Below, piece after piece: positions 1 through 64,000 of a stretch of 64,000 nucleotides of DNA. How positions within the stretch are numbered: position 1 is the first letter of the stretch; each line of letters opens with the position of its first letter. Below the pieces are notes generated by a model. That model was not told where the DNA came from and did no database searches. It saw only the letters and a program-made list of their open reading frames with translations. The stretch covers positions 3,286,001-3,350,000 of the forward strand of contig NC_089440.1 of assembly GCF_026210795.1 (NCBI RefSeq), given 5' to 3'. Source of the stretch: Rhizophagus irregularis (taxonomy: Eukaryota; Glomeromycota; Glomeromycetes; Glomerales; Glomeraceae). The position numbers were made by a program, and so were the translations under genes.

Positions 1-148
1 CATTTAACCTTTATTAAACTTTAGGGCCATCATGCTTATACCATTGGCTTAATAGCTATAGACCAGTAAGTTATAATTTGATGATTTTTATCTTTTAATT
101 CTACATGTACAATCTTTTATTCATATAACAATCTTTTGAATGAAAGAG

Positions 149-2164
149 AAATTACCTTAGAAGAAATTTGTCATACATTCAAAAATCTCGTAGAAAAACT
201 ATAAAAAACAAGCCTAAACAACAGGAACAACGTCTTACACTTGAAGACTTGTGTAGACGTCGTAAACAGGAAGAAGAGACAATTTCCACCAGGTTTATAA
301 ATTTCATTTTAATGATTTTTTTTTTTTTTTGGTAATTTCATTGTTAATCATTTTTTTTTTATAACAATTAAATTTAATTAGTCGAATTCATCGAACCCTT
401 CAACTTACTTTTCAAGGGTTAGTTGCTTACGGTATGAATTTTACTGAAAATATTTATACATTCATCATACTTAAAATACTTAAAGATCTTATAATTAATT
501 TATCTGAATTTTTATGAGATCAGCAAGCCATTCACCAGGAAACAGATCACGTATCAATATTGAATGTGAAATCACTGTTTTTGAAGTTGTAAGGGTTTGT
601 TATATAATGTTATTGCATCTTTTTTTTTAAGGATATCTATTGATAATTAATGTCACTTGTTATATTACCGCGTAACTCAGAAAAAATCGTCAAGCAATAT
701 TGCGAAAAAACGCAAATTGAACAATGGAAAGTTTGAATCGAATGATTTTCAATTAACTCACCGATCAACTATTCCTTTAGTGTTAGATGAAAATGGTTGT
801 TCAATGGGGAATACTTTGTCCATAGAACCTTATACAACGAATATTAATGGCGTTACTTCTCAAGATGTAATTCTAGGATTTCGTTTATATGCACTCAATA
901 GCCAATCATGGCCTCCTGTTAGTGCGGAGTCTGTAAGGACAATAATTAACGGTGAAAAGAGAAAACTTCATTTAATACCAAAACTTGTTGATTGTTCTGA
1001 TGGTCGCCGAATTTTATGTGTTCAGATGGGTGTGATAGAGAACGGAAATTTTTGTAAAGATAGACGATATGAGCTTGATCTTAGTTTTGCACGTGAACAA
1101 TGTTCAATAATAGAGTCAAATTGGAAAATGCGTTTTACGGTTAATTGGAAGCATAAAGTAAATCTTCCTTTAAAACCCATGAGTTCAAGACCATCCATAT
1201 CTGTTACTGCTCCAAGTGATGATCCGCTAGTAACTTACGTTTATCGTGTCGCTGATTGTGAATTGCATCAAGCAATGAAAGGATTTCGTTGCCCATGGTG
1301 TACTAATCTTAGTTTCAGGGATAGTGCATGTTTAATGTTTCATCTTCGTAATAACCATATGCATCTAAAGTTTAATACAAAGGTATTACAGTTAATATGA
1401 ATGCAATTATATAGTATATATGTATATTTTCACGGAGAAGTATCTAATTTTTTTTTCTGTTAGAATGGCAAACAAGCACCAAGTGATCGCATAATTGTCG
1501 TTAGTTCAAACGATGATTTGTCAGAACTAGATTTCTTTGATATTGATAAGCGTGAAGGTACATGGAACCCAAAGCCATTTGTGTATCCTGTAAAGCAATA
1601 TACAACGCCGCCAGTGGCATTATCATCAATGCCTTCATTAACTTTTTATAATTCTCAAACTTTCATGCCATACCATGTTGATGACGATGTGGATGATTCT
1701 GAGGACGATATTTGTACTCATTGGGTGGAACAATATAATGACGAGGTTATTACTTTTCTTCTTTGTAACTTTTACTTTTTAAACTAATACTTATATATTA
1801 TAATTGCAGACCCTTGATGAGATACCAGACGTTAATGATAAAGAAAAATTAATGATGAAAATGTGGAATAGATTCATAGAACCACAAAAGTATGATATTT
1901 TTTCTAAAGAATATTATTGCATTGTTGCATATATAAACTGATTTTATTATTCTTTTTAGGGGCCTTGCTGATCGTAACCTTCCGGAAGTTTGTTTTCAAT
2001 TTTCCAAGGCGCGTGCCGATCAAATCATATCGTTGGACTTGAGAAATGAATTTGCGTTTCATTTACTCAATATTCTCGAATTTCAACTGATTGACAGTCA
2101 ATGTGTTTCTAAATGTTTGGGCTATGTGGATAAGGTTAAGAATAATAACAAAAAAAATTTATAG
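149..2164 (+). CDS. SUZ12/EMF2-type Polycomb (PRC2) subunit with C2H2 finger and VEFS box; 5' end unresolved
   Basis: SUZ12-family proteins are the scaffold of Polycomb repressive complex 2, which methylates histone H3 lysine 27 in the nucleus; the VEFS box contacts the EZH2-type methyltransferase. Phase-consistent exons are 681-1382, 1464-1745, 1810-1889 and 1960-2164. Exon 1 encodes a C2H2 finger (CPWC, then HLRNNH, about 1290-1365). After an acidic stretch the last exons encode a VEFS-like region: DVNDKEKLMMKMWNRF, then PEVCFQF and LRNEFAFHLLNILEFQ. Likely 5' exons are about 149-291 (basic, KSRRK), 380-431 (contains HRTLQLTF, similar to the HRTL stretch of animal SUZ12) and a piece ending at 588 (EITVFEV). 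I could not place the ATG. The family call rests on the finger plus VEFS order; the start and the 5' exons are uncertain. Confidence 0.8.
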
Positions 2165-4464
2165 TTGTATAGTTATGAGAAAATTTTAATACTTGTATAG
2201 ACTATTTAGATTTCTCACTTAATTTATGACAAAAAAAAACTATCAGACTTTAATAATAATACCTTTTAATGAATAGGCAAAAAAAAAAATTGATTTTTTA
2301 TTTTGCTGAACTTTATTCATCTATATTAAGTGAGAAATCAAATGGATTCACATTTTATGCATTTATAGATACTTAAGTTATTGAGATATAGAAGGTATAA
2401 CATTTATTAGATTAGAACAATTATTAGAATAAGTATTATTCATACATTTAAATAGAAGTTTCAAAATCTTCAATTTCTTAAAGTTAGGAAAGGATATTAT
2501 TCCTAAGATAAGACTGTTAATGGCAATATTCTATCAAGAACATGATGTGTTATTTGATAATATAAATATAGGCATATGGCATTTCTACATTTCTATTAAC
2601 TGAAAATAATTCAAAAACTTTAAAATTTTAAATAATGCATTTTAATATTTTAATAAATAAATTTGAATTAGAAAATTTTAATGTGAAATTTTATGAGTTA
2701 TTTAAAAATAATAAAATTATAATTTATTAATTTCAAATAATTATAATAAAATAATTAGTTAAACTAATTGTTTTTTTTTTGTTATTATTACTGTTACTCA
2801 TCAAATTTAATAAAAAAAATAAAAAAGTATTAAAAAAATATTATAATTATTTAAATTGGATTATCCTATAAAATATTTAAATATTTAAATAATTTAAGAT
2901 CTTTAGATAATAATTGAATTATCTGAATTATATTTGAATAAATTATTTAAATATTTAGATTAACAAATAATAAATATAACAGTCATATTCTTTGTTAAAA
3001 CTTGAAGTTACAATTGATATATATTGATAATGTTATTACAATATCATTGTGATATTTTAATAAAATATCAAATTGGTATAGTTAAGTTAATTGTAATTGC
3101 ATTTATTTGATATTAATTATTGATTAGTTTGATATTTCTGTGATTATTATATAATGTAAATATCCTCTTATAACCATAAAAATATCATATTAATATCAAA
3201 TTAAAATTATAAAAATGTTTTATATTTATTTGATATTTTATCATATTAATATTGGATCAATATTACAAAAATGTTTTACATTTATTTATATTGTAACTGT
3301 ATCATAATAATATTATTTTAACATTAAATTAATATTACAAAAATATTTTTAGTATCCCTTAAACTGTTTTGCAGCTAAATTTGCCTGCAATTTTATTTTT
3401 TAATTAAAGACACTTAAATATCTTAAAATATTTTATTACATAAACCAATATTTTTGTAATAAATTCTATAGTATTTTTTAAGTAAAAATCAAAAAAAAAG
3501 TTCAATTTGATTAATAATTTTTTAAAAGTAAATGATTGACAAATTATAACAAATAGTAGCTAAATTTTTTATATTGAAATATTTTTTTATCCATTAACTT
3601 TAGAAATATAAAATTACTACCATTTGATATGTCTTAATGAGAAGAATCTGATAGAAATAAAATTGTCCTTCTACAAATATTATGTGACAGGATAACTTAT
3701 AAAATCTAAAAATTTATAAATTAATATAACTTTTTATTTATCAATTTTAAAGTCATGATTTTATTACCATTAAATGCATCTAATAAATATAATTTCATCT
3801 TTCTATAATCACTAGATCTTAAGATATTTTAAAAATTCAAAAATTTTTAAAATTAATTTTAACCTTTACAGTTTAAGAGATAATAGTTGATTAGATATTT
3901 AATAAATTTAATGAAAAAATTAATTATCAGATTTTCATTAAATCTATACAATCCGTTCAATCCAATGAATCTAATAAATAAATAATTATTAATTTTAAAA
4001 ATTTTATTACAAATAAAGAAATATTAGTAGATATTTCTAAAAGCAATTAAATAAGAATACCTTTTCACTTCCGATTTAATACCTTAAAGTCAAGTTTATT
4101 TTAAGTGCTAATATTCAAAAAAAAAAGAAATATCAATATATATTTCTAAAAATAATTAAATAAAAAAAAACATTTTTCTTCTTCCAATTACCTTAAAGTC
4201 TAATTTGTTTAAATTTTAATCTAAAAAAAAAGAAAAAAACATTAATAGATATTTTTAAAAGCAATTAAACAAAAAAAAAATACCCTTTTCCTTTCAATTA
4301 TCTTAAAATTCAATTCATACAATTTCTGGTGATTTAAATAAGAAGAAAGAAATATCAGCAGGTATTTCTAAAAACAATTAAATAAAAAAAATTAAAAAAA
4401 AAATACCTTTTCCTTTCTATTACTTTGAAATTTAATTCGCTAGTAATTACGTTATATTTTGACG
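2165..4464. other. AT-rich gene-free stretch
   Basis: This stretch is A/T homopolymer-rich with no convincing exon. Around 4010-4420 a motif of the type aaagaaatatTagtagaTATTTCTAAAAgcaattaaat recurs about every 100 bp (near 4017, 4125, 4240 and 4348), a degenerate tandem repeat. I see nothing else. Confidence 0.5.
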
Positions 4465-4560
4465 AACGGACCAATTCACTATTTATTATAAAATTACTAT
4501 GAATTAATTACGTCTGTCAAAATAAATTTAATTAGTATTTTGTCATTTTGACGAAAAGTA
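4465..4560 (+). repeat. Dispersed repeat, copy 1 (partner at 36705-36820)
   Basis: The block beginning AACGGACCAATTCAC and ending TTTTGACGAAAAGTA is nearly identical to a block at 36705-36820; the latter has about 20 extra bases in the middle. No coding potential is seen. Confidence 0.75.
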
Positions 4561-4575
4561 TAGTAGTATATATAA

Positions 4576-4891
4576 GGTCTTTACAATAGAAAGGTACGAA
4601 ATTCAAAAAAAAATTTAATTTTACTTTATATGCTAATTATATTTTTTTTACTGAAATAAATGTAAATTTGATATTAATTCAATTTTTGATATTTTTTGAG
4701 TTCGTACTTTCTATTGCAAAGACTTTATATATATATTATATATATTTAATTTTATAAAAACTTTTTTTTGTTATAATCCATATTAATTCAATTTTTGATA
4801 TTTTTTGAGTTCGTGACCTTTCTATTGCAAAGACTTTATATATATATTATATATATTTAATTTTATAAAACTTTTTTTTCGTTATAATCCA
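4576..4891. repeat. 109-bp direct repeat with an inverted partner (possible MITE remnant)
   Basis: Two units of about 109 bp start at 4671 and 4780, each containing TTTGAGTTCGT, then CTTTCTATTGCAAAGAC and a TATATA tract. The segment 4576-4608 (GGTCTTTACAATAGAAAGG...) is the imperfect inverse of the unit core, so the block can fold into a hairpin. Confidence 0.6.
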
Positions 4892-4894
4892 TAT

Positions 4895-5235
4895 AAAATC
4901 AAAACTAGCAAAGAATATATATTAATTAGAAATCTGTACTAACATATATTTAAAATTTCAGGCATCATTATTATGTATGATTTTAAATAAACTGGCAATG
5001 TATTGAACTATTTGTACTATTTGTTTAATTTATATGTATAGGCATAATAATTATTAAAATTTCTTTTTAATTTTAATATAGTTATATGAAAGCTAGAACT
5101 ATGAAATTTTAAACATATATTCTTTAAAATCTATATTCTTACATATTAAAATTTTAAGTATTGTTATTATATACGATTTTGAGTGATTAACATAAATATA
5201 AGGTCTGCTACTTTTGTCCTAGTAATGTATTTAGG
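4895..5235. mobile_element. Degenerate copy of the palindromic MITE seen at 22702-23288
   Basis: The part at about 5070-5235 (AAAGCTAGAACTATGAAATT, then CTACTTTTGTCC near its end) matches the right arm of the better-preserved element at 22702-23288. The left arm is weak and no target duplication is clear. Confidence 0.4.
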
Positions 5236-5915
5236 AAAGATATAGATAGATAAAATTACTGTAAATATTGGTGGGATAATTTATTTCAGAAATTTAGTAT
5301 AATAAAAGGCTGTAGGGTGAGAATTATATAATTAGCAATAGAAGTATAAACAAATTAGTTATAGATACTTTTCGTAAATGTAAGAGAGCAAAGAAATAAC
5401 TTGATGCTGGGACTCGTATTAAATGGTCTAAGATCTGTATACTCCCTTCTTCTCTGATAGCATCATATGTTTCACTTGCTAGTTTCACTTTTTTAATAAA
5501 TTTTTGCAATACATCAAAAAAATAAATCTAATTTTATATACATGAATATGTCCATCTATAGTATGTATACTAACTAACCGAAAGTTATCATGTAATCACT
5601 GATTATGGAAGATTGGAAGTGCAAAAAATTATGTAATTTTGATTTTTAAGCGTAGTGCTGATCATGGTATTGCAAATCATTTCCGATTTCTTGTTAAAGT
5701 AATCGAAATTGTGATTTGGTCTTAGTATTACTGTACACTGATTAGATAATGTCAGACCTTTAAGAAATTACATTAGGAACGTGCCAGAAATCAGCTGATT
5801 TCTCTCAATTAGTAGCCTTAACCCCCCACCTCTACCTGATTGAAATCTGATTGGCTAAAAAAATTATTACTATTGAATATTAAATATTATATATAATAAT
5901 TAGTATTATATAATT
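5236..5915. other. Gene-free stretch
   Basis: A 61-codon minus-strand open frame at 5324-5509 has no recognisable domain and no splice or promoter context. I regard this segment as non-coding. Confidence 0.4.
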
Positions 5916-6042
5916 ATCTTGGCTTCTAGTGATTCAATTTGAACAAACATTTTTTTGTTTTGTAAAGCTAGATTTATAGAACTAAATGAGAGCTATAAAT
6001 TAAAAAAAAGTTTATTAAAATTGGATCACTAGAAGTCAAAAT
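5916..6042. mobile_element. Short palindromic MITE, copy 1
   Basis: Arms of about 35 bp (ATCTTGGCTTCTAGTGATTC at the left; GGATCACTAGAAGTC at the right) are inverted repeats around a short centre with AGCTAAATGAGAGCTA-like sequence. A second copy directly downstream was split by the LINE insertion (6082-6095 plus 12480-12593), and a related element lies at about 36475-36595. Confidence 0.7.
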
Positions 6043-6106
6043 AATTGCATTATAATAATTATTACTATAATGTAAATACAAATATCTTGGCTTCTGATCT
6101 GAAAAA

Positions 6107-6455
6107 TTGGTAATAAGAATAATTACGAAAAGAAGAATAATGCCATTTAAAACAATAAAGAATTTGTTCAGCTGGTCTAAACAAAAACTTACTGCGTTAA
6201 CGTCAATTAACAAAGAAACAGAAACTGCAAGTAAATTAGAATTGGAAGAGAGAGAACTTGAACAACTCCCAAAACTTTCCCAAATGACAATCAGGATAAC
6301 AACAAGACACGTACACAACAGACAAAGACTAATTATACACAATCAAATGACAATCAGGACAACAACAAGACGCGTACACAACAGGCAAAGACTAACTATA
6401 CACAACTAAATGCAAATGTATATAACAACAACAACAACGCGGAGATTAACAACAC
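6107..6455 (+). pseudogene. LINE 5' region, low-complexity N/Q/T-rich remnant
   Basis: A basic and then N/Q/T-rich reading frame precedes the endonuclease. It contains a 63-bp in-frame tandem duplication (unit beginning CAAATGACAATCAGGA at about 6281 and again at about 6344). I cannot identify an ORF1 nucleic-acid-binding domain. Confidence 0.4.
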
Positions 6456-6458
6456 ATT

Positions 6459-7634
6459 CAATTTAACGTTTATGGGATATAACATTAATGGGCTGGGCCC
6501 AGATCATTCCAAACTTAACTTACTAACGGAATATTGCTCAAACAAGGGAGCCGACATAATAGGTATATGTGAAACAAACAGAGATAAAAACACGGTGAAT
6601 ATTGGAATAAGCAAAGCTTAGTATACACCTCTTTCTGGACTAATAAAGACAATAAGATAAAAGGATCTGGAGTGTGCATAATGATCAATAAGAAATGGGA
6701 AAACCACATTGGAAAAATTAGAAGATTGGGTGCATACTATATAGAAGCTTGGTTGTTCTTTAAGAATTGCACGCTCATAATAGGTGTAATTTATTTACCA
6801 CCATCAGACACAAAAAAACAAAACGAGCTCACAAACTACATTAAAAAAGAATTCACTAATCACAGCAAGAAAAACAGGTATTACGTTTTGATAGGAGATC
6901 TCAATTCATACATGGATAAAACATTAGATTATAGTGGCTTATCCAAACTCAGAAAAAGACCTTCAAATATTATTACATGGCTAGACAATGCCTTCTTTAC
7001 GGACACATATAGGAAACTAAATCCCAAAAAAAGATGTTTCACATGGAAAAATAAGAATACATCAACCAGAATTGATTACATTTGGGCAGACCCCAAGCTC
7101 GAAGCTAACATTAAAAAAAGCCACATATATCAATCGGTTGACATTACAGACAGTGATCACAACATTATACTTGCAGAAATCTCGTTCACCAGTATAATAG
7201 TCACTAACAATAAAGGAGGCAGAAGAGCGGAAAAAAGCTCAACACGCATCGTATATGATTATGAAAATACCACCAACGAACAGTGGAATGCATATGAGAA
7301 TTACCTTAAGATCCTTCTGGAAAAACACAAGGCCTTTAGATACATAGAAACCCACGGACATAATGAAAATACACTGAACAAATTGTGGGACATTATATGT
7401 AATTGTGTACAACAAGCCGCACTCAAACACATTCCACACAAAAAGATAGGTGGGGTCAAAACCAATTTTAATAGAAACTACAAAGAAATTGAAGATTCCT
7501 CTAAAGAACGTAAAGACCTATTATATATTAGAAGCATAATGAGGAAATTATATAAAAATGAATTAAAGGGAATGGAACTACTTAACGCATCGAAAGGAAT
7601 CAAATCATTCAACAACGCTATGGAACTGATATAG
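6459..7634 (+). pseudogene. LINE endonuclease (EEP/APE-like) domain
   Basis: This part would nick genomic DNA to prime reverse transcription. Motifs read in order: GYNINGLG near 6477 (the usual start of the fold), DIIGICETN with the catalytic E, LIGDLNSYMD near 6893 (GDxN), RIDYIWADP near 7066 and DSDHNIILAE near 7153 (the SDH catalytic end). One stop at about 6619 splits the domain, so translation from the ATG at 6672 would lack the first motifs. After 7634 the frame is lost until 7691. Confidence 0.85.
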
Positions 7635-7690
7635 CAGAAATAACGGAAAACACAGACTAGAATACATGGAAGTGTGAAACGAGAAATTGG

Positions 7691-9660
7691 TTGAAAATAG
7701 TGAGAAGAGTGATTAAAACAAAGGATAAGGCGATTAAAGAAGCATCAATAAAAAAAAGGATTGAGGAAAGAAATAGTATGATCACTAAAGATCAACGGAA
7801 AATGATTAATAACATCTTGGACAAAAAATATTCAAAAATCAGCCTAGATAAAGTGCGTATACTTACGGACGTACAAGAAGAAATACTGCTGAACTCTAAA
7901 GAGGAAGTTCATGCAGAAGCGATCAATACATATTCATCCCTATTCCGTTCACAAAATCATAAGTTTGAGAACCTTTCAGAACCCTGGAAAGAAATATATG
8001 AACCACGGAAAGACATAGACCTAAAAATATACGAACATCTAGATTACATTCTGACAGAACAACAATGGTATGAGATGCTTGAAACCATGAATGACAAATC
8101 AACCCCAGGGATATCCAACATTAGCTATAAACTAATCAAAAAAGCAGGTGCAAAGATCAATGATTTGTTCAGACAATACACGGGATTATGTTATTTACTG
8201 CAAAATATACCGTTGAAATGAAAAATCTCACAATTATATCCAATCCCTAAGACATACGACTGAAATTTCAACTTAGCGAGGACAAGGCCAATCCTACTTA
8301 TCGAATGCTTACATAAATGTGCGGTTAAAATCATCCCAAAACGCTTTGGAAATATACTTAGCAAACACGACATTCTGAAAGGGCCGAATTATGCAGAATT
8401 ACCAGGAGAATCAACATCGGCACCACTAGCAATAATAAATGGCATCTTGGAAGATGCGCGTGATGAAAACAAGACTTTATAGATAATAGCCCAGGATATG
8501 GCGAAGGTTTTTGACAGTGTTGGAATGATTTTCCTTCAAAAAGCCTTAGAAAGAATAAGATTGCCAACATCTACCACTAATTTTATTATAAACATTTTCA
8601 AGAACAGGAAAATCAAAATCATCACTAAGGTTGCTTGCCGAAACCTAGGGGTTTAGGCAAGATGGCGTTTTGCCGAAAAGCGAAATTCTGCCGAAACTAT
8701 ATTAAAGTTATATTAAAAAACTGGCGAAACTTTGGAGAAAGGCGAAACTGCTAAAACTTATTATAAATGCCGAAACTGCCGAAATTCTGCCGAAACTATA
8801 ATAAATCTATAGTAAAATTTTGACAAAACTAATCGTAAGATTTTGAGGAGGTTTAGACAAGCAACCTTAATCATCACGACATACGGCTTAACTGATACAT
8901 TCATCACAAGCGATGGCATAGACCAAGGGGAAGTGATCTCACCTTTAATATGGAGAATTTTCTATGATCCCCTGCTTTACAGAATACAGGAAGATGAAGC
9001 TTTAGGATACTGTATGGAGTTGAAATGGCCAGATAACGTTGCTAATAACAATAAACAGAATATAATGATACGAATCGCTGCGTCAGCCTATGCAGACGAC
9101 ACTCAATGGATTGCTAAAAGCAAAGATGAAGCAAAAGCAATCTCACTAATCGCGGATGAGTTCTTTGATATTAATGACATAAAAATTAATGAGGAAAAAA
9201 CAGAAATCATTGTTGTAAACCCAGAAGAGAGAAACGAAGAGGAAAATTTCTTAGAGATAGGGAAAAATAACAATAAAGTGTTAGTTAACAAGGGATCAGT
9301 TCCAATTCGAATTTTGGGAGTTTAGTTTAAGGCAGATAAAGGTGATAAACACACAGAAGATATAGTTAAGAAGGAAATTTCAACAATAGTGGGGCAATTA
9401 AACGCAAACACATAACACATGCGCAAGCGATATACATTATCAATACCGTATTACTCCCACGCCTAGAATATAGACTTAAAACAACCGTTTGGGAAGATAA
9501 GAAATATGAGGAGTTTTTCAAGCCGGTAATGCAAATAATTAAACACAAAACACGACTCCCCAGAAACTGCCACGATAATATTCTTCTCCACTCAGCACAA
9601 GGCAAATTAAAGAACCTGTGGAGAAACCAAGTGGCAGCACAGATAACGGAATTTTTAGTT
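7691..9660 (+). pseudogene. LINE reverse transcriptase, frameshifted and interrupted by a MITE
   Basis: The reverse transcriptase is recognised from STPGISNISYKLIKKAG (about 8100, fingers), AQDMAKVFDSV (near 8490, catalytic D of motif A), GIDQGEVISPLIWRIFYDP (near 8915) and SAYADDTQWIAKS (near 9090, the YADD catalytic pair). Thumb remnants such as LLPRLEYRL follow at about 9450 in another frame. Several stops (for example at 8219 and 8478) and frame changes break it. A MITE at 8626-8869 sits between the motif A and motif B regions; it and one 8-bp target copy together add a frame-breaking insert. Confidence 0.85.
8626..8869. mobile_element. hAT-like MITE, copy 1 (244 bp), inside the LINE reverse transcriptase
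   Basis: Terminal inverted repeats are TAAGGTTGC and GCAACCTTA. The 8-bp target duplication ATCATCAC is at 8618-8625 and 8870-8877. The interior is a string of diverged GCCGAAACT-like words. Copies 2-4 are at 16047-16291, 19859-20102 and 21332-22069. Eight-base duplications are typical of the hAT superfamily. Confidence 0.92.
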
Positions 9661-9698
9661 GCCATTAATTCCTGATCAAACAGGCTGACATAATCAAG

Positions 9699-11160
9699 AT
9701 GAGATTAAAAAAGGCGCAGTTAATCTTGAACATATCGTCATGTGTTCTCTTGATGGAACCGGACGTCACAGTTCCTAACAAAATGCCAAATAATCACGCT
9801 TATAATGTAATGAGGAAAGCATATGATTACTTATTTAAATTTCACCCACTATCAGACAACGAAGAATGGGACATACCATTAATAGGTCTGAATGTAAGAA
9901 ATTTTGTATATCAACAGGCGCCAAAGATGCATACGAAAGATAAAGAACTTATTATAAGAAAAGCAGCATCTATGTCAATTTATGGTGCATTACAGCTGGT
10001 TAATCAAGATGCTTCAGATACAGTCACATGGCAACAGATTTGTGACGTCAATAAAAGACCAGCTAGAGGAAAAATTCTGAGATGGTTCACTTTACTAGCG
10101 GAACTCATACAGAAGGCATCTTATCTAAAGGATTTCTGTATGACAGAGAGGACGCCCTTTAATTCAGAAAATTCCTTAGATCATGAAGAAAGTGATTTAG
10201 AAAATGCACAGGCATTTAGAATGTTAAAGAAACTTCCATCCATAGATAACAGAAAGAAAGAATTTGTCCACATGCAGCAGAATTACACACTAACATTTGG
10301 ACAAATTAATAAAAAACATCAAACTGGCAAACATACAATACAACACTGGGTTATAACAGACAATGAGCAGAAAATAGATAATGAAAAGCCATACAAAATA
10401 ATTAAGCGATGTGAAGGTTGTTCACTAAATGATAGAAGAGTCAATAAAGAAACTCATGACTGCTATTTTAACAAAGACCGCCTGTTATTAACTTGTATAA
10501 ATAGAGTACCCAAATACCGAAATGATCCAGATACTAGAATAGTAAAAGACATTATAGAAAATAGAAATTATTCACTTCCACAAAAAACTGTAGAACATAG
10601 TCTTGTGGGTATACAGATTCCAGACTATGATACGGCCTTAATCCAAAACACATTGTTAGACAATGAAGCCATACAACAGCATACAACATTATTACAACAA
10701 ATAAGACTGAATTTCGTCCCACATGATACGATTAACATATACACAGATGGCTCACTAACGAATCGTTTTAACAACAGCTCTAACACATTTACAAAACTCA
10801 TGGGCACAGGTTGGGTAATATTGAATAATAAAGATGAAGTAATATTAGAATGCAACAGTTCAATCACAGATTGGCCTTCATCCACACATGCAGAACTAGG
10901 AGCCATTCTGTCAGCCATATTAGTTTTACAGACAGGACAGAAAGCAAATATTATTACAGACTCACAAGCTGCCATAGATAGTATTAATCACACAAGAACA
11001 AATCTAACAAATGGTAAAAACAAAACTCGAACATGGTGCAAATGTAACAACTATAGTATAGTAAGTAGTATAATTAACCTTATTGATAGTAAACAGTTAG
11101 AAATAAAGTTGGTAAAAGTTAAAGGTCACTCAGGAGTCAGGGCAATGAAGAAGCAGATAG
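9699..11160 (+). pseudogene. LINE downstream ORF portion with RNase H domain
   Basis: An open frame of about 490 codons continues the LINE polyprotein. A connection region with a CxxC-type segment (CEGCSLNDRR near 10410) leads into RNase HI: INIYTDGSLT (about 10732, first D), STHAELGAILSAI (E), IITDSQAAIDSI (D) and VKGHSGV near 11120. The frame shifts just after KGHSGV; the expected last acidic residue is read in the next frame. Confidence 0.8.
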
Positions 11161-11161
11161 G

Positions 11162-12232
11162 GTGGCAAAAAACAACACAAAGAAACCAACTTGCATTAAT
11201 ATTAAAGATTCACAACAAAAGGATTTAATATATGATATCTACTGGAATGGCAAAAGAGTTGACAGAAATATCAGAAAATTTATAGATAAATTGTGTGAAA
11301 CTACATTAGATGCTGCATGGTCCCTCAACCGCACACATAGATCAGTCTTTTCAGATACAACTGACACAATAGAAGAAGAGGTTACTTGGACACTGTTTAA
11401 AAAAAATACAGGACACAACTATACAACATCACTAACAAACGACAGATTCATCAAACACTTGAAACTTTTAAATTGTTTGCTCCCAACTCTAGAAATCATG
11501 AAGGAAAGAAGATATGACTTATATGGAGATGTAAAATGTAGGTTTTGTCTTGAAGAAAATGAAGATGATGATCATATGATATATTGTCAACAGCTCAGTA
11601 ATAAGTGGACAATTGTAGCTGACAACACTGTATGTAAATGTAATCAAATAATTAAAAATTTTTTATTACAAGAAAAACATATTCAATTAAGTCAAGAAGA
11701 CACACAACAACTGCTCTCATGGAATAACAACTTCTTTGCTAACACAACTGCTGTTGATTTGAATATGCCTATTCCCTATGTTCACTTAATGATAAAAAGT
11801 TTTTTTCCAAAAGGAAAATACAAGGAACTCAAGACCATTGTTAAGTCAAAGAGAATAGCATTAACTATTGCAGCCCTTTTCTTGGAAGTATTTGTTAGTG
11901 GATTTTACAATATCATCTGGCAATCACGTTGTAAGGCAGTAGCAGAATGGGAACATACTAAAGGCATAAAAAAACAAGATTTAAGGAAAAGGCCATTAGC
12001 ATATCAACGTATTGCATATAATCGGATTCTAACTATACAAACAGAAGAGGGTACGTTTGATTTGGAAAAAAGAAAAATTTTGAAACATAATGAACAATGG
12101 TCAATAGCATTAGAAAAAACAAAACAATACATTAACCAATTTATTAGAGAAGGGAACAGGGTACTTTGGAAGGTATATAATAATACAAAAATATACAAAT
12201 ATAATATAATTTTTCTTTTTTTTTTTATCTAG
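11162..12232 (+). pseudogene. LINE C-terminal region with CCHC-like zinc knuckle
   Basis: This frame overlaps the previous one by a frameshift and continues the polyprotein. Near 11538 it encodes CRFCLEENEDDDHMIYC, a C-x2-C-x8-H-x4-C-like knuckle that often closes this class of LINE. The rest, rich in K and W, has no recognised domain. The stop at 12230 is followed by about 220 bp of 3' UTR and the poly-A tail. Confidence 0.75.
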
Positions 12233-12465
12233 AGGGTAGTGAAAGCATTTACTTAAGCTTTATGAAATAGTGATCCTATATAATTTAATAGCTACTATTG
12301 AAGGATATAGGTGAATTTCATAAGGTAATGGTAGGGCACAGGAGCAATCTTATGGATGGGGAACTGGTTTGGAGTTTTAATAAATTAGTTATATAACATA
12401 TGTTTTTACATTCCTACATATAACTAATAAACTCACAAATTGCACTATCTTGGTTAAAAAAAAAA

Positions 12466-12593
12466 ATATCTTGGCTTCTAGTGATTCAATTTGAACAAAC
12501 TTTTTTTTGTTTTGTAATGCTAGATTTATAGAGCTAAATGAGAGCTATAAATTAAAAAAAGTTTATTAAAATTGGATCACTATAAGTCAAGAT
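12466..12593. mobile_element. Short palindromic MITE, copy 2 (the one the LINE inserted into)
   Basis: This is a near-identical copy of 5916-6042. Its first 14 bases double as the right target duplication of the LINE; the matching left copy is at 6082-6095. Confidence 0.8.
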
Positions 12594-15500
12594 AATTGCA
12601 TTATAATAATTATACTATAAAAATAATTAAATTATTTACATTTATATTTAGATATAATGTTTGTTTACGATTATTTCAAACGAAATTCTGTGCACTGAGG
12701 TATTTTAGATTTTTTAAACAACTTTACCAAGAAACCTTTCAAGCTCAAGATAGATTTATATCTTAAAGCTCTTGAGATAATTATAAATAGTGAACAAGGA
12801 AAAAGGAGGGACAAGGCAAAGTTGCTAAACGATGATTATAAGAAGGCAAGTAAAAAAACTTTTTTGTTAAAAATATTGGAATATATGGTGTGGCGAACAA
12901 AAATCTTTTAGATTGTTCGTCATCCAAAACTTTTAATTGAGCCACCAAACCAGTAATGAGGCACAGATGACCTTCTGACTTGTCTGTTATTAAAAGACTT
13001 TTAGTTAATTCAGTATTGGACCTATTAGGGTACAGATGACTTTCTAGCTTATCTAGTATTCTAATGGGATCAAAAAATCAGAGAAAATTGGAGATGAGAA
13101 TTGAAGAGTATTACTAATTTCAAACCCATTTTATGCTATAAGAACCTCGATCCAATAAAAAGAAGGCGAGTAATTGGAAGAAAAAGCATTTAAGAAAGCA
13201 AGTCCACATCTACCAGCCAGTCTATACAGATATTTTTAGCAGTGGAACTATTAATGAGATAAATGGAATAAACAATTTCATATCAAAGGAGAATGAGGTA
13301 GGCTCTTAATCATGATCTGTTATAAGTTTTACACTTTCACAAAAAATTCCTATTGATCACGAACATATTGTTTCCCTAAGGAGAACTTTCAATTTGCAGA
13401 TCATCCCAATATAAAAGGCGTGTTTTCTACGTCAAAGTGGAAGATTCGGATGAAGATTCGGATGAAGAGAAGTAATCTAGAAAATTAAAGAGAGTAAATA
13501 GTCATTTGCAGTCGACAGAATCTTCACAGCAATCGACGAAATCTCTATAATCTATACCTAATACACCATTACAAGCATCTCGGAATTTGAGCTTGTTGAT
13601 GACAACTCCCAATAAACGACCGTTAAAAAGAAAAATTCAGCAGTAAGTCTCCCAATTCCTACTTGCTATATATCACTTAACAGACTAGAGGCGTCCTAAT
13701 AGTGTCTTTTCTTCATAGGTACACAAAATGTATATCTGTTATATGTGCCTTCAGAAACAGTCTCAGAGTTGATTTAGAGGTTGGTAAGGATCTTACTATT
13801 GAATTATCCACAGTTCATGATGCTAATCCTGCAGTATAGACACCCACTCTAAAAATTATATTAATACCATTCTCAAGAAAACTAGAAATAGTTTTAAAAC
13901 TGCAGTCCTAAATAATGTTCTGAATAAACTTTTCTGGCTGTACTGCGAGAAAGTTCTTATTAATTTGTAAGTAGGCATTGATATCTATTGATTGATTAAA
14001 GGAAGTTACTGATAACTACCCTTTAGCTTTCATGACCAAAATCAGTTTAAAGCTATTTTCAGAATGATGGCCATTTTTCATATATGTGTATCTAATGATC
14101 TGCATTTATATTTTATTTTTCAAAATACTTATTCAGTGGTAGTACTTTTCTCCAGAATGAAATAACGAAACAAGAAGAACTTATAGGTAAAATTAATAGA
14201 GTTGTACTTTGATCTAAAGGAATAACTGTTCAGCACATATTAAAAATCCCTGAGAGATTATTTGAGTGAGTTTATATATTTAAGTTAGAATATAAAATAG
14301 ACTTACCGTAGATATTAGTTGTTTAATAATATCCATAATAATATTAACCAATTACTTTTCGCTATCATTATGTATTTTGCTACATATTTAATCTTGGTAT
14401 TAATGCACAAATAGATGCTATTTTGCGTTATGCTTAATGAATGCACTTTCTGTATAGTATCAATGATTAGAAAACTGATTATGAGTTAGTATTATTGGGA
14501 TGATGATCGGGATGTTTTAGTATAGAAAATCTTCTGCAAAATTTAATTTACATATCATAGTACATACATTAAGAATGATTTTTATGATAACATATTGTGC
14601 ATTAGAAAAATAAAAAGATGTTTTCGTATATATATATAATAACATTTTTACTTTATTGCACGAATGTCAATGTGTATTAAACTACAGATCAAAATTTTAT
14701 CCTGAATTATTAAAACCATTCCCTCAGGGAACGATCAAAATTTCTGATCATTAAATTTTGTTACGTTTACTAGAAAATAGTATACTGTGCCATTTCTTTT
14801 GCACAATTAAGTCAAACCCGAACATTGTATTCAGACTCTACCACCAGAAAAAACAGAATTTCATTTACGTGTATTCTCAAACATATAGCATTTGCATATT
14901 TCGCCTATATGGGCTTTATTTTTTAAATGTGTATAACTGATTGCCAAACATCATGGAAAATAATTTGCCGAACCTGAACATCATGTCCAGACTTTACCAT
15001 CAGATACTCAGAGATAAATTTAACCAGAAAAAATCTGAAATCTTATTGGCTGATTATCTCATAATTTTAAAAAACTCGCAGAACTCTCTTAGAATTATCG
15101 AGGAACTGGTAGGAAATTAGGAAAATCTCATGTAATATGATTTATAGTACATCATGTCACAATCAATTTAACTGAAGCGCTATGCATATGCATATATATA
15201 AATATAAAATTAGCCTAGTCAGGATATGACCCTATATAAATCCCAATTGAATAAAATGAATTTGGATTTAATAATGTGTAGTCTCATTAAATCGGCTACA
15301 AATCAATAAAGTCAGTATAAAGCATTAAAACTGCTATAAATCTCTAATCTATATAAATTTGAATCTGATATTATCATAGTATAACTTGATAAAATCTTTA
15401 CAAAATAGCTATAAGTCACTATAAAATATTGTAACTCTTAAACAGCTTATTATTATAATTGAGTACATTTATTATGTTTGACTTTAGGAGACAAGGTTTT

Positions 15501-15620
15501 ATTGATAATAATTATGAGGAGTATGTCGAGTATATTATGATGCATTACATTTAAAGATGGGTCCTCAATTGATTTCCAAAATCCGCAATATTGCAGATTT
15601 TAGAAATCATTTGCGCTTAG
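12594..15620. other. Decayed region with short coding-like islands
   Basis: No intact gene is visible. Exon-like islands on the plus strand include about 13390-13650 (acidic DSDEDSDEE, then S/T/Q-rich and TPNKRPLKRKIQQ, interrupted by stops) and about 13850-13967 (an open, K/N/L-rich segment ending ahead of a GTAAGT-like donor). A small frame at 14758-14940 shows nothing. I infer one or more dead genes or element remnants but cannot name a family. Confidence 0.4.
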
Positions 15621-16046
15621 TAAGGCCTGACCAACTAGAATCTGTATTTTACATAATATAAGAGATCAAATCCAGGAGGAGAAGGGTCAAAAAAAAAATA
15701 CAAATGTAAATAAGTACAAAACTGATTTATTTAGTATACTGTGCCATAAATTTTGATTTTTATAATAAATATTATCTTGCAATTTATGTATAAAGCTTAT
15801 TTTGTAAACAAAATAAACAGCAATTAGCAAAATATTAACCAAATTTTATTACAAATCAATTATATTATAATTTTACTATGTATTTACGTTGCAATAAATA
15901 TTTTTCTAATCTAAATTAGCTGGTTTTTCTTCGCTTATTATTATTTACTTTAACTTCTAAATAAGTACTAAATTCTTTGCCTTTATCCTGACATCTTTGA
16001 CATAGTGGATATACTATTTTATATTTGGCTATTAATGTACTTGGTG

Positions 16047-16291
16047 TAAGGTTACTGGAGAAACTAGGGGGTTTTGGCAAGTTGGCAAAATGCCAAAATA
16101 GCGAAACTTTGCCAAAACTATATGAAAGTCTTATTAAAAAGTTGGTGAAACTCTGGAGAAAAGTGAAACCTGCCGAAACTTATTATAAATGCCAAAACTG
16201 CCAAAACTTTGCTAAAACTATAATAAAACTATAGTAAAATCTTGGAGAAACTAATCGTAGAATTTTGGAGAGGTTTAGGCAGGCAACCTTA
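16047..16291. mobile_element. hAT-like MITE, copy 2 (245 bp)
   Basis: Ends are TAAGGTTAC and GCAACCTTA. The target duplication ACTTGGTG is at 16039-16046 and 16292-16299. The interior matches copies 1 and 3. Confidence 0.92.
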
Positions 16292-16360
16292 ACTTGGTGG
16301 ATCAATTAAATCATTATTTGCATTACAATAATAGCATATATCAAAATTTCCAGATTTTCA

Positions 16361-19300
16361 GCTAGAATAGTAAAGAATTTCTATAGAGGTGTCACAAGAT
16401 ATTTTTACACGAATAAATAATACTTCTATCAAGTAATGATCATCAGGAAATAGAGGTGCGCCACATGAATAGTCATATGCATTCAAAGCTTGTTTGAAAT
16501 CCTGCATCTCCTCTTGACTTAATGCTTTATCACTAAAAATAGCGCTGCTTTCTACAATCACAACATGTAACATAATCATGAATTTTTCCTCTAATTAATA
16601 CTCCTTTTAGCGCAGGTTTAGCATTAGCTTGGTTAATTTGCAATGTTGGATGAAATTCTTCACTAGTTTCCGTTCCATAAATAATATGAAATGAAGAATA
16701 ATGATCTGGATTGCCTGTAAAAATATATAGTAGCTTTTATAAGATATAATATAAAAAATTATTAACATAAAATATAAATATACCTTTTGCAGGAATTGGA
16801 TCAGGTAGAAAATGTAAACTATCAAAGATAATTTGTAGAAGGCGTATTGGTGTACATATGCCACATGACGGGTCTTAGTAGTTTTTTATCTAAAAAAATA
16901 TAATAAGAATATTAAATTTAAATAAACTGTATATTTATTTAAAAAATAAAATCATACTTAAAAAGAATAAGCACGTTCATGACAATGAATTTTTATAAAA
17001 TTAATCAATTTTTTATGTTGCATTAATTGAACTTATGTAGTATTATTACGAGTCAATAAAGACTCAATCTTTGACATAAACTATATAGAGTGTAAATTTT
17101 GTATAAATTTAATGGATATTAAATGAATTATGTGATATAAAATATAAATATTCATTCATTCTGAGTCCTCTGCTTACTTCAAACAAGCCATTAATATCTT
17201 GTTCACTTGCAGTATTATAACATTTAAAAGGTTGATCTTTTAAAACTAATCTTTCAGAACGGCTATGTAATAAATTTTGAATATCTTTGATGCAATCTCA
17301 TAATTCCCTTTCTAAATTGGCATTTTTATTTGCACTTTCACAAATTTCATCAAGTGTATTAACCTTATCAAAAAGAGCTTCTGATTCCTCATTCATTGTA
17401 TTTCGCTTAATTGCTACATTTTGAAGTCCTAAATTCAAAATACTCATTATTCTTTCTGCTAGGTTTGTCCAACTATAATGAGGTGCTGTCCGCACTGCAA
17501 TAAGCATATCATAATCTCTACTTAAAAAAAGACTGATTAAAGCAATTTGAACTGAGCCATAAGTACATCTATGATCAGGTCTTCTATCTGTATATAAACA
17601 CAAAATTGGTGGAGAAGTATGATAGGTATACTTTGTATTGATAACGTTATGAAATTCAGTTGTATGCCGAATAGCACTACTAAGCTCAAAAACAGTGTCT
17701 TTAAAAGATACAAAAACCTCTCTATTATAAAATCCATCTGATATATCTTTTGGAATTGAAACAAAAAAAATGACTGAAGGTGTTAAAGAAAGTTTTGTAA
17801 AATCATGGTCAGCTACATCTAAAGTACTATTTTGTGCTGCTAATGATTGACGATTGTGTACTCCAGTAGAAACAGGCATACCTTTACCAATAGGAACTTT
17901 ATGCTTATCATCAGCTAATATAAAACATACATATTATCGATATTGAATTAAAAATTCACGTAAATAATGAAAAAGTGCTGCATAGTAGTGGGCATCTACA
18001 CTTTTTTTACAAAGAAGTCTACCTTGTACCTTGAATTTAACTTAATATCTTTCTGTATATTGTATAGCTTTTATTGCCATAGAATTTGTTGGCCAAAATT
18101 GCAACTAAATCCATTCATATGATGGTATGTGAATTGCTGCTGGAAGAGGTTCACCATGCTTAATATGTAGTCTTGCTAAAATTATATTATGAAGATCATG
18201 TATAGAAATTGCCAAAGACATATGCATAATTGTATTATGCCATCGATTATCTACAGCAGGCGTTTCCTTTATAATTAAATTTTTTGTTATTAATAAATTT
18301 TATTTATAAAAAATTTAATTTAATTTCAATAAAAAAAATACCTTATTAAAATATAGATTTAATTCTTCCCAAAATGGATCAAATTTTGTTCCCTTAAATC
18401 CACTATTTACTCACAAATCAAATATTATTGACGGATCTTCTAGTGCTAATATTAATCGTAATCTTTCTTCAACTTCACGGCTAATAGCATTTGATGTAGT
18501 AGCTGCATCACCAGTAAGGTCAAAATATAACATTTGTAATACAGCAGGAGTAACTGTTTTTATTAAAGAATACTGCATAAATAATATATATAAATATGTT
18601 AATAAATTATATAAAATTTTACAATTTACATTTTTTAAATTTTTAATTTAATTAGCAGTATTTTATTAAAAACATTTTTTCTCATCTGCTGAGTAAAGTA
18701 TTTAGGCAATTCTTCATGAATTTCAGCTAACATGCAAACTTTTTCAGTTTCATCTTAAAATTTATTAATCATTTCAAATTCTGGTATTTTTCATACATAC
18801 GTTATTGTACCAAGATAATTTTCTTGCGCATATCTAAGAAAATAGAATTATTAACATTAATAATAAAATATTAATAAATAATTACAAATAATTATAGCTT
18901 ACATTACCTATAAATTCCAATTGGACAAGTTAATTGAAGATTTTTAAGATATCGATAACGCTTCATAATGTCTATAGGAAGATAAGAATAAATATCCATA
19001 TATTGATAAAAACCACATCGTAAAATCACATCATTTAACTCTTGATATTATTCATTAAGATCATCTTCCTTACAACTAAGAACTTGAAACATACTAGCAT
19101 TATTTGCTGAATTGCGTGCTGATTCATCATTATAATGAATGGCAGCCATTATTGTTTTACTTTTTACAAGATGTTCACTATATTTTCACATAATTTCTAT
19201 TAAAGAAATTATAGCAGGAATAGTATTATTCCATTCACTATTATTTACCCAAGATTGACCTATAGAAAGTTCTAATGATTCAATTAAAAGATTCAGCTTC

Positions 19301-20249
19301 TGATGTGAAATGGATTCTTTCTTGTGATGGCTAGTATAATATGCGAGGTTATATGTATTTCTATCAGTATTATCACTTGCATATATTGCCAATTCTTTAA
19401 AAAATGAAGGCATATGACAGGAACGAGATTGTAATAATTTTAAATATGGATCAATGTACCAAAGAGCATTTGCAACATGTGTTACAAATTCTTTTTCTAA
19501 AGTTTGATGAATACCTCCTTTTCAACCAACTTTGTGATTACATAAAAGATCAATGATTTCATTATATAATAAATAGCGTCTAGTATGTTCAGTACAGTGC
19601 TGTGAAAGTTTTAGTTGTTGTGTATTTCTTATCATAATGTCAAATGCATCAGGAAAACTAGGTGGATTTATATCTCTCATAGATTCTATAAGAAGCGAAA
19701 AATTTACATAATTATATTCTAAGACTTTCATAATTTTAAGATCACTATTTAAACCATCACTTACTTCTACCCATTTGTCAGTCTTATTTTGATGAACATA
19801 AACCTTAGCACCTTTATTATTAAACTGTCCAGAAGTAAATGTTTTATATAACTCTGAATAAGATTGCTTGCCGAAACCTAGGGGTTTAGGCAAGATGGCG
19901 TTTTGCCGAAAAGCGAAATTCTGCCAAAACTATATTAAAGTTATATTAAAAAACTGGCGAAACTTTGGAGAAAGGCGAAACTGCCGAAACTTATTATAAA
20001 TGCCGAAACTGCTGAAACTCTGCCGAAACTATAATAAATCTATAGTAAAATTTTGACGAAACTAATCGTAGGATTTTGAAGAGGTTTAGACAAGCAACCT
20101 TAACTCTGAAAACTGTGTATTTTCTATAATTGTGATTATTCATTCAGGTAGTACACATTTAACATTTTTAGTAACTGTTACTATAAGATATAACATGTTG
20201 TTTATACATTTATAAACATATTTAACACGTCTATTAGAAATTTTGCCAT
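16361..20249 (-). pseudogene. Putative DDE/RNase H-like transposase of an unclassified family (ADDK...DHR...ER), broken
   Basis: Reading the minus strand from an ATG at 20249, a long degenerate coding region follows. Key stretches are ADDKHKVPIGKGMPVSTGV (about 17915-17857), VADHDFTKLSLTPSV (near 17830), LYTDRRPDHRCTYGSVQIAL (about 17590-17530) and NLAERIMSILNLGLQNVAIK (near 17470). Toward the C terminus come FLPDPIPAK, an intron-like gap, and a Cys-rich end (YVTCCDCRKQR, then YDYSCGAPLFPDDHY). The conserved D (ADDK), D (DHR) and E (AER) could be a catalytic triad; that is inference. I recall similar ADDK-KVPIG proteins annotated as uncharacterised in other eukaryotes. Stops, frameshifts and the MITE at 19859-20102 inactivate this copy. 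Confidence 0.65.
19859..20102. mobile_element. hAT-like MITE, copy 3 (244 bp), inside the unclassified transposase
   Basis: Ends are TAAGATTGC and GCAACCTTA. The target duplication ACTCTGAA is at 19851-19858 and 20103-20110. It is very similar to copy 1, so both look recent relative to their hosts. Confidence 0.92.
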
Positions 20250-20654
20250 GTTTTATTTATAAAAATAACAGAAAATAGTTCTATTTATACTTTTCAGTAG
20301 AATTAAAAAGTCAATGTCAAAATATTACAGCATAGCCAAAACAATTACGTCAGTACAAATATTTACTAATAAAACATATAATTACAGCGAATTACGGCAT
20401 TTTAATTATGTCTGTCATAATTCAAAAATTCAATTCCGCTGATAAGTATAGTTTTATTATAAGAAATACTTTACGTGACTAAAAGTAGAATATGATACTG
20501 ATAATCTACCTGATAATTCTTTGATCGAAATCACATGACTATTAAATTTTGCAATTTTATTGGTTAGATATGTTGTATAATAATAGTAGGTACCAATCAC
20601 AAAAAACAGGGGGGAGGGGTTATGTAAACTGTAAATTCTAATTAGCCAGGCCTA

Positions 20655-20838
20655 ATCTGCAAATTCGCAAATAATTTATAGTATTGCAAATAATTTGCAA
20701 ACCTGCAAACCTGCAAATCTGCAAATAATTTATAGTATCACAAATAATTTGCAAACCTACAAATAATCCGCAAATCCGTATAGTATCGCAAATAATCTGC
20801 AAATTCACAAATAATTTACATTATCACAAATTTGCGAA
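20655..20838. repeat. Degenerate GCAAAT/AATAATTTGC tandem array
   Basis: Short units of the type (T)GCAAATAATTTATAGTAT and TGCAAACC repeat irregularly across about 180 bp. It abuts the right end of the 5-kb transposon. Confidence 0.7.
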
Positions 20839-20840
20839 TA

Positions 20841-21047
20841 AGTGGACAAAATCCACGTTTTAGTATATAAATAAATTTGGTTATATTTAATTGCTAAGAT
20901 TAAATTAACATGATTTATGAGTTTACAAAATGGACAAAATTGTCCACTTTTTAGTATATAAATAAATTTGGTTATATTTAATTGTGAAGATTAAATTAAC
21001 ATGATTTATGAGTTTACAAAATGGACAAAATTATCCACGTTTTAGTA
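20841..21047. repeat. 91-bp tandem duplication with GTGGACAAAATCCAC-like ends
   Basis: Units starting with AGTATATAAATAAATTTGG at 20862 and 20953 are almost identical. Each is bounded by TGGACAAAATtgTCCAC-type short palindromes, giving three boundaries around two units. Confidence 0.75.
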
Positions 21048-21201
21048 CTATCTAACTGTTACAATTGAAACAAGTTTTTTACCATTTCTAGTTAGTATAA
21101 TAAAACTAGAATAGTTATCAAATTCCAGTTTAATTTATTAATAAATATTAGTCACGCATTAGACGTATTACCGAAATTTGATTATATGATAATAATTAAT
21201 A

Positions 21202-22101
21202 TATAGGCGTTTTGCAGTAAAAAGGACTAAAAAAAATAAAAAATAAGTTAATATAAAATCTGAACAAATTATAGCATTTAGAATACTTTTGGCATATAAA
21301 AGAAAATTTGAATTTTTTTAGTAGTTTCATCTAAGGTTGCTAGGCGAAACTAAGTAGTTTAGACAATTGTTGAAATTGAAACTAGTTGAAACATTTTATT
21401 AAAAAATTAAAAATTTATGAAACTGCGAAACTGATGAAACTGATAAAACTGTAAAAAGTTTAGACATATTTTTACATAGTAATTAATAAAGTTTACCATT
21501 TATTATAATAAATTATATAATTTAATATAAATTTAACCAGTTTTGCAATTATACAATTTAATATACATTATATTAATTATTTAAATCATTATATATATTA
21601 AAATATATAGTAAGTTTAATTAATAACCAGTTTTATAATTTACTTTTTATATATTATTATTAGTACAGTCAGATCTCTATATAGTTATTTAATCAGTTCT
21701 ATAAAAATTAGTAACTATATAGAGGCTTTTACTATAATGTAATTATATAAAGGTTTTTTTATATAATAAGTATATAAATTGTAGTTTTCTAAAGGTGTAA
21801 TTATAAGGAGAAATTTTTATGATGTAACTATATGAAATGTTACTATATGGAAGTCTAACTATATTTATTAATAATTATATAATATTTATTTATAAAAAAT
21901 TTATTTAAATATATATAATAATGTATTAATAATTATTTATTTTAAATTTTATTAATTAAAAAGTTAAGACATAGTTTAGACATTTAGCTATTGTCGAAAC
22001 CTTAAACTATTACTAATTAAAGTTTAGACTTTTATCAAAAGTTAAAATGAGTTTAGCCAAGCAACCTTAGTTTCATCCCTTTTTACTGCAAAGCGTCTAT
22101 A
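21202..22101. mobile_element. TA-flanked MITE, split by a nested hAT-like MITE
   Basis: Inverted ends are TATAGGCGTTTTGCAGTAAA (21202) and, reverse-complemented from the right end near 22101, TATAGACGCTTTGCAGTAAA. Without the nested element the MITE would be only about 155 bp. The TA next to each end suggests a Tc1/mariner-type target duplication. Confidence 0.75.
21332..22069. mobile_element. hAT-like MITE, copy 4 (738 bp, longer diverged variant)
   Basis: Ends are TAAGGTTGC and GCAACCTTA. The target duplication GTTTCATC is at 21324-21331 and 22070-22077. The interior is longer and more AT-rich than in copies 1-3 but keeps GAAACTG-like words near the left end. Confidence 0.88.
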
Positions 22102-22207
22102 TGATCAACAATACATTCTATTGATTAATCACATGTGCAGACAGACATATTTTGCATTATAATGTATCTAACCATTAATGTTTTTTACTATACTTCAGAT
22201 AATTATA

Positions 22208-22678
22208 CAGATCCTACACTAAATTACCGGATTTCATAAAATTTACTTAGTAATATACAGTAAAATTGATGATTTTTGGGCTGCATAAAAATTTATGAGT
22301 CCACAATAAAATTTGGCCAAAATTTTTTTATTGAAAGCCAATTAATTATAGTTTTTAAAAATGTAATCAGAAATATTCTATTTTTAAAATGCAAAAAAAT
22401 ATTTATTTGTAAAGTAATAGACAAGATATTTTATATGTAAAAATGAAAAAAAACATATAGAAAAATTATTGCTTATACTTTGCAATGAGAAAATTTTTTT
22501 ATATTTTAAAAATTTTTCTTTTTTTAATAATTATAATTGATTGGCTTTTTTTTAAAAAAAAAACTCTAGTTGAATTTTATTAAAAATTCATAAACTTTTA
22601 TGCAGCCCCAAAATCATTAATTTCACTATATATTACTAAGTAAATTTTATAAAATCTGGTAATTTAGTGTAGGGTTTA
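22208..22678. mobile_element. Long-arm palindromic MITE (471 bp)
   Basis: Arms of about 170 bp are inverted repeats, for example CCTACACTAAATTACCGG on the left against its inverse near 22655-22675, and GCTGCATAAA mirrored at TTTATGCAGC. Flanking TA dinucleotides (22206-22207 and 22679-22680) suggest a Tc1/mariner-type insertion. The ACTACAATAAATTACC ends of 34370-36281 are related. Confidence 0.75.
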
Positions 22679-22701
22679 TATAATATATATAGTATAATAT
22701 A

Positions 22702-23288
22702 CACTACTTGGACAAAAGTAGCGGGAATTCATATTTTATTAATTACTTGAAAATGTACATAATAATAATACCTGAAATTTTAATATGTGATGATGTAGAC
22801 AATACAGAATATATATTCAAAATTTCATTGTTCTAGCATTCATACAACTACATTAATTAAAGAAAACTCAGAAAGAAATTTTAACAATTATCTATATATT
22901 ATATAATAAAAATAAACAAATAGTCTGATACTGTCAGTTTATTAGGAATTATACATAATAATTATATCAGAAATTTTAATATGTAGTGGTACAGGTTCTT
23001 TAATTAATATATATACATCAAATATCTTTTTTCTAGTTTTTGTTTTTATATGGATTATAAAAAAAATGGAGAGAAAATTAAATTATAAAAACAATAGTAC
23101 TGTTGCTAATTACCAAATTTCTTTTTTTAATTAACATAGTTGTATGAAGGCTAGAACTATGAAATTTTGAATATATATTCTTTATTATCTATGTTATTAT
23201 ATATTAAAATTTCAAGTATTATTAATATGTATGTTTTTGAGTAATTAATAAAATATGATGAATTCCCGCTACTTTTGTCCAAGTAGTG
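22702..23288. mobile_element. TA-flanked palindromic MITE (587 bp)
   Basis: Terminal inverted repeats of about 45 bp begin CACTACTTGGACAAAAGTAG at 22702 and end in its inverse at 23288. TA lies at 22700-22701 and 23289-23290. Inner arms (AAGGCTAGAACTATGAAATT) recur in the degenerate copy near 5070-5235. No transposase frame is present. Confidence 0.88.
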
Positions 23289-23290
23289 TA

Positions 23291-23829
23291 TAATTTAAGG
23301 CTTTTTGAAATTTTTACAATTTTTTTTAATAGATATATATAGTATATATTTATACACATATATATTAATTTTAATATTTTACAAATAGTTTTTTTATAAG
23401 TAAAGGTTATAAACTATTTATAGGAGAAGGGGCATTGCTATTTACTTTGCTATTTATAGTGAAAAAATATTATAAATATCTGTATAAAATTATAGTTTTA
23501 AAAGCTTTTTTATATATATAAATTACATAAATAGTGAAATAAAATTTGAGTCAATCAGATTGATCTAATTTAATAAATCACGTATTGATTTATGTTACAA
23601 AATATTACTTTAAAATCATTTGCATTGACAAATTAAAAATAGTTAAATAAACCACTGATTTTGAAAGGTGGCCGTTAATTACTAAAGTAATGTAAAATTT
23701 ATCTATGATAAAAGTTTTGAATTTGATGTGATTTTATGATGTGCAAAAAAAAAAGAAATCACTAATAATGTAATCAATTCATATAAAATAAATGAAAGTG
23801 CAATGATTTTCACTCTTCGTTTTCTATTC
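23291..23829. other. AT-rich intergenic stretch
   Basis: I see no gene here. The last part downstream of the stop at 23830 would hold the 3' UTR of the minus-strand methyltransferase gene. Confidence 0.4.
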
Positions 23830-24877
23830 TTATTTCTCCTGATTTTGATTATCAACATTTTCAAGAGCATACCTATAGAAATAAAAATAAGTAAGAAATA
23901 ATTGGATAAATCAATCAACAAAAGAAACTTACATTTTAACTTCAAATAATTCTTCCGGCATTCCATGTTGTATTTCTTCTTTTACAATTTTTAATCCAGA
24001 TTTTTGAAAAATTTTTTTATAAATTTCATCTGATCTGTGTAATTTATAAGGATATTTTAGCGAATAAATAATTAGTTAAGAATAAGTATATATATGTTAA
24101 TCATTTTAATTTGCAAATTTTTAAACGATAAACGTGCCTGGTAACACTACTATCAGTTTCATCAAATTGATAACCAATCACAGAAACATTCTCTTTAACT
24201 CCAATTAAACCTTTAGGTTTTAATCCTTTTTTACATCTCTCAAAAAATTTGATTAAGTCATCATCTTTTAAATGTCCAAGCACCCATTGACACCAAATTA
24301 AATCATATTTTCCTTCTTTCGGCATAAATTCTTGTAATCCACTGCAAATAAATTCTCCAATTCTACCTTCCTCTTTTTCTTTTTTAAGGAAATCATTTTC
24401 AGCTTGTTTAATAAATTTTGGCGTATATTCTACTAAGTCAACTTTTTTAAATATTCTTAACAAAAAATGTTTTGTCACTCTTCCTATACCAGCTCCACAA
24501 TCGCACGCATATTCATCACTTATTCTTGGGGAAGATATTATTCTATTACGTGCTCCTTTTTTCCCATATATATATTCACTAATAAATAACCTCGAACCTT
24601 CTACATCTATTTCATCTATTTCGCCATATCCTCCCAAAACTCCGTCTATTGTCGCTGGTTTTTCTGACCAGTACTCTATTATTATTTTATTTAGAAATTA
24701 ATTTTTATTCTCGAAAAAATGGCGTTTGAGGAAAAAGTTAACAATTTTACCAAGTGCATCAGTATACCAGTCCTCTTTTTGAAAGTCTGGAGTCTCTTTA
24801 TCTTTTGACTACAAAAAGAAATGTCAATAAGGTAAAAAAAAGAGAAATAAATTATATCTTACATTTTCTTCGCTCAT
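23830..24877 (-). CDS. Alpha-N-terminal protein methyltransferase (NTM1/METTL11 family)
   Basis: This family transfers methyl groups from S-adenosylmethionine to the alpha-amino group of proteins that start with X-Pro-Lys after Met removal. Phase-consistent minus-strand exons are 24877-24863, 24808-24751, 24675-24138, 24034-23933 and 23872-23830, giving 251 residues. Diagnostic stretches are WYTDAL, EYWSEKPATIDGVLGGYG, DCGAGIGRVTK (about residues 83-93, SAM-binding loop), YDLIWCQWVLGHL, and DETDSSVTRSDEIY, where the last R is formed across the junction at 24138/24034. That intron has a GC donor (CAG|GCACGT); without it the protein would end early and lose the family's C-terminal strand. The first exon codes only MSEEN. 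The gene is divergent from the membrane protein gene at 25389. Confidence 0.9.
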
Positions 24878-25388
24878 GAGTAAATGTCAACAATTGATAA
24901 TCCGCACGATAATCTCACGCGTCATTGTTTTATTAGACAAAACGTCGATCCTCACGTGACTTATTTGGACACTATTTATGCATAATGATAAAATACAACT
25001 AAGACAACTAAAAGCTTGGCAGTTTACAAGTTTACATCACATCGCAATAGGTAGGAAAAAATCTCTTGGCAACTCATTTCGCAATGCTACAATTCGATTT
25101 TTTTCAAGTTTGGTCAAACTAAATTTTATAAATGGACGTTGGACGTTAAGTGTCTATCCCTTATTTGTATAGTAGGATCTTAAAAAGGATTACAAACAAA
25201 TAGAACACAGAATAAATGAATAAATTAAGCCAATATTCATGTGCACAATTATAATGCATTGTAGATTACTCCTGAAGGAAATTTCGTCTGTATAAGCATT
25301 AAACAGTATAAGCCCATAAATGTATGAATTTTCTATTCTTTATAAATAAAAAAATGATTTTTTCATACCACCGCGTTAAGATAATATT
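24878..25388. promoter_or_regulatory. Divergent intergenic region between methyltransferase and membrane-protein genes
   Basis: The 511 bp between the two ATGs must hold both promoters. A CACGTGA site near 24953 is visible (E-box-like). A 64-codon frame at 24978-25172 shows no domain and is disregarded. Confidence 0.45.
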
Positions 25389-26502
25389 ATGTCTGAAAAA
25401 CCATTTCCAGTTGACGCGTTTCCGAAATCTCCATTTCCAGATGGTTTAATTAGTATTTCACTTTGGGATTTTGGTTCTTTTGAACCTCTTACTTATATTT
25501 ATTTTAATATAGCATTTGTTATAATTGCGTATCCGTTATATAGAATTATAGGCGGATTTTTTCGTTGGGAATTAGACGTTAAAACACCTTCAAATCATTT
25601 TAGTGACATGATGGCACTTGTTAGATATGGTTTTATCGTATTTGTTCTTGGTGGTTATGCAAGAACCTTCAAGTACGTAATTTCTTTTTTTATTAGTTTA
25701 TTAATAAACAGATAATAATCATTAAATTTTCTCTCGATTTATATACAGCTGGATTATGATATTATCTTTTTATCTTGCATTATTTGGATTTGCTTTATTA
25801 TCAGAACTTCCATTTGCAAAACAATCATTAATAACGTGGCGTAATTGGACAATTAAAATGTGGATGTTATTTGTAGCAGCAGTTGTCGCCGTATTAGTAA
25901 TGGCTGGATTTCACATTTATTTAGCTATACAACTAATGAATGTAAATAATTTTAGAGAAAAAAATGATGTATATATAGCTTGGTATTTAGGAAGTTTAGT
26001 AATACTCCCAATTTTAATGATGTTTGCATTAATTGCAAAACAAGAACAAAATACACGATTTTTAACAAAATTTTACTTAAAAGTGATAAGTATTTTTAAA
26101 AGGATGCCCAAAAAACAACAGCCACTAACAAACGAGAATGGATCAGAAACACAACAACAAACTGATACTGAAGCTCAAAATGCTACAACTGGAACGACTC
26201 CCGATGCAGAACCTGAACAGCCTCAACCTTATAACAAAGTGGCTAGAATTCATCTACATCATTGGCAAATATTTTATTCTTTAGCTTTTTTTACTAGATT
26301 TAATCATCCCATTTCTCAAGTTGTCGGTGGTATAACTTTAGGGATTTATACTCAAGGAATTGGAGCGTAAGTAAAATAAAATAATAATCATCGCCCATAT
26401 AGCTAAGGCTAATGGAGATATAATTTTCTTACTTTTTTTTTAATTTAATGAAATCATTATTTTTATAGGTATGGACCTGATAATTATCTAGAAGAAACAT
26501 AA
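25389..26502 (+). CDS. Conserved multi-pass membrane protein with LHHW motif, function unknown
   Basis: Exons 25389-25672, 25749-26366 and 26469-26502 join in phase to give 311 residues; the junctions read RTF-N-WIM and GIGA-YGPDNYLEE. There are roughly six to seven hydrophobic segments (for example YIYFNIAFVIIAYPLY, FIVFVLGGYA, MWMLFVAAVVAVLVMAGF, LVILPILMMFALI). A Q/T/E-rich loop (about residues 205-250) precedes the last conserved part, LHHWQIFYSLAFFTRF with the LHHW motif at about 264-267, then VVGGITLGIYTQGIGAYG. The paired histidines and the aromatic ring of conserved residues suggest a membrane or metal-site role, but I do not recognise the function. Confidence 0.85.
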
Positions 26503-29127
26503 ATAATACATTGCTTATAGAGATGGCCCTATAAATTTAATACTACGTGAAATCAACAGTGATTTCTAAAATGGTATAATATATTTAATAAATATCCATT
26601 GATTATTAATATTAAAATTATCATACAATTTTATAGAAAAAGAATTCAAAACTTACCTATGATATAATATAAAAAATCATAAATGATCTATATATAAAAA
26701 TAGAATAATCTGTTAACAGAATTTTAATAATAATACATGATACTTATTCTTAGTAATATTACACAAAAAAATATTTTTACCAAATAAGTATAAACCTAAT
26801 ATCTTTTAAGTTAAGATTTTACTTTATTTAATAATTATTATTTTATAAATAAAGAAATTTGAAATATAACAAATATAACTGAAATTAAAACATTTATTAC
26901 CAATTTATAAGTTTATTCCTATTTTTATATTTAAAAAGTTTATAAGTTATTAATTAAATTTCTCAATATAAAGTTAAAATAATGCATCCTTTGAACTTAA
27001 TAAAAGTTGTAAAACTAGTTAAAATATATGTAATATTAAAGTATATAATTAATTAATTAAATCAAAACTGTATATGAATTTATAAAAAAAGTAATAAACT
27101 ACTTATTAATAAAGAATTTGTTTAGAGTCAGTCACTGTGTGATATGTACGCAGTGCACATGATCAAAATTTTGCACACATCTTTTTTAGAAAGGATGTAT
27201 GGCATGTGCACAAAAAATTTTGAAATATCCTCATGTGATTGGATGCATATGTATTACAAGAATCCCGCTTACTTATAATAAAAGTCACCGTAGAAAATTG
27301 GCCTTTACTAATAGTTTTTACCTTACTTTTTTCTTAAATTCTATTGGTTAATTAGCTAAAAAGGAAAAAAATCATAACAATGTAACATAAAATTTACTTT
27401 TATAGTAGGATCTGCAAAGAATTTTATATATGATTTTTATCTTAGGCTTGGAGGTGACCTATCTTATAAGTAAGTGAGGTCCTGTATTACAGTACCTATT
27501 ATAGTAGTATAGCCATACCACTTTGCCGCACAGTAAGATTCAATAAATTGTGTGCTATCTGCACAGTAACTTTTTATTGAAAAATTAACACTGTTTAGAG
27601 TTGCTCTTTCTATATTGTATATTCTAAAAGTATCCATTTTAAAGGTTTTTTCCAAATATCTGCATATTATTGTAGCTTAAGTTTTCATCTTCTTTTATGA
27701 TTAGCAAGTAATATATTAGACCATTTTGTGTTAAACAAAGTATAATATAGTGAAAATAATAAAGCTTTGTATATTAAAAGTGTTTTTCTGCTAGAACTAA
27801 ATTTAAAGTTTTAATAAAGTACTTAAAATTATATTTAAAGTTAAAAGAAAATTATTATTTTTTTAATAAGATTATTTGAATTTATAGAAAATAAATGGAG
27901 ACATAATTTTTATTTAAAAAGTACATTTTATTTATAATTGTAATTTAAAAAAATGCTAACTATTAAATCATAATACTACAAATAGAATTTTGATAAAAAA
28001 TAATTTTTATTTATTTATTTTTTTTTTTTGCTAATCACAATACATTTACAAATTTATTAAAATACATATTAGTAATTATACAAAAATGTAAAAAACTAAC
28101 TATTTTAATATTATTAACTTGTAAATCATTTGTCATTTCTTTCAGAAATTTCATATATATACTATCAGATGTTTATACTTCATACTGGCTAATTAAATAG
28201 GTAATATATTAAATTATACATTATCTTAACAAATAAATGCCTGATGTTATTATCTGTTAGACTATAAAATTTAATAATTTTTATTTTACAACTATATACT
28301 GTATTTTTTTCAAAATTAATTACCTTTCAAAATTAAGTACTTCTAAGTTTTACCAATTTTTTGAACTTTGATAAAAAGATTTTTATATAAAATATTAGTA
28401 AAAAAACTTTTAAAATTAAGTACATCTCATAAGTTTTTTAATGACTAATTTTGAAAAAATATGGTAATTATATAAATATAATAAAATAATTATTTAATTT
28501 ATATCAATATAAAATTTTAGTTATAGCTAGTTTTTTTTTTACCTTTTATCCAAACTACCATTTTCTTCTATTTGAATTTCTTTTTAAAACAAAAATGCAT
28601 TAAACTATTAAAAATAATGTATAGTAAATATTTCTGAATATATATAAAGTTTTTATTTAAAGCTCTAAATGATCTGGATTAGTCTTGGTTGAAAAGTAAT
28701 TCAGGATCAAACCAAAAAAATTGCTTCATTTCAGTATCTAAATTATATTAAAAAAAATAATTAAGGATTGGTTTAATCCTATAATAAAAAATATTGTGAA
28801 AATATTTTTTAATTATAATTACTTTGAACAATGGTTCACAACATTTTTTTGTTATAATATTGCAAAAATATTTTTTAATTAAAATTACTTTGAAAAATAT
28901 TTTGCAATATTTTTTTCATTAAATTAATTATAAAAATGTTGCACTAGTTGAAAAAGGAATATTCAGTCTTAATACAATTTAGCTTATATTTGACTAAAAT
29001 TAAAAAATTTAACTTCAATTAATAATAATTTATGATTAGACATATATTCAACCTTGTTGAATTATGTTAATTAAACATTATGTGTTACACATTACGTGTA
29101 TTAAAAGTTTAAAAAAGGATTATTTTA
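26503..29127. other. AT-rich intergenic region
   Basis: No gene is supported. Weak inverted AT repeats occur, for example AAATATTTTTTAATTA-type arms at about 28790-28930 and TTTTTTTCAAAATTAA/TTTTGAAAAAA around 28300-28460, which look like AT-rich hairpin MITE remnants. Confidence 0.4.
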
Positions 29128-29345
29128 TTGCATTTTTTTTTAAACTTTTTTAATTTTCTTTTTTCCTCTTTCCCTTTCTTCATTTCCTTCCTTTATTTCC
29201 TTTCCTTTCGTTTCTCTTTCCTTTTTTTTCTTTTTTCCTTTCTTTCGTTCTTTTTTTCTTCCTTTCTCTTTTCTTTCCTTCATTCTTCTTTCCCTTCTTT
29301 TCCTTTTCCCTTATTCTTTTTCCCTTTTTTCTTTTCTTCCTATAG
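29128..29345 (+). repeat. Polypyrimidine tract (~215 bp)
   Basis: The plus strand is almost only C and T here, built from TTTCC, TTTCTT and CCTTTC words. It creates a spurious all-F/S/L open frame (29128-29385) that I do not accept as a gene. Confidence 0.85.
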
Positions 29346-29454
29346 CTTTAAAACTTTTTTGGTTATATGGTTTATGGTATTTTGAAGGTATATACCTTCG
29401 AATTTTTACTTTTTTTTAACGAAACATTTCACTAAGGTTTTCATTTTTTTCTTT

Positions 29455-30085
29455 TGTAGATCTAAGACATTCATTTAGAAGGCTTAGATGGACTTTTGAA
29501 GAACAAAAAAACCAAAGATTCGTAAATACGAATCTTGGTTTTTTTCTTTTTTTTAATATTATAAACGGTTATTAATAATTGTTCTTTTCTTTTTTTTTAT
29601 ATTCGGGTAGACTTCCAAATTTCGAAGAATAGAAAAAACCAAAATTCGTAAGTATATATGAATCTCGGTTTTATTTTTTTTATTTTTTTTTTAAAAAAAT
29701 ATTATGAATGGTTACTAATAACTGTTCTTTTCTTTTATTTTAGATTCGGGTGGACTTCTGAATTCTGAAGAACGGAAAAAACTAAGATTCGTAAGTATGA
29801 ATTTTAGTTTTATTTTTTTATTTATTTTTTTAAATATTATGAACAGTTATTAATAACCATTCTTTTCTTTTTTTTAGGTTCTAAAGGACTTCTGATTTTT
29901 GAAAAATAAGGAACCAAGGTTCGTATTATAAATTTTGATTTTATTTTTTTTATTTTTTATTATTTTAGAATGGTTTACTAACTGTTTTTTTTTTTATAGG
30001 TTCAGTGGACTTTTGGTGAATGTGAAACCAAGATTCATAAAAATCTTGGTTTTTTATTTTATTTTTATTTTATTATTATAGAATG
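29455..30085. repeat. Tandem array of about five ~115-140-bp units, each with a hairpin
   Basis: Each unit holds a segment like GGACTTnTGAAnAACnnAAA followed by a hairpin of the form AACCAAGATTCGTA / TACGAATCTTGGTT and then a poly-T stretch and GGTTA(c)TAATAACTGTTCTTTT. Hairpins are near 29505-29543, 29633-29672, 29774-29815, 29911-29945 and 30024-30057. Stems are conserved better than spacers: where one arm changes, the other often changes with it. Confidence 0.8.
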
Positions 30086-30090
30086 GTTTA

Positions 30091-30262
30091 CAGTCAAATC
30101 TTGATATAGCAAACCCTTGATATAGTAAATTTTTCAGACAACTATAATAAATTTTCCCTTACTATAACGAATTAACCAATTAAATCTTTTAAAATCTTCA
30201 TTATAGCCCTATAGCGAAGTTGAGGTTTGAAACCTAGAGTCCGTTATAATAAAGGTTAACTG
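30091..30262. mobile_element. 172-bp TA-flanked MITE, copy 1
   Basis: Ends are CAGTCAAATCTTGATATAG and its imperfect inverse (AAAGGTTAACTG). TA is at 30089-30090 and 30263-30264. A second copy of identical length is at 38914-39085. Confidence 0.88.
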
Positions 30263-31640
30263 TACAAAATTTATATATATAGTCGTCCTTCCCTATAGTC
30301 ACCCCTATATATTCACAACTTCTCTTTGGTCACATTATTCATTGGTCCCAATTTTTTATATATAAAATTACTTCTTTATAATCACAATAGTTTTATAGTC
30401 ATAATCATGCCAAAGTGTTAGCCCAAAGAAATAATAAACATAAGAAAAATTCCTTCTTTATAATCACTAACCAATTATAATAAGTTATAAAGTAATACAA
30501 ATTATCACCAGCAAATTATAAAGACTTCATAGACTTTATTTAATAAGTATAAAATCACGAGATTCGTATTTTAATAAAGCATAAAAACATGAGATATACG
30601 CTTTAATAAAGTAATACGTATTATGAAAATTGTGAAATTGTTTAAACTATAAAAATACCCGATATATAATAGTAGTCAAATTGGTATTTTTCCACAATTT
30701 CCTATCTCATTTTTTTTACAATGCCACCTAATCATTTGACAAAAAGATCCCGTACCTCTATTAGTTTTGAGATGAAAAAAGAAATATGTGAATATATGCA
30801 AGCAAATCCAAATAAAAAATAGACTGATATTGCTTTACACTTTAACACAAAATATTCTGGAAAAAATACTGACAGGTCAACTATTGCTAAAATATGGCAA
30901 GACTGAAACAAATGACTTGCAGTTCTTTCAAATTTTCAAACAACACATACTTTTCGCCAACAACCTGTTTTATTTCCAGAATTAGACAAAGCTATACAAC
31001 TTTGGACTTCATAGTTGTAACTGCTGGTATTCCTTTAAAAACATATGATTTTACAAGAAAAGGGTATAGAATTTGCAGGATCATTAGGAGTTGAAGACAA
31101 AATAAAATGCGGTAATGGCTGGGTACATAAATTCAAAAAACGTAATGGTTTTCATAAAATTAATTTTTCTGGTGAGGCGAATAGTGCACCGTTAGTTACA
31201 TTATCAGATAAACGTTTAAAATTGCAAGAGATTTTGACTAATTATAATAGGGAAGATATTTATAATGCAGATGAAATAGGCTTATTCTTCTGAATGGAAC
31301 TGAGTAAAACTCTTAGCACAGGCAAAATATCTAGCCGAAAAAAGGTAAAACATCAAGTTTACAAAGCAAAATTAGTTTTGCAATTTATTTATTTTATATG
31401 ATGCTTTTTTTCTTAAATCTACATTGTACATTAATTTAGGATAAAAATCGGCTCTCAGTTCTTTTTTATGTTAATGCCACTGATTCACACACAAGTTTCC
31501 CCCTCTTGTTATTGGAAAATCACTCAATTCCTGTTGCTTTAAAAATATTAATAAATCTGCACTCCCTGTAATTTACCGTACCAATTCAAAGGCTTGGATG
31601 AGATCTGATATCTTTATTGAATGGCTTCACTATCTTGATA

Positions 31641-31811
31641 AGGGCAGTGACAGATATTACCTAATATTCTAAGGGGAGGGGGGTAATTGAAAATCTTAGG
31701 TTACATATAGTATATACTATATAAGGAAATTATATATATAATATATCTTACCTGGAGGAGGGGGGTAAGCTCTTATAATAAACTGATATTAGGTAATATC
31801 TGTCATTGCCC
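31641..31811. mobile_element. 171-bp MITE nested in the pogo transposase
   Basis: Inverted ends AGGGCAGTGACAGATATTAC and (right end inverse) GGGCAATGACAGATATTACC are clear, with TA at 31639-31640 and 31812-31813. Removal with one TA restores a continuous reading frame through LHYLDNWF. Confidence 0.88.
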
Positions 31812-32072
31812 TAACTGGTTTCGTATGGAAAATTGAAATATTTTACTTATTATTGATAATGCGTAGTCTCATTTTAATCCAAAAACACTTGAAGATATTA
31901 CTAATAGAGAGATTCCAATTTCAAGTAATTTAAGTGAAAATAAGTGTAATAGTAGTGAAGAAGAAAATGTTGCTGAATCATCAAAATCTGCTCAAAATAG
32001 GATAAAAAACAAATCAAAAAAGAATAAAAAAAAACCTGATATTAAGCTTACTAACATAAAGCTTGTTTATCT

Positions 32073-32352
32073 ACACTGGTAAAAAAATGATTTATCCTAC
32101 ACATATCTTACACATATTGGGTACTCAAAATGTAGAAAATCATACACAAATAATACACATATCATACACATATCGGGTACTAATATATATATCATACATA
32201 TATCAGGCACGTATAGGTATACTATATATATAAGTACCCGATATGTATATGATATGTGTATTATTTGTGTATGATTTTCTACATTTTGAGTACCCGATAT
32301 ATGTAAGATATGTGTAGGATATGTGTAGGATAGACCATTTTTTTACCAGTGT
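32073..32352. mobile_element. 280-bp palindromic MITE with CACTGG ends, nested in the pogo transposase
   Basis: ACACTGGTAAAAAAATG at the left is mirrored by TTTTTTTACCAGTGT at the right, and the palindrome continues for more than 100 bp per arm (GGGTACTCAAAATGTAGAAA). The CACTG end resembles CACTA-type elements. The duplication is only 2-3 bp (CT or TCT). It interrupts the LVYL-PPNI stretch of the transposase. Confidence 0.85.
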
Positions 32353-33402
32353 CTTCCTCCTAACATCACATCTCATCTTCAACCTATAGATGCGGGAATT
32401 ATTCAAAGTTTTAAAGCCAAATATAAACGGAAATTTTGTAGATATTTGATTCATCAGTTTGATAGAGGAATTGATCAAGAAAAGTAAGTCTTAAAAAAAA
32501 AATATATATTTTTTTTGGAATTTATATTAATAATAAGGGATGTTTAATTAGAAATAAGCTAAATGTCAAAGAAGCTATTGACCAAATTGCCAAATCATGG
32601 AATAATGTTACAGAAATAACTATTCAGAATTGTTGGAAAAAAACTGGAATTCTTCCGTCTAATATAAATGAAGATGATATGGATAATATTACAAATGATG
32701 TGGACCAAGAGTCTGACTTTGAAGAAGAAATTGAATATCTTTTGAATTTGCTGGAAATTGATGATATATGTGATTATTTACAGGAATTTGATTCTTCTAT
32801 TCCAACTGAAGATATTCTTACCGATGAACAAATTATAAATCTTGTACACTTTGAAGAAAATGAAGATGATAGTGATACTTCTGATGAAAAAATACCTATT
32901 GTATTAACACAACAAGCAGTTAATAGTTTGCAAACTTTTATTAAATATTTTGAACAGCATGATGATTCAGCTCAATATAATACTAATGATTTACGTACTT
33001 TTCAAAAATATCTTCATTTGACAAAAGTTAAAGAAACCAATTCAAGAAGGTAGAATACACTTGATAAATTTTTGAATAATTAATATCTTTGTTATAGTTT
33101 TTTAATGATAAAATCAATTTCAGATAAATGTGTTCTATTTTTTTGTATTAATCGTAATATCTAATATTATAATAATAAATCATTATGCTTTAAAAAAAAA
33201 AGAATTTATTTTTTTTAAAAAAAAAAACGCTGATTCTTGTTGATGTTTTACTAACTTTAATTGGATAAAAAAATATAGTCACATTTTCTCATATCATTAC
33301 ATATATGTGACTATATGGAAGGATTCCGTTATAAGAACACTTTCTTATAATCACAGCACTTGACAGTCCCGAGACGTCTGATTATAAGGGAAGATGACTG
33401 TA

Positions 33403-34160
33403 TATATTTTTTTATCTCCTAAAGTGTTTTGCATTTAAATTTGCATGCAATTTTTAAAAATAATATTTAATTATTAAAAAAAATAAATTTATTAATAATT
33501 GAGATGGTACAAATTTTTTTTATGTTAAAAATCAAAATCATATTTAATTAATAAAAATAAATTTTGACGTTCAATCATGAAATTTATTAGTGATACAACT
33601 AAATTTAGTAATAATATTCATTTTTAAAATTTGCCGATTGGAAAAATATACTATATATAAAAATAAAAATTGATATTCTAAATATACTTTTTACTATCAA
33701 GTAAAGTTGTAAAGAAGATGAAATTACATATAATATATAATTTTAATAGCTTTATAATAAGTGCATGCTTAGTTTAATTTTAGAAATCTTAAAAAAAAAT
33801 ACATAATTTAGAAATTTTAATATGAAAAATATTTGTTAAAAAAGAAATAACATTTTTTCAATAAAATTACTGATGTTTTTTAAATAAAATAAAAAAAACA
33901 GCAGGTTATTTAGTGTAGTTTATCATATATAATAGTTTAAAGATAAAATATAAAAAAATAATACTAAAATTTTATCATGTAAAAATATCCAATTATTTCA
34001 TTATCCAGTGGTTATATAAGATTGTACAATAGTTCATTAGATTCATCTCATCAAGGCGCATCCAATGGTACTAGTTATATGTCTATAACATTAATATATA
34101 ACAAGTAATAGTAGTTTAAAGATTTATGAATTTTTTATTGATAATTTATTATACTTCTCC
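33403..34160. other. AT-rich gene-free stretch
   Basis: I see no gene; 34153-34160 (ACTTCTCC) is the left target duplication of the next element. Confidence 0.4.
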
Positions 34161-34583
34161 AGGACCCCAGATATCTCCAAAACAGGTCATAAGTCACACT
34201 TTCGGCAGATTAGCCCATTTTTCAGGGGGTTCAAAAAATCGTTTTTTGTAAATATCTCAGCATCTAGTATAATGTTTAGAATCATGTAATAGTTATTCGA
34301 ATAACTCGAGTATATTCGAGTATTTGAATAAGCATAGTGGTTATTTGAGTATTCATTTAGCCAGATATACACAAGACTACAATAAATTACCAGATTTCTT
34401 TAAAAATGCTTGGTAATTTTCATATTGCATGAAAGTTTATAAATTTCTGATGAAATCGTTCAAATTTTTTTTTATTTGAAAGCTAGTCCATTGTAGATTT
34501 TAAATTTTAAATAAAAAAAGGATATTTTATAGTATGGAAAAAAATTGTCTAATTGTTAATTATGACAGCCTTTTTTAGAATTA

Positions 34584-35691
34584 CAGTCAACTCTCTTTAT
34601 AGTCACACATTTGGGACAGTCCATATTTGGTGATTATAAAGAGATGTGACTATATAAAAAATTTCTTATATTAGTATATCATAATTCCGGCCAAAAATTA
34701 ACATAATTTTGGCCAAAATTATACTTAAAACTTTATTGTATCGTAACTCCTCCAATATTAATCGTAGAGAGATGATCTTACCGCCATTCGATTCGTCTTG
34801 ATGAGACGGTTCTAATGGTATAAAATACATCGAAATCCAATCACTAGATTAATTCCCGAAATTAAAAAAATATCAATGGTTTTTGTGTAATAACTCTGCC
34901 AATATTGATCCTAGAGAGACGATCTTACTACCATTCGATTCGTCTTGATGAGACGGTTCTAATGGTATAAAATACATCGAAATCCAATCACTAGATTAAT
35001 TCCCGAAATTAAAAAAATATCAATGGTTTTTGTGTAATAACTCTGCCAATATTGATCCTAGAGAGACGATCTTACTACCATTCGATTCGTCTTGATGCGA
35101 CGAATCTAATGGTATAAAATACATCGAAATCCAATCACTAGATCAATTTCCGAAATTAAAAAATATTAAATAGTTTTTAAGTAGTAACTCCGTCAATATT
35201 GATCATAGAGAGATGAGCTTACCACCATTCGATTCGTCTTGATGAGGCGATTCCAACGAGCTATTAATCGTCTTTTTACAATCACTAGGTACCGAGATAT
35301 TTAGCAAAATGTTAAATGGCGCAGTAAACGTAAATCAAGGAATATAATAATGCCGATGCTTAACATTTTGTTGAATAACTCATCAGCCAGTGATCGTAAA
35401 AGGATAAAACTACCACCATTCGATTCGTCTCAGTGAGACGATTCTAACAAGCTATGGTACATCTTTGTACGATTATTAGATGCCAAGTTATTTAATATAT
35501 TCTTTATATAACTGTGATTATAAACGGTTCTTTTTAATATAAGATTTTTGAGGATAGGTGTGATAGTGACTATAGATAGATTGTGACTATATAGGATAGA
35601 TTTTAATAATAAAGTGTTTTGAACATTCAACTGGTGTGACTATATAGTAGAATGTGACTATAACGGGAGTGACTATAGAGGGAGTTGACTG
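34584..35691. mobile_element. Nested set, level 4: pogo-like non-autonomous element carrying a 147-bp tandem array
   Basis: Ends are CAGTCAACTCTCTTTATAGT and (right inverse) CAGTCAACTCCCTCTATAGT, with TA at 34582-34583 and 35692-35693. The TIR pattern is related to the pogo element at 30280-33400. It has no transposase. Confidence 0.85.
34743..35450. repeat. 147-bp tandem repeat array
   Basis: TAACTC units start at 34744, 34891, 35038 and 35185, exactly 147 bp apart. A diverged unit starts near 35376. Units share AGAGAGAcGATCTTAC and CCATTCGATTCGTCTTGATG. Units 2 and 3 are almost identical. Confidence 0.88.
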
Positions 35692-36704
35692 TATTTTGTA
35701 TATTTATTTACATAGATAGGTTTTAGAATGTCATTTATATAACATTTTTAATTACATTTTTAAAAACTACAACTGATTAGCTTTCAAATAAAAAAAAATT
35801 TATTAAAATCTATTGAAAATTGACAGACTTTTGTATATCTAGAAAAATGCCAATTTTACTGAAAATTACTAATAAACTTGAAAAATAATAGTAAAATATA
35901 GTAAAATAGGCATTTTTTAAGATATATACAAGTCTGTCAAATTTTAACAGATTATAATTATTATTTTTTTATTTGAAAGATAATCAATTGTAGTTGTTAA
36001 AAATGCAAAATAAAAATGGTTGACATATTTGAAATTTTAAAAGTTATCTATGTGCAAATAAATATATAAAATAACCTCAAAAAGTTATCATATTTTATAA
36101 TCAGATAATTTTTTTTATATCTTATAAACATTTTTTTTTATTTAAGATATAAAATCTACGAAGGATTATCTTTCAAATAAAAAAAAATTGAGTGATTTCA
36201 TCAAAAACTTATGTATTTTTATGCAATGTGAAAATTACCAAGCATTTTTAAAGAAATCCGGTAATTTATTGTAGACTTGTGTAGTATAGTTAAAATTCTA
36301 ATTGGGCATTAAATCCTTTAAATTTAACTGAGTTAAAATCATAATTCAGGCTAAAAATTATGTAAATCATTACTATAAAAGGAAATTTAACTTATTCGAA
36401 TATTATTCGAATACACTTTATAAATTTAAATGAATACTCAAGTATATTTGAATATATTCGATTCCAAACACTAATCTAGTAGTCCAATTTTGATGAACTT
36501 TTCTTTAAATTGTAGAGCTAAATGAGTGCTACAAAATAAAAAAAAGTTCATTAAAATTGAATCACTGGATGCTGAGATATTTACAAAAAACGATTTTTTG
36601 AGTTTCAGCAAAAAGGGGTGTTTTTGGCCAAAAGTCCATTATGACCTTTATATTAGATATCCAGGGTCCTACTTCTCCACTAATTAATTATGTTATATTT
36701 CAGC

Positions 36705-36820
36705 AAACGGACCAATTCACTATTTATTATAAAATTACTATGAATTAATTATATCTGTTAAAATACATTACATCTGTCAAAATAAATTTAATTAGTATTT
36801 TGTCATTTTGACGAAAAGTA
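36705..36820 (+). repeat. Dispersed repeat, copy 2 (partner at 4465-4560)
   Basis: It matches the copy at 4465-4560 end to end, apart from an internal stretch near 36765 (ATATCTGTTAAAATACATTAC). Confidence 0.75.
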
Positions 36821-36973
36821 TATAATTTATTATTTATTAATGTTAGAGACATAAAAATACTGTTATTTGATTCATGATGTGATAAATCTAAAAACTTTAA
36901 TTAATTTTTATGATTATTTAATGGCAAGTAATTATTATTCATGGTATTTAAAGTTTTAGGCAAATTTACTATA

Positions 36974-37728
36974 CAATTTTTTTTTAATAATTTAACTGTT
37001 AACAACTTTTTATCTATATATAAAGCCTAAATCGGCCTTCTAAATCTTTTTTTCAAGCTTAATAAATATTGTAAAGCAAGGTGAAATACTTAATATATGT
37101 AAATTTTAGAATTTTAAGATATATAGATGAAAAACGCAATACGATTAACTCTGTAAAATTTCATAAATTTTGCCAATTTTTACAAATGCAAAAATTCATC
37201 TATAAGACAACTATTCCAAATAATATTTTTAATATAAACTTTATGATGTTTTCTATGCAAAAATAAAAAAAAATTTAGGTTAATTATTGGAATTTCACAT
37301 ATATAATTAATTAAACAATATTGAAAATTGCGTGCAAATTTGCACACAATTTTTTTTTAATAATTTAATTGTCAGCAACTTTTTATCTATATGTAAAGCT
37401 TAAATCAGCTTTCTAAACCTTCTTTTTAAGCTTAATAAAAGTTGTAGAGCAAGATGAAATACGTAATATATGTAAATTTCAGACTTCTAGGATATATAAA
37501 TGAGAAACGCGATGCGATTAACTCTGTAAAATTTCATAAATTTTGCAATTTTTATAAATGCAAAAATTCATCTATAAGGCAACTATACAAAAAAATGATT
37601 TAAAATAATATTTTTAATATAATATTTATGATATTTTTTATGCAAAAATAAAAAAATTCTAAGTTAATTATTGCAATTTTGTATATATAATTAATTAAAT
37701 AATGTTGAAAATTGCATGCAAATTTGCA
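36974..37728. repeat. ~373-bp direct tandem duplication
   Basis: Unit A (about 36974-37346) and unit B (about 37347-37728) share long blocks such as AACTTTTTATCTATATnTAAAGC, CGATTAACTCTGTAAAATTT and CAAAAATTCATCTATAAG. A 61-codon frame in unit A is not preserved in unit B, so I treat both as non-coding. Confidence 0.75.
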
Positions 37729-38913
37729 TATAATTTTTTTATTATTTAAGAAATAAATATCAATTCTTTAGATTTTTTAATATTGTTGTAAGTTGGCATC
37801 TAAAAATAGTATTTTTTTTGGATTTAATTTAAAAGTATAAATAAATAATTTGTATATTCATAATAAATAAATAAATTAAAATTTAAAATAATAATTTTAT
37901 ATTAAAATTGCAATTAAACTACTTAAAAATTGGTATTAAAATTACCATAAAAATTATTAAAAATTTTTTTATGTCAATTTTACTGATTTTTAATAGTTTA
38001 TATTATTATACAAATTGCTTGTAAAATTAGTTGCTTAAAATTTTTAATGTGAATTTTATAATTTATTAAATAAAAATTTTGGGACAATTTGCTATATATA
38101 TTACCTACCTGATTAGCTAATATAATTACCTAACAGTATACATATAGTTTTATAGAAAAATAACAAAATAACAAGTAATTTATAAGTTAAATTATATTAA
38201 AATAAATATATAGTTTTTTACAATTTTTGTATAATTATTAATATTATTTTAATAAATTTGTAAATATATTGCAATTATTAAAAAAAAAAAAATTAAAACT
38301 TTTAATAACTAAATTTTTATTAAGTATAATATATTTTTTATACTTTATAAAAATTTTAGCTCTGATTTTAAAATATTAGAATTTTTATATAAGTTTTAAA
38401 ATTTTTAAAACTTTTTTTATTAATAATTATTTTTAAAAATTCTGGTTTATAATTTATATTATTTTAAAGCAGTTTTTTATAAAACAGATAAAAATATAGA
38501 AATTATTTCAAAAATTCAATTAAAATTTTACTGGCATATATGTAAATTTTAAAGTTTTAATTTTAAAACAATTTTTTTTTTAATTAAAAAAACAGTTTAC
38601 TAGAAGCTGTTTAATTATTTTATAAGTTTTGTATTTTAGATTTTTAGCATAAAAGATAAGTTTTAGATTAACTCAATTTTATAACTTTTTTTTTAAAAGA
38701 ATAAATATTAACCAGTTTTTATTTTCTTTATAAAATTACCTTTAAACTTTTTATTTATATTAAAAGTATATTTTTTTTTATTTATTAATGAAAATAATAA
38801 AAAATATAAATATAATGTATATTATATAATAATATTTTTTATTATTATATAATTAATTAAATAATATAATATTATATAAAAGTTGTATAATTATTTAAAT
38901 TAATAAAATATTA
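37729..38913. other. Extremely AT-rich stretch
   Basis: This is almost pure A/T with homopolymer runs. I see no gene or clear repeat. Confidence 0.5.
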
Positions 38914-39085
38914 CAGTCAAACCTTGATATAGTGAACCCTTGATATAGTGAATTTTTCAGACAACTATAATAAATTTCCCTTCGCTATAACGAATTAACC
39001 AATCAAATCTCTTAAAATCTTCACTATAATCTTATAGCAAAGTTGAGGTTTGAACCCTAGGGTTCATTATAATAAGGGTTGACTG
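38914..39085. mobile_element. 172-bp TA-flanked MITE, copy 2
   Basis: Same length and ends as 30091-30262 (CAGTCAAACCTTGATATAG). TA is at 38912-38913 and 39086-39087. Confidence 0.9.
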
Positions 39086-39087
39086 TA

Positions 39088-40153
39088 GTTTAAAATCTAT
39101 TATAACTTTATTGTAAATTATAAAGTTTAAATTCATGTATCTGTTATTTATATATTTATATAGATTATAAATTGTAAATATCATTTCAGATAATATTCAT
39201 AAATAGATAATTTTAAATGAATAATCTATATATTCATATAATTATATTATTCATATTATTTATGAATAAGACAGAATAACTTAAATTATACAAATAGTAT
39301 GGATAATACAAATAATAATTATAAATAATATAAATTACTAGCTAAACAAAAATACCAAATTTTGTATATTAATTAATTAAATAATTAATAATATTTTTTA
39401 CATTTTCTCACCTTATTTAATATTTCAATGCCTAAAGTTTGTTCCTAAAATCAAAACTTCTAAAATATTACAATAATTCTGATTTTAAAAAAGCTATTTT
39501 TTATATATTCAACTTTTTTAATTTATATTTTAAATAATATCACAATAAAGCATATAAAGCATAAAAGTTTAAAGTGAAATTTTATTTTTTTTTATAAATA
39601 AATATAAGAAGTTAATACCGACTAATAGAGTAAAGTTGAATATGAATATTTAATATTCTGAGCTCTAATCTATAAAATAAGAGGGAAATAAGCCCATTAA
39701 ATATATAGATATATTTATAATCCATAATTTTGAAATTCAGAAATTTAGAACAAATAATAATAGATTATTTACTGAATAGTTAAAATATATTTATAATATA
39801 AATCCTTGTTCAAAATGCTTTGATCAATAAATACATTCGTTTGTAATTAATCGATCAATGATCAGCTGTGAAACAGGTCCTAAATCAAAAACAATTTTCA
39901 GCTTTAGTTTTTAGATTATACTTAATTTTATAATGTACAACTCTGTATTTTAAAATAAGAACTTTTGTACCTCAGCCAATGATAAATAATTTCTCCATTT
40001 TTACTAACGCATCTCATCTATTGTTTAGTATTAGTAACATCAAATACAACAAATACAATCTATATATTGTATTACAGTCTGAATATAATAAATAAATAAA
40101 ATAAAATAGAAACATTACATAAAGTTTTTTTTCTTTTTTCCATTGAAATAAAT
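39088..40153. other. AT-rich intergenic stretch upstream of the small gene
   Basis: I see no gene or named repeat. Confidence 0.4.
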
Positions 40154-40800
40154 ATGGTAATATATATTAAAATATTTGCTTTTCTACCGCTTTTCTCAAT
40201 AATTATTGACGAGTTCGATTAAACAATTAAACAATACTATAGACAAGTCCTGACGAAAATTTCCTCTCACTATCAAAACTAGACAATCATATTGCCTCTT
40301 TTACAGCAAATCTTGAAGATGGTGGCCTTTTAGATGTAATATCTATTTTCTTTATTAACTAGTATTCAAAAATGAAGGAATTTTTTATTTATTAGATTTG
40401 TTTTGAATAAAAAATAGTCTACTAAAGGTATCTCACAACAAGAAGCCACCGCCACTTACAAATTATTACAAAATGTAAGCTTGCTTTTGGTAAAACAAAA
40501 AGAACAGAATAATTCAAAGAAAAATGTTAATGGGGCTAGTGAAGAAATGGAGGAAGAAAAAAAACAAAAGGAAGAAGACAATTCGTTAGATACATTCAAT
40601 AGAGTTACAGGTAGTTTATCGAGTTTGAACTTAATTTCTCTTTTAAACATAACCTATTTGAAAATTTTTCTAACAAATAATTTCAAAAAAATCAAATAGT
40701 TTCTTTTAAAGATTGCAATTATGTGTTTACAGTTTCGGATGATAAAATTTATGGAATTAAACGCGCAAATGAAGTCAATAAATCGTCAGATAGCATTTAA
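40154..40800 (+). CDS. Small acidic/basic coiled protein of unknown function, four exons
   Basis: Exons 40154-40156 (ATG only), 40243-40335, 40418-40610 and 40733-40800 join in phase to 118 residues. The N half (SLSKLDNHIASFTANLEDGG, then QQEATATYKLLQNVSLLLVK) looks helical; the C half is charged (EEMEEEKKQKEED) and ends KSSDSI. Splice sites are GTAATA/TATAG, GTAATA/ATAG and GTAGTT/TTACAG. The one-codon first exon is the weakest point: the true start could lie in a different upstream exon. I do not recognise a family; a small helical complex subunit is possible. Confidence 0.5.
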
Positions 40801-41559
40801 AATTATAGGTCACTACCGTACGGGACTATCACTCTTGTATAACTTAATACAAATGACAAACGTGATAAGAGATTTATCGTTTCGAAACATAAATTTATCC
40901 TGATTGGATAAAACATAATTTAAATATCATTTTGTTGATTTATATACAGTACAGATAGTTTTATTTAAGAATAATAATTTACTAACTAAATTGCAAAAAG
41001 AATTTTTTTTTTTTTGCTTTGTTTTCATTTTATTAGAAAGTATACGGAATGAAGGAAAAAAAAAAAATAGAAAATAAAAGGACAGTTTTTTTTTCATTAG
41101 TATAAGTATAATATATATTATATATACAGTTTAAAAAGAAAGCCTTCACATCTTTATAACTTTCTAATCGTTACAAATAGAATTTGAAGAATTTTCACGA
41201 AAAATTTCAACTTTCATAATGATTGACGAATAATCTTAGACTTATATTTGTCCGATAAAGAAAGTAATTGAAGTGGCTAAAGTTTTTTATATGGGTCGTA
41301 ATATTGGAGTTCATATAATTTTAAAACTGGCGTTGTGAAAAAATACACCGTAAGACTAAATTTGCGATTTTGTTGGCTGACAAATTTATAGATATATCTG
41401 ATATATTATCCTCCGGAAAATTTGAAAAGTTATCTGTATTACGTATATGTTTGCAAATTGTGATACAAATAATTGATCGACATGTTGGTATATTTTGGCA
41501 AAATTGCAACTTTCCTAATAAATTTAACTTTCCCAAACTTTTTCGTTGAATTATTTATT

Positions 41560-43780
41560 ATGTCTTCTGGCCAAACTATTTCAAAGAATATTAGTGAAAT
41601 CATTGCTAGATATGCTCCAATTTCATTAGGAGCGGATTTATCTAATTTTACAGATAATGAAAAATCTGCAATAAGTAAATTGGTTTCAGTTGGAAAATTA
41701 ATTGATAGGTTTGTAAAACATTCTCATGTTTTCGCAATATATTAATTGAGTCAATAAAATATAATATCGTAAAAAAATTTTTAAAAATTTATAAAGACTT
41801 TTTCTTCGTCAAAAATGGAAGGGAAATGAATCCCTATTAAATCAATTATTATCCGCAAATCCACGTGATGAAAATGCCATCTTGTTCTTTAATTTAATGA
41901 AAGGACCATGGGATAGAGTTAATGGATGGGTGTTGCCGTATCCACCAAATCTTCCTGAAGTTAAACCGCCCGGAGGAAATTTTTATCCTGAGGATATGAC
42001 AAAAGGAGAATTTAATAGTTGGATTGAAAAATTATCATCGGACGATAAAAAACGTGCTAAAGGATTTTATCATACGGTTAAAAGACATGAAGACACTGGT
42101 GAATTATATTTAAATCCTTATTCAATTGAATATAAAGATCTATTGAATGATGCATCTGATATTTTGAAAGAATGTGCTAAATTAGTTGAAAATGAATCAT
42201 TAAGTGAATTTTTAAAAAGTAGAGCTGAAGCTTTCTTAAGTAATAATTATTTAGATAGTGAAGTTGATTGGCTTAATATTAATAAAGAAAGTAAAATCGA
42301 AGGTTGGTGATATTTTATCTTAAATGGTGTGAGAAAGTATTTCCATTTTCATCACATATAATAAAAATTTGTATGTTCTAATATTAATATTATGTATTAT
42401 AGTTACTGTTGGACCTTATGAAGTATATACAGATGAGCTATTCTCTTCGAAAAGTGCGTTTGAATTTTATGTTCACGCGCGTGATTTTCAATCATCTAAA
42501 ATGTTGGAAAAATTCTCTGGGAGTTTACAAGATGTGGAAAATCATTTACCTATTCCTGATGAATACAAGAATAAAGACTTGAAGGTTACTCCAATTGTTG
42601 TAGTTAATCAGTTATACGCTTCTGGGGATGTTGCAGTGCCTATGACTGCTGCTTATAATCTTCCAAATGATGTAAAGAAAATTTTTTGATTTAATCGGAT
42701 TTTTAGTAAATTTTCTAATATCATAATGATTTTATATTTAGGAAGAAGCAGTTAAACGTGGAGGTAGCAAGTTGATTATCATTAAAAACGTTCAAGAAGG
42801 TATTTAATGTTAGAATATTAATTATTTATATAAATTAATTTATATAAATATATTATTATTTAGGAAAATATCAAAAGATTTTGGATCCAATTGCTCAATT
42901 AACAGTCGCTCATGATCAACTTCAATATTTGAGCTTTGACGCGTTTTTTGTAAATAAATAGCTATATTTAAATTCTTATTGTACTTTAAATAGTTTAACT
43001 AATTTTAATTTCACATAGACCCATATTCTTCTTCACGAAGTTGCTCACTCCAACGGGCCTCATTACATTATTGGAACAGATCATGAAACTGTTCGATCAA
43101 GATTACAAGAATATCATTCTGCTATCGAAGAAGCTAAAGCTGGTATATATATTTAATAATCTCTTTTTTTAAAAAAAAAACGGTAATTGACGTCTCTTTG
43201 TTATTAGATATAACCGGATTATTTGCAGCGGAGCTTTTACTCAAAAAAGGAGTTTTAACCGCACCGTCTCTTGAACAGTTTTACGTGTCTTACCTTGCAT
43301 CTGCCTTTAGATCGATTCGGTTTGGTATTAATGAGGTACATGTCTTTTTTATATTTATATATATAAAGTTATAAGGTTATATAGAATTAATTCTAAATTT
43401 TGAACAAATATAAGGCTCACGGATTAGGTCAATGTATTCAATTAAATTATATATTAGAAGAAGGAGGATTTGAATATGACGAACAAACAAAAAGATTCTC
43501 CGTTAATTTCTCTAAAGTGCCTATAGCTGTTTCAAATTTAACGAGAGATATTTTACTTATGCAAGGAGACGGTGATAAAGCACGTGTTGAACAATTTATT
43601 TCAAAATATGGCAAAGTTCGTGATATTGTAGAAGAATCTTTAAAAAGATTAGGTAAATGCATATTGATAATATTTTATTTTTCTTTGATGATACTAATAA
43701 CTTTTATAATTTTAGAAAATGCAAAAATACCAATTGATGTTAGACCTATTTATAAAATTGAAGCCGAAAATTTATTATGA
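41560..43780 (+). CDS. Peptidase M49-like (dipeptidyl-peptidase III-related) zinc metallopeptidase
   Basis: Nine exons (41560-41708, 41797-42302, 42403-42671, 42742-42799, 42864-42949, 43019-43142, 43208-43335, 43415-43652, 43716-43780) join in phase to 540 residues. M49 enzymes release dipeptides from peptide N termini with one zinc. The zinc site is HEVAH (residues 362-366) and the downstream EEAKAD (393-398), which supplies the third ligand. VTVGPYEVYTDELF and NPYSIEYKDLL match conserved M49 stretches. Classical DPP III has the six-residue HELLGH; this one has a five-residue HExxH, as in bacterial and plant Nudix-linked relatives. No signal peptide is seen, so it is probably cytosolic. No Nudix domain is present. 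Confidence 0.85.
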
Positions 43781-44158
43781 ATTTAGGATATATTTATTAT
43801 GAATCATGTGTTATAATATGTCTGTAAATTTCAATAAAACAAATTTATTTTTTTTTTTAAAAAAGCAATTGAAAAATTTTTATATTTGAAAATTTCTAAT
43901 TTAAATTTTCAATTATGAGTAAATTTATACATATTTATATTATGAGATAGAATATATAGAGAGGAAATATTAAAGCAAATTACAATAAACGCGAATTAAT
44001 TAATATGTTGTAACAGGGTTATCTCCTCAAATTACTGACAAACACCGCAAACAATTTTAACAAATGTTCTTTTTTTTAAAAAATTTTCCAGCTAGTTACA
44101 TTTTGTTATGCGAAAATTTTTTAATTTCTATAGCAACTCATTATTAAGTCTTAGCCAT
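43781..44158. terminator. Convergent 3' ends of the M49 and Hsp70 genes
   Basis: The 378 bp between the two stops hold both 3' UTRs. AATAAA-like signals are visible on the plus strand (CAATAAAAC near 43830). No gene is present. Confidence 0.5.
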
Positions 44159-46652
44159 TTAATCAACTTCTTCAATTGTTGGTCTAAAATTAAGAAAATT
44201 AAATAGTTAGATCTATTTCAATAGAAAATAGTAAGATTAATAATAATTTATGTTTAAATATAAACACATACCCTGCATTGTCATCAGCGGGTGCACCACC
44301 CGGTGCACCACCTGGGAAACCGCCTGGTGGGAAACCTCCGGCGCCTGGTGGGGCTCCACCTGCACCACCGTAAAGTTTCATCATTATTGGGTTGGCAACT
44401 TCTTCGAGTGATTTCTGTTTATGATCATATTCTTCTTTCTCTGCTTCCTGGTTATTCTCAAGCCATGTAATTGAATCTTGAATTGCATCTTCAAGTTTTT
44501 TCTTATCTGCTGGTTCGAGTTTACCAGAAATTTTCTCGTCCTATTATTTAGGATAAATTTATTAATCGACACTCTTAAATGATGACAAATTCAAACTATG
44601 ATCAATGTTTTATAGGACTTACTTGAAGTGTGTTGCGTAAGTTATATGCATAACTTTCCAAGCCATTTCGTGACTGTATTCTTTGTGCAACTTTCTCGTC
44701 ATCTGCTTTATATTTCTCGGCTTCGGCAACTGTAATCGTTGAGAAAAATATTAATAAAAGCTTATAAAAACATAAAAATGTATTATTAAAGAATGATTAC
44801 AAACCCATGCGTTCGATTTCTTCTTTCGACAATCGTCCTTTGTCATTAGTGATGGTAATCTTATTTGATCTACCAGTTGTTTTATCAACAGCAGAAACCT
44901 GTAAGGATTAAAAAAAAATGTTAGAAAAAAAAATTATACGCAATTTGATAAATAGTATATTATAGTTACATACGTTTAATATACCGTTTGCGTCAATATC
45001 AAAGGTAACTTCAATCTGTGGAACACCTCTTGGTGCTGGAGGAATTCCGGTTAATTCGAATTTTCCGAGCAAGTTGTTATCTCTTGTTCGGGTACGTTCA
45101 CCTTCATATACTTGAATAAGCACACCAGGCTGATTATCGGAATATGTGGAGAAAATTTCAGATTTCTTTGTGGGTACTGTGGTGTTACGCTTAATAAGCG
45201 GTGTCATAACACCACCGGCAGTCTCGATACCAAGAGATAAAGCAGCGACGTCGAGTAAAAGTAAATCTTGAGTCTTTTCTGAAGTATCACCAGATAAAAT
45301 AGCAGCTTGTACGGCGGCACCATAAGCGACGGCTTCATCAGGATTTATGGATTTGTTTGGTTCTTTGCCATTGAAGAACTCAGATACCATCTTTTGAATC
45401 TTAGGAATACGTGTTGAACCACCGACTAAGACGATTTCATGAACCTGACTTTTATCAATTTTAGAATCACGAAGCACTTTCTCGACAGGTTCCATTGTAG
45501 ATCGGAATAAATCCTGGTTCAATTCTTCGAATCTGGCACGCGTCAATGTAGTGTAGAAGTCGACACCTTCGAAAAGGGAATCAATCTCTATGGAAGTCTG
45601 TGCTGATGCCGATAGTGTACGTTTTGCGCGTTCACAAGCAGTTCTTAAACGACGGACAGCACGCGCATTGCTTGAAATATCTTTCTTAAATTTACGCTTG
45701 AATTCTTGAACGAAATGGTTAACAAGACGATTATCGAAATCTTCACCACCAAGATGGGTGTCACCAGCAGTGGCTTTTACTTCAAAAATTCCTTCTTCAA
45801 TAGTTAAGAGGGAAACGTCAAAAGTACCACCACCCAAATCAAAGATTAAAACGTTTCGTTCTCCGGTGGCTTTCTTGTCCAAACCGTAAGCGATAGCTGC
45901 CGCAGTCGGCTCATTGATAATACGAAGAACGTTCAAACCAGAAATTAAACCGGCATCTTTAGTTGCTTGACGTTGAGAATCGTTAAAGTAAGCTGGTACT
46001 GTGATTACGGCATTTTTGACCACTGTACCAAGGAAAGCCTCCGCGGTTTCTTTCATTTTTATCAATACCATGGATGAAATTTCCTCAGGCGTGAATTCTT
46101 TCTTTTCGCCTTTATATTCGACTTGGATGTATGGTTTCCCATTCTTATTAAGGACTTTGAACGGCCAGTGCTACATATTTAATGAAAAAAATCACGTCGA
46201 TTATTCGTCGTTTAACATTTTTTTAGGAAAAAAATATAAAAATGAAATTGTTTTAGATGTACATACCTTCATATCGGACTGAACATCCTGATCATTGAAA
46301 TTACGCCCAATGAGACGTTTAGCATCAAAGACGGTATTATGAGGATTCATCGCTACTTGATTTTTGGCCGCATCACCGATAAGACGTTCTGTATCAGTGA
46401 AAGCAACATATGACGGTGTTGTACGATTACCCTGGTCATTAGCAATAATTTCAACTCTGTCATTCTGCCAAACACCTACACAGGAGTAGGTCGTTCCTAA
46501 ATCAATACCAACTGATTTACAAAAAAAAAAAAATTAATTTTTCGCGTCTATAGAAAAAAGAACCTTTGAATTTTTAAACATTTTAGTTCGTGAAGATACT
46601 TACCAGCTTTTCCTACTTCAGGTTTTGCTGCTTCACCTTTTGGTTCTGCCAT
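44159..46652 (-). CDS. Cytosolic heat shock protein 70 (Ssa type)
   Basis: Hsp70 is an ATP-driven chaperone. Minus-strand exons 46652-46604, 46511-46267, 46170-44974, 44898-44805, 44729-44623, 44540-44272 and 44183-44159 join in phase to 661 residues. All three family signatures are present: [12 protein letters not shown] (about 18-29), [14 protein letters not shown] (about 207-220) and [15 protein letters not shown]. The substrate domain follows ([13 protein letters not shown]). The tail is a G/A/P-rich linker ([14 protein letters not shown]) ending PTIEEVD; the EEVD terminus marks the nucleocytosolic class that binds TPR co-chaperones. There is no transit or signal peptide. Six introns are unusual for a strongly heat-induced copy, so this may be a constitutive cognate. 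A possible heat-shock element lies at 47055-47080. Confidence 0.96.
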
Positions 46653-47708
46653 TATTATAATAGATATTTAAATAATTTTTTTATGTAATATGCTTCCTTC
46701 CTTCGTTTCTATTAACGGGTTTGAAAAAAAAATATATTCAATTTATGGGTATGGTGAATTATTATTATTGCTATTTTTCTTAAATACTTCAAATGGATTA
46801 ATAGATACCTTGGGAATAAATTTTTTTTAAAAAAAAAATTTGATTGCGGAAAAGTGTTAGCAAGCCTTTGCATTATATAGAAAATTGGGGCTTTTTACGA
46901 CATTTCTTTCCAGCAAGTTCGATTCATAATCCTGTGTAATTTTCAATATCTTGGACTACATCATATTATGTTACGCATTTTTTTTTTCATCCAGCATGTT
47001 CTACCTAATTCTACTATCTTCTGCAAATCGAGAATTTCTCCGTTTCGTCTGCATAGAACATTTTAGAAGGTTTCTTGAATAGGTTATTTATCACGTGTAA
47101 ATAGTGTAAATGAATTATTTTATTTATTACGTCAAAATTATAATATTTGTCTAGTAGTGTGACTCATATTATTTTGATTTAGCCATTCATAATTTTTTAA
47201 TTAAGAAATAGATGCCTCTATCACATGAGATCACTGATTTTAATAGTTCAATACTATCAATACTATCATCAACTATGATAGATTTATTAAGAATTATACA
47301 TACAATTTAGTCAATTTATGACCGATATTTCCTCACTATGCTGCGTCACGACCGGAATTCATAAAGATTACCGGAAATACGAATTTGAATATTTTTTACT
47401 TATAGATAGATAATGTGCAAAAAAATTTCATTTCCTTGCTGTAAACTGGTTTTTGTCAAATTTCGTTATTCTATTTAAGCTTGCCTAAAGTCTTTTAACT
47501 CGACCAAACGGAAAACCATTTGCTATAATCCAAACGTAATAATAATTGATCCAAATGTCTTGGCGGCCCACCAAAATCTCCACCTGTCTTATTTACTCCC
47601 GAAAGCGTTCGAAACAAAAACATTACTTGTTCACGAAATTCCTTGAAAAAGGAATCAATTTATTTGTTACTATGAAGCTTTCGAAGTTGCAACTGCAAAT
47701 TCATAAAA
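46653..47708. other. Hsp70 upstream / GCP4 downstream intergenic region
   Basis: This holds the Hsp70 promoter (minus strand) and the GCP4 3' UTR. Apart from the heat-shock-like element at 47055-47080, I see no gene; the 62-codon frame at 47546-47734 is probably spurious. Confidence 0.5.
47055..47080 (-). promoter_or_regulatory. Possible heat-shock element upstream of Hsp70
   Basis: AGAACATTTTAGAAGGTTTC followed by TTGAA places GAA blocks ten bases apart with near-TTC blocks between them, resembling alternating nGAAn/nTTCn units. It is about 400 bp upstream of the Hsp70 ATG. The TTC blocks are imperfect. Confidence 0.4.
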
Positions 47709-49754
47709 TTAGATCGTTACCGTGTTATGTTTAGCAATTTGTTCTAATCTTTCCATAAAATCCCTTTGTCCATCCCATCTTTCCAATAATACGCAAAATT
47801 TGTCAATTATCTTCAAAGCCATTCTAATTGTTTCTGTACATACACGAGATTCAAGTAAACATCCACGTAACAGTTCATCAAGATATGAAGTGTGACCTAA
47901 TCTGATGTCCTCAAAATCACGTAATCTCTCTGACTCGTTACTATGAGTATCTTTCTTAGGATTCATTGATTTTGGACGTGTAGGCGATATGGGAGAACTT
48001 GGTTCAGTAGTTGATGACGGTCTTTGTTTTTGATGATGTGCAGAAGAAACGGTAATTCGACGAACAAGATTTTGAAAATTTGATTCAATAATATCCATCT
48101 GTAATGTATAACATGCATATTTCAAGCGAAATTATTTGTAAAAAAAAATTGAGACATATATTCAAAAAAATAACTTTTTTCATACTATGAAAATAATTTA
48201 AACCTGCACGTGAGCCCATAAACAATCCACGAAAAACATCATGGATGCACGAACATTCCAAGGCATTAGCATGATATTATTACCTCCTTTAGAAAATTTG
48301 TAATTTCTTTCCATCTTTACATTAGTCGCAAGATGAGTCCAGACTTTTTGAAGTTTATAATGAGTACGACGAAGAGAAATTAAGAATGAAAATATGTCCC
48401 CATATTTGGATAGATCTTCAGAAGTAACAAATAAATCAAGAGGCCAGCCTATATCATATTCAAATCTGAGTGGAACGCCTACAAGAATATCATCAAACAT
48501 GCTTGTTGCCTTTTCTGAAATTTTAAATCTAAATTTTTCAAATGCCAAGTCTTTCTCTGCTAATGTACCAACAGAAGCTCGAACTAACAAAGAATTCATT
48601 TCTTGTTCTTTAATTAACGGAGCCCTAGTAGATGAAAGTCTTGAAGTAGGCAACTTTTCAAATTGTTCAACAAGTGAAGTTGTAAAATCGCCTTGCCCAA
48701 GTAAGAAATAATTTTTAAAGGTTTCAAGACATTCGACAACTTTATCACCTGTCAAAACAACTTGCCATAACCACTGAGCAACATTGTCACGAATAATATT
48801 AACAATGTTTTCAAGCTCGATCTGATTAAATACCGGTCTTGATGAGAGTTCCAATAAATATTGCAAATGTAATGAAGCAATTTGATCGGGAAACTTGCTA
48901 TGTTTGTCATATGGCTTGGCTGAATTTCTGACAGTAGCAATTGCTTTCCCAACAAATAAAATTGATTTGGCAACATCGTTAGGAATATGATTTGGAATAA
49001 ACGATTCATCGAGAATAAAACGTCGATGCCATTTTGATCGGCTAAACTGTTCTTGTATTTGAATTGGATTTAATTTTAAGGTTTTATCTTTAATGAAAAA
49101 TTCTCCAAAGGGATCCACCAATTGTCCATAAACCAACCATGAAGCGATATGTTTATACATCACTTCATGACATGCATGCAATAGTTTCAACATAATTTCT
49201 CGTAATTCAGGTACACCTGTATTACATTTGTCAATGACCAAATTAATTATTCGACAACCGAAATATTTTACAGAATTTTGTTCTATATCATTTATCAATT
49301 GGTTAAGATGTGGAAGAATGATATAATACTCATTAAAAGCAGAAACTAATTGTGAAATGGGAACTACTCCGCCCATATTATCTTCTTTGCTTAGAATTCT
49401 TATCTCGGATTCGATAATTGATTTATGAAAGTCTGCCAGTACTTCATTTATGGCGTTACATAGCGCGTGTAAGAATGAACCACGTAAAGTATTATTGCTA
49501 CCCTTTTGAGCCTCGATAGATTCAGAGTTATTATTATTTTCGTTTCTACCACGTTGTTTATCAAGAAAGTTGGCTATTTTTCGATAATAAAAGCCTAAAG
49601 CAGAGAGTCGTTCTAAAGAACTTTTTTCTGCTTCGTGTAAAAATGGAAAATCTGGTGGAATTTTAAAAGTTGTCGCTATTTCTGGTTCTGGAGGATATGG
49701 AACAAACAAGTCACCAGAAAGACCAGATAAAGCTAAGAGCATTTCATGAAGCAT
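47709..49754 (-). CDS. Gamma-tubulin complex component 4 (GCP4)
   Basis: GCP4 is part of the gamma-tubulin ring complex that nucleates microtubules. Minus-strand exons 49754-48204 and 48098-47709 join in phase (HVQ-MDIIESNF) to 646 residues, close to the roughly 670 of animal GCP4. The start MLHEMLLALSG aligns with the conserved GCP4 N terminus; FPFLHEAEKSSLERL, ACHEVMYKHIASWLVYG, DPFGEFFIK and the C-terminal RRTHYKLQKVWTHL/FVDCLWAHVQ stretch follow. A Ser/Pro-rich insert (PSSTTEPSSPISPTRP) lies in exon 2. The stop at 47709 is taken as real; a GTAACG just before it and a TTGCAG 28 bp later could form a very short intron adding about ten residues, but 28 bp is probably too short. The start is 150 bp from divergent COQ2. 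Confidence 0.92.
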
Positions 49755-49904
49755 TTTAAAAAAAAATCAATTCAATTCGTAACGAAGATAATAGTATCTT
49801 GTGATGGTGTAAATCAATCAACCAATGAAATTTGAGAATTAAGAATCGACCAATGCTCATCTTTTTCTATTTGTTTTCTTACTACTGATAAAATTACGTT
49901 TAAA
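49755..49904. promoter_or_regulatory. 150-bp bidirectional promoter between GCP4 and COQ2
   Basis: The two ATGs face away from each other only 150 bp apart, so both promoters overlap. A CCAATG/CCAATGAAA pair (near 49821 and 49851) is visible. Confidence 0.55.
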
Positions 49905-51353
49905 ATGATAGCTTTGCGCGTTTCAAAATTAATTAAATTGCATACACGTGTAATGCTTTTGAACAATTCATTATTTTTATCTACATTTTCTCGTAATTTA
50001 AGAATAAAACAAAGTAGTAAAGTTCACCAAATTTTTTTAATTAAAAATTTTAAACGACCTCAACTAAACACTAACATATATCGTTTTGCTTCAAACGTTA
50101 ACAATAATAATGTTAATAAGTTTTCAACAAACGAAGAAAAATATGAGGAAACTAAATCATCTTGGATTGATACTTATCTTCCCTCAAAACTTGTTCCATA
50201 TGCACTTTTAGCTCGTTTAGACAAACCTATAGGAACGTGGCTTTTATATTTACCATGCAGTTAAGTTTAATATTATCGATTTATTTTTAAGTTATCCAAT
50301 TTATTGAAAAAGAATTTTAAATAGCATGGAGTATCACTATGGCAACATATCATGCTCATTTGCCAGTTTCTCAAACAATGTATATGCTGTCATTATTTGG
50401 TGTTGGAGCTTTTATTATGAGGGGAGCGGGATGTACGATAAACGATATGTGGGATAGAAAAATTGATAGTAAAGTTGAACGAACAGCAAATCGGCCTCTT
50501 GCTTCGGGATCTATAACTCCTTTCCAAGCATTAAGTTTCTTAAGTTTACAATTATCGGCGGGATTAGCTGTACTAACTCAATTGAATTGGTATAGGTAAG
50601 AATGATTATTAAACTTTTATTAAGAATAATTATAATATTTATTTTTCGTAGTATTTTTCTTGGAGCAACTTCTCTGAGCATAGTGACAATATATCCATTT
50701 ATGAAACGCGTGACATTTTGGCCACAATTGTACTTAGGTATGAAACTAAGAAGTAACAATATATAAATAATTTTGGCATTTAATTGCACATTGTGTAATT
50801 ATTAGGGTTTGCTTTTAATTGGGGAACCTTGTTGGGATGGCCTGCAATGATTGGTAGTAGTGAGTGGTCTGTCACGCTTCCTTTATACACAGCGGGCGTG
50901 TGCTGGACGTTAATATATGATACTATATATGCTCATCAGGTGACAAAATTTTTTCTCACGAGTATATATATATATATATATAATTTTTATTGACAAAATT
51001 TAATATCCTATACACAGGACAAAAAATTTGATTCTATAGTTGGTGTAAAATCAACCGCTATTCTTTTTGGAGATAGGACACGATGTTGGCTCACGTTTTT
51101 TTCAGGTTCGATGTTATCTTGTCTTGCTTTAGCTGGATATATGAACGGAAACGACTGGCCATATTATTTTATCTCGGTGATGGGTGCTGGATCGCACCTC
51201 GCTTGGCAGCTTTGGACTGTCAACATTGATGACGCGGCTGATTGTGGCAGAAAATTTCGTAGTAATAAATGGACTGGAGCTATAATCCTTTCTGGGATTG
51301 TGACTGATATCTTATGGCAAAATTTAAATCCTGTAAAACAAATAATTCCATAA
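49905..51353 (+). CDS. COQ2: 4-hydroxybenzoate polyprenyltransferase, mitochondrial (UbiA family)
   Basis: COQ2 attaches the polyprenyl tail to 4-hydroxybenzoate in ubiquinone synthesis in the inner mitochondrial membrane. Exons 49905-50259, 50325-50595, 50652-50737, 50806-50939 and 51018-51353 join in phase to 393 residues. The N terminus is basic, hydroxylated and poor in acidic residues (presequence-like, to about residue 90). Then come [20 protein letters not shown], a junction giving LPCTWSIT, the first Asp-rich motif NDMWDRKID (158-166) in a run ending [10 protein letters not shown], and the second, [13 protein letters not shown] (275-287), which bind the prenyl diphosphate through magnesium. 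Several membrane helices follow. All hallmark residues are present. Confidence 0.95.
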
Positions 51354-51590
51354 ATATTAATTTAAAAATTTAGCACTGAAAAATTTGAAATGAAAATGAA
51401 AATGAGTGTTTATTGAACTTATTTACAAAAGTAATTCAAAGGAGAAAAATAGAACTAGAAATTTTTGGATAGAATCAAAATTAATTTATCTGATTCTTCT
51501 ATTTAATATTACATTACGTATAAAATAAAAAAAAAAGGAAATTTTTTTCTTGGTTTAATACAATAATCATCGATAATTAATACTTTCTTC

Positions 51591-52367
51591 CTAAAGAATA
51601 TAAGAATTATAAAACTCCCACTCCCACTCCCATCCTTCTTTTCGTTTATCGTCATCAGTATTAACAATTAAATGTCCCAACAATAATTGCAATCTTTCAA
51701 TCGCGACATGCTTAAGATATTCGTTTTGTAGTATATCGTCATCATCTTCATGGTCTTTATCATACCAACGTGTTGGTGAAAAGAGTTTGTCCCAATTCCA
51801 TTCAGCCGTGGATGAAGGCCTACGAGTTGTTGTGATCGGACATGTTAAGATGGCGGTCAGAAGGTGATCAATGAAGTAAAGTTGAGCTTGGAACAAGTCG
51901 CAATGATTTGTACAAAAAATATTCGTTATTTTTTGACTTGTGTCATTTGAATTTTGTAAAAATTCTTGAACAAAAGAATTTTGTGAAGTAGAATGTCGAC
52001 GCTTTCTATTATGTAATTTGTCTAGATTTAAACTATGTTGCTGTTGAATGTATAATTGGGTAAAATGTTCATCACTCCATTCTTGTCGGAATTCTTCTTC
52101 CTCCTCATCTTCTGACATAAAAAAATCGGGAAACTCCTGTTTCACGTTACCATGAACAACATTTTGTTGAAAAAAATTGTCCCACTCTCTGTTATCGTCT
52201 GTCCAGGGCGAAGAACGAAAAGAATTTGTAGTATTTCTCCTCCCTTGTTCTATATTAGATATAAGTGTTTTTGAGGAAGAACCAGTAATACTAGCATCTT
52301 GAAGACCGTTTGAAAGACGTGAGACCGACCCATTATCAGTACAAGATGATGATACTATGGCCGACAT
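51591..52367 (-). CDS. Acidic, low-complexity protein of unknown function
   Basis: A single open exon of 258 codons. The N part is Ser/Thr/Asn-rich, then comes an acidic run (MSEDEEEEEFRQEW), a basic patch (NRKRRHS, possible nuclear signal) and a more ordered-looking C half (HCDLFQAQLYFIDHLLTAIL, then YLKHVAIERLQLLLGHLIVN) ending with a W/E repeat (GWEWEWEF). The length and sharp base-use contrast with its flanks argue that it is real. It is convergent with COQ2 (238 bp between stops). I recognise no domain. Confidence 0.7.
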   Translation of the reverse strand: MSAIVSSSCTDNGSVSRLSNGLQDASITGSSSKTLISNIEQGRRNTTNSFRSSPWTDDNREWDNFFQQNVVHGNVKQEFPDFFMSEDEEEEEFRQEWSDEHFTQLYIQQQHSLNLDKLHNRKRRHSTSQNSFVQEFLQNSNDTSQKITNIFCTNHCDLFQAQLYFIDHLLTAILTCPITTTRRPSSTAEWNWDKLFSPTRWYDKDHEDDDDILQNEYLKHVAIERLQLLLGHLIVNTDDDKRKEGWEWEWEFYNSYIL

Positions 52368-53651
52368 GTTTAGTCCTGAGGAAGAGAAAATACACCAAGT
52401 ATTTTATTTTTTTTTTATATTAAAAAAAATTTTCAATCGTTAATTGCAACTCGGCATATTTGGGCGGACACTTGCATAATTTAGTATAATTAGCGATCAA
52501 CGACACAAAATCTTTAGATCATCGCAAACAATCAGACCTTTAATCTTTACTTTTTGACTGTAAACACTGGTGACATTTTAGAATTTTTGCCAATTTTTTT
52601 ATTTACTTTTCATTTGAAATGTTGAACGTGATCGAGTTGCTTAATTATAGCATAACATATTAGTAATTTGATATGGTACTTAAACACTTAAGTCAAATTG
52701 AAATAATTTTATTATAAATATGATTTTCTTTCTTTTTAATTATTTTAACCCTTTATGGATAGGGATAAATAAAACCAGCATGACATTGCAAAAGAATTTC
52801 TACAAATCTTGTTCATCATAAATTAATAACCTGGTTGGATTTTCCCATATCCCTTAACAAGTAATTGACTAGTTAGTGGGGCAGATACCAGATAGCTATT
52901 TTTAGATAAATTAAATTTCGAACCATTTATTCTCATTTTTTGTGAGTTTGGAGTTTGTATTTCAAATAAAAGTATCAATTTTTAATACCACATCAATAAA
53001 TTAATACCCGAACCGAGAAATACTAGAATTAATAGTTTTCGAATTTAGAAAGCTCGAGATTAATCCGAAATTACAAATTCTGTCTGCACAAAAATTCACG
53101 ATAAAAATATTTACGAGCAAGAAGGAACTGTCATAAAAACTTTAGAAATAAAGCGAATTGTAATAATATTTTAGAAATAACAAACTTCGTAGATTTAAAT
53201 TTTGAATATTGTTCATATTATATTTGCTGAAAGGCAAATTTGTTAAGGATATAAAATTCTTCATTGACAATACACGTTCTAGAAAATGTGAAAACCTTTT
53301 AAAAGTTTTTAATCCTGAAAGATATATGGGGTTTATGAATTTAAATAACATTAGAAACATTTTCTCCTGATAGAAATTAAGGATGATAATGCTCTATTTT
53401 GATATTTTTTAATATTTTATTCATTAAATTACGTTCGCTATATTTTGTCTGTTAATCGAGAAGTGAGATAGAATCAAAGATGTTGACTCTGTGCTCAACC
53501 AAACTTTCTAATCGAAAGTAATTGAAAGCAATGAAATTTAATACAAAAAGTGCTTCAAATTTGGAACGCGGTCAGCTGTGATCACGTGCGTAATAAAGTA
53601 GATCAGTCATCAGTATCAAAATTTTCTAAATTTCTTATTGATATCTTTACA
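52368..53651. other. Divergent intergenic region, acidic-protein gene / polymerase gamma
   Basis: This must hold both promoters. A 72-codon minus frame (53142-53360) has no domain. Otherwise I see nothing. Confidence 0.45.
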
Positions 53652-56600
53652 ATGTTATCAAATACGCGTCAACTTAAACTAACTAAACCTTTATACGTTT
53701 ATAAACCAGTAATATCTTTGCGGTATGTGAGTAATGATATACAACGAAGTTTTAAAACCAACTCTAATATTCAAGAACAACAAAGTACGCAAATTACAGA
53801 CATAAATATAAATAATATTCTATCTCAAACGGACAAATTGAATGCTTGGAGTGATGTTTTTGCCAAGGCACCACAAAATGACGCGTCAAACAGTAAATTG
53901 TCTAGACAGGATTTGAAAAGATATTCTAAACAGATTGTAAAAGAAGAAAAAGAAAAGCATATTCTCGAAGGTAATTTGGAAATGGAAATAAATCAAGGGG
54001 TAAGGCCGAAAGAAGAAGAAAGTCAGAGTAAGCACATAAATTATTCTACCGGATTTTATTCAGTTTGAGTGAGTTTAATGTTTTCAAAATTCATCATCTT
54101 ATCATATAGATAATATCATGATTTGATTCAATTAGAATAAGAGAAGAGAAATAAATTTTAATCACAAAAGGTTTGTTATAACATCATTTTTTTTTTTATA
54201 ATTAGGAGTTATCAACGAAGCAGGTGTACATATGCTTCCAGACTGGCTTTACAAGCAAGTTTTCAATCGTTCAATTCGTCCTGTTCCCCCCAAAAATCTT
54301 GTAGAAATATCAATGGAACATTTGAAAGAACAAGGATATTATAATAAAAAGGCCGATACTGTACCTAATATTAATCAGTTCAAATTACCGAAATTATGTG
54401 GAAAGACAATATCAGAACATTTTTGGAGAATTGGAGAAGAACAAGCGCGTCCAATTCGTGACTTGGCAATGCATCTTGTGGGCACAAATTTACCGACAAT
54501 GCCAACAAACTGGATATTGCGTCCGGGTTGGACGCGTTATGAGGGAGGAAAACTTCCTAATTCTGTAGATTATCCAAATGAAAGTATTTTATGTTTTAAT
54601 ACTAAAACATTCGATGAACATAAATACCCATTAATAGCTTGTGCGGCATCTCCTACTGCGTGGTATTCCTGGATATCGCCGCGATTATTAAGTAATGATG
54701 ATGAAATTGATTGTGATTCAAAATATTTGATTCCAGTGGGAAACCTTAAAAAAGATAGGTTAATTGTTGGACATAATGTTGGAATTGATCGGATAAGGAT
54801 TAAAGAGGAATATCATTATGCAGGATCAAACATTAGTTTTTTAGACACACAGTCTTTGCATATTGCAGTTAGCGGTATCTGTTCTCGATTGAAAAATGAT
54901 TGGAATAAATATAATAAGGCTTATAAAAATAGTGACAAACAATATATGCTACAAGAAAAAAAATTTCGGAAAATTTATGATGTCTCATCAGTCAATAGCT
55001 TATATGAAGTATATAATTTTTATTGTAATCAATATTTAAACAAACCAGGACGGGATGTATTTATTAAAGGGACTTTCAAAGAACTTCAAGATACAAAAAA
55101 TTTACAACAAGCTATTGTTTCTTGTGCAAGTAACGTAGAGGCAGCACATCAAGTTTTTCAAAAGTTATTTCCGAAGTTTATAGATGTTTGTCCACATCCT
55201 GTATCATTTGCCGGAGTGGTTCAAATGGGAAGTATGTTTTTGACGACGAATAAAGATTGGGAAAAGTTTATAATTAATTCTGAAGCGAAATATAAATCTT
55301 TAAATGAATCAATCGAATCAACTTTAGGGAAATTAGCTGGTAAAACCTTGAAAGAAAGAAATCATGGCGATCAATGGGTGAATCAATTGGATTGGAGAAT
55401 CAATAGTAGTAATCATCCAGAATGGTATAATAAAATTTATAACAAGAATACAAATAAGGTTCGAGTGACTGCTTTAAGTCAAATTGCACCAATTTTACTA
55501 AAATTGAAATGGTTAAATTATCCTGTTTATTATTCAAAGCAATATGGATGGATGTATCGCGTTCCAATTGAAGATAAACACTTCACAGTAAATTCTGAAT
55601 TGTGCAAATTCCCTACACTACCGGAACATGTTTACTATGAACCTCACTTTTCAGAGGATAAAAATGGATCTTATTATTGTATACCGAATAAAAATGGAAG
55701 GACAAATCGTTGCGGTACTCCACTTGCTAAAAAATATATTTGTGATTTTGAAAATGGTACGTTGCAATCTGACCGCAAAGAAGCTGAAGAAATTCTAAAA
55801 TTTCATGCAGCCTGTACTTACTGGATGTCTATTCGAGATAGAATTAAATCTCAATTGCCAATTTATTCTGGTTATTCTGGGATTTATAATTTTGGGTTTG
55901 ATACGAATGATGAGGAAGACATCGGAATAATTCTACCTAAAACTATAGCAATGGGAACAATTACACGACGTGTTGTTGAAAATACTTGGGCTACTGCAAC
56001 AAATCCCAGAGAGTATTTAATAGGATCTGAACAAAAATCTATGATTAAAGCACCTAAAGGATATAAAATAGTAGGAGCAGATGTAGATTCACAAGAAATG
56101 TGGATATCAAGTTTGATAAGTGACGCAGAATTTGGATTTCATGGCGCTACTGGATTAGGATTAATGATGCTTCAAGGTAGTAAATCTGAGGGTACAGACT
56201 TACATTCCGAAACTGCTAAAATTTTGGGAATAACACGAGATGATGCTAAAGTTTTTAATTACAGTAGATTATATGGAGCTGGTATAAAAACTATCTTGGG
56301 AATGCTTGAAAATTCCTTTGCCAATATAAATGTGGAAGAAGCTGAAGAGAGAGTAAAAACCCTATTCAAAAAAACAAAGGGTCAAAGATATTATAGTTCA
56401 AATATTAATGGACACGGTTTTTGGTTTGGTGGTAGTGAGACATACTTGGCGAATCGTTTAGAAGAGATTGCGACATCATTAGAACCTTTAACTCCTGTAT
56501 TGAGGTGCGGGATAACTAATGCATTGAAACCTGCAAATGCTGATCGAAGTTATATGACTTCACGTGTTAATTGGGTAGTCCAATCATCAGGCGTAGACTA

Positions 56601-57296
56601 CCTTCATTTACTTTTAGTGTCAATGAAATATTTGATTAAAAAATATAATATAAATGCACGTTTCATGTTATCTGTTCACGATGATGTACGTTATCTTGTA
56701 AAAGAAGATGACGCATATCGTGCTGCATTGGCACTTCAAATCAGTAATCTTTGGACCAGAGCAATGTTTAGCCATATGTTGGGCATTGAAGATCTTCCTC
56801 TGGTATGTTATCTAAATATTTATTAAAAATAAATTATTTAACATTTTATTCAATGTTATTTTTTTCAATATATTAGACTACTGCGTTTTTTTCAGGTGTA
56901 GATATAGATCATGTATATCGTAAAGAGGTTGATATGAAATGTAATACAATTTCACATCAAATTGAAATTGAACCAGGAACTCGTGTTTCGATTCAAGAGA
57001 TTTTAAAACATCAAAGAACATTACGATGCACTGATTCAAGTTTATGTGATGAATCATTAGAACCTGATTTTGTAAAAGATTTAGGATCTTACGACTCATT
57101 TTTATGGAAAGCATATCAACCAAAAGATGATAAATTATTTCTTAAAGCTCAATCCATGTCATCTACAGAAGAAATAAAAAAACTATGTAAAGAATCAAAT
57201 TCACCAGAGATAAAAACGTATACCAATCAATTACTAAACAAAAAGAAACGAGTATTTGAGCCATATGTTGAAACACCAGAAGCTAACAGTAATTAA
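53652..57296 (+). CDS. MIP1: Mitochondrial DNA polymerase gamma (Mip1/POLG) with degenerate exonuclease motifs
   Basis: This enzyme copies mitochondrial DNA. Exons 53652-54027, 54206-56802 and 56877-57296 join in phase (SQ-R-VINEAG; DLPL-TTAFFSGVD) to 1130 residues; the ATG at 53652 is the first in frame and starts a basic, presequence-like stretch. Polymerase motifs look intact: GADVDSQEMWIS (motif A, D751), TRDDAKVFNYSRLYGAG (motif B) and SVHDDVRYLV (motif C, D951), where the usual HDE reads HDD. The 3'-5' exonuclease does not: Exo I, normally FDxE, reads CFNTKTF (N257, K259); Exo II keeps its Asp (GHNVGIDR, D320); Exo III, normally YCxxD, reads SCASNV (S431, N435). The flanks of all three align well (PTAWYSW, FLDTQSLHIAVSG, CPHPVSFAG), so this is substitution, not misalignment. 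Confidence 0.93.
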
Positions 57297-58397
57297 AAAC
57301 ATGAAAGCAAGTATTTATAATGTATAGTATTTGTTTTCCGTTTATTATCTAATCAATTAAAATCATCAATACTAAACCAACGAAAATGACTGAATGTTAA
57401 AAAATATTGATAATTAATTGTTTGATGTTTAATATATTATAAAACATAATGTTTTTTGCAAAACCAAAAAGTTCTCGAAACGGCTAATGTACTACGGCAA
57501 GATTTGCCAATTGTGCAATTTTGTGAGACTCGATTAGTTGCCATGTACAAACTATAAAAAGTATAATAATGGCCATAATAGCAAATTCTGTTACTTTATC
57601 ATTAGAATTATCTTTAAAATTACATTATATAAATCTAGTAATAACTTGTATGACCCATAATTGGTAGTGTATAGTGGCTGGTGAGTCACGTGTAAATAAC
57701 AATGCGGCAGTAGTGGTTATATAAACAAATCAAATCACATCTCACATATGGCAGGGCTGATATATCAAGTGTAATTGATTTAACAGGTTTAACAGGTTCA
57801 GTATATCCGTAGGTTATTTATACAATAAAAAAATGTGCATGAACGAAATGAAAGAAGAATAGGAGTATGTATCGGGTCTCCGGCAATGACAATGATTTAA
57901 CAGACTTTAAAGTCAAGCAAAAAAAAGGTAAAATAAAAAAGAGGGTACTTCTGGTAAGGAAAAGAAAATTCTATCCCCTAATAAGTGAATATAAAATAAT
58001 TAAAAAAAGTACTAATTAGTGAGAGAAAGATTTTTTTTCGATTTTTCGATGAATATCCTACTCATTCCGCGCATGAAACAAAAATCTTCTGTTACACAGC
58101 CAAGTACTTTATATTCTATCAACGTGACCAACGTGGCTACCTCAGCCAACGATGTTACCTTGTAAATACTATAAATGAAAACAAAATACCAATGGCTCGT
58201 TTATATACATTCCTTTTCAAAAGGCACACTTTACACTAAATTCATTAAATAAAAAGAATTCGCGTGCACATATCCCGATCGTTCAATATCTATTTTTTCG
58301 TTGTCTTAAGTAAATTCCGTTGTGAAGACGTATATATATACGCTGAACAAAAGACTGTGCACAATAAATCGATCGTTCAATATACAATAAAATTACA
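57297..58397. other. Intergenic region: polymerase gamma 3' end, epsin promoter
   Basis: No gene is seen. A TCACGTGT (E-box-like) site is near 57686. The 60-codon-scale frames here are not supported. Confidence 0.45.
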
Positions 58398-61170
58398 ATG
58401 TCGAAATATGTAGTGAAAGCTACTGCTCGTACAATGTAAGTATATGTCGCTCTAAATGGTTTCTTGATTTATACCAAGGAATTACCGGCATCTACTATTT
58501 GATTAAAAAAAAAAAAATTGTTTGTAACCATAATATAATTTAAATCTGTTAAGTTTTATATTTCTCTCACACTTGCATATTTTTCTTATATCACAGAAAA
58601 AATTATACAAAAGGGTATTCAGATATTCAGGCAAAAGTTCGATCTGCAACCTCTAATGACCCATGGGGTCCAAGTGGTACTTTAATGAATGAGATTGCTA
58701 AAGCAACATACAATCAGTAAGTAGTATACTATGTTAATATGTTAGAATTTATTTCTTTTGTATAAAAAAAAATACATTCTAAATTAAAATCTTTTTAATT
58801 AGTAATGAATTTATAGAAATCATGGAAATGATTGACAAAAGATTAAACGATCATGGCAAAAATTGGAGACATGTTTTCAAAGTGAGTTAAATAAAATTAC
58901 TCTAGATTTCAAAGAAATTTTATAATGACATATAATTGTATATCTTTTGACAAATTAGGCACTCACATTATTGGATTATTGTCTTCACGGAGGTTCAGAA
59001 CAAGTTGTAAGTTATGCAAAAAAGAATTTATATGTAGTGAAGACTTTAACAGAATTTCAGTATATTGATGAGGAGGGTAAAGACCAGGGTGCAAATGGTA
59101 TGCTACAGTAACCTATTTATTAATTCCACATTTTATTATCATATTATAAAATTAAAGTGTTTATTTTGTTTGAATAATAGTAAGGCAGAAGGCCAAAGAA
59201 ATTACCAATCTTCTCCAGGACGAAGAAAGACTTAAACAAGAAAGACGAAATAGAGATGATATGAGAAGACGTATGGGAGGTCGTAGTGATTATGTAAATG
59301 ACCAAATTTCAGATAGGTCAATCGAACCTGGTTATTTAGATGATGAAAGCGAGATGCAAAGAGCAATTGAAGAGAGTAAAAGATCTGCGCAAGAATATGA
59401 GGCAAGGATAAAAGAAAGGTATAATATCATCTTAAAAAAAATATTTTTTAATATATTATAGTATTTACCTTAATTATTTAATATTAATAATATTATTAAC
59501 AGTGAGCATGATGAAGTAGAAAAGGCATTAAGATTAAGTAAAGAGGAAGAGGAAAAACGATTGGCCAGATTAGCTGAACAAAATGAAAAACCGTTAATCG
59601 ACACGTCAGGGTGAGTTATATTTTTTGACTATATATTACGTTCTATTATCGTGTCACTTATATTCTATATTTTAAATTTCACTTTATAGATTTGGAAATA
59701 ATCCATTTCCACAGCAACAAACCGATTTCTTTGGTCAACCAATCAATTCTCAATTTGGAAATAACCAATTTAGTCAATATAGTAGCACTTCTAGTAACCA
59801 GTTCGATCCTTTCGATATGATTGATAACTCACAAAACTCGATTAATTATAACCTCTTGAATAATAATCCGTTGAATAATAATCCATTGAATAATAATCCA
59901 TTAAATAATAATCCATTGAATAATAATCCATATCAAATGCAACAATCTCAATCTTATCAAACATCAACCGTTGGTTCAAATAATCCATTTGGAAACTTTT
60001 CGCAGCAGAAACCAGATTTTGGAACAACTACTTCATATGGAACAAATGGAACAACTACTCCATATGGAACAAATGGAATTTCATCTTTCAATATGTCCAC
60101 ATCTAATTTTAGTTCACCTAATTTGGCGACATCAACGTTCGAATCATTTTCATCATCTAATAAACAGGTATACTACAATAACCATTATCTAATTTTTAAT
60201 TTTAATGCTAAAATTATATATATATATATTTTTAAATAAATTAATGTGTTTGTATAGCCTAATTTCGACAGTTTAATTCAATCACAAGAAGTAAATATTT
60301 CACTTATTTTTCATATGTGAATTGGTAATTCGCTAAGTTATGATTAATTTTAACCTTCATTTAACCAAAAATGTAGATAACAAAAAAACCACAGGACGAA
60401 AAACATTCAAAATTGGCTTCACTCATTGCTAGTGGGGGGTGAGAATCAAAATAATTGAATTACAATTCGTATCTTCAATTTTTAATATTTTATTTCATTT
60501 AGAGATGGCATGGATACCTTCGGTAATGTGGGAAATCGTCGTGTCCCGGCGTAAGTATCAGTTAGTTTTTGATGCATATTAAATAAATATTAAGATTTAT
60601 TTCCTTTATTTAAAGGGGATCTGGCTTTGCTAATGCTTTATCCGTCCCATCACCGAGACGATCAAATTCAACTGGTGATATTTCTATAAATCAAGCTAAT
60701 CCATTCCTTAATACTGGAGGATCTGGAGGAGGTGATGGTGGCGGCGGCTATAACACTTTTAGCCATCCTACTACCACTACTAGAAGCACCGATTTATTTT
60801 TCGGTAGTACTGGCAACAACACATTTAATCAAGAGGCGAATCAGGCAAGAATAAACGAAAGTTTTAGAATTTAATATCTTTAAAATACTTCTTTTGACGA
60901 TCTATTTTCTATTTTCTCATTTTTTTTTAGTCAATAACACCATTTTCAAGCTCATCTTATGCAACTAATACAACTAGTAATACCCTTATTGATCTAAGTG
61001 ATGTGGGAGGTGGTTTTGGTACTCCCCCAAGTAAGAATCCTTTTCAAATACAGACACCAAATACTAATACACATAACGTTAATAAACCGGTCTCACTTAA
61101 CGATTTGGCAAGATTAAATCAACAAAATTCACCTTTTCACCAAAATACTGGAGGATTTGGTAATTGGTAA
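58398..61170 (+). CDS. Epsin (ENTH-domain clathrin adaptor)
   Basis: Epsins bend membranes and link ubiquitinated cargo to clathrin during endocytosis. Twelve exons (58398-58435, 58597-58716, 58803-58881, 58959-59097, 59181-59418, 59503-59610, 59690-60167, 60258-60290, 60377-60438, 60503-60550, 60616-60844, 60931-61170) join in phase to 603 residues. The ENTH domain covers about residues 1-140 (SNDPWGPSGTLMNEIAKATY, FKALTLLDYCLHGGSEQVV, KDQGANVRQKAKEITNLL). Two ubiquitin-interacting motifs follow: ESEMQRAIEESKRSAQ (about 181-196) and DEVEKALRLSKEEEE (about 208-222). The tail is N/Q/S/G-rich with several NPF motifs for EH-domain partners, a fivefold LNNNP repeat, and LIDL near the end as a clathrin box. 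The intron after 60844 has a GC donor (CAG|GCAAGA). Confidence 0.95.
59853..59930 (+). repeat. 15-bp in-frame minisatellite coding (LNNNP)5 in epsin
   Basis: Five copies of TTGAATAATAATCCA-type units encode LNNNP repeats between the UIMs and the NPF-rich tail. The unit length keeps the frame, so copy number can vary without breaking the protein. Confidence 0.9.
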
Positions 61171-61599
61171 CAAATATAGAAAGGTTTTTATTAGAAGACA
61201 CAAGGACTCTTTTATATTTGTAATTTTATATTATATTTATTTTTAGTCCTTTTTTTTTAAAAAAAAAAGTTTGGCTTTAAAATAAGCTAATCGAACAAAT
61301 CATTTATTTGGTATACATATTTTTTTTCGTTGTAATATTATTATATTTGTTTTTTACATTTTTAATTAGCAATAAAGAATATTTAAAAAAAATCATTTTG
61401 ATCTCCACAATTATATGAAATAACATGCTAAAAATGTGCGCACTGTAATAAGAAATATAAAAAATTGTTAGTTCAACTGCTGCATAGTTTATTATTATTT
61501 GACAAGTGTATATCCTCTTGTGATGCTGTCATGCGGTGAAAATTTTTGTGCACGAATCAAAAACCTCGACCGATAATCATTGATTATGTGAGACAAAGT
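61171..61599. other. Epsin 3' UTR and AAA-ATPase promoter
   Basis: AATAAAG near 61370 could serve as the poly-A signal of epsin. Open sequence from 61546 in the frame of the next gene lacks an ATG until 61600. Confidence 0.45.
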
Positions 61600-64000
61600 A
61601 TGCGCGACTTAGTTCTAAGACCACCCATTCCCGAAGATATAGGTTCTGCACGATGTGTGGTTTCAGCTGATATTATAAAAAAGAGGAGATTATTAGTTGG
61701 ACAATGGGTCCGAATAGATTCTGTATCAGTTGTATGCAACTTTATTTTTGTGTTCGCGTTATTTTATACAATTGTTAACTTATTGTAATAAATTAGTCAT
61801 TGTACTGTCGTATATGGCCAGCTTCGATACCGGCTGGTATAATTCAAGCTGATAATTTCATAAGTAAAAATGTAAAATCATTAGATAGATCGAATTTAAA
61901 CAATTTATCATGTAAGAAATATAAAAAGGTTGATCTATTTGACGATTTGACAAGATATCGACAAAGGTCATAATTATATATTAGGCTCATTAGTTTCTTT
62001 AAGAATTCCTCTGCAAAATGTTAAAGAAGTTGTGGTCTCCATTAAACTTCATAATTTCGAGGGACGAAATCAAGAATTAAAGCAATTACATGAATTAGGT
62101 TTTGTGTGGAAGAAAGGATCGGATTTTATTAGGTTACAGGTAAGCAATTGTCACTATAATTTATTAGATGATTATAAATTAACTTAATTATAGACCATTA
62201 GAAATATATTAAACGGGAAATTAATATGTGATGAATGTATCATATTTGATGAAAGACGTCATTTGGAAATAAAAGTATTTATGAATCAAAACGGTTGCTT
62301 TTTTTTTAATTTCGAAGGAACAGATTCATTCTTGGGTTATTATTTAGATTCTTGCGACATCTCCAAGTGACGAATCACTTTTTACAAATGAAAGTCAAAT
62401 TTCAATTGTCGACACTTTAAATAATAAAAATATACATAGTTTTGATAATGAAATTGGTCAGATATCGTCATCATTACAAAGTGTTTCATTAGAAGAAAAT
62501 TTTACTAGGAATGTTCCTGGGCTCGAAAAGGCTTTTGAAACACTTTTTGAAGTCGTTGTTTATCCATTATTATATCCAGATTTAATACAAAAGTTGAAGA
62601 TTGAATGCCCAAAAGGTATTACAAGAATTTTCTCCTTTAGGAAATATATATATGCTCAATATAACTTTATGTATTACTAATGTTTATTAGGTGTGTTACT
62701 TTATGGGCCATCTGGTGTTGGAAAAACATATCTAGTTAGCACAATTGCAAAAGCTTGCAATGCAAAGATGGTATGTGATTGATATAATGCAATATTTGCA
62801 ATGAGAATTGTTTAACGTGAAAACATGCATTCTAAAATAGATTTCAATACGTGGACCTGATATATTTGGGTCTTATGTTGGAGAAAGCGAGGCAAGGCTG
62901 AGAAATAAGTTCTCTCAAGCAAAAAAAATGATATCTGAGGAAGATGATCCAATAATTCTTTTTATTGATGAATTGGTATTAAATATCATCACTTTCGGTT
63001 TTCACAATATCTGTTTGTTAAATTTATTAAAACTAGTTATCCATTAGGAAGCTATAGCATCACATCGAGAAGAAGCACGATCTCACGAATCTCACGTTGT
63101 TGCTCAGCTTTTAACGTTGATGGATGGCATTGAGTCACGCGGAAGATTGATTGTTATAGCAGCAACTAATCGACCTAATGTTATTGATCCAGCTTTAAGA
63201 AGACCTGGGCGGTATGGTTTAAATTCACAAGTTGATATTAATTGAGCACATAAATTTAATTATACATAAATGTTTGATTAGATTCGATCGGGAAGTAGGT
63301 GTTGATGTTCCAAATGAAAAGGCACGCCAAAGAATATTACGGTTTCAAACATCACAAATGCCACTTGAAAATGATGTTGATGTTGGTGAGTAATTAGTAA
63401 ATATAACAAAATTATATATAAACTAATTATAAAAGTGTTATTTTGTATTATTTTGTAGGTTTTTTAGCTTCTATAACTAATGGATATGTTGGTGCTGAAT
63501 TAGCTACGTTATGTTGTGAAGCTGCAATGAATGCAGTTAATCGTCGCATTTCCAATACTTCTAGAGATAAATTTAAAAAGTAAAAAGGGTGTTTATTTCT
63601 ATTATTTCTTACAAAGAAATGATGGTATTTACAAAATAATTATTTTAGGTCTACGTTTAATATTACCATGGATGATTTTATGGTGGCGATGTCACATGTT
63701 TCACCTTCAATAAAACACAATTATCAAGTGAATTTTGAAGAGAAAAACTGGGACGATATTGGTGGATTAGATACGGTTAAAAAAGTTGAATATTATTAAT
63801 TATCTTTCACTTAATATACTTACTGTACATTAAATTTCTAATAGTTTATTTAATTTATAGCAATTAAAACAGGCAATTGAATGGCCATTACAATATAACA
63901 ATACATTTAAAAAACTAGGATTAAAACCTCCAAAGGGAATTCTTTTGTATGGGCCGCCTGGATGCAGTAAAACTACATTAGTCAAGGTAATAAATATTAT
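61600..64000 (+). CDS. AFG2/SPATA5-type tandem AAA+ ATPase, 3' end outside window
   Basis: AFG2-family ATPases are Cdc48-like unfoldases that release maturation factors from pre-60S ribosomes. Twelve phase-consistent exons are seen: 61600-61731, 61797-61911, 61985-62139, 62194-62274, 62348-62615, 62691-62770, 62841-62975, 63048-63211, 63282-63385, 63459-63579, 63649-63784 and 63861-63986. An N-domain ([20 protein letters not shown]) precedes D1 with Walker A GPSGVGKT, pore segment [16 protein letters not shown], Walker B IILFIDEL, sensor [17 protein letters not shown] and [11 protein letters not shown]2 begins [20 protein letters not shown] and has Walker A GPPGCSKT, the GC(S/A)KT form typical of AFG2A/AFG2B. 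The start is uncertain: an upstream open stretch in frame from 61546 (CTNQKPRPIIIDYVRQS) may be coding via an upstream exon. AFG2A and AFG2B cannot be separated without the rest of D2. Confidence 0.88.

Follow-up and report, generated by a model that had tools for sequence, protein, structure and literature searches.

The window analysed here, a stretch of 64,000 nucleotides of the Rhizophagus irregularis genome (contig NC_089440.1, positions 3,286,001 to 3,350,000 of the forward strand), carries a gene of the DNA polymerase gamma (Pol gamma) family that we refer to as copy A. Our three-exon model of this gene spans positions 53652-57296, encodes 1130 amino acids with introns of the GT...AG type, and exceeds the span flagged in a preliminary description of this DNA (54598-55134):

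53652-54027, + strand: exon 1 of copy A (gene model), 376 nt, with the N-terminus MLSNTRQLKLTKPLYVYKPVISLRYVS...
54028-54205, + strand: intron 1, GTAAGC...ATTAG, phase 1, at the position of intron 1 in copy B, the second gene described below
54206-56802, + strand: exon 2, encoding the exonuclease domain, then a spacer, then the polymerase domain
56803-56876, + strand: intron 2, GTATGT...TATTAG, phase 0, at the position of intron 2 in copy B
56877-57296, + strand: exon 3, encoding the C-terminal part (TTAFFSGVDIDHVYRKEVDMKC...) and the stop codon

Two Pfam families were detected in the 864-residue main reading frame of copy A: DNApol_Exo (PF18136, 4.2e-97) at residues 49-316 and, C-terminal to it, DNA_pol_A (PF00476, 3.1e-17) at residues 596-833. 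Among solved structures, chain 9c51_A, which bears the name DNA polymerase gamma, comes closest (2e-201), with homology spanning residues 21-859 of the same frame; the matches at E <= 0.001 comprise 14 distinct solved sequences, every one of them annotated as DNA polymerase gamma or as its subunit gamma-1. By homology, copy A is identified as a DNA polymerase gamma (POLG/Mip1) by descent, one predicted not to proofread. Its N-terminus, judged with our own script from composition and hydrophobic moment, contains five basic and no acidic residues among the first 25 and resembles a mitochondrial targeting signal, by which the protein may be imported into mitochondria. Exon 1 is 376 nt long in copy A and 151 nt in copy B; the surplus forms a linker that separates the conserved core from the targeting-like peptide and by eye is rich in charged and polar residues.

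A canonical paralogue on the same contig

When the copy A protein was compared with its own genome (146,748,485 bases in 32 contigs, with the best-scoring candidates scored), three matches were obtained, all on the contig that carries the window (C12). One is copy A; the other two adjoin each other at C12:2930910-2933648 and belong to copy B, which lies on the same strand 405,538 bases upstream of copy A and has a three-exon model of 1103 residues. Both introns match those of copy A in protein position and in phase (1 and 0). Copy B is canonical at each of the motifs considered below, with FDVE, the Exo II Asp (D265), YCASD, HDE and the Phe of helix O. Profile searches of the genome with both Pfam families led to the same pair of Pol gamma genes. 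Among the best candidates of the three genome searches (copy A protein and two Pfam families), run on sequence in which some stretches read N, a further one did not appear, making a third Pol gamma gene unlikely. The preliminary description had asked for a search for a second, exonuclease-competent Mip1 in this genome, and one was found about 405 kb upstream with its ligands intact. It had also left two readings side by side, a sole Pol gamma that polymerises without proofreading or a paralogue; the second stands, whereas the first falls with the canonical copy B in the genome. Because copy B is present, a loss of mitochondrial proofreading does not follow from the state of copy A, and we reject an organism-wide loss of this function.

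Two further candidates were set aside. A segmental duplication finds no support in the flanks: of 104 ORFs of at least 50 codons taken from an 18 kb stretch surrounding copy B, none matched any of the window's 262 ORFs at E 1e-3, and when the copy B protein was included as a positive control, it alone gave a match, to the window gene. A second complete mitochondrial replisome was rejected as well, since the phage-type (mitochondrial) RNA polymerase family PF00940 was matched at one place only in the genome (C1:3046686-3048521) and the SSB and DnaB_C families were unmatched, in an exon-by-exon search whose negative result does not imply absence.

To place the duplication in time, copies A and B were compared with the sequences of 9c51 and 5c52, which we take to be yeast (Mip1) and human, respectively. 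The residue numbers in PMC12220841 and PMC4362329 fit these assignments. In a tree of these four sequences, a small sample, copies A and B pair with each other, apart from yeast and human, with a bootstrap of 100 and an AU p of 0.998 versus 0.005 and 0.004 for the alternatives, so that the duplication would be later than the split from yeast. The two copies are 54% identical in the aligned core and differ at 118 of 191 fourfold sites. We infer that the duplication is old and that it happened once yeast had branched off, on the fungal lineage of the R. irregularis genome.

The exonuclease active site of copy A

The three exonuclease motifs of copy A are as follows:

54595-54606, + strand: Exo I, FNTK in place of FDVE (D257N, V258T, E259K)
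54769-54789, + strand: Exo II, GHNVGID, with the catalytic Asp D320 retained
55120-55134, + strand: Exo III, SCASN in place of YCASD (Y431S, D435N)

The codons concerned are AAT at 54598-54600 (N257) and AAA at 54604-54606 (K259) in Exo I, GAT at 54787-54789 (D320) in Exo II, and TCT at 55120-55122 (S431) and AAC at 55132-55134 (N435) in Exo III. The replacements in Exo I and Exo III and the retention of the Exo II Asp, all reported in the preliminary description, were recovered codon by codon, and the close alignment of the motif flanks that it described is upheld with one single-residue gap just past Exo I. Aligned to positions 257, 259, 320, 431, 435 and 952 of copy A are the yeast Mip1 residues D171, E173, D230, Y343, D347 and E893, counted from Y757 in a numbering that agrees for D171, E173, D230 and D347 with PMC4362329; copy B has D, E, D, Y, D and E at these six positions. 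Copy A retains one of the four catalytic exonuclease residues (D, E, D, D).

Laboratory alleles of yeast mip1 indicate what such changes would entail. In Table 1 of PMC4362329, E173K yields 110-210 fold more erythromycin-resistant mutants, D171G 100-180 fold, D347A 120 fold and T351I 220 fold. At the positions of yeast E173, D171, D347 and T351, copy A carries K, N, N and A; E259K is the identical change to E173K, and D171, D347 and T351 are hit at the same positions. Given the strong mutator effect of the matching yeast alleles, copy A, if translated, would almost certainly lack proofreading. The absence of proofreading expected of a translesion-like enzyme would, judging by the lost ligands, be a property of copy A.

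Among the N-terminal and exonuclease columns that are identical in copy B, yeast and human, copy A has altered 16 of 70. Three of the four metal ligands are among these 16 (hypergeometric P 0.035), and adding the Exo III Tyr afterwards gives four of five (hypergeometric P 0.008), a modest enrichment that was in part assessed post hoc. The exonuclease-domain profile scores 328.6 bits for copy A versus 329.1 bits for copy B, which argues against decay of the exonuclease half in general; the exonuclease fold appears to have been kept and the active site lost.

An error of assembly or sequencing could in principle have altered the codons of copy A, as D257N, E259K and D435N are each reachable by one G-to-A change from an Asp or Glu codon. 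Such an error is, however, hardly credible, for no Val codon can yield V258T with fewer than two base changes, a single-residue gap follows Exo I, Y431S and E952D are not G-to-A changes, and the two copies differ throughout, as their 54% identity in the aligned core attests.

Selection on copy A and changes in its polymerase half

Copy A has no stop in 1130 codons and keeps both intron borders. When neutral drift of copy B was simulated, 0.05 changes per site produced at least 4 stops in 200 of 200 runs (mean 12.2), and 0.65 changes per site produced 73.9 stops on average. The NG86 dN/dS between copies A and B is about 0.24 (0.27 in the exonuclease half, 0.30 in the spacer and 0.19 in the polymerase half), a pairwise value that averages both branches and in which dS is saturated. 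Taken together, the lack of stops, the kept intron borders and this ratio indicate that the protein of copy A has been under selection through most of its history, and a recent relaxation is possible. A plain pseudogene is rejected on the strength of the intact frame and introns. The preliminary description had held its reading to be at risk if the gene were an unexpressed duplicate beside a normal Mip1; a normal Mip1 does exist, but copy A, with its uninterrupted frame, does not look decayed.

Slow decay, however, stays among the rival readings. Overall, the branch of copy A measures 0.71 versus 0.34 for copy B, and copy A is the faster in all three regions, at 0.67 versus 0.47 in the exonuclease half (ratio 1.4), 0.77 versus 0.35 in the spacer (ratio 2.2) and 0.51 versus 0.18 in the polymerase half (ratio about 2.9), values drawn from few sequences and from region borders of our own choice. 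Counting columns that are identical in the other three sequences, with the count for copy B mirroring that for copy A, we found 16 of 70 altered in copy A versus 12 of 66 in copy B in the exonuclease half (Fisher P 0.53), 5 of 33 versus 1 of 29 in the spacer, and 28 of 145 versus 3 of 120 in the polymerase half (P 1e-5). The longer branch and the loss of otherwise invariant residues in three of three regions are what a duplicate that decays slowly, or is weakly selected and has no distinct task, would display. Yet the frame is full-length, both introns are conserved and no stop has arisen despite near-saturated synonymous divergence, the exonuclease domain scores on a par with that of copy B, and its invariant positions are not clearly more often changed than those of copy B; we therefore consider slow decay improbable.

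The polymerase half of copy A is altered more than expected. The features that bear on its function are the following:

56017-56019, + strand: R730L, an Arg common to copy B, yeast and human (human R869, counted from Y955)
56077-56097, + strand: polymerase motif A, ADVDSQE, intact
56236-56274, + strand: polymerase motif B / helix O, with R803, K807, Y811 and Y815 retained and G812S and I814L altered
56290-56292, + strand: F821T, corresponding to yeast Mip1 F763 and human F961, the 8-oxodG steric gate; Phe in copy B
56677-56685, + strand: polymerase motif C, HDD in place of HDE (E952D), with D952 encoded by GAT at 56683-56685

Copy A thus retains the acids of motif A, the Arg, Lys and two Tyr of motif B, and the His and first Asp of motif C, residues that we presume to have the catalytic roles generally assigned to them in Pol gamma. 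The HDD of motif C is present as first described. The earlier statement that motifs A and B are intact is roughly right: it holds for the catalytic side chains, but G812S, I814L, F821T and A822I alter helix O and the stretch past it. Within residues 803-830, which begin at helix O, 7 of 19 invariant columns are altered in copy A versus 0 of 12 in copy B; set against the remainder of the polymerase half, this clustering is of borderline significance (P 0.057), in a stretch that was picked after the changes had been seen and whose count is equalled by some overlapping 28-residue windows.

The excess of changes in the polymerase half (28 of 145 versus 3 of 120) would also fit a weakening polymerase in copy A. 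In the extreme case copy A would be a pseudo-enzyme that binds primer-templates and polymerises poorly or not at all, serving as a structural or regulatory partner or shielding DNA ends from the exonuclease of copy B. The Glu-to-Asp change in motif C together with G812S, R730L, W778L and F821T, all within the polymerase half, the roughly 2.9-fold faster evolution of that half and the Lys that stands in place of a metal ligand (E259K) would be in line with such a protein. Against it, a non-polymerase would have little reason to retain the acids of motif A and the catalytic side chains of motifs B and C, and we regard the pseudo-enzyme as unlikely.

The replacement at position 821 touches a residue with a known effect on damaged templates. 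According to PMC12220841, F763 of Mip1, six residues past the conserved Tyr of helix O, acts as a steric gate that disfavours dATP opposite 8-oxodG, and a Phe occupies this position in about 86-87% of 51 animal and fungal sequences, the exceptions being His or Tyr. The same paper reports that F763A inserted dAMP in 46.5% of events versus 14.9% for the normal residue, that dAMP insertion opposite 8-oxodG goes up in each of the five F763 alleles that were measured, that the catalytic efficiency at 8-oxodG of these five is below that of the normal enzyme, and that F763K and F763L are severely defective in extension past the lesion. Since the efficiency of the F763 alleles is lowered and Thr is not among the five measured, lesion tolerance of copy A is a guess, and F821T as a hint of lesion bypass is suggestive only.

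A possible role beside the canonical polymerase

Because a normal Pol gamma is present, we believe that copy A is best viewed as an accessory, non-proofreading and possibly lesion-tolerant mitochondrial polymerase that would work beside the normal replicase, a reading to which we assign a probability of about 0.5. We propose that a duplicate of Pol gamma lost its proofreading chemistry and kept the exonuclease fold and the main catalytic residues of the polymerase. Canonical copy B would carry out proofreading replication, and copy A would most likely be active in the same mitochondria. Lacking an exonuclease, copy A would not strip back mismatched or lesion-paired primer ends, and its altered fingers helix, from which the Phe gate against 8-oxodG(syn) is gone, may accept such pairs. 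Copy A could then extend primers beyond oxidised or mismatched sites and fill gaps, after which copy B would resume synthesis and could excise the errors of copy A in trans. Work in flies and in vitro (PMC4773887) shows that exonuclease-deficient and polymerase-deficient forms of Pol gamma can take each other's place on the template and so make up for one another in trans, and by this precedent copy B could correct or continue the product of copy A.

The same complementation would also serve a reversed division of labour, in which copy A would act as a main replicase, its fidelity being provided in trans, and copy B would proofread and clear damaged mtDNA. PMC11894172 describes the clearing of damaged mtDNA by the Mip1 exonuclease and mentions a trypanosome mtDNA polymerase that acts as an exonuclease only, both of which would suit such an arrangement. 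Copy B is canonical and slower-evolving, however, as expected of a replicase, and we judge the reversed roles very unlikely. Returning to copy A as an accessory polymerase, it is possible that arbuscular mycorrhizal fungi operate a two-Pol gamma system in which a proofreading replicase is joined by a dedicated error-tolerant Pol gamma, its exonuclease chemistry lost and its nucleotide-selecting helix remodelled. This extension is tentative and, on balance, somewhat unlikely; if true, mitochondria would own a family A translesion or controlled-mutagenesis polymerase.

Pol gamma is generally regarded as the only replicase in the mitochondria of fungi and animals, and its exonuclease-dead form is familiar as a laboratory mutator. 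Yeast Mip1 (9c51_A) shares with copy A the order of exonuclease and polymerase domains and the main catalytic residues of the polymerase; unlike yeast Mip1, copy A carries other residues at three of the four exonuclease ligands and at the Exo III Tyr, reads HDD in motif C, has a Gly-to-Ser change in helix O and Thr for the gate Phe, and is present beside a normal paralogue. The exonuclease-deficient Pol gamma of the laboratory (yeast mip1 exo-, fly D263A and the mutator mouse) is hit at the same residues, but these are engineered or selected replicase alleles, whereas copy A is a naturally fixed, extra gene. An inactive exonuclease-like domain also occurs in other family A enzymes, namely DNA polymerases theta and nu, which act in repair and lesion bypass, and the Taq-type Pol I; all are nuclear or bacterial and belong to other branches of family A than copy A. 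In plants and protists (POPs) and trypanosomes (PolIA-D), several family A polymerases that are not Pol gamma serve organelle DNA. Some euglenozoan organellar family A polymerases show no exonuclease domain by profile (PMC7238167, in part), and a plant organellar paralogue with a higher error rate has been assigned to repair (PMC7708058, in part). Engineered exonuclease-dead Pol gamma and organellar family A paralogues of Euglenozoa and plants that lack the exonuclease domain or differ in fidelity are thus already known; in the latter the domain is missing or fidelity differs, whereas in copy A the domain is kept and its active site lost.

Among the open-licence matches listed in our literature search, judged by titles and the starts of abstracts, none reports that an arbuscular mycorrhizal fungus has a natural Pol gamma paralogue with a dead exonuclease; one paper in that search names Rhizophagus only for Ligase K. 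Relatives of copy A were not matched in collections of viral and prokaryotic contigs, as expected there. The hyphae of R. irregularis are multinucleate. A natural, long-kept exonuclease-dead paralogue beside a normal one would directly test three things: the mitochondrial use of two Pol gammas, the sharing of proofreading in trans, and the tolerance of damaged mtDNA through a specialised polymerase in a fungus with such hyphae. For structure-function work on Pol gamma fidelity, copy A would offer a natural set of substitutions in the fingers helix and the exonuclease site.

Several other ORFs of the window were recognised by eye. Upstream of copy A on the - strand lie ORFs resembling Hsp70 (44908-46071) and a gamma-tubulin-complex protein (48198-49754). 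On the + strand, ORFs at 6672-7634 and 9699-12232 look like parts of a non-LTR retroelement, the one endonuclease-like and the next RNase H-like with HAELGAILSAI and DSQAAIDSI. An ORF at 657-1400, also on the + strand, contains FRCPWCTNLSFRDSACLMFHLRNNH near its C-terminus, a sequence reminiscent of the zinc finger in Polycomb proteins of the Su(z)12 type.
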